Assembly (NCBI GenBank): GCA_963457665.1
Contig: OY735212.1
Location: 11,816,683-11,880,682 of the forward strand
Direction of reading: 5' to 3'
Origin: Thysanoteuthis rhombus
Lineage: Eukaryota; Mollusca; Cephalopoda; Oegopsida; Thysanoteuthidae
Length of the DNA stretch: 64,000 nucleotides
A program made the translations under genes and the position numbers. Below are positions 1-64,000 of this stretch, in pieces (position 1 is the stretch's first letter; the number at the start of each line of letters is the position of its first letter). The notes under the pieces are model-generated. The model was not told where the DNA came from. It saw nothing but the letters and a program-made list of their open reading frames with translations, and ran no database searches.

Positions 1-874
1 AAATTTCAAATCCTGTTCCGGCCATGCAGTGCTTTTGCCGCAAATACATTAAATACAGGGGAATGAATGATATCATTGAATTCAGTGCATCAAATTATGT
101 CAGGATCAAGGAAAAACTTAAAATGAAAAATGACTTTTAAAACTCCATTTGGTCAATGCTATGATTCAGCTATATTTGAAAACAACAGATCATCCCAACA
201 AGAGACAATTTATACATTGTACAACATCAAAGTATAGGGGAAACAAAGAGAAATCACTTTTGAAGATTACATAAATTGCATTGACAGATATTGTGAAATG
301 GGTGACTGAAGTGACATAAAGCTGCAAAGCCATCTAGACTATATATCTAACTAGACCTCCCTCTCTTTATTAAAAACTATCAACATCTGGCCAGTAAGAG
401 CGAACAAAAGCTACACTCATACAACTACATACGTTGATATATTTACACACATAAAGCAGGAGTATAAAAAAGTGAAAGAAATTATGATTTTCATTCTTTC
501 ATATAGATATGTTGAGTTAACAGACATGTTTCGCTTATTTGCCATCATCCGTGTGAGGTGAAAGAATGAGAAAGACAATTGTGGCTCCATACATGTCTTG
601 TGGTGAGAATTGGGGAGGATGTGGGGGTTCCAAACCCAAGTTTGACAAGGGATGTTGTAAGAAGAGAAGTATTATATCAATGGTTATAGAGGTGATGTGT
701 TAGTGGCTAGTGTAGATCAGAGAAGTATAATGAAGAAGGGACGGGAAGGAGAAGACAGGGCTGTAAAATGGATAATTTCCTTGGGTTGACCTGGGACGGA
801 ACAGCTGACCCAAGGGAGAAAATATTGTGCAATTTATAGAAAGTCTAAAGTTAAGTATGTGTATAAGTGGGAGT
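1..874. other. No gene recognised
   Basis: AT-rich unique-looking sequence, purine-rich on the plus strand from about 540 to 850. No long frame, TIR or SINE landmark seen. Confidence 0.5.
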
Positions 875-1176
875 GATTAGTGAAATGGGTAAAGGGAGAA
901 GGTAAAGTAAATGTGTGTAAGATGCAGGATGCATATGAGTATATGCGTAAGAGTCATGCAGGATGCGTATGAGTGTGTGTGTGTATGTGTGAAAGAGTTA
1001 TGTAGGATACAATGAGTGCGTGTGTTTAAGCCTACAAGATGCGTGTAGTATAAGTGGGATGTCGAAAAATTAACGTTTTCTAAACAGAAAAGAAATAAAA
1101 GATGGGAAGAAATATAGGAAATCGTTGTGTGTGTTTTGGAAAACATTATCATTTGAATATATTAGATGCCTTAATG

Positions 1177-1346
<170 letters not shown>

Positions 1347-1611
1347 GAAGTGTTTTATAATCCTGTGTTGGGAGGGAGATCAAAAGCGTGGTCCGTTTCT
1401 TAGCGGTATAGTATCAAGGCAGTTTTTTATGGTCGTCTTTTAAAAGAACCGATAAACATTTTTGGGCAATTCTTCCACGGTATTTTGTATATATTCGCCT
1501 CGGGTGTTCAGACGTTTAAGCGTTTGCAACGTTTTTTATGTTTTTGTTTCGATGCGTAGTTTTAGCTTTGTAAGATGTTTTCTGAGTTATGTTGTTGAAT
1601 TTATAGACAGG

Positions 1612-1615
<4 letters not shown>

Positions 1616-1658
<43 letters not shown>
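1616..1658. repeat. (TA)n microsatellite at the 5' edge of SINE-A
   Basis: About 40 bp of pure TA ending at the SINE-A head. The SINE's other end leads to a mixed AT/GT tract at 1890-1945. Confidence 0.9.
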
Positions 1659-1659
<1 letters not shown>

Positions 1660-1895
1660 ATGCTCTTCCAACATGGAACGGAGCACTCTGGTGGACTGGG
1701 AATATATGCATAAATAAATATATCGCCTAAATTCAACCTTACTGACGTCCAGTTCCGTGGAGTAGAGGGAGGATACCAGCCTAAAGCTAAGGTTTCGATC
1801 CTACCTCGTGGTACTAGATGGGATAATGGATAGTCTAAACCCACTCTGAAGAGTTGTAATACAACGAAACAATTTTCTGTGGATGACACAATATT
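1660..1895 (+). repeat. SINE-A copy (tRNA-like), near full length
   Basis: Order seen: ATGCTCTTCCAACATGGAAC, GAGCACTCTGGTGGA, GCATAAATAAATATATCGCC, CCAGTTCCGTGGAGTAGAGG, then GGTTTCGATCCTACC, which resembles a tRNA B box. It ends with GAAGAGTTGTAATACAACG and GTGGATGACACAATATTATA running into a dinucleotide tract. It is flanked by (TA)n on the left and AT/GT repeats on the right. The A-box-like region is clearest in the 55.8-kb copy. Confidence 0.75.
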
Positions 1896-2029
1896 ATATA
1901 TGTATATATGTGTGTGCGTGTGTGTGCGCGTGCGTGGGTGCATGAGTGTGTTCGTCGGACACCATCCGACGCAACCATTTTTAAATTTGACTTAATATGT
2001 AACATGGATCCAATCTTCCACAATCCAAT

Positions 2030-2150
2030 CTTTATAAATGCAACATATTACTGTGAAATTCTATTTATTGCACAGTGAATGCATCATTTGGCCAAGATGA
2101 GTGTAAATCGAATAAACAATCAAAGAAAATTATTAAACAGCTGATCATTT
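2030..2150 (-). repeat. SINE-B body fragment
   Basis: GTAAATCGAATAAACAATCA with AAGAAAATTATTAAACAGC aligns with the 43.0-kb and 43.3-kb copies. The tail side TTACTGTGAAATTCTATTTA is diverged. TTATATATCCATTTCTTGAT near 2200 resembles the tail but lies in the opposite sense. Confidence 0.45.
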
Positions 2151-2244
2151 AAAATGGAGTTCAAAGCAATATAACGCGTATACTATAATGTCCCTCGGAT
2201 TATATATCCATTTCTTGATAATTCGATCCAATCTGCATTTTTTT

Positions 2245-3059
2245 CTCTGGCAAAGGCTAGGGGGCTTTTTCGCAATTGACTAGACTGATGATTGCCTTTT
2301 CACCGCTACCTACCATCTTCATTCAGTCTCTACTGGTTGTTGCACTGCAGTGCAAGATAAAATGGAAACTTCATTTCCGTCAGGATGTCGGATGCTATTT
2401 TGACGCGGATACACGTTGATATGATTTTCATCTCTCCGTCAAAACATTCGCTAACCTTCTTCAGTCGACCACAGAGATGGACAGCCTGCATGGTACTGGT
2501 CTCACGACGCTTTGCAATGATATTACGGTCAGTGTGATCATTCAAATATAGCATGCAGGTGATATCCAAAGATGAATGATCGAATTAATCCTTTTAGTTG
2601 CTCCTTACAGCTCATTCTTCGCGTGAATTTCCAGCAAAACGTACAAATTCTCATCTAATAATATTGTCATTACCAGCCAAATAGTGATTCACTCACTTGT
2701 CGCAATTATAGGCTTGGAAAAATAAGCACGTTTGGTCTGTAACAATCTTCCTACGGAAACTTCTATTTTTAAGCAATAACTTTTTATCAACTATCTTAAC
2801 CAGTTGATCTCAACCTGCCCATGCACCTTTTCTTATCATAGTCCAGAATATCATTCCTTGCTTTCAAAATTGTCTGACCCAAGAAGTACATTCCGAAATT
2901 GTATCTAGCAATGTGTGATTCAAATCGCCCCCTACCTTTGAAGCCCTAAGATACCCCCAGTTTGAAAACCCCTCATTCAAGACTATTTTATGATGCAAAT
3001 AAATAATTTAGATGACTCGTCCAAAAGAGTTGCTAAATACTTTTTTGACCAACGCTGAT
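2245..3059. other. No gene recognised
   Basis: Short frames only (a 79-codon minus frame at 2330-2569 with no known motif). No repeat family identified. Confidence 0.45.
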
Positions 3060-3295
3060 ATAAGGAGATGCAGGGTGGTCGAGCAGGTAACGTTCCGAAG
3101 AATGGACTTGGTGAGCCAGGTTCAAACTCCAGCTTTGGAAGTTTGTGTTCATTTCGCTCTGATACCTTTGGTTATGGCATGAATCTATCGTCTCCCTCAG
3201 TTATGGGTAGTGTAGCGTAGGGTGAAGTATGTGATGCCCCTTCGGATGCTTGTTGCCTCTGAGTCCAATTCACATATCAAAAATAGAACGAGCGA
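3060..3295 (+). repeat. tRNA-derived SINE (SINE-C), single copy here
   Basis: GTGGTCGAGCAGGTAACG resembles an A box and CCAGGTTCAAACTCCAGC is a good B box 40 bp on, the spacing of a Pol III type II promoter. A tRNA-unrelated body follows (TTCATTTCGCTCTGATACCT to TGCTTGTTGCCTCTGAGTCC). The acceptor stem does not pair, so it is not a functional tRNA. Confidence 0.6.
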
Positions 3296-3299
3296 GTAG

Positions 3300-4035
3300 T
3301 AATGTAGTATATGAGTCAAAAGAGGCGTAAGTTCTATTGCATCTATAGTAGTTAAGAATTATTGGTGATTCCCATATAGTTCTTGGGGTAATCACTTACA
3401 CGAATATTGGTTCTAGTGTTGCTTTTTAGTTCTCGTTGAAGGATAGGTGTCCACTGTGTTTGTGGGCCCACATGGACATCAGTGGAAATGTTGAAGGAGG
3501 AAACGAGATGTATGGAGAGAACATGCGTGTCAAGTATGATTGTGGACGTGAAGACAAAAAAAAAAGTTTTTTTACAAGTATTTATATGAACAAACGAAAA
3601 GAACATTTGATGCACAACATTTACGACGAATCAAGAATGAAAATGGAATACATGTAATGAAAACATTGATACGATCGATTGTGTAAAGAAGAGAAGAGAA
3701 GAGTCCAGTTCAGTTTTGAGGGTTGTACCTATACGTAAAGAAATAAATAAAGGAAAGAATGAGTATTTAGAGGACACGTGATATAACCAGTCTAATGTTT
3801 GGTTTATTTATTGAATGGAGCCTGGTTAGTAGTGTCACCGATATATAATGAGTGTTATAGTTGACCAAGCTATATTATAAAAAAGGCAGTTAATTCAAGT
3901 TGGGAACGAGAAGGAGATAAAAGGGGCAAAATAGTAATTGCAGGGTTTGCGTTGTCACCCAAAATAGTATTTGCAGTTTAGCAGTAGATATAAAGTTCTT
4001 GTGAATTCTCACATCAAGGAAGGTAAGTGACAAAA
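3300..4035. other. No gene recognised
   Basis: Overlapping opposite frames of 73-87 codons at 3352-3657 have ordinary AT-rich composition and no motif. Confidence 0.45.
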
Positions 4036-4039
4036 GACA

Positions 4040-4150
4040 ATCTCCCAACTCTGGAATGGAGCACTCTGGCGGATGAGGAATAGTGCATAAGTAAATATAT
4101 CGCTTAAATTCGGTCCTACTATTGACTATCCAGTTCGGGACAGGGGTAAA
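4040..4150 (+). repeat. SINE-A copy, 3'-truncated
   Basis: Shares CTCTGGAATGGAGCACTCTG, GTGCATAAGTAAATATATCG and CCAGTTCGGGACAGGGGTAA with the other copies, then departs before the B-box-like region. Confidence 0.6.
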
Positions 4151-4469
4151 ATGCCGGCTTATATAGTCACGTGTGTTCATGGTTTTTATTAATAGTCTAG
4201 CTAAAATAAGGATGTTGCATTTAATTCTTAACTAAAAATATAGGAGGTGCCACGCGTGGATAACTGATGTCATAGCCAGTCTAAGGGAATAAAAACATAA
4301 TGCTATCCCTTAGTTTCCACAAGTTTTGAATCACCAGTGCTCAAAATTTCTCCCCACCAAAGTACCGAAAATCAGTCTTGTTTGAAGACGTGATTGTTCA
4401 AGCATATTCTTGCCAGGCCAAGGTGGAACCCTCAAACCCTACAAGGCTGTTCAAGATGTAGGTTGTTGC

Positions 4470-4480
4470 ACACACACACA

Positions 4481-4570
<90 letters not shown>
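4470..4570. repeat. (CA)n(TA)n microsatellite
   Basis: CA with one interruption from 4470 to about 4527, then TA to 4563. Confidence 0.95.
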
Positions 4571-4571
<1 letters not shown>

Positions 4572-5352
4572 CAATCTACATCTTCAGAATCGCTGTAGTA
4601 GTTCCCAGGCCTGGGTGAAGGAGGGGGATGGACACGGATTTACCAATTCCACCGTTCTTCCCACTATTTACCGAAAATCGGCCTTGTTTGATAGTGTACT
4701 CCAGGTAATTCAAGCACGATATTGGTTGAGCTAAAATTGGAACTCTCCAGTCATATAGAGCAGTCAATATAGAAAAAGTACACCCCCATCTTGGGAGTCG
4801 CTACAGTAGGTTCTGGGCCCCAGATGAAGCAGGGGGTTGGACGTGGGGTTACTAACTTTACCGCGTATAAACGTATTGCTTCTGATACTGCAACATATTG
4901 GTTTAGTCCCTATTCTCCAAATAGAGTGTAAAAGGAATAAAAAAATAAATAGCTGGAAGCCGATCGTATATTTCTTTATTCATAAAGCTATTTCCAATAT
5001 CTATTGCATTCTGAGATCAGATATTTTTCCATCGCATGCGTGAATGTACACATGAATTAGTTTCGCTATTTCTCTATATTTTTTTAAAGCTTAGCCAGAT
5101 AAACGTCTTCTAGTTTCCAAGGCTACTCGTCTGTGGAAGAAGAAGTTATGTATTTTCTAAAACTTATTTATCATTTTTCCATCATCATAAGGCAGAGTTG
5201 TTGGTTTCAAGCAAAGTGATTAGAATGAACTTCGCTGAGCAACGGGGAAAATGTTTTTATGACATAGTTCAGCACAATTTTTGTGCCTGCTTAGTGGGTT
5301 TTACTTTCTGATTTTTTCTGCATTAATCTTCATCATTATCATCATTATTATT

Positions 5353-5510
5353 ATTCCCTTCAAACTTTGCATTTATGACCAGGACACTGATATCCATGTG
5401 TAATTCTTTTTCTCACCCAACATAATTAAGAGTACAAATTTGCCCGCTGACCAAGTGAAAATAAGTAGAATTCAAATTGTCTTGGTCGAAAAACAAAGTT
5501 TGAAAGGAAT
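5353..5510. mobile_element. 158-bp MITE with ~35-bp terminal inverted repeats
   Basis: The left end ATTCCCTTCAAACTTTG (5353-5369) is matched by CAAAGTTTGAAAGGAAT (5494-5510) in reverse complement with one mismatch. Pairing continues into GACCAGGAC on the left and GTCTTGGTC on the right. There is no coding content. A second, longer-diverged copy lies at 19559-19711 and a half copy at 25550-25660. Confidence 0.7.
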
Positions 5511-5609
5511 ATTTGACATTTTTTTGTACTTTTTAGACACAATCAGTCAGAAAATAACTCTCATTAGCTAGGAACAATAAATGTTTTTAAAATGTTGCAT
5601 AGTGTAAAT

Positions 5610-6025
5610 GAGAACCGTGCAATGTGCCCATGAAAGAATCATGCTCAACCTCACATGGAGAAACCATAGCGCAATACATCCAGGAGAAGACTGGTGTCTG
5701 GGACATCATAGAATCCATTAAAAATCTCAAATTGCGATTGGCTGGCTATATTGCAAGAATGGCAGACAACTGATGGACATCGCAACTCACGACATGGATC
5801 CCAAGAGATCACATGTGCAACTGAGGCTTGCAGAGTACTAGATGGAGAGACGAACTAGACGAATTTAGAAAGTACTGGCTCCGCATCGCCCTCGATAGAG
5901 AAGTGTGGTGAATCCTGGGGAAGGTCTTTGTCCAACGACGGACGTTAAAAGAATGATGATGATGAAGATGATGATGATCATGGTAGTGGTGGTGGTGGTG
6001 TTGATGATGATGATGATGATGATGT
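5610..6025 (+). mobile_element. RTE-like LINE 3' fragment with (GAT)n tail
   Basis: The degenerate translation contains HERIMLNLTWR, a GHVARM-like ARMADN block, TTWIPRDH, RWRDELDEFRKYWL and LGKVFVQRRTLKE. This is the family's C-terminal region after the reverse transcriptase. An in-frame stop replaces the W of the DNRW motif. The coding end runs into (GATGAT)n, a trinucleotide tail of the kind found on RTE-clade LINEs. It is 5'-truncated. Confidence 0.75.
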
Positions 6026-6029
6026 AATC

Positions 6030-8025
6030 TAGCTTCTCCGTAGTCGGCCTGTTTAATTATTCATTATTCTTATCTTCAATAAAATAAATAGAATCAACGA
6101 TACCCACATACTTTCTTTATGAGATCATTGAAGTTGAATGAAATCTACAGAGTTTAGGATGTAATAAGCGTAGCCTGATCATAATCAGCCATTGAAGTCT
6201 GTTTTTAAACAAAAATAAAAAATGAACCGAAAATCACGTACGTGTACATAAACATTTAGCCCATTTATTGCCAAGGAGTATAGACCTTCCCCAATGTCTG
6301 TTGCTGTAAGTGTAAGATATGGTGAATGATTGGCCTTACCCCGCCAAGCCTAGCTTACAACGTTGGGTAGAACTGGACTGATCTTACCCAGGCAGCCCAG
6401 TTTAAGACTCCTCAACAACTTAGAACGCATTTTGCATTATATAAGACGCAGTTTTTTTTTCTTTTTTCACAAATTTGACCCTCAAAATCACACTGGACCC
6501 TTCATGGTGAAAGTCAGGCTCAGTTCAACAATTATGACAACATTATAATGAATTTTAGATACTACAGCACTGGAACAACGGGTCTTTTTATGATTTAATT
6601 AAAAATTAAGAATGATTTGAAAAAAATTATAAAAATTATAAAAGCAAAAAAATTCATAAATAAACCCATTTGTGGTTTTATATTTATTCATCATTCATTA
6701 TTTGTTGACGGAAAATTCCTCTATGGGCACATCCGTTAATGATTTACATTAGAAATGCGTATTCAATTAATCTAAGTTTTAAACAATGTACGAAACTCTA
6801 TTTTAAGACTTACAAGCTTATCAGTACAGAGAAATACCAGTCAAGAGCACCCTGTCCTCTAAGCTTGCTGCAACGCAAATTTATAATAAAGATATCTGAA
6901 ATGGAATGTGTATATCTATATATTTCATATATTCCATCATTTTTGACGGTTCGGGTAAACTAGTAGATGAATAGACAAAGAGCCACGTTTTGATTTCATC
7001 TATTAAAACCCATCGTTTTGTCAGAGCTTCTTTCACGTCATAAACTGAACGAGTTTCTTGTGTAAACCAACATAAAATCTGAGTCTACCCGTTATTTTTA
7101 TTATTTGTTTTGAACTTATATTTTGACGTCAAAAATCTGACTCCCTTACGATGGAATCGTCGACGTTCTCATGGCTAAGTTTTAATTCACATCCAATGTA
7201 CGAGACCCGAGTAGTGTTATTGAGTTGTCTCCCTTTCCGTTGAAAAACGAGTATGTCTTGGTAGAGTATTGTTTCTGCCTCGTAACACACAAGACCCATC
7301 TAATCACTTCATCCTCTGGATCAGCGTGTGAGCTTCAAAGACAAAAGGCGGGTAAGTTCTCTGGTTACTTAACTCAAACGTGAGCTGACTTTCCTCCGTG
7401 TTAACCCTATGATCACGGACAACGCATGAGGCATTAACGGGGTTATCAAGTGCAAACTTCAAATGTGGAGATGAAACAGGATTATAAGCGTACTTAGTGA
7501 GAAGTAAAATGAATCTGACTGTATTTTCTTTTGTCTAACGATTGTTTGCTTTTCTCGGTCTATATTTTCAGGTCCCGCACAAAGCTAGGAATAGGCTAAG
7601 ACCTGATGGCAAATGTAGGTCCCATTTCAAACAGCTCATTAAGTATTTTTGTAATCGATGCTTGATATCTACTACCTTTGTCCCATGATAGTTGTTACAT
7701 TTGCGTGTATATTTCATGCACTAAATGTAATAAGTATTACGGGACAGATGGAGTACAGATGTGATAGAATAGGGCTGGAATTAGGGGCAACGAAACTCCG
7801 AGGGGGCAATATATCTGATGAAACCTGAATAAAAAATAACCCCAAAATATCTTTGAAAAAATAATAAGAAAAATCACCCCCAAAATTACAGGGGCTTACA
7901 AAAGGACCTAGCACCACCTTTGTGTAGAATAACAAGCTCAACATTCAACAAAAAAAAACAATCAGTTAAAAAGAAAAAAAAGTATACAGCCAATGCATCT
8001 TCCTGATATTCACCTAAGGTGATAA
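6030..8025. other. No gene recognised
   Basis: AT-rich. A less AT-rich part at 7140-7450 contains GGCGGGTAAGTTCTC near 7350, a donor-like site, but no supporting frame. An A-rich run is at 7949-7982. Confidence 0.4.
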
Positions 8026-8027
8026 AA

Positions 8028-8420
8028 GATGGAACCTAACCAACGTGCACAGGAGAGAAACATGCTCAATAGCAAATGGAGATATCAAAAGACAGTAGAG
8101 TATTTGAAAGAATAGAAGAGAAGTCAGAGATATAAGAGAATCCATTAGAAGACTCAAATGGCAATGGGCAGGTCATGATGCAAAAATGGTAGGCACTTGC
8201 GGGGCATCATGACTCACAACGTGAATTCCCAGAGATCATATGCAAAAGCCGACAGTAAATAGAATCGTGCAACGAATTAGACTAGTTCAGAAATTACTGG
8301 CTCTACGTGATAACAAGTTCTGGTGAATCTTGAGGAAGGTCTATGTCCAACGTCTGACGCTAAGAGGCTGTGGATGATAATGATGATCATCATGATCATC
8401 ATCATGATCATGATCATCCT
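8028..8420 (+). mobile_element. RTE-like LINE 3' fragment, strongly decayed
   Basis: Nucleotide similarity to the RTE tail is clear: the conserved start near 8049 (gtgcacaggagagaaacatg), the GGTCTATGTCCAACG segment near 8338, and then (GAT)n and (ATC)n mixtures. Several small deletions and stops break the frame. The terminal repeat forms short self-complementary GATCATCATGATC units. Confidence 0.65.
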
Positions 8421-8984
8421 CATCTATGGGTACATGTAGTACTGATGGGGTATTCACAAGTGATAGAACTTCTGATGAAGTAATAGAACAGAATAAAAGA
8501 AGTCGTAGGATCTATAAAAAGTATTTCTTTCATAAATGTATACAAGACAATAGAGTAAAATACTCTGATAAGACACAATGGAATTGCACTTTCATGTCAA
8601 TTCTGTGTTGAGAATTTTTCTGTATTAATCTTTTATAAAATCTTTCTTCTTATATATCAATATTTTGTGCTATAGAGTCCTCCTTGACTCTCTTTAAAAC
8701 ATCTATATCCTTCTACTTGAGGGTTACCCCTTTGCCTCTCTCAGGTGTGGAACAGGCCCGTAAATTGTTAGCCCTGAACGACTGGACCTACTTCCTCCCC
8801 TCGTCTTTTCTGGCCTATATATCTCTCAGCATCTTTGTCTTTAAGCTTTGCTGTAGGTTGCCATTTCTTTCTGCTGTGATATGTTTCAGACATGTTATGC
8901 CCATAAAACGGTACATGTAATTTTGGGGGGTAGGATATGGACAAAAAAAGGCCTGAAACTCTAACCATAGATGCCCAAGTTCTG

Positions 8985-9097
8985 TTCTTGTCTGAAGATC
9001 TAACAAAAGCAGTGTTGCCAAGTTTATTTACAAGCTTACTTCTAAAATTGAATAAAAATCATCTTAAATTCCCTAGAAACATCTAGAATCTCCATGT
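8985..9097 (+). repeat. Family E repeat (GTGTTGCCAA-type)
   Basis: AGATCTAACAAAAGCAGTGT, TGCCAAGTTTATTTACAAGC and CCCTAGAAACATCTAGAATC match the 42.5-kb and 53.9-kb segments in order. Non-coding and about 110 bp. Confidence 0.55.
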
Positions 9098-9330
9098 TTC
9101 ATCATCATCATCATCATCATCATCGTCGTCGTCGTCGTCGTCGTCGTCCTCGTCGTCATCATCTTCATCATCATCAGTCTTTCAACGTCCGTCATTGGAC
9201 ATAGACCTTCCCGAGGATTCGCCACAATTCTCTATCACGGGCGTCGCAGAGTCAGTATTTTAGTGGAATCGTCTAGTTTTTGAAAGTTGATCTTGCTCTG
9301 CCTAGAGTGATTCTTCGCTTGATATCCTCC
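9098..9330 (-). mobile_element. RTE-like LINE 3' fragment preceded by (ATC)n/(GTC)n
   Basis: This is the same C-terminal segment on the minus strand. The plus strand shows the complementary tail (ATC)n(GTC)n at about 9098-9180, then CAACGTCCGTCATTGGACAT, complement of the terminal coding region. Similarity ends near 9330, so about 150 bp of the element remain. It follows directly on a family E repeat. Confidence 0.7.
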
Positions 9331-9510
9331 TCTTTTGAGGATCTCATAGAGATTCGCTGTCCTAGTAGCTAATATCTTACAAATATTCTTGATTCAGGAT
9401 TGAACATACCTCAGCAAAGAATATTGTACGACATTTGTTTGCTAATTATTGATCAATAATGGATGCCCTATCATTTTAGCTTACACACATGTATATATAT
9501 TAGAAGAATG

Positions 9511-9785
9511 CTAGAAAGAACTTTACACCGTGTTTCGCGTACGAAGCTCGTCAGAAGTGATCTAAAAACACAAGGCATGGTGGGAATTTCAAACAAGATC
9601 TTTATTTGTGTTGCTTCAGTATCATTTCTTGGGAAAGCTAAAGCAACAAAAGCGGAAATCTGATTGGTAGATGTTTGAATAAAGCTAAAGCAACAAGAAC
9701 AACGGTATTGTTTGAAATTCCCTTGGGTTTGCAAATCACTTCAGACGAGCATCTCTCGTGAAACACAGTGTCAAGGTCTTTCTAG
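9511..9785. mobile_element. Foldback/MITE element, 275 bp, arms >100 bp
   Basis: The left arm starts CTAGAAAGAACTTTACACCG and contains GAAGCTCGTCAGAAGTGATC and GGGAATTTCAAACAA. The right arm read in reverse complement starts CTAGAAAGACCTTGACACTG and contains GATGCTCGTCTGAAGTGATT and GGGAATTTCAAACAA. Pairing persists inward to the GTTGCTT segments, leaving only about 50 bp of loop (roughly 9625-9672). It encodes nothing; its RNA would be a long hairpin. Confidence 0.8.
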
Positions 9786-9932
9786 TCTTTTATAAGACTC
9801 TTATAATGCTTTATCTTCATATTAAGTAGATATGTAGCCCTCGAGTTGAATTACATGAATTCAACTTCACTGTCTTTTTAGGTCGATTCCTTTTAGACTC
9901 CCCAAAAGTAGTAGCTATATATGTGCTAATAA

Positions 9933-10019
<87 letters not shown>
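9933..10019. repeat. (TA)n(TG)n(TC)n microsatellite
   Basis: TG from about 9940 to 9977, TC from 9978 to 10018, next to the nested palindrome. Confidence 0.95.
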
Positions 10020-10021
<2 letters not shown>

Positions 10022-10032
10022 ACTATTAGGTG

Positions 10033-10092
10033 CCTGACGTATTCCCTGAGCCCGTATCGAATACGACAGATACGGGAAGGTTCAACGTCAGG
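10033..10092. other. Nested perfect palindromes (potential cruciform)
   Basis: CCTGACGT (10033-10040) pairs with ACGTCAGG (10085-10092), and inside it CCCGTATC (10051-10058) pairs with GATACGGG (10069-10076). The two 8-bp stems share one axis. It follows directly on the (TG)n(TC)n tract. The outer arm contains TGACGT, a CRE-like half site, on both strands. Confidence 0.6.
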
Positions 10093-10267
10093 GATATTGT
10101 GACTAAAACAATCAAAATGAAGATATCACATCGAATAGATTCTTGAGAAAATGGCGATAAATCCCGATCTCAGAATTCCGAATAGTTTATAAATGTGGCA
10201 ATAAATGCAATACTAAATCTCAGAATACCTGAAAAATCAAGATTATTACCACTGCTAATCTGCAAAC

Positions 10268-10710
10268 CGGTCGGGTTAGTCACTCAATAGAAACTGTCAC
10301 CTGACCAACGTCTTTTTGCGGCATGTCATGTCGGGGGTAATCGATTAAAAAATTGGAAAAAGGGGTGATCAATGAATAAGTTACTTTTTTCGCCTTTTGT
10401 TGGGCAGTAATTTTTTTTATGTTCAAATTTTTGGAAAACAAGCAAGAAAACTGCCTGACACAAACTAAAGGATAAATTTAGCATACACGTACGTTGTAAA
10501 TGAAACCCGAATTTAAAAAAAAAATCTATTTCTGTTTGGAAATTTTCAAAAAACAAAAAGTGTTTTCTGTAGATATAAGGTGTAAACATTCAAATTTTCA
10601 GCCCTCTAGTTCCATTGGTGTGTTCTGTATGCATGACACAAAATAGGCGGCCAGAGTCCCTAGAAAACTGGAGAAACCTTTGCTGACAGTTTTGGTTGAT
10701 GGTTTTTTTA
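10268..10710 (+). repeat. Family F repeat, near full length (~430 bp)
   Basis: Starts GGGTTAGTCACTCAATAGAA, ACTGTCACCTGACCAACG, then a GGAAAAAGGGGTGATCAATG block, a T-rich middle, CCCTCTAGTTCCATTGGTG, and ends CTTTGCTGACAGTTTTGGTT. The ends share AAACTGTCA in opposite orientation, so the element may be a non-autonomous DNA transposon with short imperfect TIRs. No coding capacity. Confidence 0.7.
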
Positions 10711-11609
10711 TAATATCGTGTAAGATAATCAGAAAGGAAAAAAGATGACAGGAGGGCCACGGTTGTTGTTTTCTATAACCAAAATTGAGCAAATTTGGTA
10801 CTGGGCAAATCTACTTTGTTTCAAAAATAGAGATTTTGCATCGGAGGAAGATTTACGAAAAATAATAATCCATTACACACGAATTATATGAGACAATGCA
10901 AATATACACGAACAATATATTCTAAAAATGCGTATTCTGCTGTTATTTAATGATCTATATTTTTTTCCTGACAGATCAAAAAATACGGCAAGCGAATCAA
11001 AAATATAAGTAAATTAAAAATCCTGCCGGGAAATTAAAAAACATATAGCTTGTAACTTAAAAAGACGGCAAGTACATTAGATGGTGGGACGTACAAACAA
11101 ATGAAACTCTAAACTCAAAGTAAGGCATTTGTATTCAACACAAAACAATTGCTAAGTAAATGACAAAAATGCTCAAGAAACAAAAATCAAAATACTTCTT
11201 AACATTTCTTAAATGACATTTATAACAAAATAACGTCTGAAAAGGATATAAAATTACAGAAATATAACTTAAACAAGTCCAACCTCACACGAAGGAGAAG
11301 GGTAGCACTCTGCCAATGCTGCGAGTCTAAAGTGAGCCGTGAGATGTATTTTGCGTCCTGTGTCACCAGGCACGGGCGTAGTAATATACCCTCTTACATC
11401 ACTGACTTTTTTTTCGAATGGCGCTATAAATATTGAGCTTCTTCTGAATTTTGATAAGGCCTGTAAGGTTTTAACGGCTACATGGAACACTACCCTAAGT
11501 CATCGTTTCTGATAACCAATCAATGATGATTTTAGAGGAAAATGTCATCACTTTTAGTATGTAAGTTGAGTGAGTTTCGTTCCTTAGTACAGAGTAGAAA
11601 ACATAAGCT

Positions 11610-12005
11610 ATAAACCAAAACTATCAACATAGTTTTCTTTAGTTTTTAAGTGATTCAGACCGCATGTATGTACAGACCAGCCAATGGAGTTGAAAGGTTA
11701 AAAATTTGAACATTTGCTCTCTAAAATATCTTGACCCCCACCCCGATTATGATGGGGGAGGGGGCTCAATTTACAAAACAGATCTATGCTAAATTGGTCC
11801 AGCAGGATTCACGCTTGTTTTGTTTTGTTTTTTAAATTCTGCCTCTGCGTTAATCCCCACCCATCCATAAGCAAGAGAAGTTACTCATTCACTGATCAGC
11901 CCTTTTGAAACTTTTTTTTCAATTGATCACCCCCAACACGACATGTTGCTGAGACACGTTGGTCATGTGAGGTTTTTTTTCAATGACTAACCAGACCTGT
12001 TGTAT
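11610..12005 (-). repeat. Family F repeat
   Basis: Reverse copy: CCAAAACTATCAACATAGTT, CTTTTGAAACTTTTTTTTCA, ATTGATCACCCCCAACACGA and GACACGTTGGTCATGTGAGG, ending CAATGACTAACCAGACCTGT. Near full length. Confidence 0.65.
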
Positions 12006-12317
12006 AGAGGTTGTTTAAGTGACTTCACATAAATCTTCTTAACACGCACATATCCACTGCATTCTTCATAGGTTTTCTGTGCAATGTGCACCGTGAAGTC
12101 TTTCCCTCCCCTCAATCACATTGATAACACATACTTGGCACCGAGTGATGGATTATTAATGAAGTATACCATCGCATTACAATAGACGTCGACAGAAAAT
12201 ATTCCCTCTGCAGCAACTGTCAAAAAGCCATAGTTACTTGACACAGGTATAATTCATATGTTTATACCAAACAATATTTATACAGATGCTTCGTATAATT
12301 TCCGACGATTATTTACC

Positions 12318-12318
12318 C

Positions 12319-12379
<61 letters not shown>

Positions 12380-12534
12380 AACACACACACAAATGTTCAA
12401 GCTGTCTGACAGTATATACATATATATATATGTATATATATATATATTTGTTCTTTGATATCTATCTAGCTATATCTCATCAAATAAATGTTTATGTAAA
12501 ATGTTCAAGATGTGTAATAAAGTATATATGCATA

Positions 12535-12609
<75 letters not shown>

Positions 12610-12670
12610 TTGTCATCATATATGTGTTGCATACAGTTTTTGGATCGTATTCCTTTGTTCTCTCGTATCC

Positions 12671-12709
<39 letters not shown>

Positions 12710-12844
12710 CTTTTTGCCTCTATCAGTCTCTCATCCACATTATCCTTCTCTCTCTCATATATATGTTTATGATCTTACCATTTTTTTGTTTTTAATCTAG
12801 ATTGCTCTATACTTCAAAATTAGCTTCGATTCATGAAATATGTC

Positions 12845-12911
<67 letters not shown>

Positions 12912-12934
12912 TCATATATGTATGCATACATGTA

Positions 12935-12970
<36 letters not shown>
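12318..12970. repeat. Cluster of (TA)n, (TG)n and (TC)n tracts
   Basis: TA at 12321-12377, 12415-12448 and 12530-12564; TG at 12565-12599; TC at 12672-12706; TA at 12848-12906 and 12938-12968. The 169-codon frame here is Tyr/Ile/Cys/Leu repeat translation only. It abuts the Penelope-like region. Confidence 0.9.
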
Positions 12971-12972
<2 letters not shown>

Positions 12973-13379
12973 ATTCTAATACGTTTTGTCAAAATGTTTC
13001 ATCGTCAAGCGAGTAATTGAATGTTAGAAGTTCTCTTTGGCTTGACTCCGGTCCGTCAGGCGACTTTTTTGTTTCATTTCTGTTTTGTACGATTTTAATC
13101 GGCAATATATTATATAGTATGTGGTACTTGTTTTAGTATCTCATTTTATAAATAAATCATCAATATATCTTCTATTCTATTTAGGTTTATTTATTTTTGA
13201 TTATCTATATAACGGTGTAAAATAATCTGTATATGAAGAATATCGTTCATTATTAAAAATATGTTTTGTTAAAAATTCTCTTCATTTTTGTATTTAAATA
13301 CGTATTTCTTTTCGTATCTGCCTTTGGGAATTATTCCACTTTTTTAAATGATGTTTCCTTTTCAGATGATGAATATGGT

Positions 13380-15125
13380 TTTTTATTGATATTATTGTAT
13401 ATCTAGGCTCTTGTTAGCATTTTGCCATTTTCATTGTTTCTTTCCGAACCCTCCAATTTCCAAATGTGTCTAGATAGTGGTGTAGTCCGCATGTAAACTT
13501 CATTGTTGAATGTTATTTTATGATATTTATATCGAGTTTTCAATGTTTTTTCGGTCACTCCTATATATACTTTATCGTCTTCGATAGTTGCTGTATATAA
13601 CATTATTAATAGGCATTTTCTCTGAAGTGGATACATTTTTTCATCTCTACAATTACATAGTGTCTTGGTTAATTTTAGTTGCTTGTTATCTTATCATAAT
13701 GACGTTATCAGTACATGAATAGCTAATTTTTATATGATTTCTTCTAAATATTGCATACATTTCATTTGTTCTAACAAAATGTTTATCTATTAATCTAAGG
13801 AATATTTCCCAATATTTGTTAATACACACTTCTTTTATGGTAGATTAAACCATATTAAATTCCTTTTTTCTTTTCTTTCTATTATTTTTGTTGATTGTGG
13901 ATGTATTTTTTATTTGTATCTCAAATCCACTGTTCTATATTGTTAAATGTTGATATGTGTGCCGAATTATCTGATATTCTTTTTGTTGTTATTTCTAATA
14001 TATCTTTAAGTATATTTTGTCGGTGGTTAAACGTAATGTCTATGCATATTGGATGATTGTTTTCTTCTCTATATGTCTTGTCGGTGTTATTATTCAAATT
14101 CAGTGTTACGTCCCAAAGGTTGATATTTTTGCCGACTATTCCATACATTTGAAAATTTTTATTATTTTTTTCTCTATTTTGCCAGTGTATTGCCTCTGAG
14201 ATCTATCAGACAATCATCCCTGTATAATCTTATGTCTTAATTTTACATGTTTGTTCAGTTATTTAGAATTAATACTCCTATCAGTTCACACACTTCCACT
14301 CCATCATAAGTACCCTTGGTTACATTGGATTATCCTGGAGGGATTATCCATGCTTATTTATCGTAGATTGATATAGATTTTCTAACATCCATTGGAAGCA
14401 AATTGTATGGGTTCATGTAGTTTTTATCTTATTTTATGTTTTAAAACCATTCAATCACTTCATTAGTTTTCTTCTATTGTTTTTAATTTAGTTTTCTTCC
14501 TAATTTTCCCTCATTTGAGTTCAACATCTGTTTGCTGATTTTGCTGATGTTGTTCTTCAAAGGCTTTAATAATCTGTACGTTTTTTTTTTTCCTTTCAAA
14601 ATATTTTCGCGGACTTTTAAAGTGATGTAGGCTTCCGTTATTGCTAGAGTGTTAATTCTGTAGGATTTGGGATTTTTTTGGTATAATTTTTGGTTCTTTG
14701 TTCACTTCGTAAGTGATGTTGATTGCCTTTCTGAGTGCTTGTTATATTGTTCTGCAAAAGTTTTTTGGGGTTCATTTGTGCTTATTTTATACGTAGTTTT
14801 GTCAGCTTCTGTGAATTCTTCCTATGATCTTTTAATTTCTTTGAAGTCAGTTTTCAGTTTGGTTTTCAATTGTTCTACCAGTTTTTAATTTTAACATTTT
14901 TAGCCATTTCTGTTTGTTCTCTTTCCAAATTTATCAGGTTCTGTCGTGGTTTGGACTTTGTAGTTTAGAATCTGAAAGTTTGTTTTTCTTTGTCTTTGTT
15001 TTTCGTCTTATCTTTTTTGATGTGGTAAAACGTTTTCAATCTAATTCGTTTGATGAAATTTCCTAACATTTTCTATAAGTTGAATTTTATGTTTTTAGTT
15101 TTGATGATGTTTGTAAGTAATTTAA
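13380..15125 (-). pseudogene. Degenerate Penelope-like retroelement: reverse transcriptase plus GIY-YIG endonuclease
   Basis: Read on the minus strand, the segment follows the Penelope-like element (PLE) protein in order. An N-terminal block has KRIRLKTFYHI, then FKEIKRS and ADKTTYK (14792-14806). AYITLK (14615-14632) is followed in a shifted frame by RLLKPLKNNISKISKQML. Next come GTYDGVEVCELIG (14276-14314), the catalytic YRDD (14213-14224), LWDVTLNL (14095-14118) and a block with NHRQNILKDILE and KRISD. The GIY-YIG-like endonuclease ends the protein at 13403-13636. PLEs copy RNA into DNA at chromosomal nicks or ends. This copy is dead: several stops and frameshifts split it, and the usual C-terminal Cys-rich tail after the endonuclease is missing. 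The plus strand looks T-rich here because the coding strand is A-rich. The 5' limit is approximate. Family assignment rests on motif order and is fairly secure; the PLE subfamily is not. Confidence 0.85.
13403..13636 (-). CDS. Residual open frame of the PLE endonuclease domain (GIY-YIG type)
   Basis: This 77-residue open stretch is the best-preserved part of the Penelope-like element. VYIGVT (about residues 23-28; codons near 13555-13570) is the YIG half of the GIY-YIG fold. LKTRYKYHK supplies the conserved Arg and a following His, and TTPLSRHIWKLE matches the conserved block near the end of PLE endonucleases, where the nuclease nicks target DNA before reverse transcription. The first half of the motif is degenerate. 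The methionine at 13636 is an internal residue, not a real start, because homologous reverse transcriptase sequence continues upstream in other frames. It stops at TRA*, before the expected Cys-containing tail. It is part of the dead element and is not an independent gene. Confidence 0.75.
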   Translation of the reverse strand: MYPLQRKCLLIMLYTATIEDDKVYIGVTEKTLKTRYKYHKITFNNEVYMRTTPLSRHIWKLEGSERNNENGKMLTRA

Positions 15126-15574
15126 CCCGCTCCCTATCCCAGATATATTTTTCTTCAGCAATCATCTAGAATGGATTAGATACAGTCCTAAAGGTTAAAA
15201 GAAAGACCTTTGAAAGGAAGGGTTTTCTAAAGGAATCCATGACATCGAAGTAGCTCAACTATGGTCTTTCAGGCTTGTTAATTTTCAGTCTGATCCACTA
15301 TGTTCCATCGGTTCAAACGCATGTGTCTTTGAATCCAGCTAATCAACTCAAATCATGCCAATCATAAGGAATTCGCATATCCTGTGGACAAGTTCTAGGG
15401 ATAACGTTGGCACCACACGCGCCATATGTATAAATTCTCAATTTTCAATCCCCGATTGTAATATGAGTTTGCTTGAATCCAAGAATGAGAATTGCTGGCA
15501 AAATATTGTATGAAAAACTGTGGCAAATGAAGTGCCCTTCGAATAGTGGCTTTGGTCAAACCCCAGTTGGAGTT

Positions 15575-15705
15575 GAATGTGTTTTACCCCGGTAACAATT
15601 CTCACCAAATTAAACAGAATTATAAATTAATATTTCCTACCGTGATTCAAAATTGCAACCAAGTGACACACTAACCAACTGAGCCAAACTGACATGTCAC
15701 GAACA
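15575..15705 (-). repeat. tRNA-like SINE head
   Basis: On the minus strand GTTTGGCTCAGTTGGTTAGT matches an A box and the D-arm of a tRNA, then TTGCAATTTTGAATCACGG stands at the B-box position in degraded form. The body continues toward 15575. Confidence 0.5.
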
Positions 15706-15744
15706 CACACACACACATATATGCACACATATACAGATATACAG

Positions 15745-15876
15745 ATTTTTTTATTATAATACAAGATGGAGAGACAAACTAGACAAATTCAGAAAATACT
15801 GGCTCAGTGACGCCCACAATAGAGAGATGTGGCGAATCTTAGGGAAGGTCTATGTCCAACAACAAACGATAAAAGA

Positions 15877-15908
<32 letters not shown>

Positions 15909-15935
15909 CATCATCATCATCATCATCAAAATTTG
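15745..15935 (+). mobile_element. RTE-like LINE terminal 120 bp with (GAT)n(ATC)n tail
   Basis: Translation gives RWRDKLDKFRKYWLSDAHNREMWRILGKVYVQQ in pieces, the end of the family protein, followed by (GAT)n turning into (ATC)n at about 15878-15930. The turn makes the tail self-complementary. Confidence 0.7.
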
Positions 15936-16015
15936 CAGTCATTATTTCCAGTCGGAATAGAAGTAGGGGTTGAGTTTGACCATGCTGCAGTCAAGCCTTT
16001 TTTATCTTAGTATGG
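15935..16015 (+). repeat. Family D repeat, distal part
   Basis: GCAGTCATTATTTCCAGTCG, GAATAGAAGTAGGGGTTGAG and TTTGACCATGCTGCAGTCAA match 48905-48965 and 63935-63998. It follows an RTE tail. Confidence 0.55.
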
Positions 16016-16177
16016 CGCAAGACCAGAAATGTAGAGTTCTAAATACTACAGTAATGATCCGTAAGACAAGCATCTCTAGTGAGACACTTCTGTTATTCTT
16101 GTCGTAATGTACATCTGATTTGCATGATATAGATATTAATTTGAACTATGAATATACAGTTTTGTGTGATTTATAAG

Positions 16178-16645
16178 AAAGCTGTTTGGTTAGTCACTCA
16201 GGAGAAACTGTCACGTAAACAAGGTGTTTCGAAAGCATGTCATGCTAAGGGTAATCAATTAAACGATTGGAAAAAAGGTGATCAATGAATTATTTACTTA
16301 TACTGCCTTTTTTTGGATGGTGATCACGGAAACTATCCGAACTAAATCAAACAACAATCGCAAACGCAGCCAGCTACAAACCAAGGGAACAATATAGCGT
16401 AAACTTACATCGTAAATTCAGCTCCTCTTTTGGAAACCTGCTTGAAGAGAATTTTTGAAAAACAAATTATTGTTATTTCCTAGACATGATAAGAAGTAAA
16501 TGTTTAAATTTTTAGCCCTCTACCTCTATTGGGATGGTCTGTGCCGACGATACATATATAGCCAGCCAGCCAGCAAGCCATACCAGCTCAAAAGTTGAAA
16601 AAGTCATTATTGACAGTTTTCTTGACGATTTCGAACACACCATCT
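16178..16645 (+). repeat. Family F repeat
   Basis: GGTTAGTCACTCAGGAGAAA, CTGTCACGTAAACAAGG, GGAAAAAAGGTGATCAATGA, then CCCTCTACCTCTATTGGG, AGCCAGCCAGCCAGCAAGCC and TTGACAGTTTTCTTGACGA. Near full length with the internal CAGC tetranucleotide run seen in most copies. Confidence 0.65.
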
Positions 16646-16694
16646 TGTTTGATAGAATTAATTAGGAAAGAAACTTGTTTTTGTTTCAAGTAGT

Positions 16695-16870
16695 AGTAAA
16701 GCACTTAGTGAGAATCAAACTCACTACTCAGTAATTATTAACTGCAAGACCAACTAGATAACAAGGTATTTCCCAAGTTCGGCTTAGCTTTATTTTGGGA
16801 CAACATCACAAGTATTAGGCCCCCATTGAGGATCGAACTCACTTTCAGTTGTGATGTTCTTTGAAATCAG
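16695..16870 (-). repeat. Two adjacent tRNA-like fragments
   Basis: Minus strand: GTTATCTAGTTGGTCTTGCA (A-box-like) and GTGAGTTTGATTCTCACTAA (B-box-like) form one unit. A second B-box-like GTGAGTTCGATCCTCAATGG lies at about 16830. They look like neighbouring SINE heads; no intact tRNA fold was seen. Confidence 0.5.
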
Positions 16871-17521
16871 ATTAGTGAAGCTCCCTTGTTTAGCTCTATT
16901 TTATCTTTATGGATAAACTTCTGATTATCATGATGTAGACATTAACTTGAAACCAGCGTTGCCAATCTACATCCTTTTCGCGCTAAAATTTGGCGCATTT
17001 TTTGTTTTTGGTCGTATCAAAAATCACTAAATTAGTGCGGGCCTGTTTAATTTTTCCTTTTTTTTTTTTGCAGGATGGGGAGGGGCGTTTTTGGCCCTTT
17101 TAAAAATCATTTCTGACATATTTTCTATAGCCACATATGTTTTGGCCACATTTGGCCTTTTTTTTTTTTGCTATTTCTTATTTAGCGCTTTTCAGCAGTC
17201 AAACTACCGCTGGAATACTTTCTGAGTTGGCAACAAAGAATGAAACTAGAACCCATGTCATTCCGTTTGTTTTCATTGAAAATAATGAAATCGCAATCAT
17301 CATAGCTTAAGGTAAGTTCCAAGCATTTTTCAAGTCCACTGTTTGTGGTATTGACCCTGGCCGTTAGCGTCGCTTGAACTATAGTCGTTTTCTTAAGAAC
17401 TGCCTCACACTATCCCTCGACTTTATCGGTATTTCATAGCGCTTTTCTATATTGTTTCCTTTTCATCCTCTTTATATAAATGTGTATAGCATATATACCA
17501 TACGTATGCATGTATATGAGT

Positions 17522-17528
17522 ATATATA

Positions 17529-17607
<79 letters not shown>

Positions 17608-17719
17608 ATATGGTTGCATATGGTATACACTAAATCTTTTTTATTTCTCTCCTCTTTCTTTCCAGTTGCCTTCCTCTCTCTCTCTCTGTCTCTCTACATA
17701 TATACACACACACACACAT

Positions 17720-17806
<87 letters not shown>

Positions 17807-17825
17807 GTGTGTGTGTGTGTGATCG
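17522..17825. repeat. (TA)n and (CA)n(TA)n(TG)n tracts
   Basis: TA at 17537-17602, a TC run at 17675-17690, CA at 17703-17752, TA to 17803 and TG to 17820. Confidence 0.95.
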
Positions 17826-17829
17826 GAAT

Positions 17830-19555
17830 GTACGTAGGTCTTGACCAAGTTTAGTCCTGCAGGACACGACAATCGCTGATGATTGAAATCATAATAGAGT
17901 AAGCAAAAAAAAAAAAAGAGGCAAAAAAATGAAATTTACAAAGAACTGGCTATGCTGGAATATGTACTGCAGTTCCATCAGCTCTAGCCACCCTTAAGTT
18001 ATGCGATAACTGACAGATGGATAAAAAAGAAGAGACATTCTGTGAATTATAGTAATCTTGAATCAACACTCAACTGGTTTTGAAACGTACATGCCACTCA
18101 AGAACTCCTGTTCGACCTGAAGAATGTTCGTCAGCTTCCGGAGGTACCGTGTGAATAGACATGAGTTAATACAGAAATGTATGAGAAAATGGAAAATATC
18201 TCTCGATCAAAACAAATTCATGGATCCAGCCCAAAATTTGATCACTCCTTCATTATTGCATGGCACACCCCTTCAACAAAATTTTGTAGGAATTCATCGA
18301 GAACTTTTGGGGATATTGTATGGAGACAAAGACAGAAATAAGGACGGGAAAACAGATGGGAAGAGGAACGGGAGAACTCTAAGTAGCATGTATACCTCCC
18401 CATCTCCGTTAGCATTGGTAAATTATGATTTATCAATTTGTGTCCTTCTAAAATAGAATCTTTTCCATAATTGCTTATTTTAATGGGCGACGAAGCTTGA
18501 GATTTTGGGATCCAGGAATCTCGGTTCTTTGACGGGTTCCTTACAACATTTAGTGAAATTTGATGAAAGAGGAGCATTTGGGATGAATAGACATGCACTA
18601 TCGCTGTAAAACACTCTCAAGGCAAAGTTGTTATGTATGCTATTCATCTATGTACAAATATATCCTTGTTAATGTGTAATATTAGTTGAAATGCAGTTGA
18701 TGAATAATAATTTATGGAGCTTTCAAGGGGACCCCTCCATTGGGGCGTTTCCTAGCTAGATCGCTGGATCTGAGTCACTCTTGTCGTCCAGCTGCAACGT
18801 TTCTAGTGTCATCTTCTAATTGGAATTGCCCGCCAGGTTTATTAGAAAGGAACGTAAGTAATGGCTTTCGATTTGAAATAGAAAAAACAAATGCTTGACA
18901 CCGTTTTATTTTCTCTCCTCTTCTTTTTTTCAATTTTCTTCGTTACTTTTCTCTCTCTTTCGTTTCTCTTCAAGACCCTTAAACAGAAAGTACATCTTTC
19001 GGAAGTTTTTGTGGGACTTCTGAGTACTTAAGATTTATAACATCACACGCCACTCACGTCCTTCCATAGCTAGTCACGTTTTTGTGATCTTTTTCCTCCG
19101 CTAACTAAATAAGCCTTAAAACACGTTAGCTCGCAGCCAGAGACTCCCAAAACATTCACACACACCCACACACACACACACACGAGCACAACTGGGCGCA
19201 TGCGCATACACGGACGCACATGGACGCATGCGCAACAAAACATGTTTTCATAGTCACCGTTGTATATTTGTTTTCTATGTCATGGCCAGAAGTTCACGGC
19301 TGTCGCTACAAAAATCTGTTTGGAAGTCAGCTTGCCTCCAAGGTAGTCAAAGTCTTTTAGATGAACGATGGAATAAAGACAGCTTATTAACGCCATTTTA
19401 AATATTATCCCTGGGGTTCATCTAAAGAGTAAATACATACTTCTGTCCCTTAGTACTACGCAGCATATTTTCCTTTCTTTTTTTTTTGGTTCATGGGTAA
19501 TAAGTATTAATTGCTAATTGGTTATATCTAACTACGTAAATTATCATCTTTAAGC
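17830..19555. other. No gene recognised; two weak exon-like spots
   Basis: Opposite frames of 110 and 118 codons overlap at 18124-18598 without motifs. At 18723-18852 a frame containing LGRFLARSLDLSHSCRPA ends at GGAACGTAAGTAATG, a good donor, but no convincing acceptor was seen. Confidence 0.35.
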
Positions 19556-19558
19556 GTT

Positions 19559-19711
19559 GCTTTTGTGACCAGGACAGTGATGATTTGTAATCTACTTATT
19601 TCGAATTGGACAACGGGTAAAATTTCACCTTCTTTTTTACATGAAGTAAAGAAAATAACAACATAGGAATACCACTGTCCTGTTCACAAAAGTAAGGGAA
19701 TAATAAAAAGC
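19559..19711. mobile_element. MITE, second copy of the 5353-5510 family
   Basis: TTTTGTGACCAGGACAGTG (19561-19579) and CACTGTCCTGTTCACAAAA (19673-19691) are inverted repeats with 18 of 19 positions matching. The right end continues to AGGGAATAATAAAAAGC, as at the left end of the first copy. Internal sequence is AT-rich and non-coding. Confidence 0.65.
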
Positions 19712-19714
19712 ATT

Positions 19715-22380
19715 CTCTATACATTTTATGCATAATCATTATGAATATAATACTCACCCACCAGGTGCAAAAATTGCGTTGTTATATTTTCTTACGTACA
19801 ATACATAAAAAAGCACCAGGTACATTTCAAAAATTTCATTTCAACATTTTCATAAAGCTTTAAGACAGACAGAATTTTAACCAAAGATTAAAAATTTCAA
19901 AGATTAAGAATATTGAAATAAGATTGAACATTGGATTGCTTTGAAAAAGAATCAGAAATCAGAAATTTTTGGCCCTAACTCTGTTTTGGAGATGTTTAAA
20001 TATGGTAAATAAATGTTGGAAATGTATCGGATATATTCGAACTCACCTTGTTCCATTCACAGAAGAAACAGCTGCCATCAAAGATGGCGATGGGGTCTAT
20101 CCTTTTCTTTATTTATATATACGTGCATTTGTTTGTATGTTTATGCGTTAATTCGCTTGTTTGTTCCAGCGCTCCTGGCTACGCCGTTTTGTCTACAGAC
20201 TTGAAAATTAACATCGGTTCTTCACTATACCCTTCAGAATTTTTGTTTTTTTGTTTTTGATAAAAAGCTTTTTTGACTTTTGGGACCTGTATTCTGAGAA
20301 GTTTGTCAATAACATAGATTCTCTAGAATAAAAAAAAAGCATTTAAAAAGAAGTTTGTATATGTTTTTTCTTTATTTTAGATATTTTCAAATTGAACACG
20401 TTAGTGATATCATAAATAAAATTCATTCTGACCATGTTTCTCCTTTGATGGATTCTCTTTACATGACTTCAAATTTTGACACTACAGCTGTTCAATTATT
20501 GACTGTGAAAATAAGTTATAATAGTTATTACATTTCGTAAATAAATATTACTACGCCTGTCCCATAAGTAGTAATATTTTACAGTTTTACTGTCTATCGC
20601 CTTCCAGGTTGATCGGAGTTATTTTACTTGAGGAAGTTTTTGTCCCAAATGGTGGATAACAGACTAATAGCAGGAATGCTTATAGTTGTATTCTAGTTCG
20701 TTAATGTTGCTGCTTTGGGGAAGGATTTTCTGTTCACAACTGCTCATTTAAACAGTACACCAGAAGAAGGTCGAAAATGAATCAGCTGAAACGTTATGCT
20801 AACAGTATGAACATTAAGGAGAAGTTCAATCGTCAAAAAAAAAAATCTTTGAATAAGCTGAAATTATTCCTCTTTGAAAATAAATCCAAGCAAAACTTTT
20901 TACCGTTTTTTCGGCCTATACCAGAGTCCCCAACACTTTTTTTTCCGGGCTACCACCTTTTTTTAAACCACATATTTCATCTGCACTCCTCGTAAATCTG
21001 GTCAAAAATGATACATTGAAAATTGAATAAGTTAAAAGAATTTTCTTTTAAATCAGAAATACGGATAATATTTGAGCTTCAAACAGCTTTTCAGTAAAAT
21101 AAGCTATTGATTTGTATTTCTTGTCTTTCGCCCTCTCCCCACGCTACCACGTCTTATCTTCCAACGACCCCTACCACCTGCTTGATCTCCAGCGCCCCCT
21201 TGAATCGTTGAGCACCCCAAATTTTAGAACTGAAGGCCTATCCGTTGCATTTATGTATAGAACATTTTAGTAGAGAAAATTCCTGCAGAAAATCTTCTTT
21301 GTATACGTCATCATTTATTATAAAACGGGTCTGCTTAGGGACCAAAAAAGTTGCAAGTGTACCATAGAAACCAGTGATTAGTGTTCAACTCAGAACATCC
21401 ATCCCTGATTTTCCCGGCAATATTTGAGACAGCACAATTTTCGAGGTACTGTACTGAACCATGTCATGTTGGGAAAGTATCGACATCTTTTTTTTTTTCA
21501 ACTTTGATTTCAGCTCTCAATTCATGATCATTTCTATTGAATGATGTGCGCTCTCTTAAGCACACAAAGACATTTGATTCCAATTCGACCGACCTATTCT
21601 ACAGCCTTTCAGATCCATAATCTATAAGGAAACAAGGGTGTCACTTCTTTCTTTCTTTTTATCACAGAACAAGATGGTGAGGAGAAGATGGTAGGTAATA
21701 AATCAAACGGCTGGGTGCCTTTGCTGCAACGCATGTCACACAGGTGATTCTAATTTATATAAGGAAGTGTTCTCCGATTCCTTCCCCGTGGAGCAAAGAA
21801 AACCACACGGCGCCCCAAAATATACCTAGCAGGTTAACTGTCTGTGAACACCAGGTGCTATACCAAGATGAAGAGGAATCCCTAGCAACCATGCTAATCT
21901 TCCAATGTATTGAGCATTCCTTTCCTTTGGTAGTCTTCAGAATGGCCGAGAGTGAGGGGGTGAAACTTTGGCAGATCACTTTCTCCACACTAAGCGCTTG
22001 GGCACAGCAGCTCAACTTCTGCAAATGATAAGACTGTCTGTCAAGAGCCAGGGGTAAATACCCGTGCCCTTCCCCCTCCAGCAATTGTCTACCATACCAG
22101 ATTCTTCCACACCCGCTTTAGATTTAGCTTTCTTAAGTGGTAAGAGCGTTAAGGCAAGAGTGGGTTTCTCCCTGATATTCTTTCCTAAATTGAATGCGTT
22201 TAGTCGTCCGAGCAAATCTTGCAGTATTGATGACATTTCTCAGAATTATAGAAAACAGAAAGAAAAAAATAGTTTCTTCTCTTTCATTTTCCTTGCCACA
22301 AAAGCAACAAGATCTATAAGAGCCAGATTCACTTCCTTTTCAGACAAACATTTAAAAAAAGGTTTTATCCGAAGTATCCA
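19715..22380. other. No gene recognised apart from the U6-like relic
   Basis: Frames of 60-109 codons occur on both strands, densest at 21744-22384, with no family motif. That 640-bp stretch is less AT-rich than its neighbours. Confidence 0.4.
21868..21925 (-). ncRNA. Possible U6 snRNA-like relic
   Basis: The minus strand has ATACATTGGAAGATTAGCATGG at 21889-21910. Its last 14 bases (21889-21902) equal the U6 core GAAGATTAGCATGG, which follows the ACAGAG box. Upstream CTACCAAAGGAA is similar to the U6 CTAAAATTGGAA, and downstream TTGCTAGGGAT is similar to TGCGCAAGGAT. There is a 7-nt insertion before ATACA. The ACAGAG box is broken and no terminal T run or upstream promoter was seen, so at best it is a pseudogene fragment. 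Confidence 0.3.
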
Positions 22381-22383
22381 TTG

Positions 22384-22440
22384 AGATAGATAGATAGATG
22401 GATAGATAGATAGATAGGTAAATAGATAGATAGAAAGGGA
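22384..22440. repeat. (GATA)n microsatellite
   Basis: Imperfect GATA/GATG tetranucleotides, followed by GA-rich sequence to 22455. Confidence 0.9.
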
Positions 22441-22794
22441 GAGAGAAATAGAGATTTACAATATTTATATTCCTGACCTGTTTTTCATGACGTCATATAG
22501 CCTCTTAATGTTGCAAGAGAACAACATAACGGATTAAACGTCAAACATTGTGTAAACAACGTTGCAGGTTCTTGTTATTTACAAGGAAAGAGAAGAAGCA
22601 TTGGAAAAACGTAAAATCTTCATAACAAACTATTATCCCCGACGCATATTCCAAGCTAAAACGATAACAAAGTGTTTCACTTATCTCACTTACGAATAAA
22701 GATTTAATGTTTTCCATTTGAATCTGAAAGTGGAGAGTTCTATCGTTTTGCTCCAACCATGAACACTCCTTACTCTCCACTTTTTAAAAGGTAC

Positions 22795-23225
22795 AGTCAA
22801 CCAAAACTGTCAACACAGGTTTCTTCAGTTTTCAATTGAGTCTTCCTGTCTGTCTGGCTGGCTGGCTATATACGTATGTACCATGCGTAAAGAAGGAGCT
22901 AGAGAGCTAAAATATTTGTCTCTTGATATGTTTAGAAAAAAAAGTTTTTTTTGGGGGGGGGATCTTTAGTGGAGGTATTTGCAATGTAAATTTATATCAA
23001 ATAGACCCCTTTGTTTGCATACGGAAGCGTTCACACACATTTTCCTTGGTTGTTATTTTTAAAATCAAAGTAGTGATCGTGGCTGAACAAAAACCGAGAA
23101 AGTAATTTGTTCATTTATTACCCTTTCTTTCCAAATTTTCAATTGATCACCCCCAACACATCATGCTGCCAAAAGATGTAGGTCACGTGATGGTTTCTAT
23201 AGGCTGACTAACCTGACCTGTCATT
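22795..23225 (-). repeat. Family F repeat
   Basis: CAACCAAAACTGTCAACACA, CTGTCTGGCTGGCTGGCTAT, CAATTGATCACCCCCAACAC and GTAGGTCACGTGATGGTTTC, ending GCTGACTAACCTGACCTGTC. One of the best-kept copies. Confidence 0.7.
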
Positions 23226-23564
23226 TTTCTTTTCTTTTTTTTTTTTCATCCATTTCTTCTTCGTGTTAAGAACTCCTGAAATTTCATTATCCTTACGCAA
23301 AAGTCTGAAGCTCCAGTGGTATCTAACAGTAAAATATTTCTTTTTTATCTAAGTGAAGGAAGGTGTGCTGTTTAATTTTCGTTGTATGTGACGTGAAGCG
23401 AACAGTTAGAAATATCTTCGCCTTGGAAATGTGATCATCAGCCGCATTTTATTTCTTTTCTTTTATCTTTTCTTGCATTTTTTTCTCCAAGTTGAAATGA
23501 ATAAACGAGATTTTATCTCACAAATGTCTCAGTTTTGTGTGGGCTTGGCGATGGCACTCTCTCT

Positions 23565-23577
23565 CTCTCCTTCTCAA

Positions 23578-23644
<67 letters not shown>

Positions 23645-23838
23645 TGAAGAGCGAGGTTCCAAAACGTGATCGGCACCTTTTTGAAAGAAAGAGTTTGATT
23701 AAATGAAAAATCAAACAATGAATTTTTTTTCTTATAACAACCTTATAGACAGCGTTTATAGAAAAAGGTTTGTAATAAGATTCTCTAAAAATTCAAATCC
23801 AGATTCTAATTTTCAATTCAATTGAGTTCATTTTTTTG

Positions 23839-23883
<45 letters not shown>

Positions 23884-23885
23884 TT
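23565..23885. repeat. Two (CA)n(TA)n tracts
   Basis: TC/CA/TA at 23560-23641 and CA/TA at 23842-23882; the second leads into the tail of a reverse SINE-A. Confidence 0.95.
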
Positions 23886-24110
23886 AATAACTGTCATCCA
23901 CAGACACCTATTTTGTAGTATTACAACTCATCAATGTGGCCATAGACTATCCAACATCCCTTCAAGTACCACGAGGTAGGATCAAAACCTCCGCCCCAGA
24001 CCAAGAGGCACACATTCTACACCTGGACGGTCAGTAGGACCAAATTAAGTATATTTGCCTACGCATAATTCACCATCTACCAAAGTGCTCCATTCAAAAC
24101 CACTGCGTTA
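23885..24110 (-). repeat. SINE-A copy, near full length
   Basis: On the plus strand: GTCATCCACAGACACC, GTAGTATTACAACTCATCA, ACCACGAGGTAGGATCAAAA (B-box complement), and TAAGTATATTTGCCTACGC with AAAGTGCTCCATTC. Its 3' tail, at the left end, joins (CA)n(TA)n at 23840-23885. Confidence 0.75.
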
Positions 24111-24684
24111 TAGAAATAATTGATCACACTGATTAAACACAGGCATGGGAATGGTCACACACACACAAGTACTATCTGTCGTACTATTTATTCATCCTTC
24201 ATCGGCCGATTACTAGATAGGTTAATTTTCATATGTGTTCGAATCCATACGAAATCAACACTAAGATAGGATCCTAAAACAAAAGAACAAGCTGAATGTA
24301 AGAATTGTTATATGAGGGGAATGGATGATTCATCAGCACTCCTGGGGAACCATGGTAAATTAATGTTTCGTTTTTGAATCAACAGATGGTTCCAACAAGA
24401 AAACTCTGCTTAAAGTACTATAAAATCTGATTCTTTGTATGAAAAAAACAATTAATACTATCTTTAATTAACAGTTATAAGTGAATGATTGACTTATATG
24501 ATCCGCATGGAATGAACCATTATAAGAAAAATTTGAAGAATCCTCTATATAAGGTATTTGGTTAGAATATCCGTAGTAATATCTTCAGAGCTGTCAGACT
24601 GAGAAGGTTTATTTAGTAATAAGGAAAAAACAAATTTCAGCCGTATCATCAATGCTTAAAGCTACAAAGCTATTTAGACAATAC

Positions 24685-24723
24685 ACACGCGCGCGCACAC
24701 ACATGCACGCACGCACACACATA

Positions 24724-24766
<43 letters not shown>

Positions 24767-24772
24767 ATATGT

Positions 24773-24818
<46 letters not shown>
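24685..24818. repeat. (CA)n(TA)n tract with CG-containing start
   Basis: CACGCGCGCGCACACAC at the start, then CA to 24764 and TA from 24777 to 24817. A SINE-B tail follows. Confidence 0.95.
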
Positions 24819-24819
<1 letters not shown>

Positions 24820-24844
24820 AAATTGAAGAAAATACATCCACTGT

Positions 24845-24935
24845 GTAATAACAGGAAATCATATAAAATCATATAATGCAATTTATAATCATTCTGTCGG
24901 ATCATATATCCATTTCTTAATAACACAACCGTCGC
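24845..24935 (+). repeat. SINE-B tail fragment
   Basis: TATAATGCAATTTATAATC, then GTCGGATCATATATCCATTT, match the tails of the 42.9-kb and 43.2-kb copies. No head is present; it follows a (TA)n tract. Confidence 0.6.
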
Positions 24936-25029
24936 GTTGAAAGAAACAAATAGAGCAGACATAGACCGTGAATAAGCACGACGGAAACTTCGAGTTGAAT
25001 CAGTTATTTGGGATTTGGGATTTAGCATC

Positions 25030-25237
25030 ACTGGCGATTTTTTTATCTCAATGGTGAGCGCAACGTTACATTGAAGTGACTACCCTATTGGTCACAAATT
25101 CGATTCCTGCAGCAGCGCCATTTTCTTCATTTGTTAATCATATTTACGTTTTATTGGCTAAATTGTACATCCACCATGTCGTAACGGATGATCATTTCAA
25201 ATGAAAGTTTCTATATTATATAATGCAATTTATAACC

Positions 25238-25240
<3 letters not shown>
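25030..25240 (+). repeat. SINE-B copy (tRNA-like head, ATGCAATTTATAA tail)
   Basis: The head CTCAATGGTGAGCGCAACG resembles a Pol III A box, and CACAAATTCGATTCCTGC about 35 bp on resembles a B box. The body CATTTTCTTCATTTGTTAAT continues to a tail TATATAATGCAATTTATAAC that runs straight into (TA)n. No tRNA cloverleaf closes, so it is a SINE rather than a tRNA gene. Confidence 0.7.

Positions 25241-25273
<33 letters not shown>
25238..25273. repeat. (TA)n at the SINE-B tail
   Basis: A pure TA run continuing from the AATTTATAACC tail. Confidence 0.9.
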
Positions 25274-25276
<3 letters not shown>

Positions 25277-25445
25277 GCCCGAAGACAGGAGAGGGCAGAA
25301 ACATGGGCTAGTTTTTGTAGCGAATCCATATTCTACTAATTATTTCCAGCTCAACTCTAAAACAACTTAACTTCAAGAGTAAAATGTAGTATGTATCGAG
25401 CACTCTATGAAATAAATCCATTACATTCCAGAAGTGGCTTTATAT
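25272..25445 (-). repeat. Single-arm relative of the 63.2-63.5-kb repeat
   Basis: Plus strand: GAGGCCCGAAGACAGGAGAG, GGCAGAAACATGGGCTAG and TTTTTGTAGCGAATCCATAT, then ATCGAGCACTCTATGAAATA and CCAGAAGTGGCTTTATATTA. The reverse complement matches 63225-63405. It is flanked by (TA)n on the left. Confidence 0.6.
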
Positions 25446-25549
25446 TATTGATTCATTATTATATTATGTTATATCGCTAGCGTGTGTGTGTGTGTGGTAC
25501 AAATCATATCATGAATACCGCTGTTGTTACTGTTTTTCTTACTATATGT

Positions 25550-25665
25550 GATTAGGAATGTGTAAATTTGCTTGTTGTTCAATTAAGGATAAGTAGATTT
25601 CTAATTATCACTGTCCAAGTCCCAAAAAACAAAGCGTGGAGGGAATAATTGGAATTTTTTACACT
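25550..25665. mobile_element. Half copy of the same MITE family
   Basis: AAGGATAAGTAGATTTCTAA, ATCACTGTCCAAGTCCC and ACAAAGCGTGGAGGGAATAA are the reverse complement of one arm of the 19.6-kb copy. The opposite arm is not recognisable. Confidence 0.45.
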
Positions 25666-25697
25666 TTTTTTTTGTACATAAGCAATTAGAAAGCATG

Positions 25698-26140
25698 ACT
25701 TGTCAGCCACTCAATAGAAACTGTCCCATGACCGATGTCTTTTGGCAGCATGCTGCGTTCAGGGGTGATGAATCAAAATTTGGAAAAAGGGTTGATCAAT
25801 TCATAATGTTTCTTCTCTCGCCACTGGACGCTGAAAAAGGTTGATTTTTTGTGGAAAAAAGCAAGCCTGAACGCAAATAAGGAACTGGTTTAGCATACAC
25901 TTACATTGTAAATTCATTCCATTTCTAAGAACCTCTCTTAGGGAGGAATTTTGAAGAATATTTTCTCTACACATAAAAAATGTAATTTTCAGCACTCTAG
26001 CTCTATCAGTTCGGTCTATATGCGTGGTACATACCTATACACGTACATGGCCCGTCAGCTAGCCAGCCTAGCTTAAAAGCTGAAGAAACTTGTGTTCATA
26101 GTTCTGGTGGCACTTTTGTTTGGCAGTTTCTAATGATACT
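25698..26140 (+). repeat. Family F repeat
   Basis: GTCAGCCACTCAATAGAAAC, TGTCCCATGACCGATGTC, GGAAAAAGGGTTGATCAATT, CACTCTAGCTCTATCAG and CCCGTCAGCTAGCCAGCC, ending GAAGAAACTTGTGTTCATAG. Near full length. Confidence 0.65.
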
Positions 26141-26144
26141 TCTT

Positions 26145-27400
26145 AAACAGAAATTTCTATAAAATGTTTAAAAAATATGTTACTCAGTGCGATTCAAGCT
26201 ATGATATCTATAATCATTACTTGGCTTCATGAACGAAGAATTTGCAGGTTTTTGTACATCCAGTTAAAACCCTAAAGATGTGCTTGCGAGGCAGGTTGTG
26301 AAATAATACCCTGATCAATTCAAATAAGATTCTAGGATGAATTGCAGTTTAATTTTAGATTTTAAACCAAGGGTTTAAATACTTTGGCCAATTGAGATAA
26401 GGCTACTTGAATAAGCTCCTGCAGTTGTAAATTTCTCTTTTGGAGTGCCCTCCTCCTTGGTAGATGCCCGAGGAGACTGTAGATGTCTACCGTCCCACCG
26501 AGGGATTATCCCAACATAATGGCTGACCCAGGAGTGTTCACAGGAAGTATCTCAATATCATGGCTCACCCTGTAAGATTCAAAGGATTATCCTTATAGTA
26601 TGGCTCACCTAGGGCAGTTGAGGCCCAGGGCCTAGACATTCCACAAAAGAGACGTCTACTTTATTAATTATAGACAATTACTCATAATTAGTATTACTTT
26701 CAACAAACAAAGTAATTTTGTTTAGTCTTGCCACTACGATTTCCACCTTTCCTATTGGATAGTCCAAACGGAAGTTGTCTGCCAATGATATGCTCAGGCG
26801 TTTATGTTTCATCTAAATGATGATTAAATCGCTTGACTGCTGACTCCGATATTAGTGCAATGTTATTGATTTTTATTTGAAAAGAAACTTTAGATTCTAT
26901 AAATCTTTCATTTGATATCTGTCTCAACCGAATGAACTTTTGAGTATTAATACAGCAGTACACGCGTCAAGTGTCTAACGTAACAATATAGCGTATAGTT
27001 GTTTATTGCTGGATTCTCAGTAGGTGCCACAAAACCATGGCCATTTGTCAGACTGAGCTTTTTAAATATTTGTAAATGTAGGTGCATTAGCTCAATGGTA
27101 ACAGCGTTTTGGGACTTGTTATTTAACCATCTTATATTCCTTTAATTTTTCCCTAGTCTCTTAGCAGCGACGAAATCAGTGAATGGTATACAGTGAAAAT
27201 CTCAGATCAAATTTAACGAATAATAATATCAAGCTCCGGATACACACCGGTTCGTTACCACAGACATTCAACAAATTTAACAAACACAATACTCACTTTA
27301 AGCAAAAAACGTATAGCTACATATATATAATGTGGTGAAGGGTATCAGCACTTTAATCGGAATCACTCTACCCTAAATTATTTCAGTCTAAATCACTTTT
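26145..27400. other. No gene recognised
   Basis: At 26490-26620 three degenerate TATCATGGCTCACCC-like words recur about 50 bp apart (a small tandem repeat). A-box-like GTGCATTAGCTCAATGGTAA at 27083 has no B box. Confidence 0.4.
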
Positions 27401-27719
27401 GTCCACAATATCCCACAAAGCTATCGTTGAATTTCAATTACATTTGGTCGAATGGTGAGCCATGGTCTATAGAGGAATTGATGGAATTTTGGGGTTGATA
27501 CAGGGATCTTTTTCGATTGAAAAACATCTTTTATTAAATCTTCTGACGGAACCTGGAATGTTTTCCTTTCAATCGAAAACTCCCACCAAAATAGGGTTTA
27601 AGGGAGGAGTCAGTTTACAACGTAACTTTCTGCTAAATTGAGTCCGTCAATCTGATTTGAAAAAAAGGAGCATAATCCTTTTTTTAAATCAGATTTTTTC
27701 AGTGATTCAGAGAGAAAAG

Positions 27720-27845
27720 TTGAGAGAAGTAATTTATTGATCACCCCCTTTTTTTACCAGTTTTACAATTGATCACCTCATCGCAGCATACTGCCAAAAT
27801 ACATTGGTTATGTAGAAGTTTGTATTGTTTAACTAATTTAACTCG
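27720..27845 (-). repeat. Family F repeat, partial
   Basis: Only the TIR-proximal part is clear: TTATTGATCACCCCCTTTTT, TTACAATTGATCACCTCATC, ACATTGGTTATGTAGAAGTT and GTTTAACTAATTTAACTCG. Sequence to its left (27560-27720) resembles the middle of the family. Confidence 0.5.
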
Positions 27846-27884
27846 TCTCTTTCTGATTGACCTTCTAGACAAAAGAAACTACAT

Positions 27885-28440
27885 CACCTCTGCAACCATT
27901 GACGGACAGTCTATAAAGCCGTTGGTGCAGATTAGACTTACAATAACTTCTCTTCAATATCAAATGAGCCCCGCCCGATCTCTACTGATAATGGAAAGAT
28001 ACCGGGTGCATAGAGATCCTGGAATACGCATTACTCAAAATTCCCTTTTTTTAGTTACTACTTATGTAGTCCATGAGAAAGAGAGCGATACGTTTTGCAT
28101 TCCTTCGGCTGCAGGAGTTCTGGAAAGATTTCTATTTGGGTGTCGAACTGCTTAAATGAAGATAAACAGCCCCAACCGGAGTTTGAACTCGGGTCACCTA
28201 TTCCTTCTGGGAAATACACCCCAAGCCCCCAAGCGCTTCCATCAGCGATGCCTCCTCATCATTCTGTAAATGCACCTGGGTCCTAAAGGGGTAAGGTGAT
28301 GCGTCCATCTCATAAGAAACAACTTTCTTTAAAGTATAAAAGACAGCGAGCGAAGTCTCTGGTGTATGCATCAGCTTAGTTACCATTGCAAGTTTCAAGT
28401 CAAGTCGAGACCAGGACTTCATTCTTACAAGTTTTTTCTA
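27885..28440 (+). repeat. Dispersed repeat, first of a direct pair
   Basis: GACGGACAGTCTATAAAGCC, GTGCAGATTAGACTTACAAT and AACTTCTCTTC at the start, and GAGACCAGGACTTCATTCTT near the end, recur in order at 28865-29215. The open frame at 27769-28155 spans a family F end and this repeat, so it is not a gene. A B-box-like GAGTTTGAACTCGGGTCACC lies at about 28178. Confidence 0.6.
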
Positions 28441-28519
28441 TGGCTATTACTTTCTTGTGATGCAAGTCCACCAGAGTGATACCTTCACCCATATCAAACA
28501 TCTCATCAAATCAGCTGCG

Positions 28520-28620
28520 GAGTGCACATGGAATTCGTACCTGGAATCGAACCCGGACCCTTCTGTGTGTGAAGCAGACGCACTAACCCTTATGTTATTT
28601 GAGCAGGCAAATCTCCGAGA
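28520..28620 (-). repeat. tRNA-like fragment
   Basis: The minus strand has GGGTCCGGGTTCGATTCCAG, a near-perfect B box and T-arm, with AAGGGTTAGTGCGTCTGCTT upstream in the D-arm position. Stems are incomplete, so a SINE head or tRNA pseudogene is likelier than a gene. Confidence 0.45.
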
Positions 28621-28854
28621 GGCTACGCTATAGAAGATTCAGCTGCAGGATGAAGACCATATAGTGAGGATGTAGCACTATCGTGCACCAAAAAAAAAAA
28701 AACATTTGGAAATGCTCCACGGCTCTTTGAGATGACCCTGATCTTTCAACCGACGTCAGTGGAGAACGGAGGCGCCTGGCAGTAACATAACTCACAGTGA
28801 TCTGTTTGACCCTTTAATACAACTACATTGCACTTGCACTGTACTAATTGATTT

Positions 28855-29225
28855 ATAATCTAACAATTCGATGGCCTGTCTATAGAGCCGTTATGCAGAT
28901 TATACTTCTAATAACTTCTCTTCTCAATCAGTTGATAGATATGCATTAAAAGTTTCCAGTATAGACGTACAGCTACTCGAGCACTTTTTTCAGTGCTGCC
29001 TCTACACCATCCTGATTCTACACCGGACCTATTTCCTTACCAAGACCAAGATCTTCACGAGGTACCAGTGACGCACCTATATATCAAGAGACAACTCCGT
29101 TTGGACGATAAACAGCATGTGACTGGGACTCGGTTTCCTTTACATGTGCCAGCTTGATGATCTTAGCGAGTCTCAATTCTGATTGAGACCAGGTCTTTAT
29201 CCTTAAAAGTACTTTTTGAACCACC
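28855..29225 (+). repeat. Dispersed repeat, second of a direct pair
   Basis: GATGGCCTGTCTATAGAGCC, TGCAGATTATACTTCTAATA, then GCCAGCTTGATGATCTTAGC and TGAGACCAGGTCTTTATCCT. Shorter than the first copy through internal deletion. Confidence 0.55.
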
Positions 29226-29229
29226 CAAT

Positions 29230-30424
<1,195 letters not shown>

Positions 30425-31294
30425 ATTGTGATAAGATGGAAATTGAAATCGAAATTTTGATTTTTTGTGTAATTAAACAGATTTATTTTTTCAAATGGTG
30501 CTCATTACGTTTTGGAACGATACTGTTCATATACGATTTGGTGGTTTCCATTATGGTTGGCAATTTACATGTGACTTTTCAAATAAGAAAAATTAGAAAA
30601 AAAACCATCTCAGTTGACAACATCAGATTTTGATTTATCTTTTAAAAATCCAAATACTTGACTTAAAATTTTGAGGAAACAAAGCACGCTACATAAATCA
30701 CCTGAAAATGGGCGCAGCCCAACCAAATTCTTATGTATATTCAAATGACCTAGGGAAACGTTTTCAAGTATTTTTTCTGATTCTGCATTTGCTTCGCTCT
30801 CACACCTATAATAATGATCTGATTTCCATCTATCTATCTATAATTCACCACTCTTTTGGAGAATCTACCAATACATTTTACTACAATTCACCTATCTTCT
30901 GTGAAATACACCAGGAGAGATAAATCAAATGAGATCCAAGAGTTCATACTAGTGATAATTCTGAAACGAGACATGATTGAATATGTACGTATTTCAAATT
31001 CTGAATCGTTTATTGGTGCTAGAGGCACCATTCGGGCCTTCTGGAAAGTACTACTTGGGAATTCAGTTTTATGCACAGGGTTTCAGTCAGTTGGTAAATA
31101 TATTAGACTTTCAGAAATTGGCAGTCTTCAAGTTATCAGCTCTTCCTTTTGCCTTGTGTTGACAATCTTTTTACACAGTCTGTCTTTAATCTCTTCTTCC
31201 TTCCTATTCTTTTCTACTACGTTCTCATCAATTTTATCTTGGTCAGCGACGTTGAAAAGGTGCATATGTATTCGGACGTATCTGTTCGTTCTTC

Positions 31295-32330
31295 TGTCCA
31301 CACGATACTCTGAAAGTACGGACTAAATTTCTATAGAAGGTTTAAGGTTGGGACATGGGTCAGAAAGAAGTGATAAGCTTTTGGGGCGGATACAGGAATC
31401 CTTTTACACTGAAAATATTTTTTCCGTTTTTTTTTTTCGATTACATTTATGTATTTGCCCATGACTGCTCTCACAACATCTCCGAAGGTTCAACAAAATT
31501 CTTTTTAAGGATGGGCAATTGGCTACAGGTTGCACAATAATCCACCCTACATCGTAGTTCTATGTCTAAACTACATAATATAAACACAATTCCAAGTCTG
31601 TCCACACGATATCTCCGGAAGTTCCCAATTAAAAATATTATGTGGGTAGGTTGACGATTGGCCTCGGTAGACTTGATTAAATTTCGGAGCGGCTCCTTGA
31701 ACAATTATCTCAAACACATTGCAGTTGTATGTCGAAAAGAAAAAATTATGCTAATCGCTTCTCTGTCTTCAAGATATCTCTAAAGGTTATCAATGAATTT
31801 CAATTAGATTTTCTGTAATTACAGAGAATGAAAAGACTGAATAAAGGGTGGGTCCATGCACGGTTACCTCCCCTACGCCGTAATCATCTGTTAGAACCAT
31901 GTAATATAACCAAAATATCATATCTGTTTTCGAGATATCTCTTAAAGTTCAGAAGAGATTTTAATGAATTTTTGTGGAAAAAGTGGACGATAGGGCTTGA
32001 AAGGTTTGCTCAAATGTCAGGACGGATCTTTTTTGATTGAGTCATATTTCCTGTTATCAATGAATTTTAACGACGTTTTGTGAAAGAGTCATCAATAAGC
32101 CACTGATGAAATTCTGGACTGGATCCATCAACAATCATCTCCCCTGCATCGTAGTTATATATCCAAACCACATAATATCGCCAGAATTTCATGGTTGTCC
32201 GCACGATTTCTCCAAAGGTTCTCAATGCATTTCAATTACATATCATGGGAGGTTGGAAAATAAGCTATTGAAGAGCTGATTGAATTTTGGAGCAGATCGA
32301 TCCACAATTACCCCCCCCCCTGAAAATGGC
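31295..32330 (+). repeat. Diverged tandem array, ~7 units of 130-170 bp
   Basis: The landmark CACGATATCTCC(G/A)AAGTTC recurs in decayed form near 31310, 31475, 31610, 31775, 31930 and 32205. Between landmarks the order ATCAATGAATTTCAATTA, GATTGAATTTTGGAGCGGAT, CTCCCCTACATCGTAGTTAT and AACCACATAATAT repeats. Units are heavily mutated and contain no conserved reading frame. Single related units stand at about 27405-27500, 29290-29350 and 37565-37690. Confidence 0.75.
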
Positions 32331-32334
32331 TTTG

Positions 32335-33400
32335 GCAGAGGTATGCACTCTCTGAATACATTGTTTATCTATTTTGCTCCAAACTCATACATGCAATATA
32401 AGAACATTAGTACGCAAAGATTTTGAATGGAAATTCCGTTAACTTGGGTGCCAACTACGGTGCAATGGTTAGTGAACCATTCTTGCTGAATTATTCATTA
32501 GAGAAAGTAGTTTGGTCCTCATTGGGAGCTCTACTGCTTCGACCTTATGCCTAAATCCTCAAAATTTGGGGAGTAAAGGTCCTTTGCTGTATTGAACACA
32601 AACTTGTCTGGAAGTATGGCACGAGTTTTTATCAAACGTCTTTTATTAAACGATCTTTTATGCTTAGATGCGAAAATCTTCGATAAAAATCAATTTATAT
32701 TTCAATTTCGATTTAGATAATTATCTATTTCTGTTGCAAATGAATATTGTGACACAATAGTTTGTTGTTTTTTTTTTTTTAAATGGTTGATATATCTTAT
32801 ATAAGAAAGTAATTGTTACTATTTGACTATCGTGCGTCTGTTTTAGCCGTTCCACTTGTAACAGAGTGACTGTTTCGTGGGGGGAGGGGGCACCAATAAG
32901 TGAATGAATAGATAGCTAGGATAAGGACTGATAATGACAGCAGTGAGAATAAAGAAGAAATATTTGAGATCGATTTTAGGAACAGAAAAATTAATAGGCA
33001 AAGAAAAATTAGACATATTTTTAATATCTAAATTAAATTTGTCAAATATTGAAGTTGGAATTAAAAGAAGAAAATAAATAGAGTCATCTCAAAATAATTA
33101 GATAAAGAGTCATGGATATATAAAAAAAATACATAAAGTATGTTTTGTGTATATTACGTAGAATTAGATTCAAGTGGTGCATTTTTATGGTCGTGTTAGA
33201 TACAATGTCAAACCAATGTCTATTTGAATTTTTAAAGGTGAGTAGGAATTTTCAAGTGGTAAAAAACTGCAGATAGGAATGTAAAATCTACCATCTAATC
33301 TAAGCATCGGAAAGGGACAATCAAACTGAATTATGACACGACCATGCAAAAACATTGTAATGTTCACTTTTGCCTACATCGGACTGCGATGTGATGAATT
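32335..33400. other. No gene recognised
   Basis: AT-rich. A SINE-like GGTGCAATGGTTAGTGAACC (A-box-like) lies at 32458 without a clear B box. Confidence 0.4.
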
Positions 33401-33414
33401 TTTGTTAAAAGGTA

Positions 33415-33655
33415 CAAATTATAGCTTGGATCTTTGGTATGAATATTCGTGCGAAGAAAGACATAAGAGACAGCTTTTTCTTTGGGCCTGAGCATCCAAG
33501 TCGGTGTGACTTCTGCCGCGTCTCCACAGAGGGCACATTCAGCCAGGCTCTTAGTAGCAACAGCTTCAAGACGGGGATCCGCGAGCCCCTCGATTGGGCA
33601 TGCACTGACACAGTTGTAGTGAACAACTTATGACCACGATAGCAGTAATTCATTT
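33415..33655 (-). CDS. Candidate coding fragment with paired cysteines, strand uncertain
   Basis: The minus strand, after a stop near 33632, reads VVHYNCVSACPIEGLADP, RLEAVATKSLAECALCGD and AAEVTPTWMLRPKEKAVS, with C-x3-C and C-x2-C pairs like a small disulfide or metal-binding module. The plus strand also has a 64-codon frame (FFFGPEHPSRCDFCRVST onward). Base composition is clearly less AT-rich than nearby. No clear splice sites were found. It may be an exon, a retained gene piece, or part of an unrecognised transposon; I do not assign a function. Confidence 0.25.
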
Positions 33656-33818
33656 GACAAGTAGAGATTGTCTGACACACCCACAAAAACATCAGAGGAT
33701 CCAGAGAAAATAATAATAATAATGTTCCTTGGAGTACAAGACAACGAGAAGCTGCAACTGAGCAATTCAAAATAGAAGTGGTTTTATAATTTCAATTGTC
33801 GATTCTCTTCTCCATCAG

Positions 33819-34103
33819 AACAGTAGATCCTATCCTGGTCCCTTTCAGTCCATCCCAGCGGCGAATATCCAGCACCGATCCCCAGTTATGCCTCTTTCTA
33901 GCACTGACAATTCGAACAGCCAGTCCTTTCTTCATGAATCCGATGACAAGGGTTCAATCAGCAGCATCACCGAGCGTCACCTAATCTTTACTCACTCGGA
34001 TGGCGTCATCGAAGCGAGAGATGGACCCAAGGTGCCAACAAACGATGTAACCGACGAACGTAACGTCCATCAATACTACACACTATTACAGCTTTATACT
34101 TGA
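33819..34103 (+). CDS. Candidate internal or terminal exon, unknown protein
   Basis: A stop-free frame of about 110 codons starts after a TGA near 33761. A pyrimidine-rich run ending TTCTCCATCAG at 33818 would make a good splice acceptor, leaving AAC AGT AGA in phase 0. The frame then reads NSRSYPGPFQSIPAANIQ, HRSPVMPLSSTDNSNSQS, FLHESDDKGSISSITERH and LIFTHSDGVIEARDGPK, to a stop at 34103. By eye about a third of codons are RNY and most end in C or T, as expected of coding sequence but not of this AT-rich region. The product is Ser/Asn/Asp-rich and hydrophilic, with no domain I recognise. The reverse frame keeps codon register and also looks partly coding but has stops. A GT at 34032 is a poor donor, so a final exon is possible. 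Confidence 0.35.
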   Translation, partial: NSRSYPGPFQSIPAANIQHRSPVMPLSSTDNSNSQSFLHESDDKGSISSITERHLIFTHSDGVIEARDGPKVPTNDVTDERNVHQYYTLLQLYT

Positions 34104-34213
34104 CGAGGCTAAGATTATATAAATATCCTTAGTGACTAAGAAGATAAATATTTTGTACCCGTAATCGGTGTTCGAATCCAGGTGAAGAGTCAGGATTTCA
34201 AAGGATTTTTTTT

Positions 34214-34672
34214 TTAAATGTACAACACAGACTTCCTTCTAACGAAGTGTGATCGGATTGAAAATGCCAAGCGTCTACGGCTATCTGTAAGGTACCCTGC
34301 CATTTTGAATATCTCAAGAAGCTGTTGCACAGCCTTGTTGTAACTTGTTGACCAATCAGAGTGAACCTTACTGCTAATACAGAAACATACAGTCTGCCGT
34401 TGAGTTATGAGATTGCTTGCGATGGGACACCATCCAGTTGGCTTTGGTACTACATGGCCATCGCATTCACAACGACCGAGCGAGTCGGTCTTCAGGTCTC
34501 TGCAGGGTTTGTTGCAAAATATCGCATTGCCCAGATCTGTAATATTCCCAAAAGTCCAGATTTGGCTTCCTGCAACTCCTGGCTTTTCCCCAAAAGATTT
34601 CTGATCTATCTTCTCTTGTGCACGTAACATGGTGGAGAAAGAAGGAAAATTATTTGTTCTTTTGTACGTCAC
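34214..34672 (-). CDS. Candidate Cys-rich exon or gene fragment, 152 codons open
   Basis: This is the longest open frame not made of simple repeats or a transposon. On the minus strand its centre reads AIFCNKPCRDLKTDSLGR, CECDGHVVPKPTGWCPIA and SNLITQRQTVCFCIS, with seven cysteines in about 50 residues, then a hydrophilic stretch SKVHSDWSTSYNKAVQQL. Several AG acceptor-like sites precede the Cys-rich part (for example after GGGAATATTACAG) and GCAGTAAGG near 34370 could be a donor. The plus strand has an overlapping 88-codon frame, so strand is not certain. A secreted or extracellular Cys-rich domain is possible, but no known family pattern was matched. Confidence 0.3.
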   Translation of the reverse strand: MTYKRTNNFPSFSTMLRAQEKIDQKSFGEKPGVAGSQIWTFGNITDLGNAIFCNKPCRDLKTDSLGRCECDGHVVPKPTGWCPIASNLITQRQTVCFCISSKVHSDWSTSYNKAVQQLLEIFKMAGYLTDSRRRLAFSIRSHFVRRKSVLYI

Positions 34673-34773
34673 TCCACGTACTTACTTGAATCAATTCTTG
34701 AAATCAAAAAAGTATAAGAACGAAAGAATGAAAAAAAGAAGGAAAGCTATACAATGTTTATAATTAACGTATA

Positions 34774-34775
<2 letters not shown>

Positions 34776-34865
<90 letters not shown>
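34776..34865. repeat. Long (TA)n tract
   Basis: About 88 bp of uninterrupted TA, 100 bp beyond the candidate Cys-rich coding region. Confidence 0.95.
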
Positions 34866-34867
<2 letters not shown>

Positions 34868-36220
34868 CAGTGAATTATATTGCATTTCAGAAGATATTTT
34901 TTCGTTTTATTTTTATTACAAATATAGTTTTTGTTTCGGATGTTTTAACGAGGATTAACATGAAAAATCAATCGTAAACAAATTGTTTTATTACAAAAAC
35001 AAATGTTTCAAAAGGCTGTCAAAATTATATTAACGATGTAGCAAGTTTCGAGCAGAATATGTTCTTTTTCCTTGTCATTTATAGAATACCAAATCTTTTG
35101 GAATGATTCATTCAGAAATACCATTATCAAAAACAAGAAATACAGTACAAGAATGAAAACCAACACAGAAAATAGTCTGAACTTGAAATCTTTGATATCT
35201 TACCAGCTGATTTAAGAGAAAAACCTAACTGATGTTTCACAAGACAATTTCAAGCAACATTTGGATATGTTTCTCGATTCGTTACTACATGAACGTAGAC
35301 TTCCTGGTTATGTTCCAAGGCGACGAACCAATTGCATTAGTTTTAAATACATCACCCCCGGGGTATTTACGAATAGTGGTGATGTTCCATGAACATCGCG
35401 AGAATGAACTATGAACTACTTAACAATGAACTATGGACTATTGACCATTGACCATTTTTGTCCAGCAGCACAAATACAGGGTGTTTCTTAAAGGATGTAA
35501 CCTTGAAGGTAAAAGGGTAGAACTTACATGCATGTAAATTTTATGCTACAATATCAGTCACCTGACAACATAGTACTCAGTGATAGTAGTACTTAGTAGT
35601 TCAAATGATCACATTATGTGCTAGCTTGATTTGAGTATCCATTCCTTTGTGTTGTGTCAACCATGTCGTTTTCCAATGTCATGAAATGTTCATGTCATAA
35701 AACAGGTTCGAGATTCACTCTCAGCATCAACTGTATTGTTGAGATATGCGGGTAATCAGCACTTTTTGTAACAATATTGTAATTCGTGTGTATAAAAAGC
35801 TTTTAAATGTTTCAAATACAAGCAGCGAAAAAGACTGTTGTATTTTTCTTGATACCTCCTGTATACCCGTAAAGATTTTTTGTACAATTATGGAGAATTC
35901 GGTGAATTTTATGAGTAGAAGACAATCCGCTGGAGGAATGAAACTTTTTTTTTCCAGTGAAAAAATTTGACAAGACTTCTTATTGTATTCAGACATTTTG
36001 TTCTCAAATTTCTGTCTAAGACAACTTTTGGTTATTTGTTTTTCATTACGTCTTTGAACATTTACATTTTTTTGATATTGTGGATTAAAAAAAAACATAC
36101 AAAATGTGAAGGTTGCAGCCGATATATATTTTGAAAGACCTAGATACGCCCTGAAGAGTTATAAACAGAAATAAACTTTGTTATGTTAAGTGTTGCAAAT
36201 GTATTTTTTACGGAAATCGG

Positions 36221-36221
<1 letters not shown>

Positions 36222-36281
<60 letters not shown>

Positions 36282-36325
36282 TGTGTTAGAGTGTGTATGT
36301 GTGTATGTATGTGTGTGTGTATGGT
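36222..36325. repeat. (TA)n with TGTG-rich flank
   Basis: TA at 36223-36274, then GTGTGTATGTGTG sequence. A short (GATA)n run is at 36378-36395. Confidence 0.9.
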
Positions 36326-36679
36326 TTCTGTTATGATAGACCGTTCTATACTTGAAATCGAACGTAAATCCATAAATAGATAGATAGATAGATAAATAAA
36401 TTAATGGTTACAACCTCATTGCAACTGATTTTGTAAACCAAACAAAATAGCAGGCTTAACGAGCGGAGTGAACCGATGAAATTGAACTCACAACCTTTTA
36501 ATCTAAACTCACTCACCATTGCTATCTATTAAGAATAGTAAAAAGAATATTGATATTTTTTTTTGCAATATTTTATTTACAGCAACATAGAGATTGATAA
36601 AAGTAAAGTGACATTTATTAATAAACTTATGATGGCTGTAGAGGGTCAGTTTAAGGTTTATTTAGACAGGTGCTTGCCA

Positions 36680-36790
36680 CGGAGTCCCAGTAGTTCAGTT
36701 GTAAGAACATTCATACGATAAGCGAAGCACCTCCGGTATAGACTGTCGAGAGTTCGATACTCAACTGGAACATAACATTTATACCGATTT
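36680..36790 (+). repeat. tRNA-like fragment
   Basis: GTAGTTCAGTTGTAAGAACA (A-box-like) and GAGAGTTCGATACTCAACTG (B box and T-arm) are 45-50 bp apart. The anticodon-arm region is too long and the acceptor stem does not pair, which indicates a SINE head. Confidence 0.5.
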
Positions 36791-37769
36791 GCCCTATCAA
36801 TTTATCTAATCATAGCTGATATTGATGTATTTACTTGGATTTGTCTTCCAGTGATTCTTTTTTTCTTTTTCTTAAAATCAAACGTTAAACCGTCAAGATA
36901 CACGGTATTTAGTTCTTATGTATTCATTTGATTTTTTTCTTCAGAGAAATATTCTCATTAACTGTTACCGTTTTCTAATATTTTTGTATGCTTTCAATAT
37001 AAATACATCTTTTCCTAAAAAAAACAAACTGCATCTTAATAAAAACAGAGTTCGCCATTAACAGCATACGAAAAATGAAGCTCAAATATTTTCTCAGCTA
37101 TTGGGAAGGTAAAAGCCAGAGTTCTTAGAGAGGGAGACAGTAAGAGAAATAATGTTGAAGTTTTGAGAGAGAGGGACGAGGTGAAAGGTCTTTAAACTAA
37201 TTCATGTTCACCGTTTTACTCTCTCGTCTCGTAAAGAAGCAATCAAGGTAACCATCCGCTCTTTGGCTCTGGCTGAAAAGCCATTAGTCATTCAAATTCA
37301 AGTCTAAGTTGCAAAAACCTGCCTGGGGCTCACAGGCTTATCCATTGAAAATGCCATAGGGATATCTGGGTAGTTTTCTCAATGATCAGTTGCAGATAGA
37401 CTGATGGACAAACTGACAGACAATTGGTGAATATTTCATCGAGAATTGTTTGAATTAAAGAGTAATTGCAAATTTGATAATGAAGCTTTGCTCATTTCTT
37501 TTTTCCCGGGATGTATGTATTACGACGCGTTTATCGGTTTTTTTTTTGTTTGTTTTATTAATCTTGTATTTCTGCACGATATCTCCAAAAGTTCTCTATA
37601 AATTTTGAAAAAGGTTGGCAATGAACTAAGGAGCAAGCGATGAAAATGTAAGGCGACCCAGTATTGTATTTGAATCTATGTACAGCGTTGGCAGAGATCG
37701 CTCTTTAAATGTTTTGTTGTTTTGTTGTTGTTTTTTTGCTGTTGTTTTTTGAAGCAAAATACTTCTCAT

Positions 37770-38670
37770 TTAAACCGAAATGACATTTAACTTACGTTGT
37801 GAATAAAAATGACCCCTTCCCTTGACGTTTTGCTGCTAGATTCCCGATAATTGGATTAATTTTTGTGAATTTCAGTCATATATCTCCTTGCATGCAAATA
37901 TCAATTCTTTTTTTCTTTTATCTATGTTTTCTTGATAGAGAATCACTAAAATGGAACGACAGCTAAAGACCAAACTCACTTGTGTAGTAATTTGTGCGAT
38001 ACTAGTTTAATTCAATTAGTCATTTGTTAATTCCCACCTGCATTATCCGTTATAGTATCTTGGATCAGGGTTTCGCAACCTTTTCCCCCCATTAACCTTT
38101 TTAGTTATATTCTTTAAAACAAACGTCCAATCAATTTTTATTATTTAACTAAAATGAGGTTTCACTCACTAAATTCTAACATTTAATGCAACAATTGGTT
38201 TTGATGCTCTGCTGCTATATTCTTAGTATTAGGATTGATATTTTATGTATTTAAGACTTATGTCTCCTCACATGCATATATCAGTCACTATGTTTCTTAA
38301 AAGACCTGAAGGAACATTTGTTGGATATAATGACAATTTTGGCTGACTCTTTTCGTAGATAGATTTATAACCAAGAACTAAAAAATGGAGAAACCTATAC
38401 CAAATATTTAACGACATGAAACTGTGTTTTTCGCCCCTTTTTCCATGTACTCACTTGTTGGTTGTTTTTATGGCAACAACCACCACAAAAAGTCTTAATA
38501 AAACTGAAATCAAATTTTATTGACATTGTTCATTCTATGTGACTCTTGTGCTTGAAGCTGTTTCAGCTGGATTCTCAATATTTGGATTGATATTTGTGAA
38601 TTTTAGTCTTAGGTCTCTTTGCGTGTATATATCAGTCTTTTTTATTTCGTTTGCCAATAATTTCTTGGCT
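37770..38670 (+). repeat. Three-copy diverged tandem repeat, unit ~360 bp
   Basis: The block GCTGCTAGATTCCCGATAAT, TGGATTAATTTTTGTGAAT and CATATATCTCCTTGCATGCA at about 37830 recurs near 38207 and 38562 (spacings of roughly 372 and 353 bp). The preceding ACATTTAACTTACGTTGTG-type and following TATCAGTC-type segments recur in the same order. Confidence 0.65.
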
Positions 38671-39024
38671 AACGCGACAAACGATAACAGAAAAAAATAT
38701 CTATCATTAAAACAATTTTTCTAAATGCATATTTTGCAATTCAAATACAGGGAGTAGCTTCCCCTTATTTTTCACTTTACCGACATAAAACAGAAGATCA
38801 CATATATTTAGTAAAATGTATATGTATGTGATAATCTCATACTCCCTCCGCTAAACATTTGCTCCCTTGGGGTGATATTGCCCCGACAGGAATAGTTTAT
38901 CTAGAAAGTTCTAAAAGTAGGAAAGATAGTGGTAAAAAGGATAAACTAGAAAAAATTGATTGGAAGAATAGAAACAGTATTACAATGGAAAAAATGAATT
39001 ACCACAACCTATATATTTTGTGTT

Positions 39025-39345
39025 AGGGTTGATCAGTTTAAAAATTGGGAAAAGAGTAGACCAGAAAATGGATTACTTATCTTGCCCATTGTTGGGCTCT
39101 AATCACTGAAAGGCTGATTTTTCGAAAATCAAGCGGACGAATTCTCGTGACCGATCTAAGATATACTTAATTTGCACATTGAATCATCAACGAGAAACTT
39201 ATTTCAGAGGATAATTTTTAAAAAACAAAAATATTTTCCCTATTCATTCAGTGGAGAGTGTGCGAAATTCTATATTTCTACTGTGAACAGTAAAGGTTTG
39301 GCAAAGTCTGGATAGATACACACATACTTACATACAAATTTCAGA
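39025..39345 (+). repeat. Family F repeat, 5'-truncated
   Basis: GGTTGATCAGTTTAAAAATT, GGGAAAAGAGTAGACCAGAA, then TTATCTTGCCCATTGTTGGG and CTTATTTCAGAGGATAAT match the middle of full copies. The terminal GTTAGTCACTC is absent. Confidence 0.5.
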
Positions 39346-39714
39346 TCATACAAATAACCTAAACCCAGTAACAGTGATTAAACCTGTCTATTGTGGATAG
39401 CAGAGATAAAAGGGGACAGGAGGAGACATACAAACAGAAAGAAAGCTTGGCTGGTAAGCAAACGAATGGAGAGAATGCAAAAAAAAATCCAAAAGAATGT
39501 TACTGTCACGTAAAAGAGTTAAGATGGAAGAGAAGAAAAGAGACGTAATCAGAAGAAATTAATATCAATGCAGACAAAGTGACGCCATTTTAATGATAGA
39601 GCTCTGAGATTTATTCGACCAAAAACGACGATCCAGCTTGGAAGATTTCCTCTGGTCTGGTTATATAAACATAAACATTTTAATTGCACTTGTGTTAGCC
39701 TTCGAACTAAGAAC

Positions 39715-39995
39715 CATGAAATGAACACAAGAGAGGATCATCCTTAACATCAAACGGAGATATCACAAGACAGTTAGAAGAGAAAAAAAACTGGAGTCAG
39801 ATATAACAAAAGATTCGTTATGACTCAAAATACGTATCCATAGAGATCATATGCGAAATTGTGACTGGCAAAAAATGAGATAAGGGGACGATTTAAACAA
39901 TATCTACGACATCTGCGATCGTGAGGTCTGCTGAATCTTGGGAATTTCAATGTTCTACAACGGATGTGATGATGATGATGATGATGATGATGAAG
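39715..39995 (+). mobile_element. RTE-like LINE 3' fragment, decayed (first of a head-to-tail pair)
   Basis: Similarity starts at GAAATGAACACAAGAGAGG, the HERIMLN equivalent, and continues through an ATCCATAGAGATCAT block to the (GAT)n tail at 39966-39993. There is an internal deletion of about 100 bp. The His-rich and Asp-rich frames here are only the trinucleotide tail. Confidence 0.6.
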
Positions 39996-39999
39996 AAGG

Positions 40000-40520
40000 T
40001 GAAGAAGAAATCGAAATACAACAAGCCTTCGACAGAGCAAGCTCAACATTCAAGAACAATAAAATTCCATTAGTTCAAAAAGAAGGGCATACAACCATCT
40101 TCCTGATAGTCTTCTATGGAGCTGAAATATGGATCCTACCCAAGAGAATGACTCACAGACTGAGAAGCATGCAACGTGCACATTTAAGAATCATGCTCAA
40201 CCTCACATGGAGAGATCACAAGACAGCACAATATATCAGGTGGAAAAAGAGTCCAAGACATCATGGAATCCACAAGTAAACTCAAATAGCAATGGGCTGG
40301 TCATGTTGCAAGAATAGTAAACAACAGATGGACATCACGACTCACAACATGGATCCCCAAAGATCACATGCGTAACCAAGACGCGCCAGATACAAGATGT
40401 AAAGACAAACTAAAAAAGTCCAGAAAGAGTTGGCTCTACGACGCTCATGATAGAGAGATCATGTGAATCCTGGGGAAGGTCTATGTCTAACAATAGACAA
40501 TAAAAGAATGATGATAATGA
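40000..40520 (+). mobile_element. RTE-like LINE 3' fragment (second of a head-to-tail pair)
   Basis: A longer copy that retains the connection region upstream of the tail: FYGAEIWILPKR, RLRSMQRAHLRIMLNLTWR and DHKTAQYI are in frame. After frameshifts it shows TTWIPKDHMRN, RKSWLYDAHDREI and LGKVYV equivalents. It ends in GATGATGATAATGATGA. It starts within about 10 bp of the previous copy's (GAT)n tail. Confidence 0.75.
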
Positions 40521-40524
40521 TGAC

Positions 40525-42465
40525 AGACTTAGAGGAGGCGTGGCAAGAATGTATCCTTGGTTTGCAGAAGGCGTAGATGCTGTAAAAAGACCTATTAAGA
40601 CAAAATTGACTCAACCCATATAATTTTTTCACTTGTTTAAAATCGAGATTCATCCCTTCAAACTAAAACTCTGTGCACGTATCTTTGCGCTCATTGGTCA
40701 ATTGTGAATCAACACTTCATGACGTGTCAAGTGATACTCCTATGTTTACTAAGTAACAAAAGATAAGGACATTAAAACAGATTTTTATTTTGCTCTGACT
40801 TATAAAGATAGGCAGATCCCAGGCACCCCGGGAAAACTAAAATGTGTCGTTCAAAATATCATATTATTGTATCTTGCAAATAACGAGAATTAACATCAAG
40901 GAACCTTCTTATTTTGACTTTTTAATGCCAAATTCATTTTCACGTTTTTCCATTTGAATTTGCCAAGTCCTACTGTCTCAGATGCATAACAAGCGCTCCT
41001 AATACTTGGTGTCCACGGTGACTTCCAGTGTTGCCAGTACCTAGGGCCGGTTCTGGGGATAGAAAAAATCTTACCAACTGCACCTTTTCTTTGGCATCCA
41101 ATTCATCTTCTAAAATCCATGATACTGAATGGTTTACTGAAAACCTTGAAGAAGGAGAAGAATAACACCGGATGAGACTGAACCGTAGGAAAAAGGGACT
41201 TTAAAAATATAGCTTACAGAAGGTGTGATATTACCTGTATAACAGTCTTGCTTCAGGGACCAAAGTGAGTATCCTTTGATTATTTAATCCTGGTCAAGGA
41301 CGCTTACTTCCTAGCATCTTTTAAAGTTTTCAAAAATCCAAACAGAACCGGAAACTATAGCTTCCATATGCAGACTGATCTTAAACGGATGTTCTTTCCA
41401 CATTACCGATAATCATGGTGGCAGTTTACCGGGCTGTTAAAAACAGGTTGGTTCTCTTGATGCATCCGTTTTCATATACTGTATTTATTCCGGTATAACA
41501 GAAAACATCTATGAACGAATCAGCGATAATAGGTCGTGCTATACTCGAATGCATGCATAACATTTTTTTTTATTCGTTACTAAAATCAAGCTCACAGATA
41601 ACGCAACTCCTCTTTTATAAATATATTCAAGTATTTAAGTAAAAAAAATGGAATGATTTACACAAAAACATTTCAGACACAAAATAGGACTACAGATAAA
41701 TAATCTAAAGATTAAAGTAATGTCCAATGATAAAGAGTTCCCCTGCTCAAAAAAAAAAAAAAAAAATAGACGGTGAAGCCTTACAAGAAAGTAAGGAATA
41801 TTTTCTTAGGGTCAGGCGATAAGCACGAGAAAGACCAGGAAAATGATATAAGATCGCACATAACGAGAGACTGAAAAGCAAATTGCCAATACGCTTAAAA
41901 AGTAAAGTATGCATTATATCGACCCTGACGCATTTGCAGATGCAAAACCAGGAAAACTTTTCAAAACAAACTCAGAGTAGCACTGAAAGCAATGGAAAAA
42001 GCAACGTTAGGAATAACTTATAGCATTAGAAAAACTTAAACCTTATATCTAAAGTAAAAATCACTGCAGCATTACGTTGTTTTCTTTTTAAGTGTAAATG
42101 ACAAAGGCAGTATTATATGAAAGGATAAAACATATTAGTAATTTCAGCTACAAAAAGTGAGGGTTGAAGTAAATCTGTGATAGTCGAATTCTCAGAAGTT
42201 GAGCAGTAGGAACCGTTTATGATTGGACCTGCATTGTGCCAAAACAATAAGAAAGAAACAAGGAGGAATAGTTTTATCAGTCTAAGTTAAAGTTTCCTTA
42301 TCTTGTTTAAAGGTCACTAAATCCGAAACATCTTGAAAATAAAGCCATCCCCAAACAGAAAGGGAAACTGTCATATCTTATTCAGACATTAACGTTAAGG
42401 AATGGAAGTGAGTATTGAGTTGATTGATGCAGGTTTTAAAGAAGCTCGAAAGTCAAGCAAGATAT
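40525..42465. other. No gene recognised
   Basis: Unique-looking AT-rich sequence; an A20-like run at 41748-41766. No frame of interest. Confidence 0.45.
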
Positions 42466-42469
42466 GAAC

Positions 42470-42605
42470 TGGTTCTTTTGCTTGTCAAGAGGATAGAGCA
42501 GGGGCAGCATTGCCAACCGTATTTCAAAGGTTTCTTATAAAAATTTAGTCAAAAACTGTCTTAAAAACATACAAACATTTAGATTCTGCAGACATATATT
42601 CATAA
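42470..42605 (+). repeat. Family E repeat
   Basis: CAAGAGGATAGAGCAGGGGC, AGCATTGCCAACCGTATTTC, then ACAAACATTTAGATTCTGCA. Same order and spacing as the 8985 copy with small indels. Confidence 0.5.
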
Positions 42606-42796
42606 TCGAGGAAATATATAATATAGTATCAATGAATTGAATATTGATTTAATCTTCAATATTCGTTGTACAAAAATATTACTTGATTTATTAAAAAATA
42701 TTGCTAATCTTATCAAAAAAGCCATCTAAACAGCGATTTCTGACATCTAAAAACATTTAGATTTAGATGTAAAACATATAAACTGGCATATACACA

Positions 42797-42797
<1 letters not shown>

Positions 42798-42860
<63 letters not shown>

Positions 42861-42905
42861 GTACGTACGTACGCACGTACATACATACATACATACATAC
42901 ATATA
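42798..42905. repeat. (TA)n(CGTA)n(CATA)n compound tract
   Basis: TA at 42803-42858, CGTA tetramers at 42860-42880, then CATA to 42902. The adjoining 43115-43165 holds another (AT)n between two SINE-B copies. Confidence 0.95.
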
Positions 42906-42924
42906 CATGTGTGAGTGCGTGTGG

Positions 42925-43085
42925 GTTGAAAATGGATCTATATGATCCAACAGAGTGATGATAGATTGCGTTATATTAAACTGAAACTTATTTGAAATGA
43001 TCTCTCGTCATTACACAGTTAATGTATCACTCAACCTCAACAACGTAAATAGAATAAACAATTAAAGAAAATGGGGCTTATTTTT
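42925..43085 (-). repeat. SINE-B body and tail, first of two in tandem
   Basis: The plus strand has TGGATCTATATGATCCAACA, GATAGATTGCGTTATATTAA, GTAAATAGAATAAACAATTA and AAGAAAATGGGGCT. It is the 3' two-thirds of the family, facing the same way as the next copy and separated from it by (AT)n at 43115-43165. Confidence 0.65.
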
Positions 43086-43112
43086 TAAAGAACATAACAC
43101 AATTAGTAAATC

Positions 43113-43164
<52 letters not shown>

Positions 43165-43168
<4 letters not shown>

Positions 43169-43365
43169 GAAAGGATATTTGGTCCCACAGAATAGATTAT
43201 AAATTGCGTTATATTATACAGGAACTTATCTGAAATTATTACTTGTCATTGTGCGGTTGATATTTCATTCAATTTAGACAACATAGATAGAATAAACAAT
43301 TGAAGAAAATAGGGCTGCTGCAAGAATCGAACCTGCCACCGTTACATTGCAACTTCGACGTTTTG
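43165..43365 (-). repeat. SINE-B copy with tRNA-like head
   Basis: The plus strand reads GGATATTTGGTCCCACAGAA, TATAAATTGCGTTATATTAT and AGATAGAATAAACAATTGAA. The head complement AAGAATCGAACCTGCCAC (B-box-like) and a decayed A-box complement follow. More tRNA-like sequence follows to about 43500. Confidence 0.7.
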
Positions 43366-43424
43366 CACAAGGGTAAGTGTATCGCTACGTTGATAGCGCA
43401 CCGAGTTTTTTTACACTTTTCACT

Positions 43425-43505
43425 CACAGTGGAAATCGAACACGGGGATTTTTACTTGGGAGACAGACGTGCTAGCCATAAAACTATCCGTGCGGACCAA
43501 CGGTG
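43425..43505 (-). repeat. tRNA-like fragment
   Basis: The minus strand has ATCCCCGTGTTCGATTTCCA (B-box-like) preceded by GTTTTATGGCTAGCACGTCT. It is a decayed Pol III-type head next to the SINE-B copy. Confidence 0.4.
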
Positions 43506-43509
43506 ATTG

Positions 43510-44360
43510 AAGTTCCTTGTTAAAATTATTTACGCATCGTATACTCCGATAATTCAGTCCCCAAAGGTTGAATTATTCAACACAATATATTTGTGAGATT
43601 CAATTCCATCCGTTGTTTTTCCATTGAATGGTTGTATTGTTCATCTTATGGAGAATTTATCTATTCTTTTTATTCACGGATCCATATTTGATATATATGT
43701 AGATATATATATATATATATACAAACCTCTTCCATTCATACGTGCATATACTCTCATATCACCCCCCACACACATATATAAATCTGATAAATACGTCATA
43801 AAATATGACTTCACTTGAATGGTGAAAGAATGAAAGTCTAATTATCCCATGAGATAGTCGTAGTATCATGCAATGCCATTCATGGCGTTTCATGGGCCAA
43901 CAAGGTTTGTTTCAAAACATAAATCTCAATTATTATTGTATGAAGTATAGTAACACATTATCTTCATTAAATTTCCACCAGTTTTCTTACCATCATCCCA
44001 TGTTTTGTTTATAACTTTCAATCCGGGTAACTCTTCCTATGAAAACGCGTTTTGAAGTAAAGAGTGCGCCTCCTGTTAGAATTGAGCACACACCGTCGTT
44101 GCCAAAGTGGGTCTAGTTTACACTTTGCTGCTTTCACCGATCGGCTACTAAAACTTTCATGGTTTAGCAAAAGTTGATTCACACTTTCTAACTCATTCTC
44201 GTACAACCAACAGTGCGTGTGCATGTGCGTGTGCGTGTGTGTGTGTTAGGCACAATAGATATTGTTCTGAAGACAACCCTAGGGTCTATGTCAATCCTCG
44301 TGTCAGTACAAGCTGAAACCCGCCATACCTGGTAGTTTCCTGCTGATAATATATATATAT
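43510..44360. other. No gene recognised
   Basis: Short (TA)n at 43700-43720 and (TG)n near 44218-44247; the remainder is unassigned. Confidence 0.45.
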
Positions 44361-44364
44361 ATAA

Positions 44365-44672
44365 CGCTCCCTTTTGGGGGGGTTGAGCACGCATCTGCTG
44401 TAAGCAACTATGCAATGCTCTTCTAACTCTGGAATTGAGCACTCCGGTAGATAAAAAACTATGCTTAAACAAATATATCGCTTGATCTAGTCCAACTAAC
44501 CGCCCAGTTTTGTGTAGGGCTGAGCTAGAGCATCTGCTTCTGGGCCCGGAACAAAGGTTTCAGCCCAACTTAACGGTACTAGAAAGGGCATCAAGTCTAC
44601 TGCCACACCGAAGAGTTGTAATACAACGAAACAGCAGTCTATGGATGACGCAATCATTGATTATACATGTAT
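44365..44672 (+). repeat. SINE-A copy with extended 5' part
   Basis: Begins with a partial repeat of its own head (CGCTCCCTTTTGG, GGTTGAGCACGCATC), then the standard head (GCAATGCTCTTCTAACTCTG), ATATATCGCTTGATCTAGTC, CCAGTTTTGTGTAGGGCTGA, AAAGGTTTCAGCCCAAC (decayed B box), CACACCGAAGAGTTGTAATA and CTATGGATGACGCAATCA. The doubled head also occurs in the 56-kb copy, so it is probably a real family feature. Confidence 0.75.
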
Positions 44673-44699
44673 AGATCCATATATAAAATGGTATTAGAA

Positions 44700-45130
44700 T
44701 GGATGTATTCTCCCGATAGTCACTTATGGAGCTGAAACATGGAACATAACCAAGAGACAGACCTACAAACTGAGATGCATGCAACACGCACACGAGAAAA
44801 CCATGCTCAACCTCACATGGAGAGATCACAAGACATCACAGTATATCAGGAAGAAAACTGGATTCTGAGACATCATAAAAACTATTAAGAATATCAAATG
44901 GCAATGGTCAGACCATGTTGCAAGAATGAGAGACAACAGGTGGACATCACTACTCACAACATGGATCCCCAGAGATCACATAAGAAACCGAGGCCAACAG
45001 AATACAAGATGGAGCGATGAACAAGACAAATTCAGAAAATACTGGCTCTGCAACGCCCACGATAGAGAATTGGCGAATCTTTGGGAAGATCTATGTCAAA
45101 CGACGAATGTTAAAAGTCTGATGATCATAG
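44700..45130 (+). mobile_element. RTE-like LINE 3' fragment directly after a SINE-A copy
   Basis: TYGAETWNITKRQ, KLRCMQHAHEKTMLNLTWR and DHKTSQYIRKKTG run in frame, then a stop. After it come IKNIKWQWSDHVARMRDNRW, TTWIPRDHIRNRGQQNTRW, EQDKFRKYWLCNAHDREL and a degenerate end with a short GATGATCATAG instead of a long tail. The upstream edge abuts SINE-A sequence ending near 44670. Confidence 0.8.
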
Positions 45131-45599
45131 GACAATGTGTATTATTCCTCACTTAAAATACTCTTCAGCCAATTGAGTATGGGTACCAGATCCGATTGCA
45201 TCTTCAAGGGGAGGACGCAGTGATAAACAAAGCAAATTGTTTTATATAATAGAAGGTTAATTCCATCCAAATGCACATATTCCTTTCAGTAGAAGAGTTC
45301 ATAGTTTCAAATGCTGGGTAGGAAATATTTCATCATTTTATCGTGAAAATTCTTACTTTCAACCGGAAGAGTCGAATGTTACGGACAGATGAACAAAAAA
45401 AATCACACTTTTCTTTATAGAGACGGATTGAATTAGCATAAGTCGGTATCCAACCATCGACACAGCGAGATCCAATGAGAATCAGACCCACTAACAACGG
45501 CCTACAAGTTTAGCTTGCTGGTCAATGCTACACAGTCTGTCCTCATCTGATTGTACCGTCAATCGAAAATGTCAGCATTTACGCTTGCTTTTTTTTTTT

Positions 45600-45775
45600 T
45601 TAATTCTGACTTTTCAAGTGACCACTGCCCATCAAAATACAGTAAATCATTCGTTGATCACCTGCTTCAAATTTTTCAATTGTTCACCCTCTGCATGGTA
45701 TGCTGCCAAAAGACGTTTCTATTGAGTGATTAAACTGCCCTGTTTTAGTTTTTTTTCATACGATTAATTAACTTG
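45600..45775 (-). repeat. Family F repeat, terminal part
   Basis: GATCACCTGCTTCAAATTTT, TCAATTGTTCACCCTCTGCA, GTATGCTGCCAAAAGACGTT and TCTATTGAGTGATTAAACTG give the TIR end. The distal half is absent. Confidence 0.5.
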
Positions 45776-45934
45776 GCACAGCTTGGTTTCAGAGTATCAA
45801 TCCCGTCTCGTCTGACAAACATGCACACGTAAACATTTCCCTATCCTCAAAATTTCCTCCGGAACCGCCTTATACTTTCTTCGTTCGGTATTTTAAGTAT
45901 ATTTCATGTATCTGATTTTAAAACGTTCAGGATC

Positions 45935-46030
45935 TGTCCCAGAGGGTGGCACTAAGAAGGGGGCTGAGATGCCAATGCCTCAGGTAGGATATTTTTTTGT
46001 CAATATTAGATAGCTGGACACTTTCCGGGC
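45935..46030. repeat. Relative of the 51.6-kb GC-rich segment
   Basis: GGGGCTGAGATGCCAATGCC, TCAGGTAGGATAT and AGATAGCTGGACACTTTCC match 51600-51662 in order; the hairpin centre is not kept. Confidence 0.5.
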
Positions 46031-46468
46031 ATAATTTCTATATATTATACTTTGCCCAGATCCAAGGACCTCATTTTGCTATGTGTCTTATTTTAAAGGA
46101 AAAAACACAAATCTCGTGGTAATTGAAAAGATTCTCTTTACAATAAGGAAAAAAAGAACGAGAGACAAAGGAACTCTTGGACCTTGCCAAAAAATCTTTT
46201 TCTTCCGTTCTCCTAGGGTGGGAGGTAATCTTTGGTTTGACGGGTCTAAATTGCAGTGGCATAAGACTGGCTTTCGATATGGCAAAAATTGCCAAGATTT
46301 TCAATTTCTAAAAGAATGTATAGCTACAAATGTTATATATAAATAACCCTGCGTGTGTGTATGTCTGTGTACGTGTATATGCTCATACACGTACACAAAA
46401 GCTTACAAAATTATAATTAAACCACGTCTTGATAAGATATTAACATAATAACTTAGCGATGCATTTAT

Positions 46469-46705
46469 CTGGAAATGAGAAATCTAGCAAATTTCAGCCA
46501 TTTAAAAGCCAGTCTAATGCTACTGTATTAGTAACATTTTCAGCTATAAAATAAGCTGGAAATGAAAAATCTGCCAATTTAGCCATTTTTAAAGCCAGTC
46601 TCATGCTACTGTCTTTGTAATACTTTAATATATAGAGTGAGGTGGACGTGAAAATTCTAGCTAATTTTAACCATTTCTTCAAGCCAGAATCATGCTATGG
46701 TATTT
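46469..46705 (+). repeat. Minisatellite, 3 units of ~85 bp
   Basis: CTGGAAATGAGAAATCTAGC (46469) and CTGGAAATGAAAAATCTGCC (46556) start units 87 bp apart. Each runs through GCCATTT, AAAGCCAGTCTCATGCTACT and TATAAAAT. A third, decayed unit starts near 46639. Confidence 0.75.
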
Positions 46706-46709
46706 TAGA

Positions 46710-48600
46710 CCCGTTAAACCAAATATTACCTTTTTTTTTAGCTTTCCATCATTTCCCACTGGGTTTCAATTCCACATGAACCGTAACCCTTTTTTCTGTT
46801 GGGTGCCATTATCTCTCTCGTCGCTTCAAGGGCAGAACACATACAAAGCCTGATACAGTGGATCTATCCAATTACAGGAATCTGACATTTTCGTATAATG
46901 CCCTGACAGCTTACTTTTTTTTTCTTTTGTGACGATTCTTTGAAGGCAAGAAAGGAAAAAGCAATTGCATAATGAGCGCCTGTCCCCCTGTGTTTCTCGT
47001 ATGTCTGGGATCAGTTCTGCGTACTTAAACACTTGTAACAATGCTCAGATAGGTTTAGGTCTGCATCTACCATCCCCCGGCAACACTCTCTCACGAATAG
47101 CACAACGGCAATGCTTTTTAATCTAGGCCGGTGGTTTCGGAACTCTGAAAACTCAAGAACCCATTCTATAAAGGATATATTCTGTCAGACCCCCGAACTT
47201 TAGCATTTAGCTTCTAGACAGTATTAATGAATTACAATAATGAGAAACCTTTGACCTAGTAAAAAAAATATTTCATTGCATCTAAATCAAATTGAATTAG
47301 AAAAAATAAAGTAAAAAAAAAACTCAGTTTTCAGTACTCAATTCAATATAATACATTAGTATTAATGATTCTCCTAGGGATACATCTAAAAGAAAATGAG
47401 TGCTTCAGCTCCTGATGCCATCGTCAACATTTTAAATAGAAAGTTCATGATGCGTTCAGTATTTGGAAAATTCAGTTTATCTATTTTGAATGGATTACAT
47501 TTATTCAAATCCTATAGTAGAGGTCAGTGAAAAATAATGATGCTTTTCGATAGCTCTGCGATGGATGACGATTTCTCTCGATGCCAGCTTCCATATTTGA
47601 TCTGTTAATTCTCAAGTGATATTCTTCCATCTATTGTGGCCTCGGGTATATTGTCGAGCTCCGTTATCTTGATTTCAGATTCATAGAAATAACTTACATT
47701 CCCAACTGCGTAGCCCAGGCGGATACCAGGAGTCCTCTAGGGCTGTCATCCTTTGGAAATTGGATTATGAGACGGGGAGAGTTTGTTGCGAAGCGCTCCG
47801 GTGTTTTGGCAGATCCGGACTATGGCTTAAAATACTTCAACAACTTTCCCCATCTTGGGTTTTTGTTTCGAGTTTTTAAAAAGAAATTTAAGAGCACGTT
47901 CGAATAATTAGGAATAATGTTGAAACAAAAAGCATCATTCCATACGGTTACATTAGCGAGTTGTTTGTGTTTGTGTACAATATTCGCAACTGAACAACAA
48001 AGTGTCGGAGTTAGGTGGGGTCGAAAGTTATTCCCGGAATTTTAATTTCGTGAGGGTCTACGCCCCAACTCCCGGCGAAATTTGTGGAACTGCTGTATAT
48101 TCACCAGTCAATATCGGATAAGTTATCGAAATATCGGACATTTACGACTTAATCTAGGACTTAGGACAATACATTGAATTATAGGATTACCCTATCTTTA
48201 ATTGAACAGTTGGCAACAGCATTCCGAACTCTAGCTTCGAAACCACTGATATAGGCTATATCTCACTCACCCTGTCACAGTTACCGTCACGTAAAATGGA
48301 ATTGGTAGACCTAGTTCAAGTTTCAGCCAAAGCTGTTTACATTCACTTCGAAATATGGTCTTGACAAAAGGCATGAACATGTCTCTCCACATCCCTGGAC
48401 ATTTAAGGCTCCTCAGCCCTGTGAGACCATTTGTGAGGGTGAGACAGATAGGCAAAATCCTCAGCTTGACATTCGCCATAACAGATCCTCAGCTCGTGTA
48501 AAAGTAGGGGTTTGGTTGTAGGGCTAGCAATCTAGTTGCAACTGAAACTGTACCAAAGAAGTTGCAGTCCTATGCCCCACAAGATATCTGCTAGAATAAC
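46710..48600. other. No gene recognised
   Basis: A 70-codon minus frame at 48267-48479 begins MANVKLRILPICLTLTNG but has no motif or splice support. Composition is mixed. Confidence 0.4.
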
Positions 48601-48604
48601 GAAC

Positions 48605-48985
48605 AATATTAGGTTGGTGGAAAAGTTTTTTAGAATAGTTTGCTAAAATCCTATTATCAAATTGAAATCTAAATTAGAGTAGACTTTGTTTTCCCTTGTG
48701 ACAAGAACAGACGTCACAAAATTTATGTAGGGAGGCCTTTCGCTCATTGACCATCAAGTCACATTGAACAACATCTTTGTATAAAGTTTACATTTCCTGT
48801 ATAATGATTTGAAATCACCACTATGTGATTGGAAGGCATCTTACCAACTTAGATAAACTGATAAGTACAACATTACTGCGAATTCATTTATCATATAACT
48901 GAATCAAAAGTTGCAACAATTATTCTCAGTAAGAATAGAAGTAAGAGATAGGTTTGACCCTGCATCAACCTGGTGTGCATTCATA
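48605..48985 (+). repeat. Family D repeat, longest copy
   Basis: Begins ATTAGGTTGGTGGAAAAGTT, which resembles a mariner-type inverted terminus, though no partner end was found. AGAGTAGACTTTGTTTTCCC and GTAAGAATAGAAGTAAGAGA with GTTTGACCCTGCATC are shared with the 63.7-64.0-kb copy. Confidence 0.5.
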
Positions 48986-49434
48986 TAAATTCATTGCATC
49001 ATCATTCGGTCATTAAAATATTTTTCCTGGCTGACTGTGATCTTGCACAACCTTTTGGATAAATTGTCTATTACATTATCTTAAGCTGATTTTTCATCGT
49101 TTTCTTTTTATCTAACGAAATCTTCTATTCATAGAAATTCATAGCATCGTTAATAAGTCATCTAAGTATTTGCTGCTGCTTTCTCAATTCCAAAATGCAA
49201 TGTTGATGGAGATAGAAATTTCCGTCGTGCCGAAGACATTGGATTTTTTCACATATTCTATAAAAAGAAATAAGGTGATTAGAATACATCAAAGCCATTG
49301 TTAAACATTGGTTTCTGACAAGAGATGACATCATAAGCTTCAAATACTTTCGACCGAGACTTCAAAATAGTAAGTGGTTTCCTTGCAATACACTCCGTGC
49401 TCCACGTATCAAATTGATACTTATTCGTCTTATT

Positions 49435-49605
49435 AAGGATACATGAGATCACCATCCTCTTGATGTCCGTTGTTGAACACAGACCTATCTCCAGGATTTA
49501 CCCTGACATCTCGGTCGTGGGCGTTGCAGCGTCAATATCTCAGGAACCACGGTTGTCACCCAATCTTTAAACACACAAAGCGATGTCATTCACTTTGCCC
49601 TACCC
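49435..49605 (-). mobile_element. RTE-like LINE terminal fragment
   Basis: The plus strand shows the complement of the RTE end: GATGTCCGTTGTTGAACACA, then a CATCTCGGTCGTGGGCGTTGCAG-type segment with the usual spacing. The trinucleotide tail is nearly absent (only CACCATCCTC). Similarity fades before 49610. Confidence 0.55.
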
Positions 49606-50694
49606 TATTTCATCCAATGCTAGGGGAGAGTGAATTATTCCTTTACCTAGTGAATTAGTGCAAAGTGAACAAAAACTGTCCCAAGTTCTAACTCAGCTCG
49701 CTTAGTTCATCCTGCAAGTCATTGTCTGCTCGGACACTTTCGTCTTTAAATGGAAAGCTGAGAACAGATTTGAAAAAAAAAGAATACTTTCATCATTACT
49801 GTATACACCATAAAAAGACATATCTTGCTCGCTTCTTCTCATAGGTTGATGTTATTGTATAAGAGAACTTGAAAGGAAATTCGTTGTTTATCCAGTTTAG
49901 TCATTTATTTATATCTATTATTGTTTATAACATTACTTCTGTTAGTATTGCAGTGTTATTCACCCTCGAATATTTACATTTATGATATTTTATTCGCCCA
50001 AAACAAAATTTTCTTAGGTTTTTTTAATCTCTTTTGTATTATTCTCCCTTGTGTATCATTTTACAAAGAATTTTTTTTTATTTTGTGCAAAAAAACAATA
50101 AAATGAGTCTTGAGTGTTTAGTTTACTTTCAAGATTTTCATCATCCTGAGAAAATATAAAGAAATACAAAGTGTGACACGAAACCGCATGGATAAATTAT
50201 TGGTTTTAGTTTATACAAAATAAAGTAAATAAAGCAGTGTTAGAATTTGATTTTCACAAACAATAAGTTTGTATCAAATATGTCTGCAACAAAATATCAT
50301 TTTTTGAGTTGAGAAAACGAATAAATTTCTGAGAAAATTGAGTCATCCATTCCAACCCCCGAATAATTTCCCTCACCCCTGGGTGAATTATACGCAAATT
50401 TAAGAAACATCAATTAACAAAACGAAATGTTGCTTTCCAATAAAATCCTGTTTTGACAGTTTGCAGTCGCTATAGGTAACTCAACATTCTTTGCTGATCT
50501 TCATTTCAAATGAAATCAAATTATTCCATGACGTAGAAGAATATCGGGATACCATAATCAGGATGATAGGGGGTTACTTGCCGGCACGCATCTCTTTTCC
50601 TATTCCTCTGTGTAAGATTGCACTGAGTTTCATGGATGAGCACGAGAAATCAATTCCTGACCTGAGCTATTGTGTGATAAGGATATTAGTGTGA

Positions 50695-50770
50695 AGTGAA
50701 CACAAACTGCTGCGGTCAGAATTTGAACTTGACCGGTCAATTGGCCGCTAGACCAACTCTGCTCCTCAAT
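50695..50770 (-). repeat. tRNA-like fragment
   Basis: GGAGCAGAGTTGGTCTAGCG on the minus strand resembles an A box, and CAAGTTCAAATTCTGACCGC a B box. It sits immediately 5' of the (ATC)n tail of an RTE copy. Confidence 0.45.
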
Positions 50771-50774
50771 TATT

Positions 50775-51075
50775 CATTCACCATCATCACCATCATCATC
50801 ACCATCATCTCTTTAATGTCCGTCGTTTGATAAAGTACTTCCACAAGATTTACAAGATCTCTCAATCGTTGGCGTCGCAAAGCCAATATTTTCAGAACTT
50901 GTCTCAATTATCCCACCATTTTATTTCCTGCCGGACATAATTTCGCCTATAAACTCTGGGGATCCACGTTGTGAGCCGCGGTGTTCAGTGGTTGTCTGAT
51001 ATTCTTTTAACATGGCCTACGCATTGATTTTTTAAATGTGTTTTATGTCTCTGATTCCTGTTTGTTTTCCATTTG
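50775..51075 (-). mobile_element. RTE-like LINE 3' fragment with (ATC)n tail
   Basis: The plus strand begins with ATCATCACCATCATCATC (50775-50812). The complement of the RTE C-terminus follows: TTAATGTCCGTCGTTTGAT, GGCGTCGCAAAGCCAATATT, GGGGATCCACGTTGTGAGCC and AACATGGCCTACGC. Indels break the frame. Reads from the protein's end back to about the GHVARM block. Confidence 0.7.
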
Positions 51076-51359
51076 TTGTAGACCCTTCTTTTCGAAAACT
51101 AATGGGATCCTCATATTCTTGGAGGTTGAGCCTGATACTTCAAAAGCTGGCCATCTATACTCCTTTTATTCATGTACACGATTAAGCAGCTGATGGCAAT
51201 CCCAAAAGAAAAAAAATTGAATATTGTTTTGAAAAGTAGAAGTGATGCTTGGCTAAGTTAAGTTTGTTCTATTTATCTATTTACTTTCCCACTAGAGCAA
51301 AATGCAACACAAGGTCAGGCCTTTACGTGGGAAAAATAGGAGACACCCTTCAAAAATAA

Positions 51360-51725
51360 CTGCAGCCGACACGACTTCGGTTGCTAAGCAACCGTGGTTG
51401 CTAAAGGAACTGCAGTCACGAAAGAGTCAGGACGAACCCAACCTGTCCCTTCAAGTGTAATGGGTCAGTGCAGCTCCGGGATGACAGTTACCCTGCAGCT
51501 AGGCCGAGTAATAATACGGGAGCCCAAGGACGAATCCAAATGCCCCCGATTCGCGAAGCTAAGTTAAGTGTGTGAGGTCCTAAGGAAGAAATACTTTGAA
51601 GGGAACTAAGGCACCAGTGCCTAAGGTAGGCTATCTAGTGGTAGATAGCTGGATACTTTCCAATCAGATTACGTACGTATCCGAGCCGGGGTTGGGGCTC
51701 TTCGAATTCGGGTTAAACAGTGGAG
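51360..51725. repeat. GC-rich segment with palindromes; related to 45.94-46.02 kb
   Basis: This segment is visibly richer in G+C and CpG than its surroundings. It contains CGGTTGCTAAGCAACCG (51378-51394), a 7-bp-arm palindrome close to the RFX X-box form, followed by a second GTTGCTAAAGGAAC half. GCTATCT (51630-51636) pairs with AGATAGC (51643-51649). Its right part GCCTAAGGTAGGCTATC with GATAGCTGGATACTTTCC recurs at 45970-46025, so at least that part is a dispersed repeat. No protein frame was recognised. Confidence 0.45.
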
Positions 51726-51729
51726 AAAA

Positions 51730-52290
51730 TTTGGAAAATTCATATTTACACTGCCAAGAAAAATAGAATGAAATATTCCGTTTCATAGTGTGTCATTTGT
51801 ACCGTATATCCTCGATTTTCAAAAGATTTTGTTATACTGGAAATTAGTACTTGTAGTTTTAATCAATGTGAGATTTCAAGAAAATCAAACCCTCTGCTCC
51901 ACTTGACTTGAGAGTTTAATTACGCCCATGCATACGAAGTACTACCGAAAGTTCAGGTGAACTTATACAACATCCACCAAACTGGATGTACAGATTTTTA
52001 AAGCTATCCTTCTGAGCAGTACTGAATGCCAATGGAATTACTTTGCAAAAGACAATGAAAAGTGTTTGGGTAAGAAACGCTCCTATGATCAAGTGTCCAG
52101 AACCTTTGGGTAGCAAGTAGTAAACACTATAAGAATAAAATAAAGATCTACGACACTCGCTCTCTTCTGAAAGTAAAAAGAATAAAGGCCGATGTCACGA
52201 TTAAATAATGCTGATGTATTGGTTAGCCCTTTTCTTGCTATGTTTCCAGCCCATCTCTATTTTTATCTTTTGATTAATTCTATGATGTCT
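51730..52290. other. No gene recognised
   Basis: AT-rich; one 66-codon minus frame without motifs. Confidence 0.45.
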
Positions 52291-52293
52291 ACT

Positions 52294-52493
52294 TTAGTGT
52301 GCCCCCGGATCCATGTTTTCATGGCAAGACATTAACATGCCCCAAAGAGATGGCAAATACGATGAAAAGACCAGACGTAACATGGAAGGATTCGCTCATA
52401 TTACATTGCAAGGTTACCACAAACACGGTCGAGATGGAAGGCTCTTGGAATTTCTATTGTCCAGCAGTAGACATGATGGTTGAAGATGATGAT
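52294..52493 (+). CDS. Weak candidate exon ending in a (GAT)n tract
   Basis: After ATGATGTCTACTTTAG, an acceptor-like site, a frame reads VPPDPCFHGKTLTCPKEM, ANTMKRPDVTWKDSLILH and CKVTTNTVEMEGSWNFYC, with C, W and C spacing loosely like an Ig-type domain. It then runs into Asp codons from (GAT)n. ATTGCAAG followed by GTTACC could be a donor at 52412. The short TCTATTGTCCAGCAGTAGAC before (GAT)n also resembles an eroded RTE tail, so this may be only transposon debris. Confidence 0.2.
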
Positions 52494-52724
52494 GATGATG
52501 ACCACCACAACGATGATGATGATGATATACGGGAGGATCGTAAATCTCTTAAAATGAAAAGGCGTATGCAGGAACCTCTATTTTTGATTTTTTTCAATAT
52601 CCCAATACTTTTCAATCAAAATAAAGCCTTTAAAGAATAGATACAGTTTCCACTTTACAATTGCGCTTTTGAAGTGGATTTTATTGCTTATGAGATATTA
52701 CAGCATAATATATTTTAACTGCCC

Positions 52725-52736
52725 CAATATATATAT

Positions 52737-52807
<71 letters not shown>
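52725..52807. repeat. (TA)n tract
   Basis: TA with one AAAT interruption at 52749. Confidence 0.95.
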
Positions 52808-52808
<1 letters not shown>

Positions 52809-53179
52809 CGTGTATCTTTTACGTTTTTTTTCTTTGCAGACTTTGTTGAGTTTTTTATTGGTATTGTTTTTGCTCTTTTTCAGATCAGTTGAGTCAGGTT
52901 CCGCTGGATCAGTGGTAGATGTCTCCAGTCGTGGTAGGTTTTAGAATATTTTTGCACTGGTCAATTTCATTCGTGCTCGGAACTTGACTAAAACTAGAAA
53001 GAAATATGCAAGGAACTACTGGAATATTGTCTTTTGATATCCAGCGTGAGCGACGAGATCCAACTGATGTATAAACTCACCGAGCGGACTGATAATAATA
53101 ATGATATTGATAATGATGATAAATAGATGATGGTGACGATGATGATCAATAAATGATGATGATGATGATGAACAAAGGT

Positions 53180-53830
53180 TATGTGCAACAATTAATTCAA
53201 AGATGAGAACAAAATGATCAAAGTCAAAGATGCAAAACTGGAGAAAGGAGACTTCTGCGTCTACCTAGGACTACGAATTTCCATGAAACCCCCAAAAGAA
53301 GAAGAAATTAAGCGGGGAATCACTATAGGATGGCAAGTCTTCGGTAGAGAAATAAGATCTCATTAGTTCCATAAGAACGGTAAACAAACTATGAATCCTC
53401 CTGATAGTCACCTGTGGATCTGAAACATGGAACCTAAGACACAGATCCACAAACTGAGAAGGATGCAACTTGCACATGAGAGAATCATGCTCAACCTCAC
53501 ATGGAGAGATCACAAACACAGCACAATATATCAGGGGGCAAACAGGAATTCGAGACATCATAAAATCCATTTAAAAAACTCATATAGCAATGGGCTGGTC
53601 ATGTTGCAAGACTGACAGGCAACCGATGAACTCCACAATTCACCACATGGATCTCTAGAGATCACCTGCACAACGGAGGCCGGCAAAATACAAGATGGAA
53701 AGACAAGCTAGACAAATTCAGAAGGTATGGGCCCAGTGACGCCTATGATAAAGAGCTGTAAGGAATTATGGGGAAGCTCTACGTCCAACACCGGGCATTA
53801 AAAGACTGATGATGAAGCTGGAAATAAATA
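53180..53830 (+). mobile_element. Longest RTE-like LINE 3' fragment in the window
   Basis: This copy extends furthest 5'. CVYLGLRISMKPPKEEE is followed by IKRGITIGWQVFGREIRSH, which matches the YLG and GW-FGR blocks after the LINE reverse transcriptase palm. Then come a KLRRMQLAHERIMLNLTWR block, HVARL-like and TTWISRDH-like segments, and a degenerate end at AAAAGACTGATGATGAAG. Stops and frameshifts make it inactive. It supports identification of the shorter tails as the C-terminal end of a LINE polyprotein. Confidence 0.8.
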
Positions 53831-53914
53831 TATGATGATGGTGATTGATGAAAAATATGATCATTATGAGGATAAATAAATAATGATCATGATTATAGAT
53901 GCAATAGTTTTTAT

Positions 53915-54035
53915 TCTTGCGAGAGGATCTAGCAAGTGCAGTTTCGCCAACTTTATTTTCTAGTTTAAATCTTAGATAGTTCCAAAAGATATTTCAAAAC
54001 ACCTAGAACCATTTAAATCCTGCATCTATATTCAG
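53915..54035 (+). repeat. Family E repeat
   Basis: GCGAGAGGATCTAGCAAGTG, CAGTTTCGCCAACTTTATTT and ACACCTAGAACCATTTAAAT, then CCTGCATCTATATTC. The best match to the 8985 copy. Confidence 0.55.
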
Positions 54036-54532
54036 GTGATTAACATCTGAATTGACAAGTGATCAAGGGACCTAACTTACTTTTCAGTAAGTCAGTCAGT
54101 AAGTCAGTCGGTCACTGACGGCAATAACTGCTAGAAACTTCAGCACGTCTAAACAAATATCTTTCGCAAATGAAATTCGCCATTTAAAACATTTGCATTA
54201 ATTTAGGTTTCAAAGTCTAAAAATCGAGTATTTCAATGAAAAATTAAATCGAATTTTTGAAAAAATATCAAATGTAGAAAAATCCGAACGCAATAACGTA
54301 GGGACAAATAATGAAACAGTAACATCTACAAAACCAATTTGGAATTTTATAGCTACCATAATAACAGATGAGAGAAATTATCAGCTTCCATCCTTACCAT
54401 GAGTATATGTTATGACTATTTACTTACGCATTCGTATATTTAATATCCACTAATATATGTATACGTATAAGAGATTGGAATTACCCTCATAGGCAGGTCT
54501 ACACTGAAGATGTACGCAATCACATGAGCATT

Positions 54533-54925
<393 letters not shown>

Positions 54926-54929
54926 AAAG

Positions 54930-55735
54930 AAAGGAAGAAATGATTCAAACGTCAGACAAGCAATACTATTTCGACGTCTTAGAAGCAAGAGAAGGCATGT
55001 CCGGATCCAATGTGTGTAAATATCCTCCAGGGTTTTCGTTCGTCGGGCGCTTTTGGCTATACAACGAACCATTTTCAAGATCAGATAAAAACTCTGCAGT
55101 TAGTGTTTTCCACGAATTTAAATATAATCCAAAGTACAACCACATTATCGAAACGGCTCACTCGCCATCTCTGTGATCAGAGAACTATAAGTAACCACTT
55201 AAATAAACACGTACAATTCGAAAGTGCTATACATCAATTTCTTATTAATAACACCCGTATATCATCCAAAATAAAATGTAAAAAAAAAAGATGCTTCAGA
55301 TCCTAGAAGCCCTTATCATAAAAACAAAGGACCCAACACTTATTAAAGTCTTCTAAGGTCAGGAGAATTCAACAATTGAAACCCCTCCCACCAAATAATG
55401 TTTTTGTTAACCATTTGCCATGTGATGTCACCTCAAACGCATCAATGGCTGCAGCCGAATTTAACGTGGGAAACAAGAATTTCGTGCCAAAAACCAGCAG
55501 TGAGCACAAAGGTTCACAAAACTATTATGATGGACCAAGATTTAGTTCAAGGTTGAAAATCAGTTAGTCTCTTATTTCAGGTCAGAATCGAAAGAATTAT
55601 ACAAATATGCCCTCGAAAAACTTGTTAATAGATAGAATAAGGATATTGAAAATGAAGAGGAATATATCATCAGTTGTTATAAGTTCATTACTTCACAAAA
55701 GCTTTTCCCATCTCCTTCAATAACTTTCGATAAAA
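54930..55735. other. Several medium frames, no family recognised
   Basis: Plus-strand frames at 54940-55176, 55010-55306 and 55376-55567 overlap or follow each other, as in a frameshifted ORF. Pieces such as TISNHLNKHVQFESAIHQF look protein-like. I cannot match them to a transposon or a host family. Confidence 0.35.

Positions 55736-55737
<2 letters not shown>

Positions 55738-55795
<58 letters not shown>
55738..55795. repeat. (TA)n at a SINE-A tail
   Basis: A pure TA run ending at the AATCGTGCC end of the reverse SINE-A copy. Confidence 0.95.
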
Positions 55796-55796
<1 letters not shown>

Positions 55797-56005
55797 CGTG
55801 CCATCCACTGACAGCTGTTTCGTTGTATTACACCTCTTCAGTGTGGCAATAGAAAATCCATTATCCCATCCAGTACTACGAGGCCGGTATCCTATCGTTG
55901 AGCCACGGAACTGAACGGTAAAACTGAATTTAAGCGATATATATACTTACGCATAAATTTCCCATCCATGAGAGTGCTCTATTCCTATGGAAGAGCATTG
56001 CACAC
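55795..56005 (-). repeat. SINE-A copy, near full length
   Basis: The plus strand reads GTGCCATCCACTGACAGCTG, TTTCGTTGTATTACACCTC, GTACTACGAGGCCGGTATCC and GTTGAGCCACGGAACTGAAC, then AGCGATATATATACTTACGC and AGAGTGCTCTATTCC. In this orientation GTGGCTCAACGATAGG on the minus strand looks like a tRNA A box, which supports a tRNA-derived head. The tail meets (AT)n at 55738-55795. Confidence 0.8.
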
Positions 56006-56057
56006 ATGCACATACACACACAAACACACACACACACACATACACATATATATATAT

Positions 56058-56365
56058 AATTAATGCTCCTCTACCAGGGTTGAGCACTCTTTGAGTGAAG
56101 TAACTCATTCATTGTAAGCTTATGCAATGCTCTTCCATAGGAATAGAGCACTCTGGTAGATGAGGAGTTTCTGCATAAATAAATATATCGCTTAAATTCA
56201 GCCTCACTGACCACCCAGTTCTGCGGACCAGAGGTTGGATATCGGCCTCTGGTCCGATGTGAGGGTTTCAATTCTGCCTCGCGGTACTGGATGGGATAAA
56301 GTCCATAGCCACACTGAAGAGATGCAATACATCGAAACTGTTGTCTGTGGATGACACAATAATAT
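56058..56365 (+). repeat. SINE-A copy with doubled head
   Basis: A partial head (ATGCTCCTCTACCAGGGTTG) is followed by the standard one (CAATGCTCTTCCATAGGAAT), ATAAATATATCGCTTAAATT, CCAGTTCTGCGGACCAGAGG, GGGTTTCAATTCTGCCTCGC, CACACTGAAGAGATGCAATA and CTGTGGATGACACAATAATA, ending in a short AT run. It is inverted relative to the copy at 55795-56005. Confidence 0.8.
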
Positions 56366-56369
56366 ATAT

Positions 56370-56849
56370 ATCTTTTCCATCTTGTCACTCCATTTTGTGT
56401 CTGGTCTTTTTCCCAGTGCGTCCACTGTCCTACGGTCACTAATCGGTCAGCCTTTTGCACTATCTATTTTTGTTGTTTTTTTCTTTCTTCTCGCTATGCA
56501 CCTTATCCATTTCCATTGTTGTTACCTTATTACTTGTACTATATCTTTCACGAATTAGTACGGAGATACATCAGCGTCCTCTTTTTAATCATAAATGATT
56601 CAAATGGCAGCCATCTTGGAAAAAAGTCCACCACAGCCATAGGATTTTTGTTGGATCCATTGGCAATATTCCCCTTATGTAACTAAGCTATCATGCGTGG
56701 AAGTTTGCTGATTTGTCCATCATGTAGTGCTGTTAAGGGAGCGCACTACTTGCCCCCTCTCGGATCCAAGAGGTATAATCAACATGGCTCTTTTGATGTT
56801 TCTTTCTAAGCTATTCTGAGTTGGTTGCCGTGGGATTTTATGTCTGGTC

Positions 56850-56885
<36 letters not shown>

Positions 56886-58540
56886 ACGCACGTATGTGTG
56901 TGCCCCAATCGTAGCATTAAGTGCATTGACACCAGCTAAACGGAAGAGGAAATTCTCCGGCGACTCTTTCTCGTCTACCCTTATCTTCACGGTACGACGA
57001 ATTCAAGGAAATTTCCGTTTGGATTAGATGCTTTATAAATGTGTAAACAGGTGAAACATCCCAACCCCTTCTTCAATATTTTACTCATTGTATCCATCTA
57101 TCTATCTATCTATTTATCTATCTCTGTCTTTCAAGTACCTCGCAGCCAGTCCTCTGGTTTTGTCCCAAGTTCATAAAAAAAATTCTCATTGAAGGGAGGA
57201 ATCTAAAGTCGTTTTTTATTAGAAAACTAATCATTGTTTATAGCAACTGTGGGTTTTTACGGGACCAGGATGCTAGAACTTGTCGCCAAAGATGGACCCC
57301 TTTTATAGGGCTGAAGAGCTCCAGCTTGTCATCATCACGAGCTGCAGCAGCAACAGCCTTTCAGCGTCTCCGAGATTCACTAGACTTCTATCATGGGCGT
57401 TGCAGAGCCAATACTTTCTGAACTGCAATAGTTCGAAATACCATCAATCTTGCCAACCAAAGTTTTGCATATGATCTCTGGGGATCCACGTTTTCAGTCG
57501 TGATGTCCAGTAAAATCAAGATCAGGAAGCAAAATCAGTCCATTACCTTTTGGGCTTTCGGATAGATACTATCAACCTGGCAAATTGTTCATAGCTGGGA
57601 AGATGTGGTTTCATGCCCTCATGCAAGGATATTTGTGTGAAGTGGACACAAACTGCCTTTGCTTTAGAGTCGTTCCATTGTGCTGTAAACCGTTAGGCTA
57701 TCTGCAATTTTGGGAAGATTTGTCCGTCTTAGAAATCCGCATTCAAAAATACTGGACTTTTACCTCAGCTCGGACACTGACTTTTGAACGATTGGATGTA
57801 GAGCAGCTACATTCGGTATATTTATACAAAATTAATATCCTTGGATTCTTTCGGTACCAAGCTGAAAAATTTGGTTGTTTTGGCGATTCATTTTTAAATC
57901 TGTGTTTTATGTAATAGTCAGGCGGAATATAGAAAATATTTCAGTTCCTGCAAGGCTTTTATGAAATTTGCTGATATTTAGTCGTTAAGGTAATATTAAA
58001 GTTTAGCCTCATATGGAACGGATAGGAAGATAACAACCAACTTTGGTAATAGTTGTATCACCACATAGCCTGATGGACAGGAGAGACCACAAACAATATT
58101 GATACTAGAACTACCAAAATGTGACTGAACTGTTTGATTAATTCATTTAGATTTATTAAGATGTTTTTCCCCGATTTGGTACTTTTATTGACGATTCGAT
58201 TCGTTTTGACCTCAGCCTTTGGTACATTTACGAAAAAAAACAACACATCTCTGAAAAGCACAGCCACTAGATAAGTCACAAGTTAACATGCCTCACGTAG
58301 CGAAACTCAGCATCACCAAGTCTTTACTATTGTGGGGGATTATTGATTTTGTTGGAAAAATTTACCATCTCCTTCAATCAGGACAGAGATGCGTCGGCCG
58401 TCTATAGATCTGGCTGTCGTAGGCGTCGTTTGCTGTACTTGTGCGGAAGTCCTGAAATAAACTGTGCAGCTAAAAAAAGTCGCAGTGAATTTTTTTTTCA
58501 CTTCTTATTCATGAACTAAAATTAGAAAGAAAGAAAAAAT
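56370..58540. other. No gene recognised outside the RTE fragment
   Basis: A (TG)n run at 56853-56882 and (TATC)n at 57096-57122. A 109-codon plus frame at 57585-57914 begins next to RTE debris and shows no domain. Confidence 0.4.
57315..57510 (-). mobile_element. RTE-like LINE 3' fragment, decayed
   Basis: The plus strand carries complements of the RTE end in order: CTTTCAGCGTCTCCGAGATT, ATGGGCGTTGCAGAGCCAAT, and CTCTGGGGATCCACG with a GTCGTGATGTCCAGT-type segment. A short CATCATCACGAGCTGC remnant stands where the tail should be. Much of the middle is eroded. Confidence 0.6.
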
Positions 58541-58544
58541 AGTG

Positions 58545-58800
58545 ATTAATGAATAGGTTACGTCTCTGAACAAAAAAAAATTGAACTGTCCACTAAATTC
58601 TGATGGAGGGGATTGGGGTTTGTCAAAAATGGGGAAAAAAAGGTTTAAATTTTTAGTTCCATTGTTGTATCCTATACGCGTGATACGTCCAAACATAACC
58701 GACAGTCAGCCAACCAGATAAACTTGAAAAATGGAGTAACTTACGTTATCAGTTTTTGTGACGGTTTTCATTGACGGTTTCGAATAAAATAGGCTTGATT
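58545..58800 (+). repeat. Family F repeat, distal half
   Basis: TTAATGAATAGGTTACGTCT, then TTTTTAGTTCCATTGTTGTA, ACGCGTGATACGTCC, CAGTCAGCCAACCAG and GTGACGGTTTTCATTGACGG. The start with GTTAGTCACTC is missing. A SINE-A fragment adjoins on the right. Confidence 0.55.
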
Positions 58801-58827
58801 ATAGAAATTTTTAAATTTCTTGCACCT

Positions 58828-59060
<233 letters not shown>

Positions 59061-59061
59061 T

Positions 59062-59135
59062 ATAATTGATAATCGTGTCATCCACTGACAGCTGTTTCGT
59101 TGTATCACAACTCTTCAGTATGGCTATAGAATATC

Positions 59136-59142
<7 letters not shown>
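59062..59142 (-). repeat. SINE-A 3' tail, right arm of an inverted pair
   Basis: The plus strand reads AATCGTGTCATCCACTGACA, GCTGTTTCGTTGTATCACAA and CTCTTCAGTATGGCTATAGA, then breaks into (AT)n. It mirrors 58865-58945 across the intervening (AT)n. Confidence 0.7.
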
Positions 59143-59199
<57 letters not shown>

Positions 59200-59278
59200 A
59201 TACATAATGAGAAACTTTTTCAATGCTTAGTGTTTAATGCTGTACAGCTTTCTCGACTATATATATATATATGTATAC

Positions 59279-59315
<37 letters not shown>

Positions 59316-59338
59316 CGTGTGTGTGCGTGTGTGTGTGT
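59140..59338. repeat. (TA)n(TG)n tracts
   Basis: TA/TG at 59140-59200 and 59260-59338, with about 60 bp of unique sequence between. Confidence 0.95.
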
Positions 59339-59339
59339 C

Positions 59340-60010
59340 CTTAAGCAAGGCCTTTCAGTTGCTTTTCACCTGAAAGTGTTTGGGAGAAGTTAGTTTTTTT
59401 TTATGCAACAGATTTTAGAGAATTAGAAAAAACAATGTTAAAATTGCTTATTGATGTTGAAATCATAAAGTTGGAAACACTAAAACATGAAGTTTTTAAA
59501 ATGAAGATGAAAAACGACTAGAAAGCAATAAGGGAGTTAAAATGACATATACTGCTCATCGTTCTTAATATTTCTCCGGAAAGTTTGGATGAAAGGTGAA
59601 TTGAAACAACAAGTTGTTCAGAGAAGTTATACTTTGATCTTGCCTCATAAACGCCGTTGTCATCAATTTTATTGCTTCGTTACTCTGTCCGAGAGTAAGG
59701 AGGGTGATATACAAAAGCAACGGAGCTAAGTCAAACTCACTGAGGGGCTAGGTCTGATTTAGTGTAGACTACCGGTCTGGAGATCAATAAAAGAAAAAAA
59801 TTCACTTATATAATAAGCCATGTATGTATCTATATTTTTGTCTGTAACATTTATTAACTGAGTTGCAATGATTAAATGTTAATTATAGAATAGCTTCGAG
59901 TACTTATTATTTCGTCTTCTTTATTTTATTTCATTTTATTTATTTATTTATTTATTTATTTTTTCGCAAATGTGAAAAAATTCTGATTGAACATAATCAA
60001 GGCAGGTCTG
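59340..60010. other. No gene recognised
   Basis: AT-rich; (TTTA)n at about 59935-59960. Confidence 0.45.
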
Positions 60011-60130
60011 AATTCCACTCGATGAAAACTGTCACGTGACGAACTTTTTTATGGTATCATACTGTTGGCGATGTTATTGATTGAAAAAAAAAAATTCTTC
60101 TTATCATAGCGTACGGCCACTAGAGAGAAT
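60010..60130 (+). repeat. Family F repeat, terminal part
   Basis: TCCACTCGATGAAAACTGTC, ACGTGACGAACTTTTTTATG, ATACTGTTGGCGATG and CGTACGGCCACTAGAG follow the family order, then similarity is lost. Confidence 0.45.
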
Positions 60131-60379
60131 TTTTGAACGCAGAAATTTGAAAAGCAGACAGCAGGCGTCAAGACTGTTCTGTGAGCCAGATCCTCTTCGT
60201 TCGTTTTTTAATATATATTACGTTACTGAAATGAGAGGTTTAAAAATTCTGGGTTATGTTTCGGTTTAGCAAATTTATATTTTCTTGTAAGTGATTGTAT
60301 CATTTTTCCAATGATAGATTGATTAAATAAAAACATCATTTCTTATTTTATCAAAAGATATTAGTTATTTACAATAAAT

Positions 60380-60935
60380 TGAAGTTAGGTAGTTGAATAG
60401 AAGAGTAGAAAGAATGAAGTAAGGAAGGGAATCGGGTAGTTTAGTTGTTGGGTAGGATGAGAATAGCGAGGAAAGGGAGTTAGGTTGTTTAATTACAGGG
60501 TAAGGAAAAAGAAAAGGTGATCCAAATAGCTTACATAGGGATTGGAAAAGGGATGTGAGAAAGGAAAGATGGGGGGAAATAAGAAGATATGAAGAGAGTG
60601 GGTAGGGAGCAGTTGATAAACAGTAGATAGAAAATTGTGGGGAGAGGTCAGGTAGTTAACTGAGTACGAAAATAGAGAGAGTTCAAAAAATATGTACTTT
60701 AATAAAAGGGTAAGAAGGTATAGGATAAAAATGAAAGCTAATTTGATATGAGGATAGTGGAGGCAGATCGGAGAAGAGTAGCTTAGGTAGTTTACTGGTG
60801 TAGGAAGATTTTTGCATATTTTACAAGTCTACGATTGTATGACATGGACATGCAACGGAGATTGGAAAATATAAAGGACAGAATAAGAAGCCACAGGTAA
60901 AGGTTGAGGTAAGAGGGGAGGTATGAGAGAGTAGA
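60380..60935 (+). repeat. Purine-rich degenerate tandem repeat
   Basis: The plus strand is strongly G/A-biased for about 550 bp. A TTAGGTAGTTTA-like word recurs irregularly at about 60386, 60438, 60483, 60645 and 60785 between AGGAAAGGGA-type stretches. No open frame of note. Confidence 0.5.
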
Positions 60936-61194
60936 TCATTTTCGTTTACAACATCCGTGGAAATTTCATGGTTCCAGCCAGTTATTGTTTTATTGTTTAT
61001 GTTATTTCCTTGTCTTGTCTGTGATAACGGATATCATAAGTCCGGCATGAGATATAATTTCAGACGTCAAGCCTGGTGACCCCACGGGGACATACCAAAA
61101 ATGTTTAATTAACTTACGTGTGCTTAAGTGTTTCTATTCCTGTTACATTAGTCAATCTTATTTTCATTTTACCAGAAGGTTGAAATGTATGATT

Positions 61195-61640
61195 AGAAAC
61201 CGTTAACTAAAACTGTCGACACAAGTTTCTTCCGGTTTCAAGTAAGTCTGGCTAGCTGACTAGCTGGCTCTGTATGTATGTGTATATCACGTGGACAGGT
61301 TGCACCAATAAAGCTACAGGGCTGAAATTTAAACATGCACTTCTTATTATGTTCAAGAAAAAAAAAACGTTAGGATATTTTTTTATTGCTGCAGGATTCG
61401 TAAGTTTATTCTAATTTGGTCCTTTGAATTGTTTCCGGCAGGATTCACGTTTGTTTTCATTTTTCAATTTTTTTTTTATTGGACTTTTTTGCGATCATGG
61501 TCCAACGAATGGCGTGAGAAATAACTTATTCATCGATTATCCATTTTCTCAATTTTTTTATAGATCACCCGTAACACATCATGCAGCTTAAAGACGTTGT
61601 TTATGTGACAGTTTCTAATGAGTGACTAACTTGAGCTTTT
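61195..61640 (-). repeat. Family F repeat, near full length
   Basis: AACCGTTAACTAAAACTGTC, GACACAAGTTTCTTCCGG, GCTGACTAGCTGGCTCTG, TAGATCACCCGTAACACATC and ATGTGACAGTTTCTAATGAG, ending TGACTAACTTGAGC. Both ends are visible, which helps delimit the family at about 430-450 bp. Confidence 0.7.
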
Positions 61641-61688
61641 TTATTACATATTTTCCCTTACGTGTATGATATACATACACAATTGTGC

Positions 61689-61795
<107 letters not shown>

Positions 61796-61799
61796 AGTA

Positions 61800-62064
61800 T
61801 GTACGTTTAGAATGAGAATATTTCTCTTATGTCACATCCTGCTGACAGTGGAAATTCAGTGCAAATTTACTATCCCCACTTCCGCGTCTCTGGGTGCGGT
61901 CATAATCAGGGTCAACAACACAGCAAGGCATGTGCGTTGATTTTACGACTACAAGATTCGACTGATGGTAAAGACTGTGAAGTGCTTGCCCCAAGACTTG
62001 ATTTTTGCTCAAAGGTTCGAAAAGAAAATAAACACTCATCAAATATTCAGACACGGGAACGTTA
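61800..62064. other. Less AT-rich stretch with opposite frames, unassigned
   Basis: Plus (78 codons) and minus (88 codons) frames overlap. The minus frame contains [18 protein letters not shown]; no family match. It directly precedes an RTE fragment. Confidence 0.3.
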
Positions 62065-62412
62065 GGATGGTTTGCGTCACGTAGAGAGATCACAAAACAG
62101 CACAGTATATTTGAAAACTAACAAGAGGTCAGAGATATGACAGAAACCGAAAAGAAAACAACAAAAAACTCAAATGGCATTCGGCTGGTAATGTTGCAAG
62201 AATGTCAGACAACCACAGGAGATCACAACTCACAATGCGGATCCCAAGAGATCATGTGCGAAACTGCGGCCGACAAATAAATATGATGACGTGACGAACG
62301 AGACAAGTTCAGAAAGTACTGGCGAGGAAACGACCCAGATACGAAAATCTGGCAAATCCTGAAAATATATGGGTCTTCGGAAAGATATTCAAAAGCTGGT
62401 GCTGTCATCACC

Positions 62413-62452
<40 letters not shown>

Positions 62453-62470
62453 GTTGTGGTGTTAGTGGTG
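62065..62470 (+). mobile_element. RTE-like LINE 3' fragment with long (GAT)n tail
   Basis: Starts at CACGTAGAGAGATCACAAAA (the TWRDHKT equivalent) and runs through LKWHSAGNVARMSDNHRR, THNADPKRSCAKLR-like and FRKYWR pieces to (GAT)n at about 62409-62450, then GGTTGTGGTGTTAGTGG. The coding part is full of stops. Confidence 0.7.
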
Positions 62471-62729
62471 GTGGTTGAAAGAAAAGAGGCTGAAGGAAAA
62501 ATTAAATGTTATAAGTGGTGAAAGATCAAAGTTTGATTTGTAAGAAGGCGGTATGGAAAGACTCGGTAGTCTTTTTCAGAACATTCTCAGGAGTTTTGTC
62601 ATTCCAGTTCTAATGCAATTATAATACTGGCTTAAGATTTCAGACAATAGTTACGAGGATTTTATTAGACTCATCGTCAAAACTGAATACAGATCATATC
62701 TACAACTGAGCCAAATCTATGCACAGCCA

Positions 62730-62730
62730 C

Positions 62731-62792
<62 letters not shown>
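62730..62792. repeat. (TA)n at the 3' end of an RTE copy
   Basis: A TA run joined to ATCATC of the reverse RTE copy at 62791. Confidence 0.95.
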
Positions 62793-62794
<2 letters not shown>

Positions 62795-63120
62795 TCAGTC
62801 TTTTAACGTCCGTCGTTGGGCATAGACCTTTCCCAAGATTTGCCACACTTCTCTATCATATGCGTCGCGGAGCCAGTAATTCCAGAACTTGTTTAGCTCG
62901 TCTTGCCATCTAATATTCTGCTGGCCTCGGTTGCGTATGTGGTCATGGGGGATCCATGTCGTGAGTCCTGATGTCCATCGGTTGTCAGCCATTCTCGCAA
63001 CATGGCCAGCCCACCGCCATTTGAGATTTTCAATGGATTCTATGACGCCTCTGACTTTTCTCGGATGTACTGTGCTGTCTTGTGGTCTCTCCATGTGAGG
63101 CCCAGCATTATTCTTTCATG
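62793..63120 (-). mobile_element. Best-preserved RTE-like LINE C-terminus (99 codons open)
   Basis: The minus-strand frame 63094-62795 is open for 99 codons. It reads MERPQDSTVHPRKVRG, IESIENLKWRWAGHVARM, ADNRWTSGLTTWIPHDH, IRNRGQQNIRWQDELNKFW, NYWLRDAYDREVWQILGKVY and AQRRTLKD*. The GHVARM-x-DNRW block is typical of this LINE class downstream of the reverse transcriptase. The initial Met is internal to the polyprotein. Almost no damage suggests a younger insertion than the other copies. The 3' end has only two ATC units before a long (AT)n. It lies convergent with the copy ending at 62470. Confidence 0.85.
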
Positions 63121-63142
63121 TGCACAAGAGACAGACCCATAA

Positions 63143-63145
<3 letters not shown>

Positions 63146-63220
<75 letters not shown>
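63146..63220. repeat. (TA)n tract
   Basis: A pure TA run between the end of RTE-like sequence and the hairpin repeat. Confidence 0.95.
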
Positions 63221-63224
<4 letters not shown>

Positions 63225-63354
63225 TCAGGTTGGCAATATAGCATAATATAAAGCAACGTCTGATGTGAGATGGATTCATTTCATATAGTGCTCCATACAT
63301 TCGAGTTTATGCTTCGAAAGATAAGTTTTAGAATAGAGCCGAAAATATATAATG
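63225..63354 (+). repeat. Left flank of the hairpin repeat
   Basis: AGCATAATATAAAGCAACGT, GATGGATTCATTTCATATAG and TGCTCCATACATTCGAG match the 25.3-25.45-kb copy in reverse complement, so the hairpin belongs to a dispersed family and is not a local palindrome alone. Confidence 0.55.
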
Positions 63355-63486
63355 GGATGTGGATTCGCTACACAAACAAGTTTTTGTTTCTACGCTTTCT
63401 GGACCTAAGTAGGCGAATGATCATCAGACCTGATGAAGCCCAGAGAGAGCAGAAACATGAACTTGTTTTTGTAGCGAATCCACATC
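63355..63486. repeat. Large hairpin (48-bp arms) within a dispersed repeat
   Basis: GGATGTGGATTCGCTACA at 63355 is repeated in inverted orientation as TGTAGCGAATCCACATCC ending at 63486. Arms 63355-63402 and 63439-63486 pair with few mismatches around a 36-bp loop. The element also shares its left flank (63225-63350) with the repeat at 25272-25445, which has only one arm. Confidence 0.75.
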
Positions 63487-63654
63487 CTATTATATACATA
63501 TATGAGAGAGACAGAGAGACAGAGAGATACACACATATTAGGTGATTCCCCCAGAAAACATATTGTATATTTGAATGACTATGACTAGGAAAAAAATCTA
63601 CAGAAGTCGCTTCATTTGAAAAGTCCATGCCTGGTAGGAGATCATTTTATTGGT

Positions 63655-64000
63655 AAAATTTTTGTCCAACGCCAGTACAAAGTCTGGAGTTGACTTTGTT
63701 TTTCTATTTCAACAAGAATAGGAACAATAATGACAAGAATAATCCTCACCGAAACAAGGGGTGATTTGAACTCGCAGCCACTCGAGTGGAGACCGTCGTA
63801 CTGATCGCATAGATAGTCTTAGATCTTGACGTAATTTCATCACATAGATACGCACGGGCTCATTTCATTCTAATGAATTCATTCATGCAAAAATATTTCA
63901 TTTATTTGCAATATTTATACAGGCAATACAATAGATGCAGTAATCATCGTCAGTCGGAATAGAAGTCAGAGTGGATTTTGACCATACAGCAGCCAGTCTT
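63655..64000 (+). repeat. Family D repeat, cut by the window edge
   Basis: GGAGTTGACTTTGTTTTTCT, AACAAGAATAGGAACAATAA, then GTCAGTCGGAATAGAAGTCA and GATTTTGACCATACAGCAGC. A tRNA-like head complement (GATTTGAACTCGCAGCCACT) lies inside at 63768-63787, suggesting that family D is SINE-like. Confidence 0.5.

Follow-up and report, generated by a model that had tools for sequence, protein, structure and literature searches.

A decayed retroelement copy on the minus strand

The minus strand of the 64,000-nucleotide stretch of Thysanoteuthis rhombus DNA analysed here (the window) very probably holds, at 12970..15190, a dead and almost end-to-end copy of a Penelope-like retroelement (PLE) with a GIY-YIG endonuclease. 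These limits are drawn from DNA similarity to other copies, from alignments of the 3′ untranslated region (UTR) and from a protein alignment that reaches 15123; the 3′ boundary near 12970 is accurate to tens of bases and the 5′ boundary (~15123-15190) is less sure. DNA similarity with other copies spans 15111 to ~13140 and reaches beyond this in some of them. The extent of 13380..15125 given in an earlier note on this DNA proved too short, since the ORF remnant runs to 13272 and is followed by a 3′ UTR that is common to other copies and continues to ~12970. Within 13000-15200 every listed ORF is shorter than 100 aa, and the motifs were located by translating the minus strand of 13380-15125 in three frames. 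All those named in the earlier note were recovered where it had put them: AYITLK at ~14638-14612, TYDGVEVCELIG at ~14320-14280, YRDD at 14224-14213, LWDVTLNL at ~14118-14095 and YIG...LSRHIW within 13678-13406.

The ORF remnant (15123-13272, minus strand) is delimited by a frameshift-tolerant alignment to L039, a readable relative described below. Its N-terminal part (14640..15123), which precedes the putative reverse transcriptase (RT) fingers, aligns from L039 residue 3 onwards. The fingers follow at 14500..14640, reading AYITLK...RLLKPLKNNISKISKQML by translation and L039 alignment (the L039 counterpart is AFITLKDHKENF...CRLINPAKSEIGRISKQIL). Motif A, which elsewhere reads IQIDIKEFYPIITE (L014) or FIIFDIENFYPSITE (L039), is absent from the window copy; its place (14384..14420) is marked by the loss of ~70-100 nt near 14400-14384 relative to copies L010, L014 and L018. 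Translation, copy alignments and the L039 alignment together place a motif B-like block, NVTKGTYDGVEVCELIGVLIL, at 14258..14328 and motif C, LYRDD, at 14213..14227. By the same evidence a post-palm block, LWDVTLNLNNNT...RISDNSA, occupies 13942..14130; its family form is NFLDITLNLNNNTYKPYRK...SNHPP. Between the RT and the endonuclease lies a Cys cluster, CNCRDEKMYPLQRKC (13613..13657, from translation and comparison with the copies and L039), from which one Cys of the family form is gone. The candidate GIY-YIG endonuclease core, MLYTATIEDDKVYIGVTEKTLKTRYKYHK...LSRHIWKL (13454..13603; translation, copy alignment and profile match), sits in a 91-codon open stretch at 13678-13406. The order of domains in the window is thus fingers, palm (YRDD), Cys cluster, GIY-YIG nuclease and Cys tail.

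The Cys-rich tail had been reported as missing. Comparison with copy DNA and the L039 alignment instead reveal a decayed tail at 13272..13408, from which only the CxxC knuckle has been lost, in a deletion of ~30-46 nt at 13380-13346; its remainder (~13335-13280) reads IIPKGRYEKKYVFKYKN as against IISKCRHENKYTLKY in other copies. The 3′ UTR alignments cover 12970..13271, and a (TA)n tract at 12848-12968 adjoins the 3′ end of the element. The string RRYIDDLFIK near 13180-13150 was considered as a second RT motif C and rejected as a chance resemblance, as it falls in the 3′ UTR and reads otherwise in other copies. At 15758-15917, a short repeat beside an (ATG)n tract is unrelated to the element; sequence with 72-87% identity to this repeat is present in L021, L023, L026, L028 and L032.

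L039, a readable relative

The pattern [FY]DGAE[IV]CEL[VI]G occurs in a single contig among the GTDB genomes (L039; JAAEPJ010000379.1, 3787 bp) and has no match in IMG/VR. IMG/VR likewise returned no relative with A1, A3, A5 and the L039 protein, and none was found in plasmids. The record is titled as a bacterial metagenome-assembled genome, yet positions 1-3787 hold two copies from this family of retroelements, both almost readable, and the contig is probably eukaryotic contamination of a bacterial bin. The two copies lie head to head and are 87-95% complementary. A minus-strand ORF of 550 aa extends from motif A to the C-terminus and includes the endonuclease; a second ORF, of 456 aa, spans the protein from its N-terminus up to and including the palm, and a third of 170 aa covers the endonuclease. 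The host-family majority sequence is 55% identical to L039.

When the L039 proteins were compared with the whole 64 kb window by tblastn, the element was found with E-values of 8.2e-35 and 8.2e-22, and the sole other match was a weak one at 40525-40746 (E 0.43 and 0.34). Frameshift-tolerant alignment to the minus strand, a check of the kind proposed in the earlier note, gave scores of 434 (mean 72.6 and maximum 88 for 20 Markov controls) and 286 (mean 69.8 and maximum 90 for 20 controls), with plus strand scores of 64 and 38. The alignment has two slightly overlapping halves, and with the penalties used each of them needs 18 frameshifts and 4 stops. It extends from the N-terminus (15123) to the C-terminal tail (13272), in agreement with the claim of near full length. 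Six pieces of the window gave no credible match to Pfam, the one hit being unrelated (E 0.042). A chance array of motifs might be suspected in an AT-rich region in which no ORF of at least 100 aa starts. The probability of this is negligible: an E-value of 8e-35 with an independent relative, scores far above those of 40 control alignments and DNA in common with 27 other copies refute it.

Copies in the host genome and decay of the window copy

We searched the host assembly (2.73 Gb, 514 contigs) with positions 13150-15200 as a DNA query, and any better-preserved relatives in the genome were sought by this DNA comparison only. At least 53 matches were found, the window included, with 40 of 97 candidates scored; the longer matches have 64-70% identity with gaps. 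Thirty loci were cut out, which leaves 27 other copies once the window is removed and the same-place pairs L010/L022 and L018/L023 are merged. The Jukes-Cantor distance of copies to the window, gaps excluded, averages ~0.27 (range 0.21-0.32), a mean that covers 29 rows as the two double loci enter it twice. The window copy belongs to a set of a few dozen old copies, of which those elsewhere are as broken as it is. DNA matches extend past ~14.4 kb only in L010, L014, L018 and L020; this fits frequent 5′ truncation, although weak matches may be missed. A head-to-head inverted piece abuts the 5′ end, with gaps of 0-110 nt, in six of the 27 copies (L012, L013, L019, L025, L030 and L038). Further pieces left out of this count are an overlapping minus piece in L010, one 1.3 kb away in L021, and same-strand pieces in L033 and L035. 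Beside the window element itself, where the earlier note had suggested looking for tandem copies, no tandem or inverted copy was detected.

The family protein was assembled by matching fragments of L014, L016, L018, L024, L030 and the window across copies by tblastn and laying out the copy protein rows against two domain anchors. The resulting alignment extends across the 27 other copies. It has motif A as LIQIDIKEFYPIITEKLLK (in L014, with L031 similar), a motif B-like block DFDVTMGAYDGAEVCELIG and motif C as GLYRDD, followed by the post-palm block and a linker. The Cys cluster then reads CNCRDKNICPLQKKC in copies and CNCRKKEECPLNNNC in L039, the endonuclease VIYKATV...VYIGVTEKTWKTRYNYHK...TTLSKHIWKLK, and the tail KKCMLCL...LNKRSEIISKCRHENKY.

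The earlier description of the window copy as dead holds, with motif A lost and the frame broken throughout, and because both are gone the copy does nothing. The endonuclease is indeed better preserved than the RT, a single open frame of 91 codons standing against repeated frame changes in the RT part. This open stretch is what would favour domestication of such an element as a host gene maintained by selection. Differences between copies in the endonuclease frame nevertheless hardly vary with codon position (0.228/0.212/0.249 at positions 1/2/3) and look near neutral, as would be expected of decay free of codon constraint. Together with the frameshifts and stops in each half of the L039 alignment, the deleted CxxC knuckle and copies elsewhere that are equally broken, this makes a domesticated gene most improbable. 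The single window copy is an ordinary dead element of no special importance.

Library and profile searches of the two domains

The putative RT is assigned from motif order: in L039 and the copies, motif A, the motif B-like block, motif C and the LDVT block succeed one another as in RTs. The L039 protein had no credible match in Pfam, NCBIfam or PDB; its best match in any library was PHROGs phrog_2825, annotated as 'polymerase' (E 9.3e-4), over the region from the fingers to motif A. RT profiles compared with PDB found no RT. A profile-profile comparison with host LINE and LTR RTs was not significant (probability 0.65%), its short alignment falling on the motif B block.

The GIY-YIG motif is present in the window, the copies and L039. 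A profile of ten GIY-YIG rows had T4 endonuclease II as its sole PDB match (E 0.0063, in a search of 177635 sequences with E up to 10), aligned on the VIY...YIG block. A second GIY-YIG profile, from alignment A10, which includes L039, had no match in PDB. Pfam GIY_YIG_2 matched one copy row (L027) at E 0.0042, under the cut-off, and the intact L039 endonuclease had no Pfam match. The motifs and the one weak profile match, which the second profile did not repeat, thus point to a candidate GIY-YIG nuclease. T4 endonuclease II is listed among the GIY-YIG enzymes in a paper on these nucleases (PMC1564403), and the likeness of the element to it and to other GIY-YIG nucleases is the VIY...YIG core aligned by the first profile; unlike the element, T4 endonuclease II is a stand-alone enzyme of a phage and carries no RT. 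When PF01541 was searched against the host genome, with 150 of 1161 candidates scored, at least seven places lay above the cut-off, none of them at the window or its copies (C1:46602418, C41:14688862, C7:1459321, C35:24968832, C18:25308298, C3:82330359 and C1:60586828); these may be other PLEs. Two AlphaFold models had pLDDT values of 42.5 and 33.6 and were unusable.

Probable assignment to the Penelope-like class

A near full-length, dead retroelement carrying a GIY-YIG endonuclease is well supported. Its placement among PLEs, made in the earlier note, is partly supported: the order of domains, the Cys cluster between RT and endonuclease and the head-to-head inverted copies speak for it. Against it, the RT found no credible match in Pfam, NCBIfam or PDB. 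The endonuclease lies C-terminal to the RT within one ORF, as seen in the 550 aa ORF of L039, and the order in the window is the same. GIY-YIG is at the N-terminus in Naiad/Chlamys PLEs, which are common in invertebrates and might for that reason have been expected here. The C-terminal position of the domain in the window, the copies and L039 refutes this type, to which we give next to no credence.

A rival of more weight is an undescribed lineage of retroelements, distinct from PLEs and with an RT of its own, which gained GIY-YIG independently and is PLE-like in layout only. In its favour, the RT has no Pfam or PDB match even in L039, readable as that is, and could not be related here to LINE or LTR RTs, and its motifs B (VTMGxxDGAExCEL) and C (YRDD) depart from those of PLEs. 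The FLDIT...YRK...SNHPP block, in turn, resembles what we take to be the PLE post-palm block, and head-to-head inverted copies are present. A single ORF with RT, Cys cluster and GIY-YIG is moreover the layout described for Neptune-like PLEs (PMC3846280), and on balance we regard a separate lineage as unlikely.

Membership of the PLEs is the reading adopted here, and comparison with described PLEs bears on where in the class the element may belong. In the account of Neptune-like PLEs (PMC3846280), RT, Cys-rich stretch and GIY-YIG endonuclease follow one another in a single ORF, and the Cys-rich stretch is found here in the copies and L039. This likeness is one of described layout; the RT motifs here are VTMGxxDGAExCEL and YRDD. 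Inverted and tandem arrangements are also known from PLEs, according to the same account; six of the 27 copies and L039 have the inverted, head-to-head form. Penelope/Poseidon elements, as the anole Poseidon is described (PMC11167929), are alike in their N-terminal region, central RT and C-terminal GIY-YIG, and likewise have AT-rich surroundings and inverted and tandem copies. The element here differs from them in having a Cys cluster between RT and endonuclease, in having no proven hammerhead ribozyme, and in being known from sequence alone.

Hammerhead-like sequences

Rfam reported no hammerhead in the element, in its copies or in L039. By descriptor scan, full hammerhead cores were detected at 3762-3784 of L039, where the end of the contig cuts it off, and upstream of L020. 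The 3′ ends of copies have a common CTTGANNAG...CGAAACATTTTGTC stretch, which resembles a hammerhead core with the first position altered, and the window 3′ UTR contains a weak hammerhead-like relic at ~13013-12979. A retrozyme hammerhead model of seven sequences matched L020 at 872-957 (E 0.083, or 0.013 unfiltered) and the 3′ end of L034 at E 5.9, and had no match in L039 at E up to 10. A hammerhead in the element is a lead only, with none in Rfam and weak support from the retrozyme model for L020 alone.

The same model bears on a further set of repeats in the window. It was built from five repeats in the window and two in L010, and it found two more in the window. These type I hammerhead-like, retrozyme-style repeats have the form CTGAAGAG TTGTAATACAA CGAAAC AGCTGTC with helix I CCACA/TGTGG. 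By descriptor scan or model they lie in the window at 1822-1905, 44584-44666, 56290-56373 and 58867-58950 on the plus strand and at 59060-59142, 55782-55865 and 23874-23958 on the minus strand, and in L010 at 3109-3192 and 3518-3600 on the minus strand. Rfam reported none in these repeats. Metazoan retrozymes, as described in PMC7229834, are non-coding and non-autonomous; repeats of this type I hammerhead kind lie in the same window and are no part of the element. PLEs are named in that paper as candidate mobilisers of metazoan retrozymes.

A possible, though doubtful, extension of the PLE assignment is that the element represents an undescribed clade of retroelements with GIY-YIG, widespread and related to the known PLE clades but outside them. 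In addition, the element may serve the hammerhead retrozymes in the window as their autonomous partner. The same tentative reading would make the RT of that clade (FDVTMGxxDGAExCEL, LYRDD) too divergent for current detection based on Pfam, NCBIfam and PDB.

Proposed mechanism and significance

In vitro, an anole PLE nicks AT-rich DNA and begins reverse transcription inside the template, and its hammerhead requires the protein, as reported in PMC11167929. The family studied here encodes one protein, in which an N-terminal region is followed by a putative RT, a Cys cluster, a candidate GIY-YIG endonuclease and, last, a Cys tail. By analogy with the anole element, the protein of a live member would bind its own RNA, the GIY-YIG domain would nick AT-rich DNA, and the RT would copy the RNA from the nick (target-primed copying). 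Many of the resulting copies would be 5′-truncated, and some would be joined head to head as inverted pairs. Domain order, unconstrained decay, incomplete 5′ ends in most of the copies read and head-to-head pairs in six of 27 are observed, and the enzymatic steps are extrapolated from the anole element. An AT-rich target would agree with the (TA)n tract beside the 3′ end, but such tracts are common in this genome.

The element is an ordinary dead member of a poorly covered PLE-type family, and the absence of that family from Pfam, NCBIfam and PDB is the only mildly surprising point. A family of dozens of copies, whose readable relative lies on an unrelated contig, escapes searches of all three, and because it is invisible to them, counts of PLEs made from these libraries may be too low.
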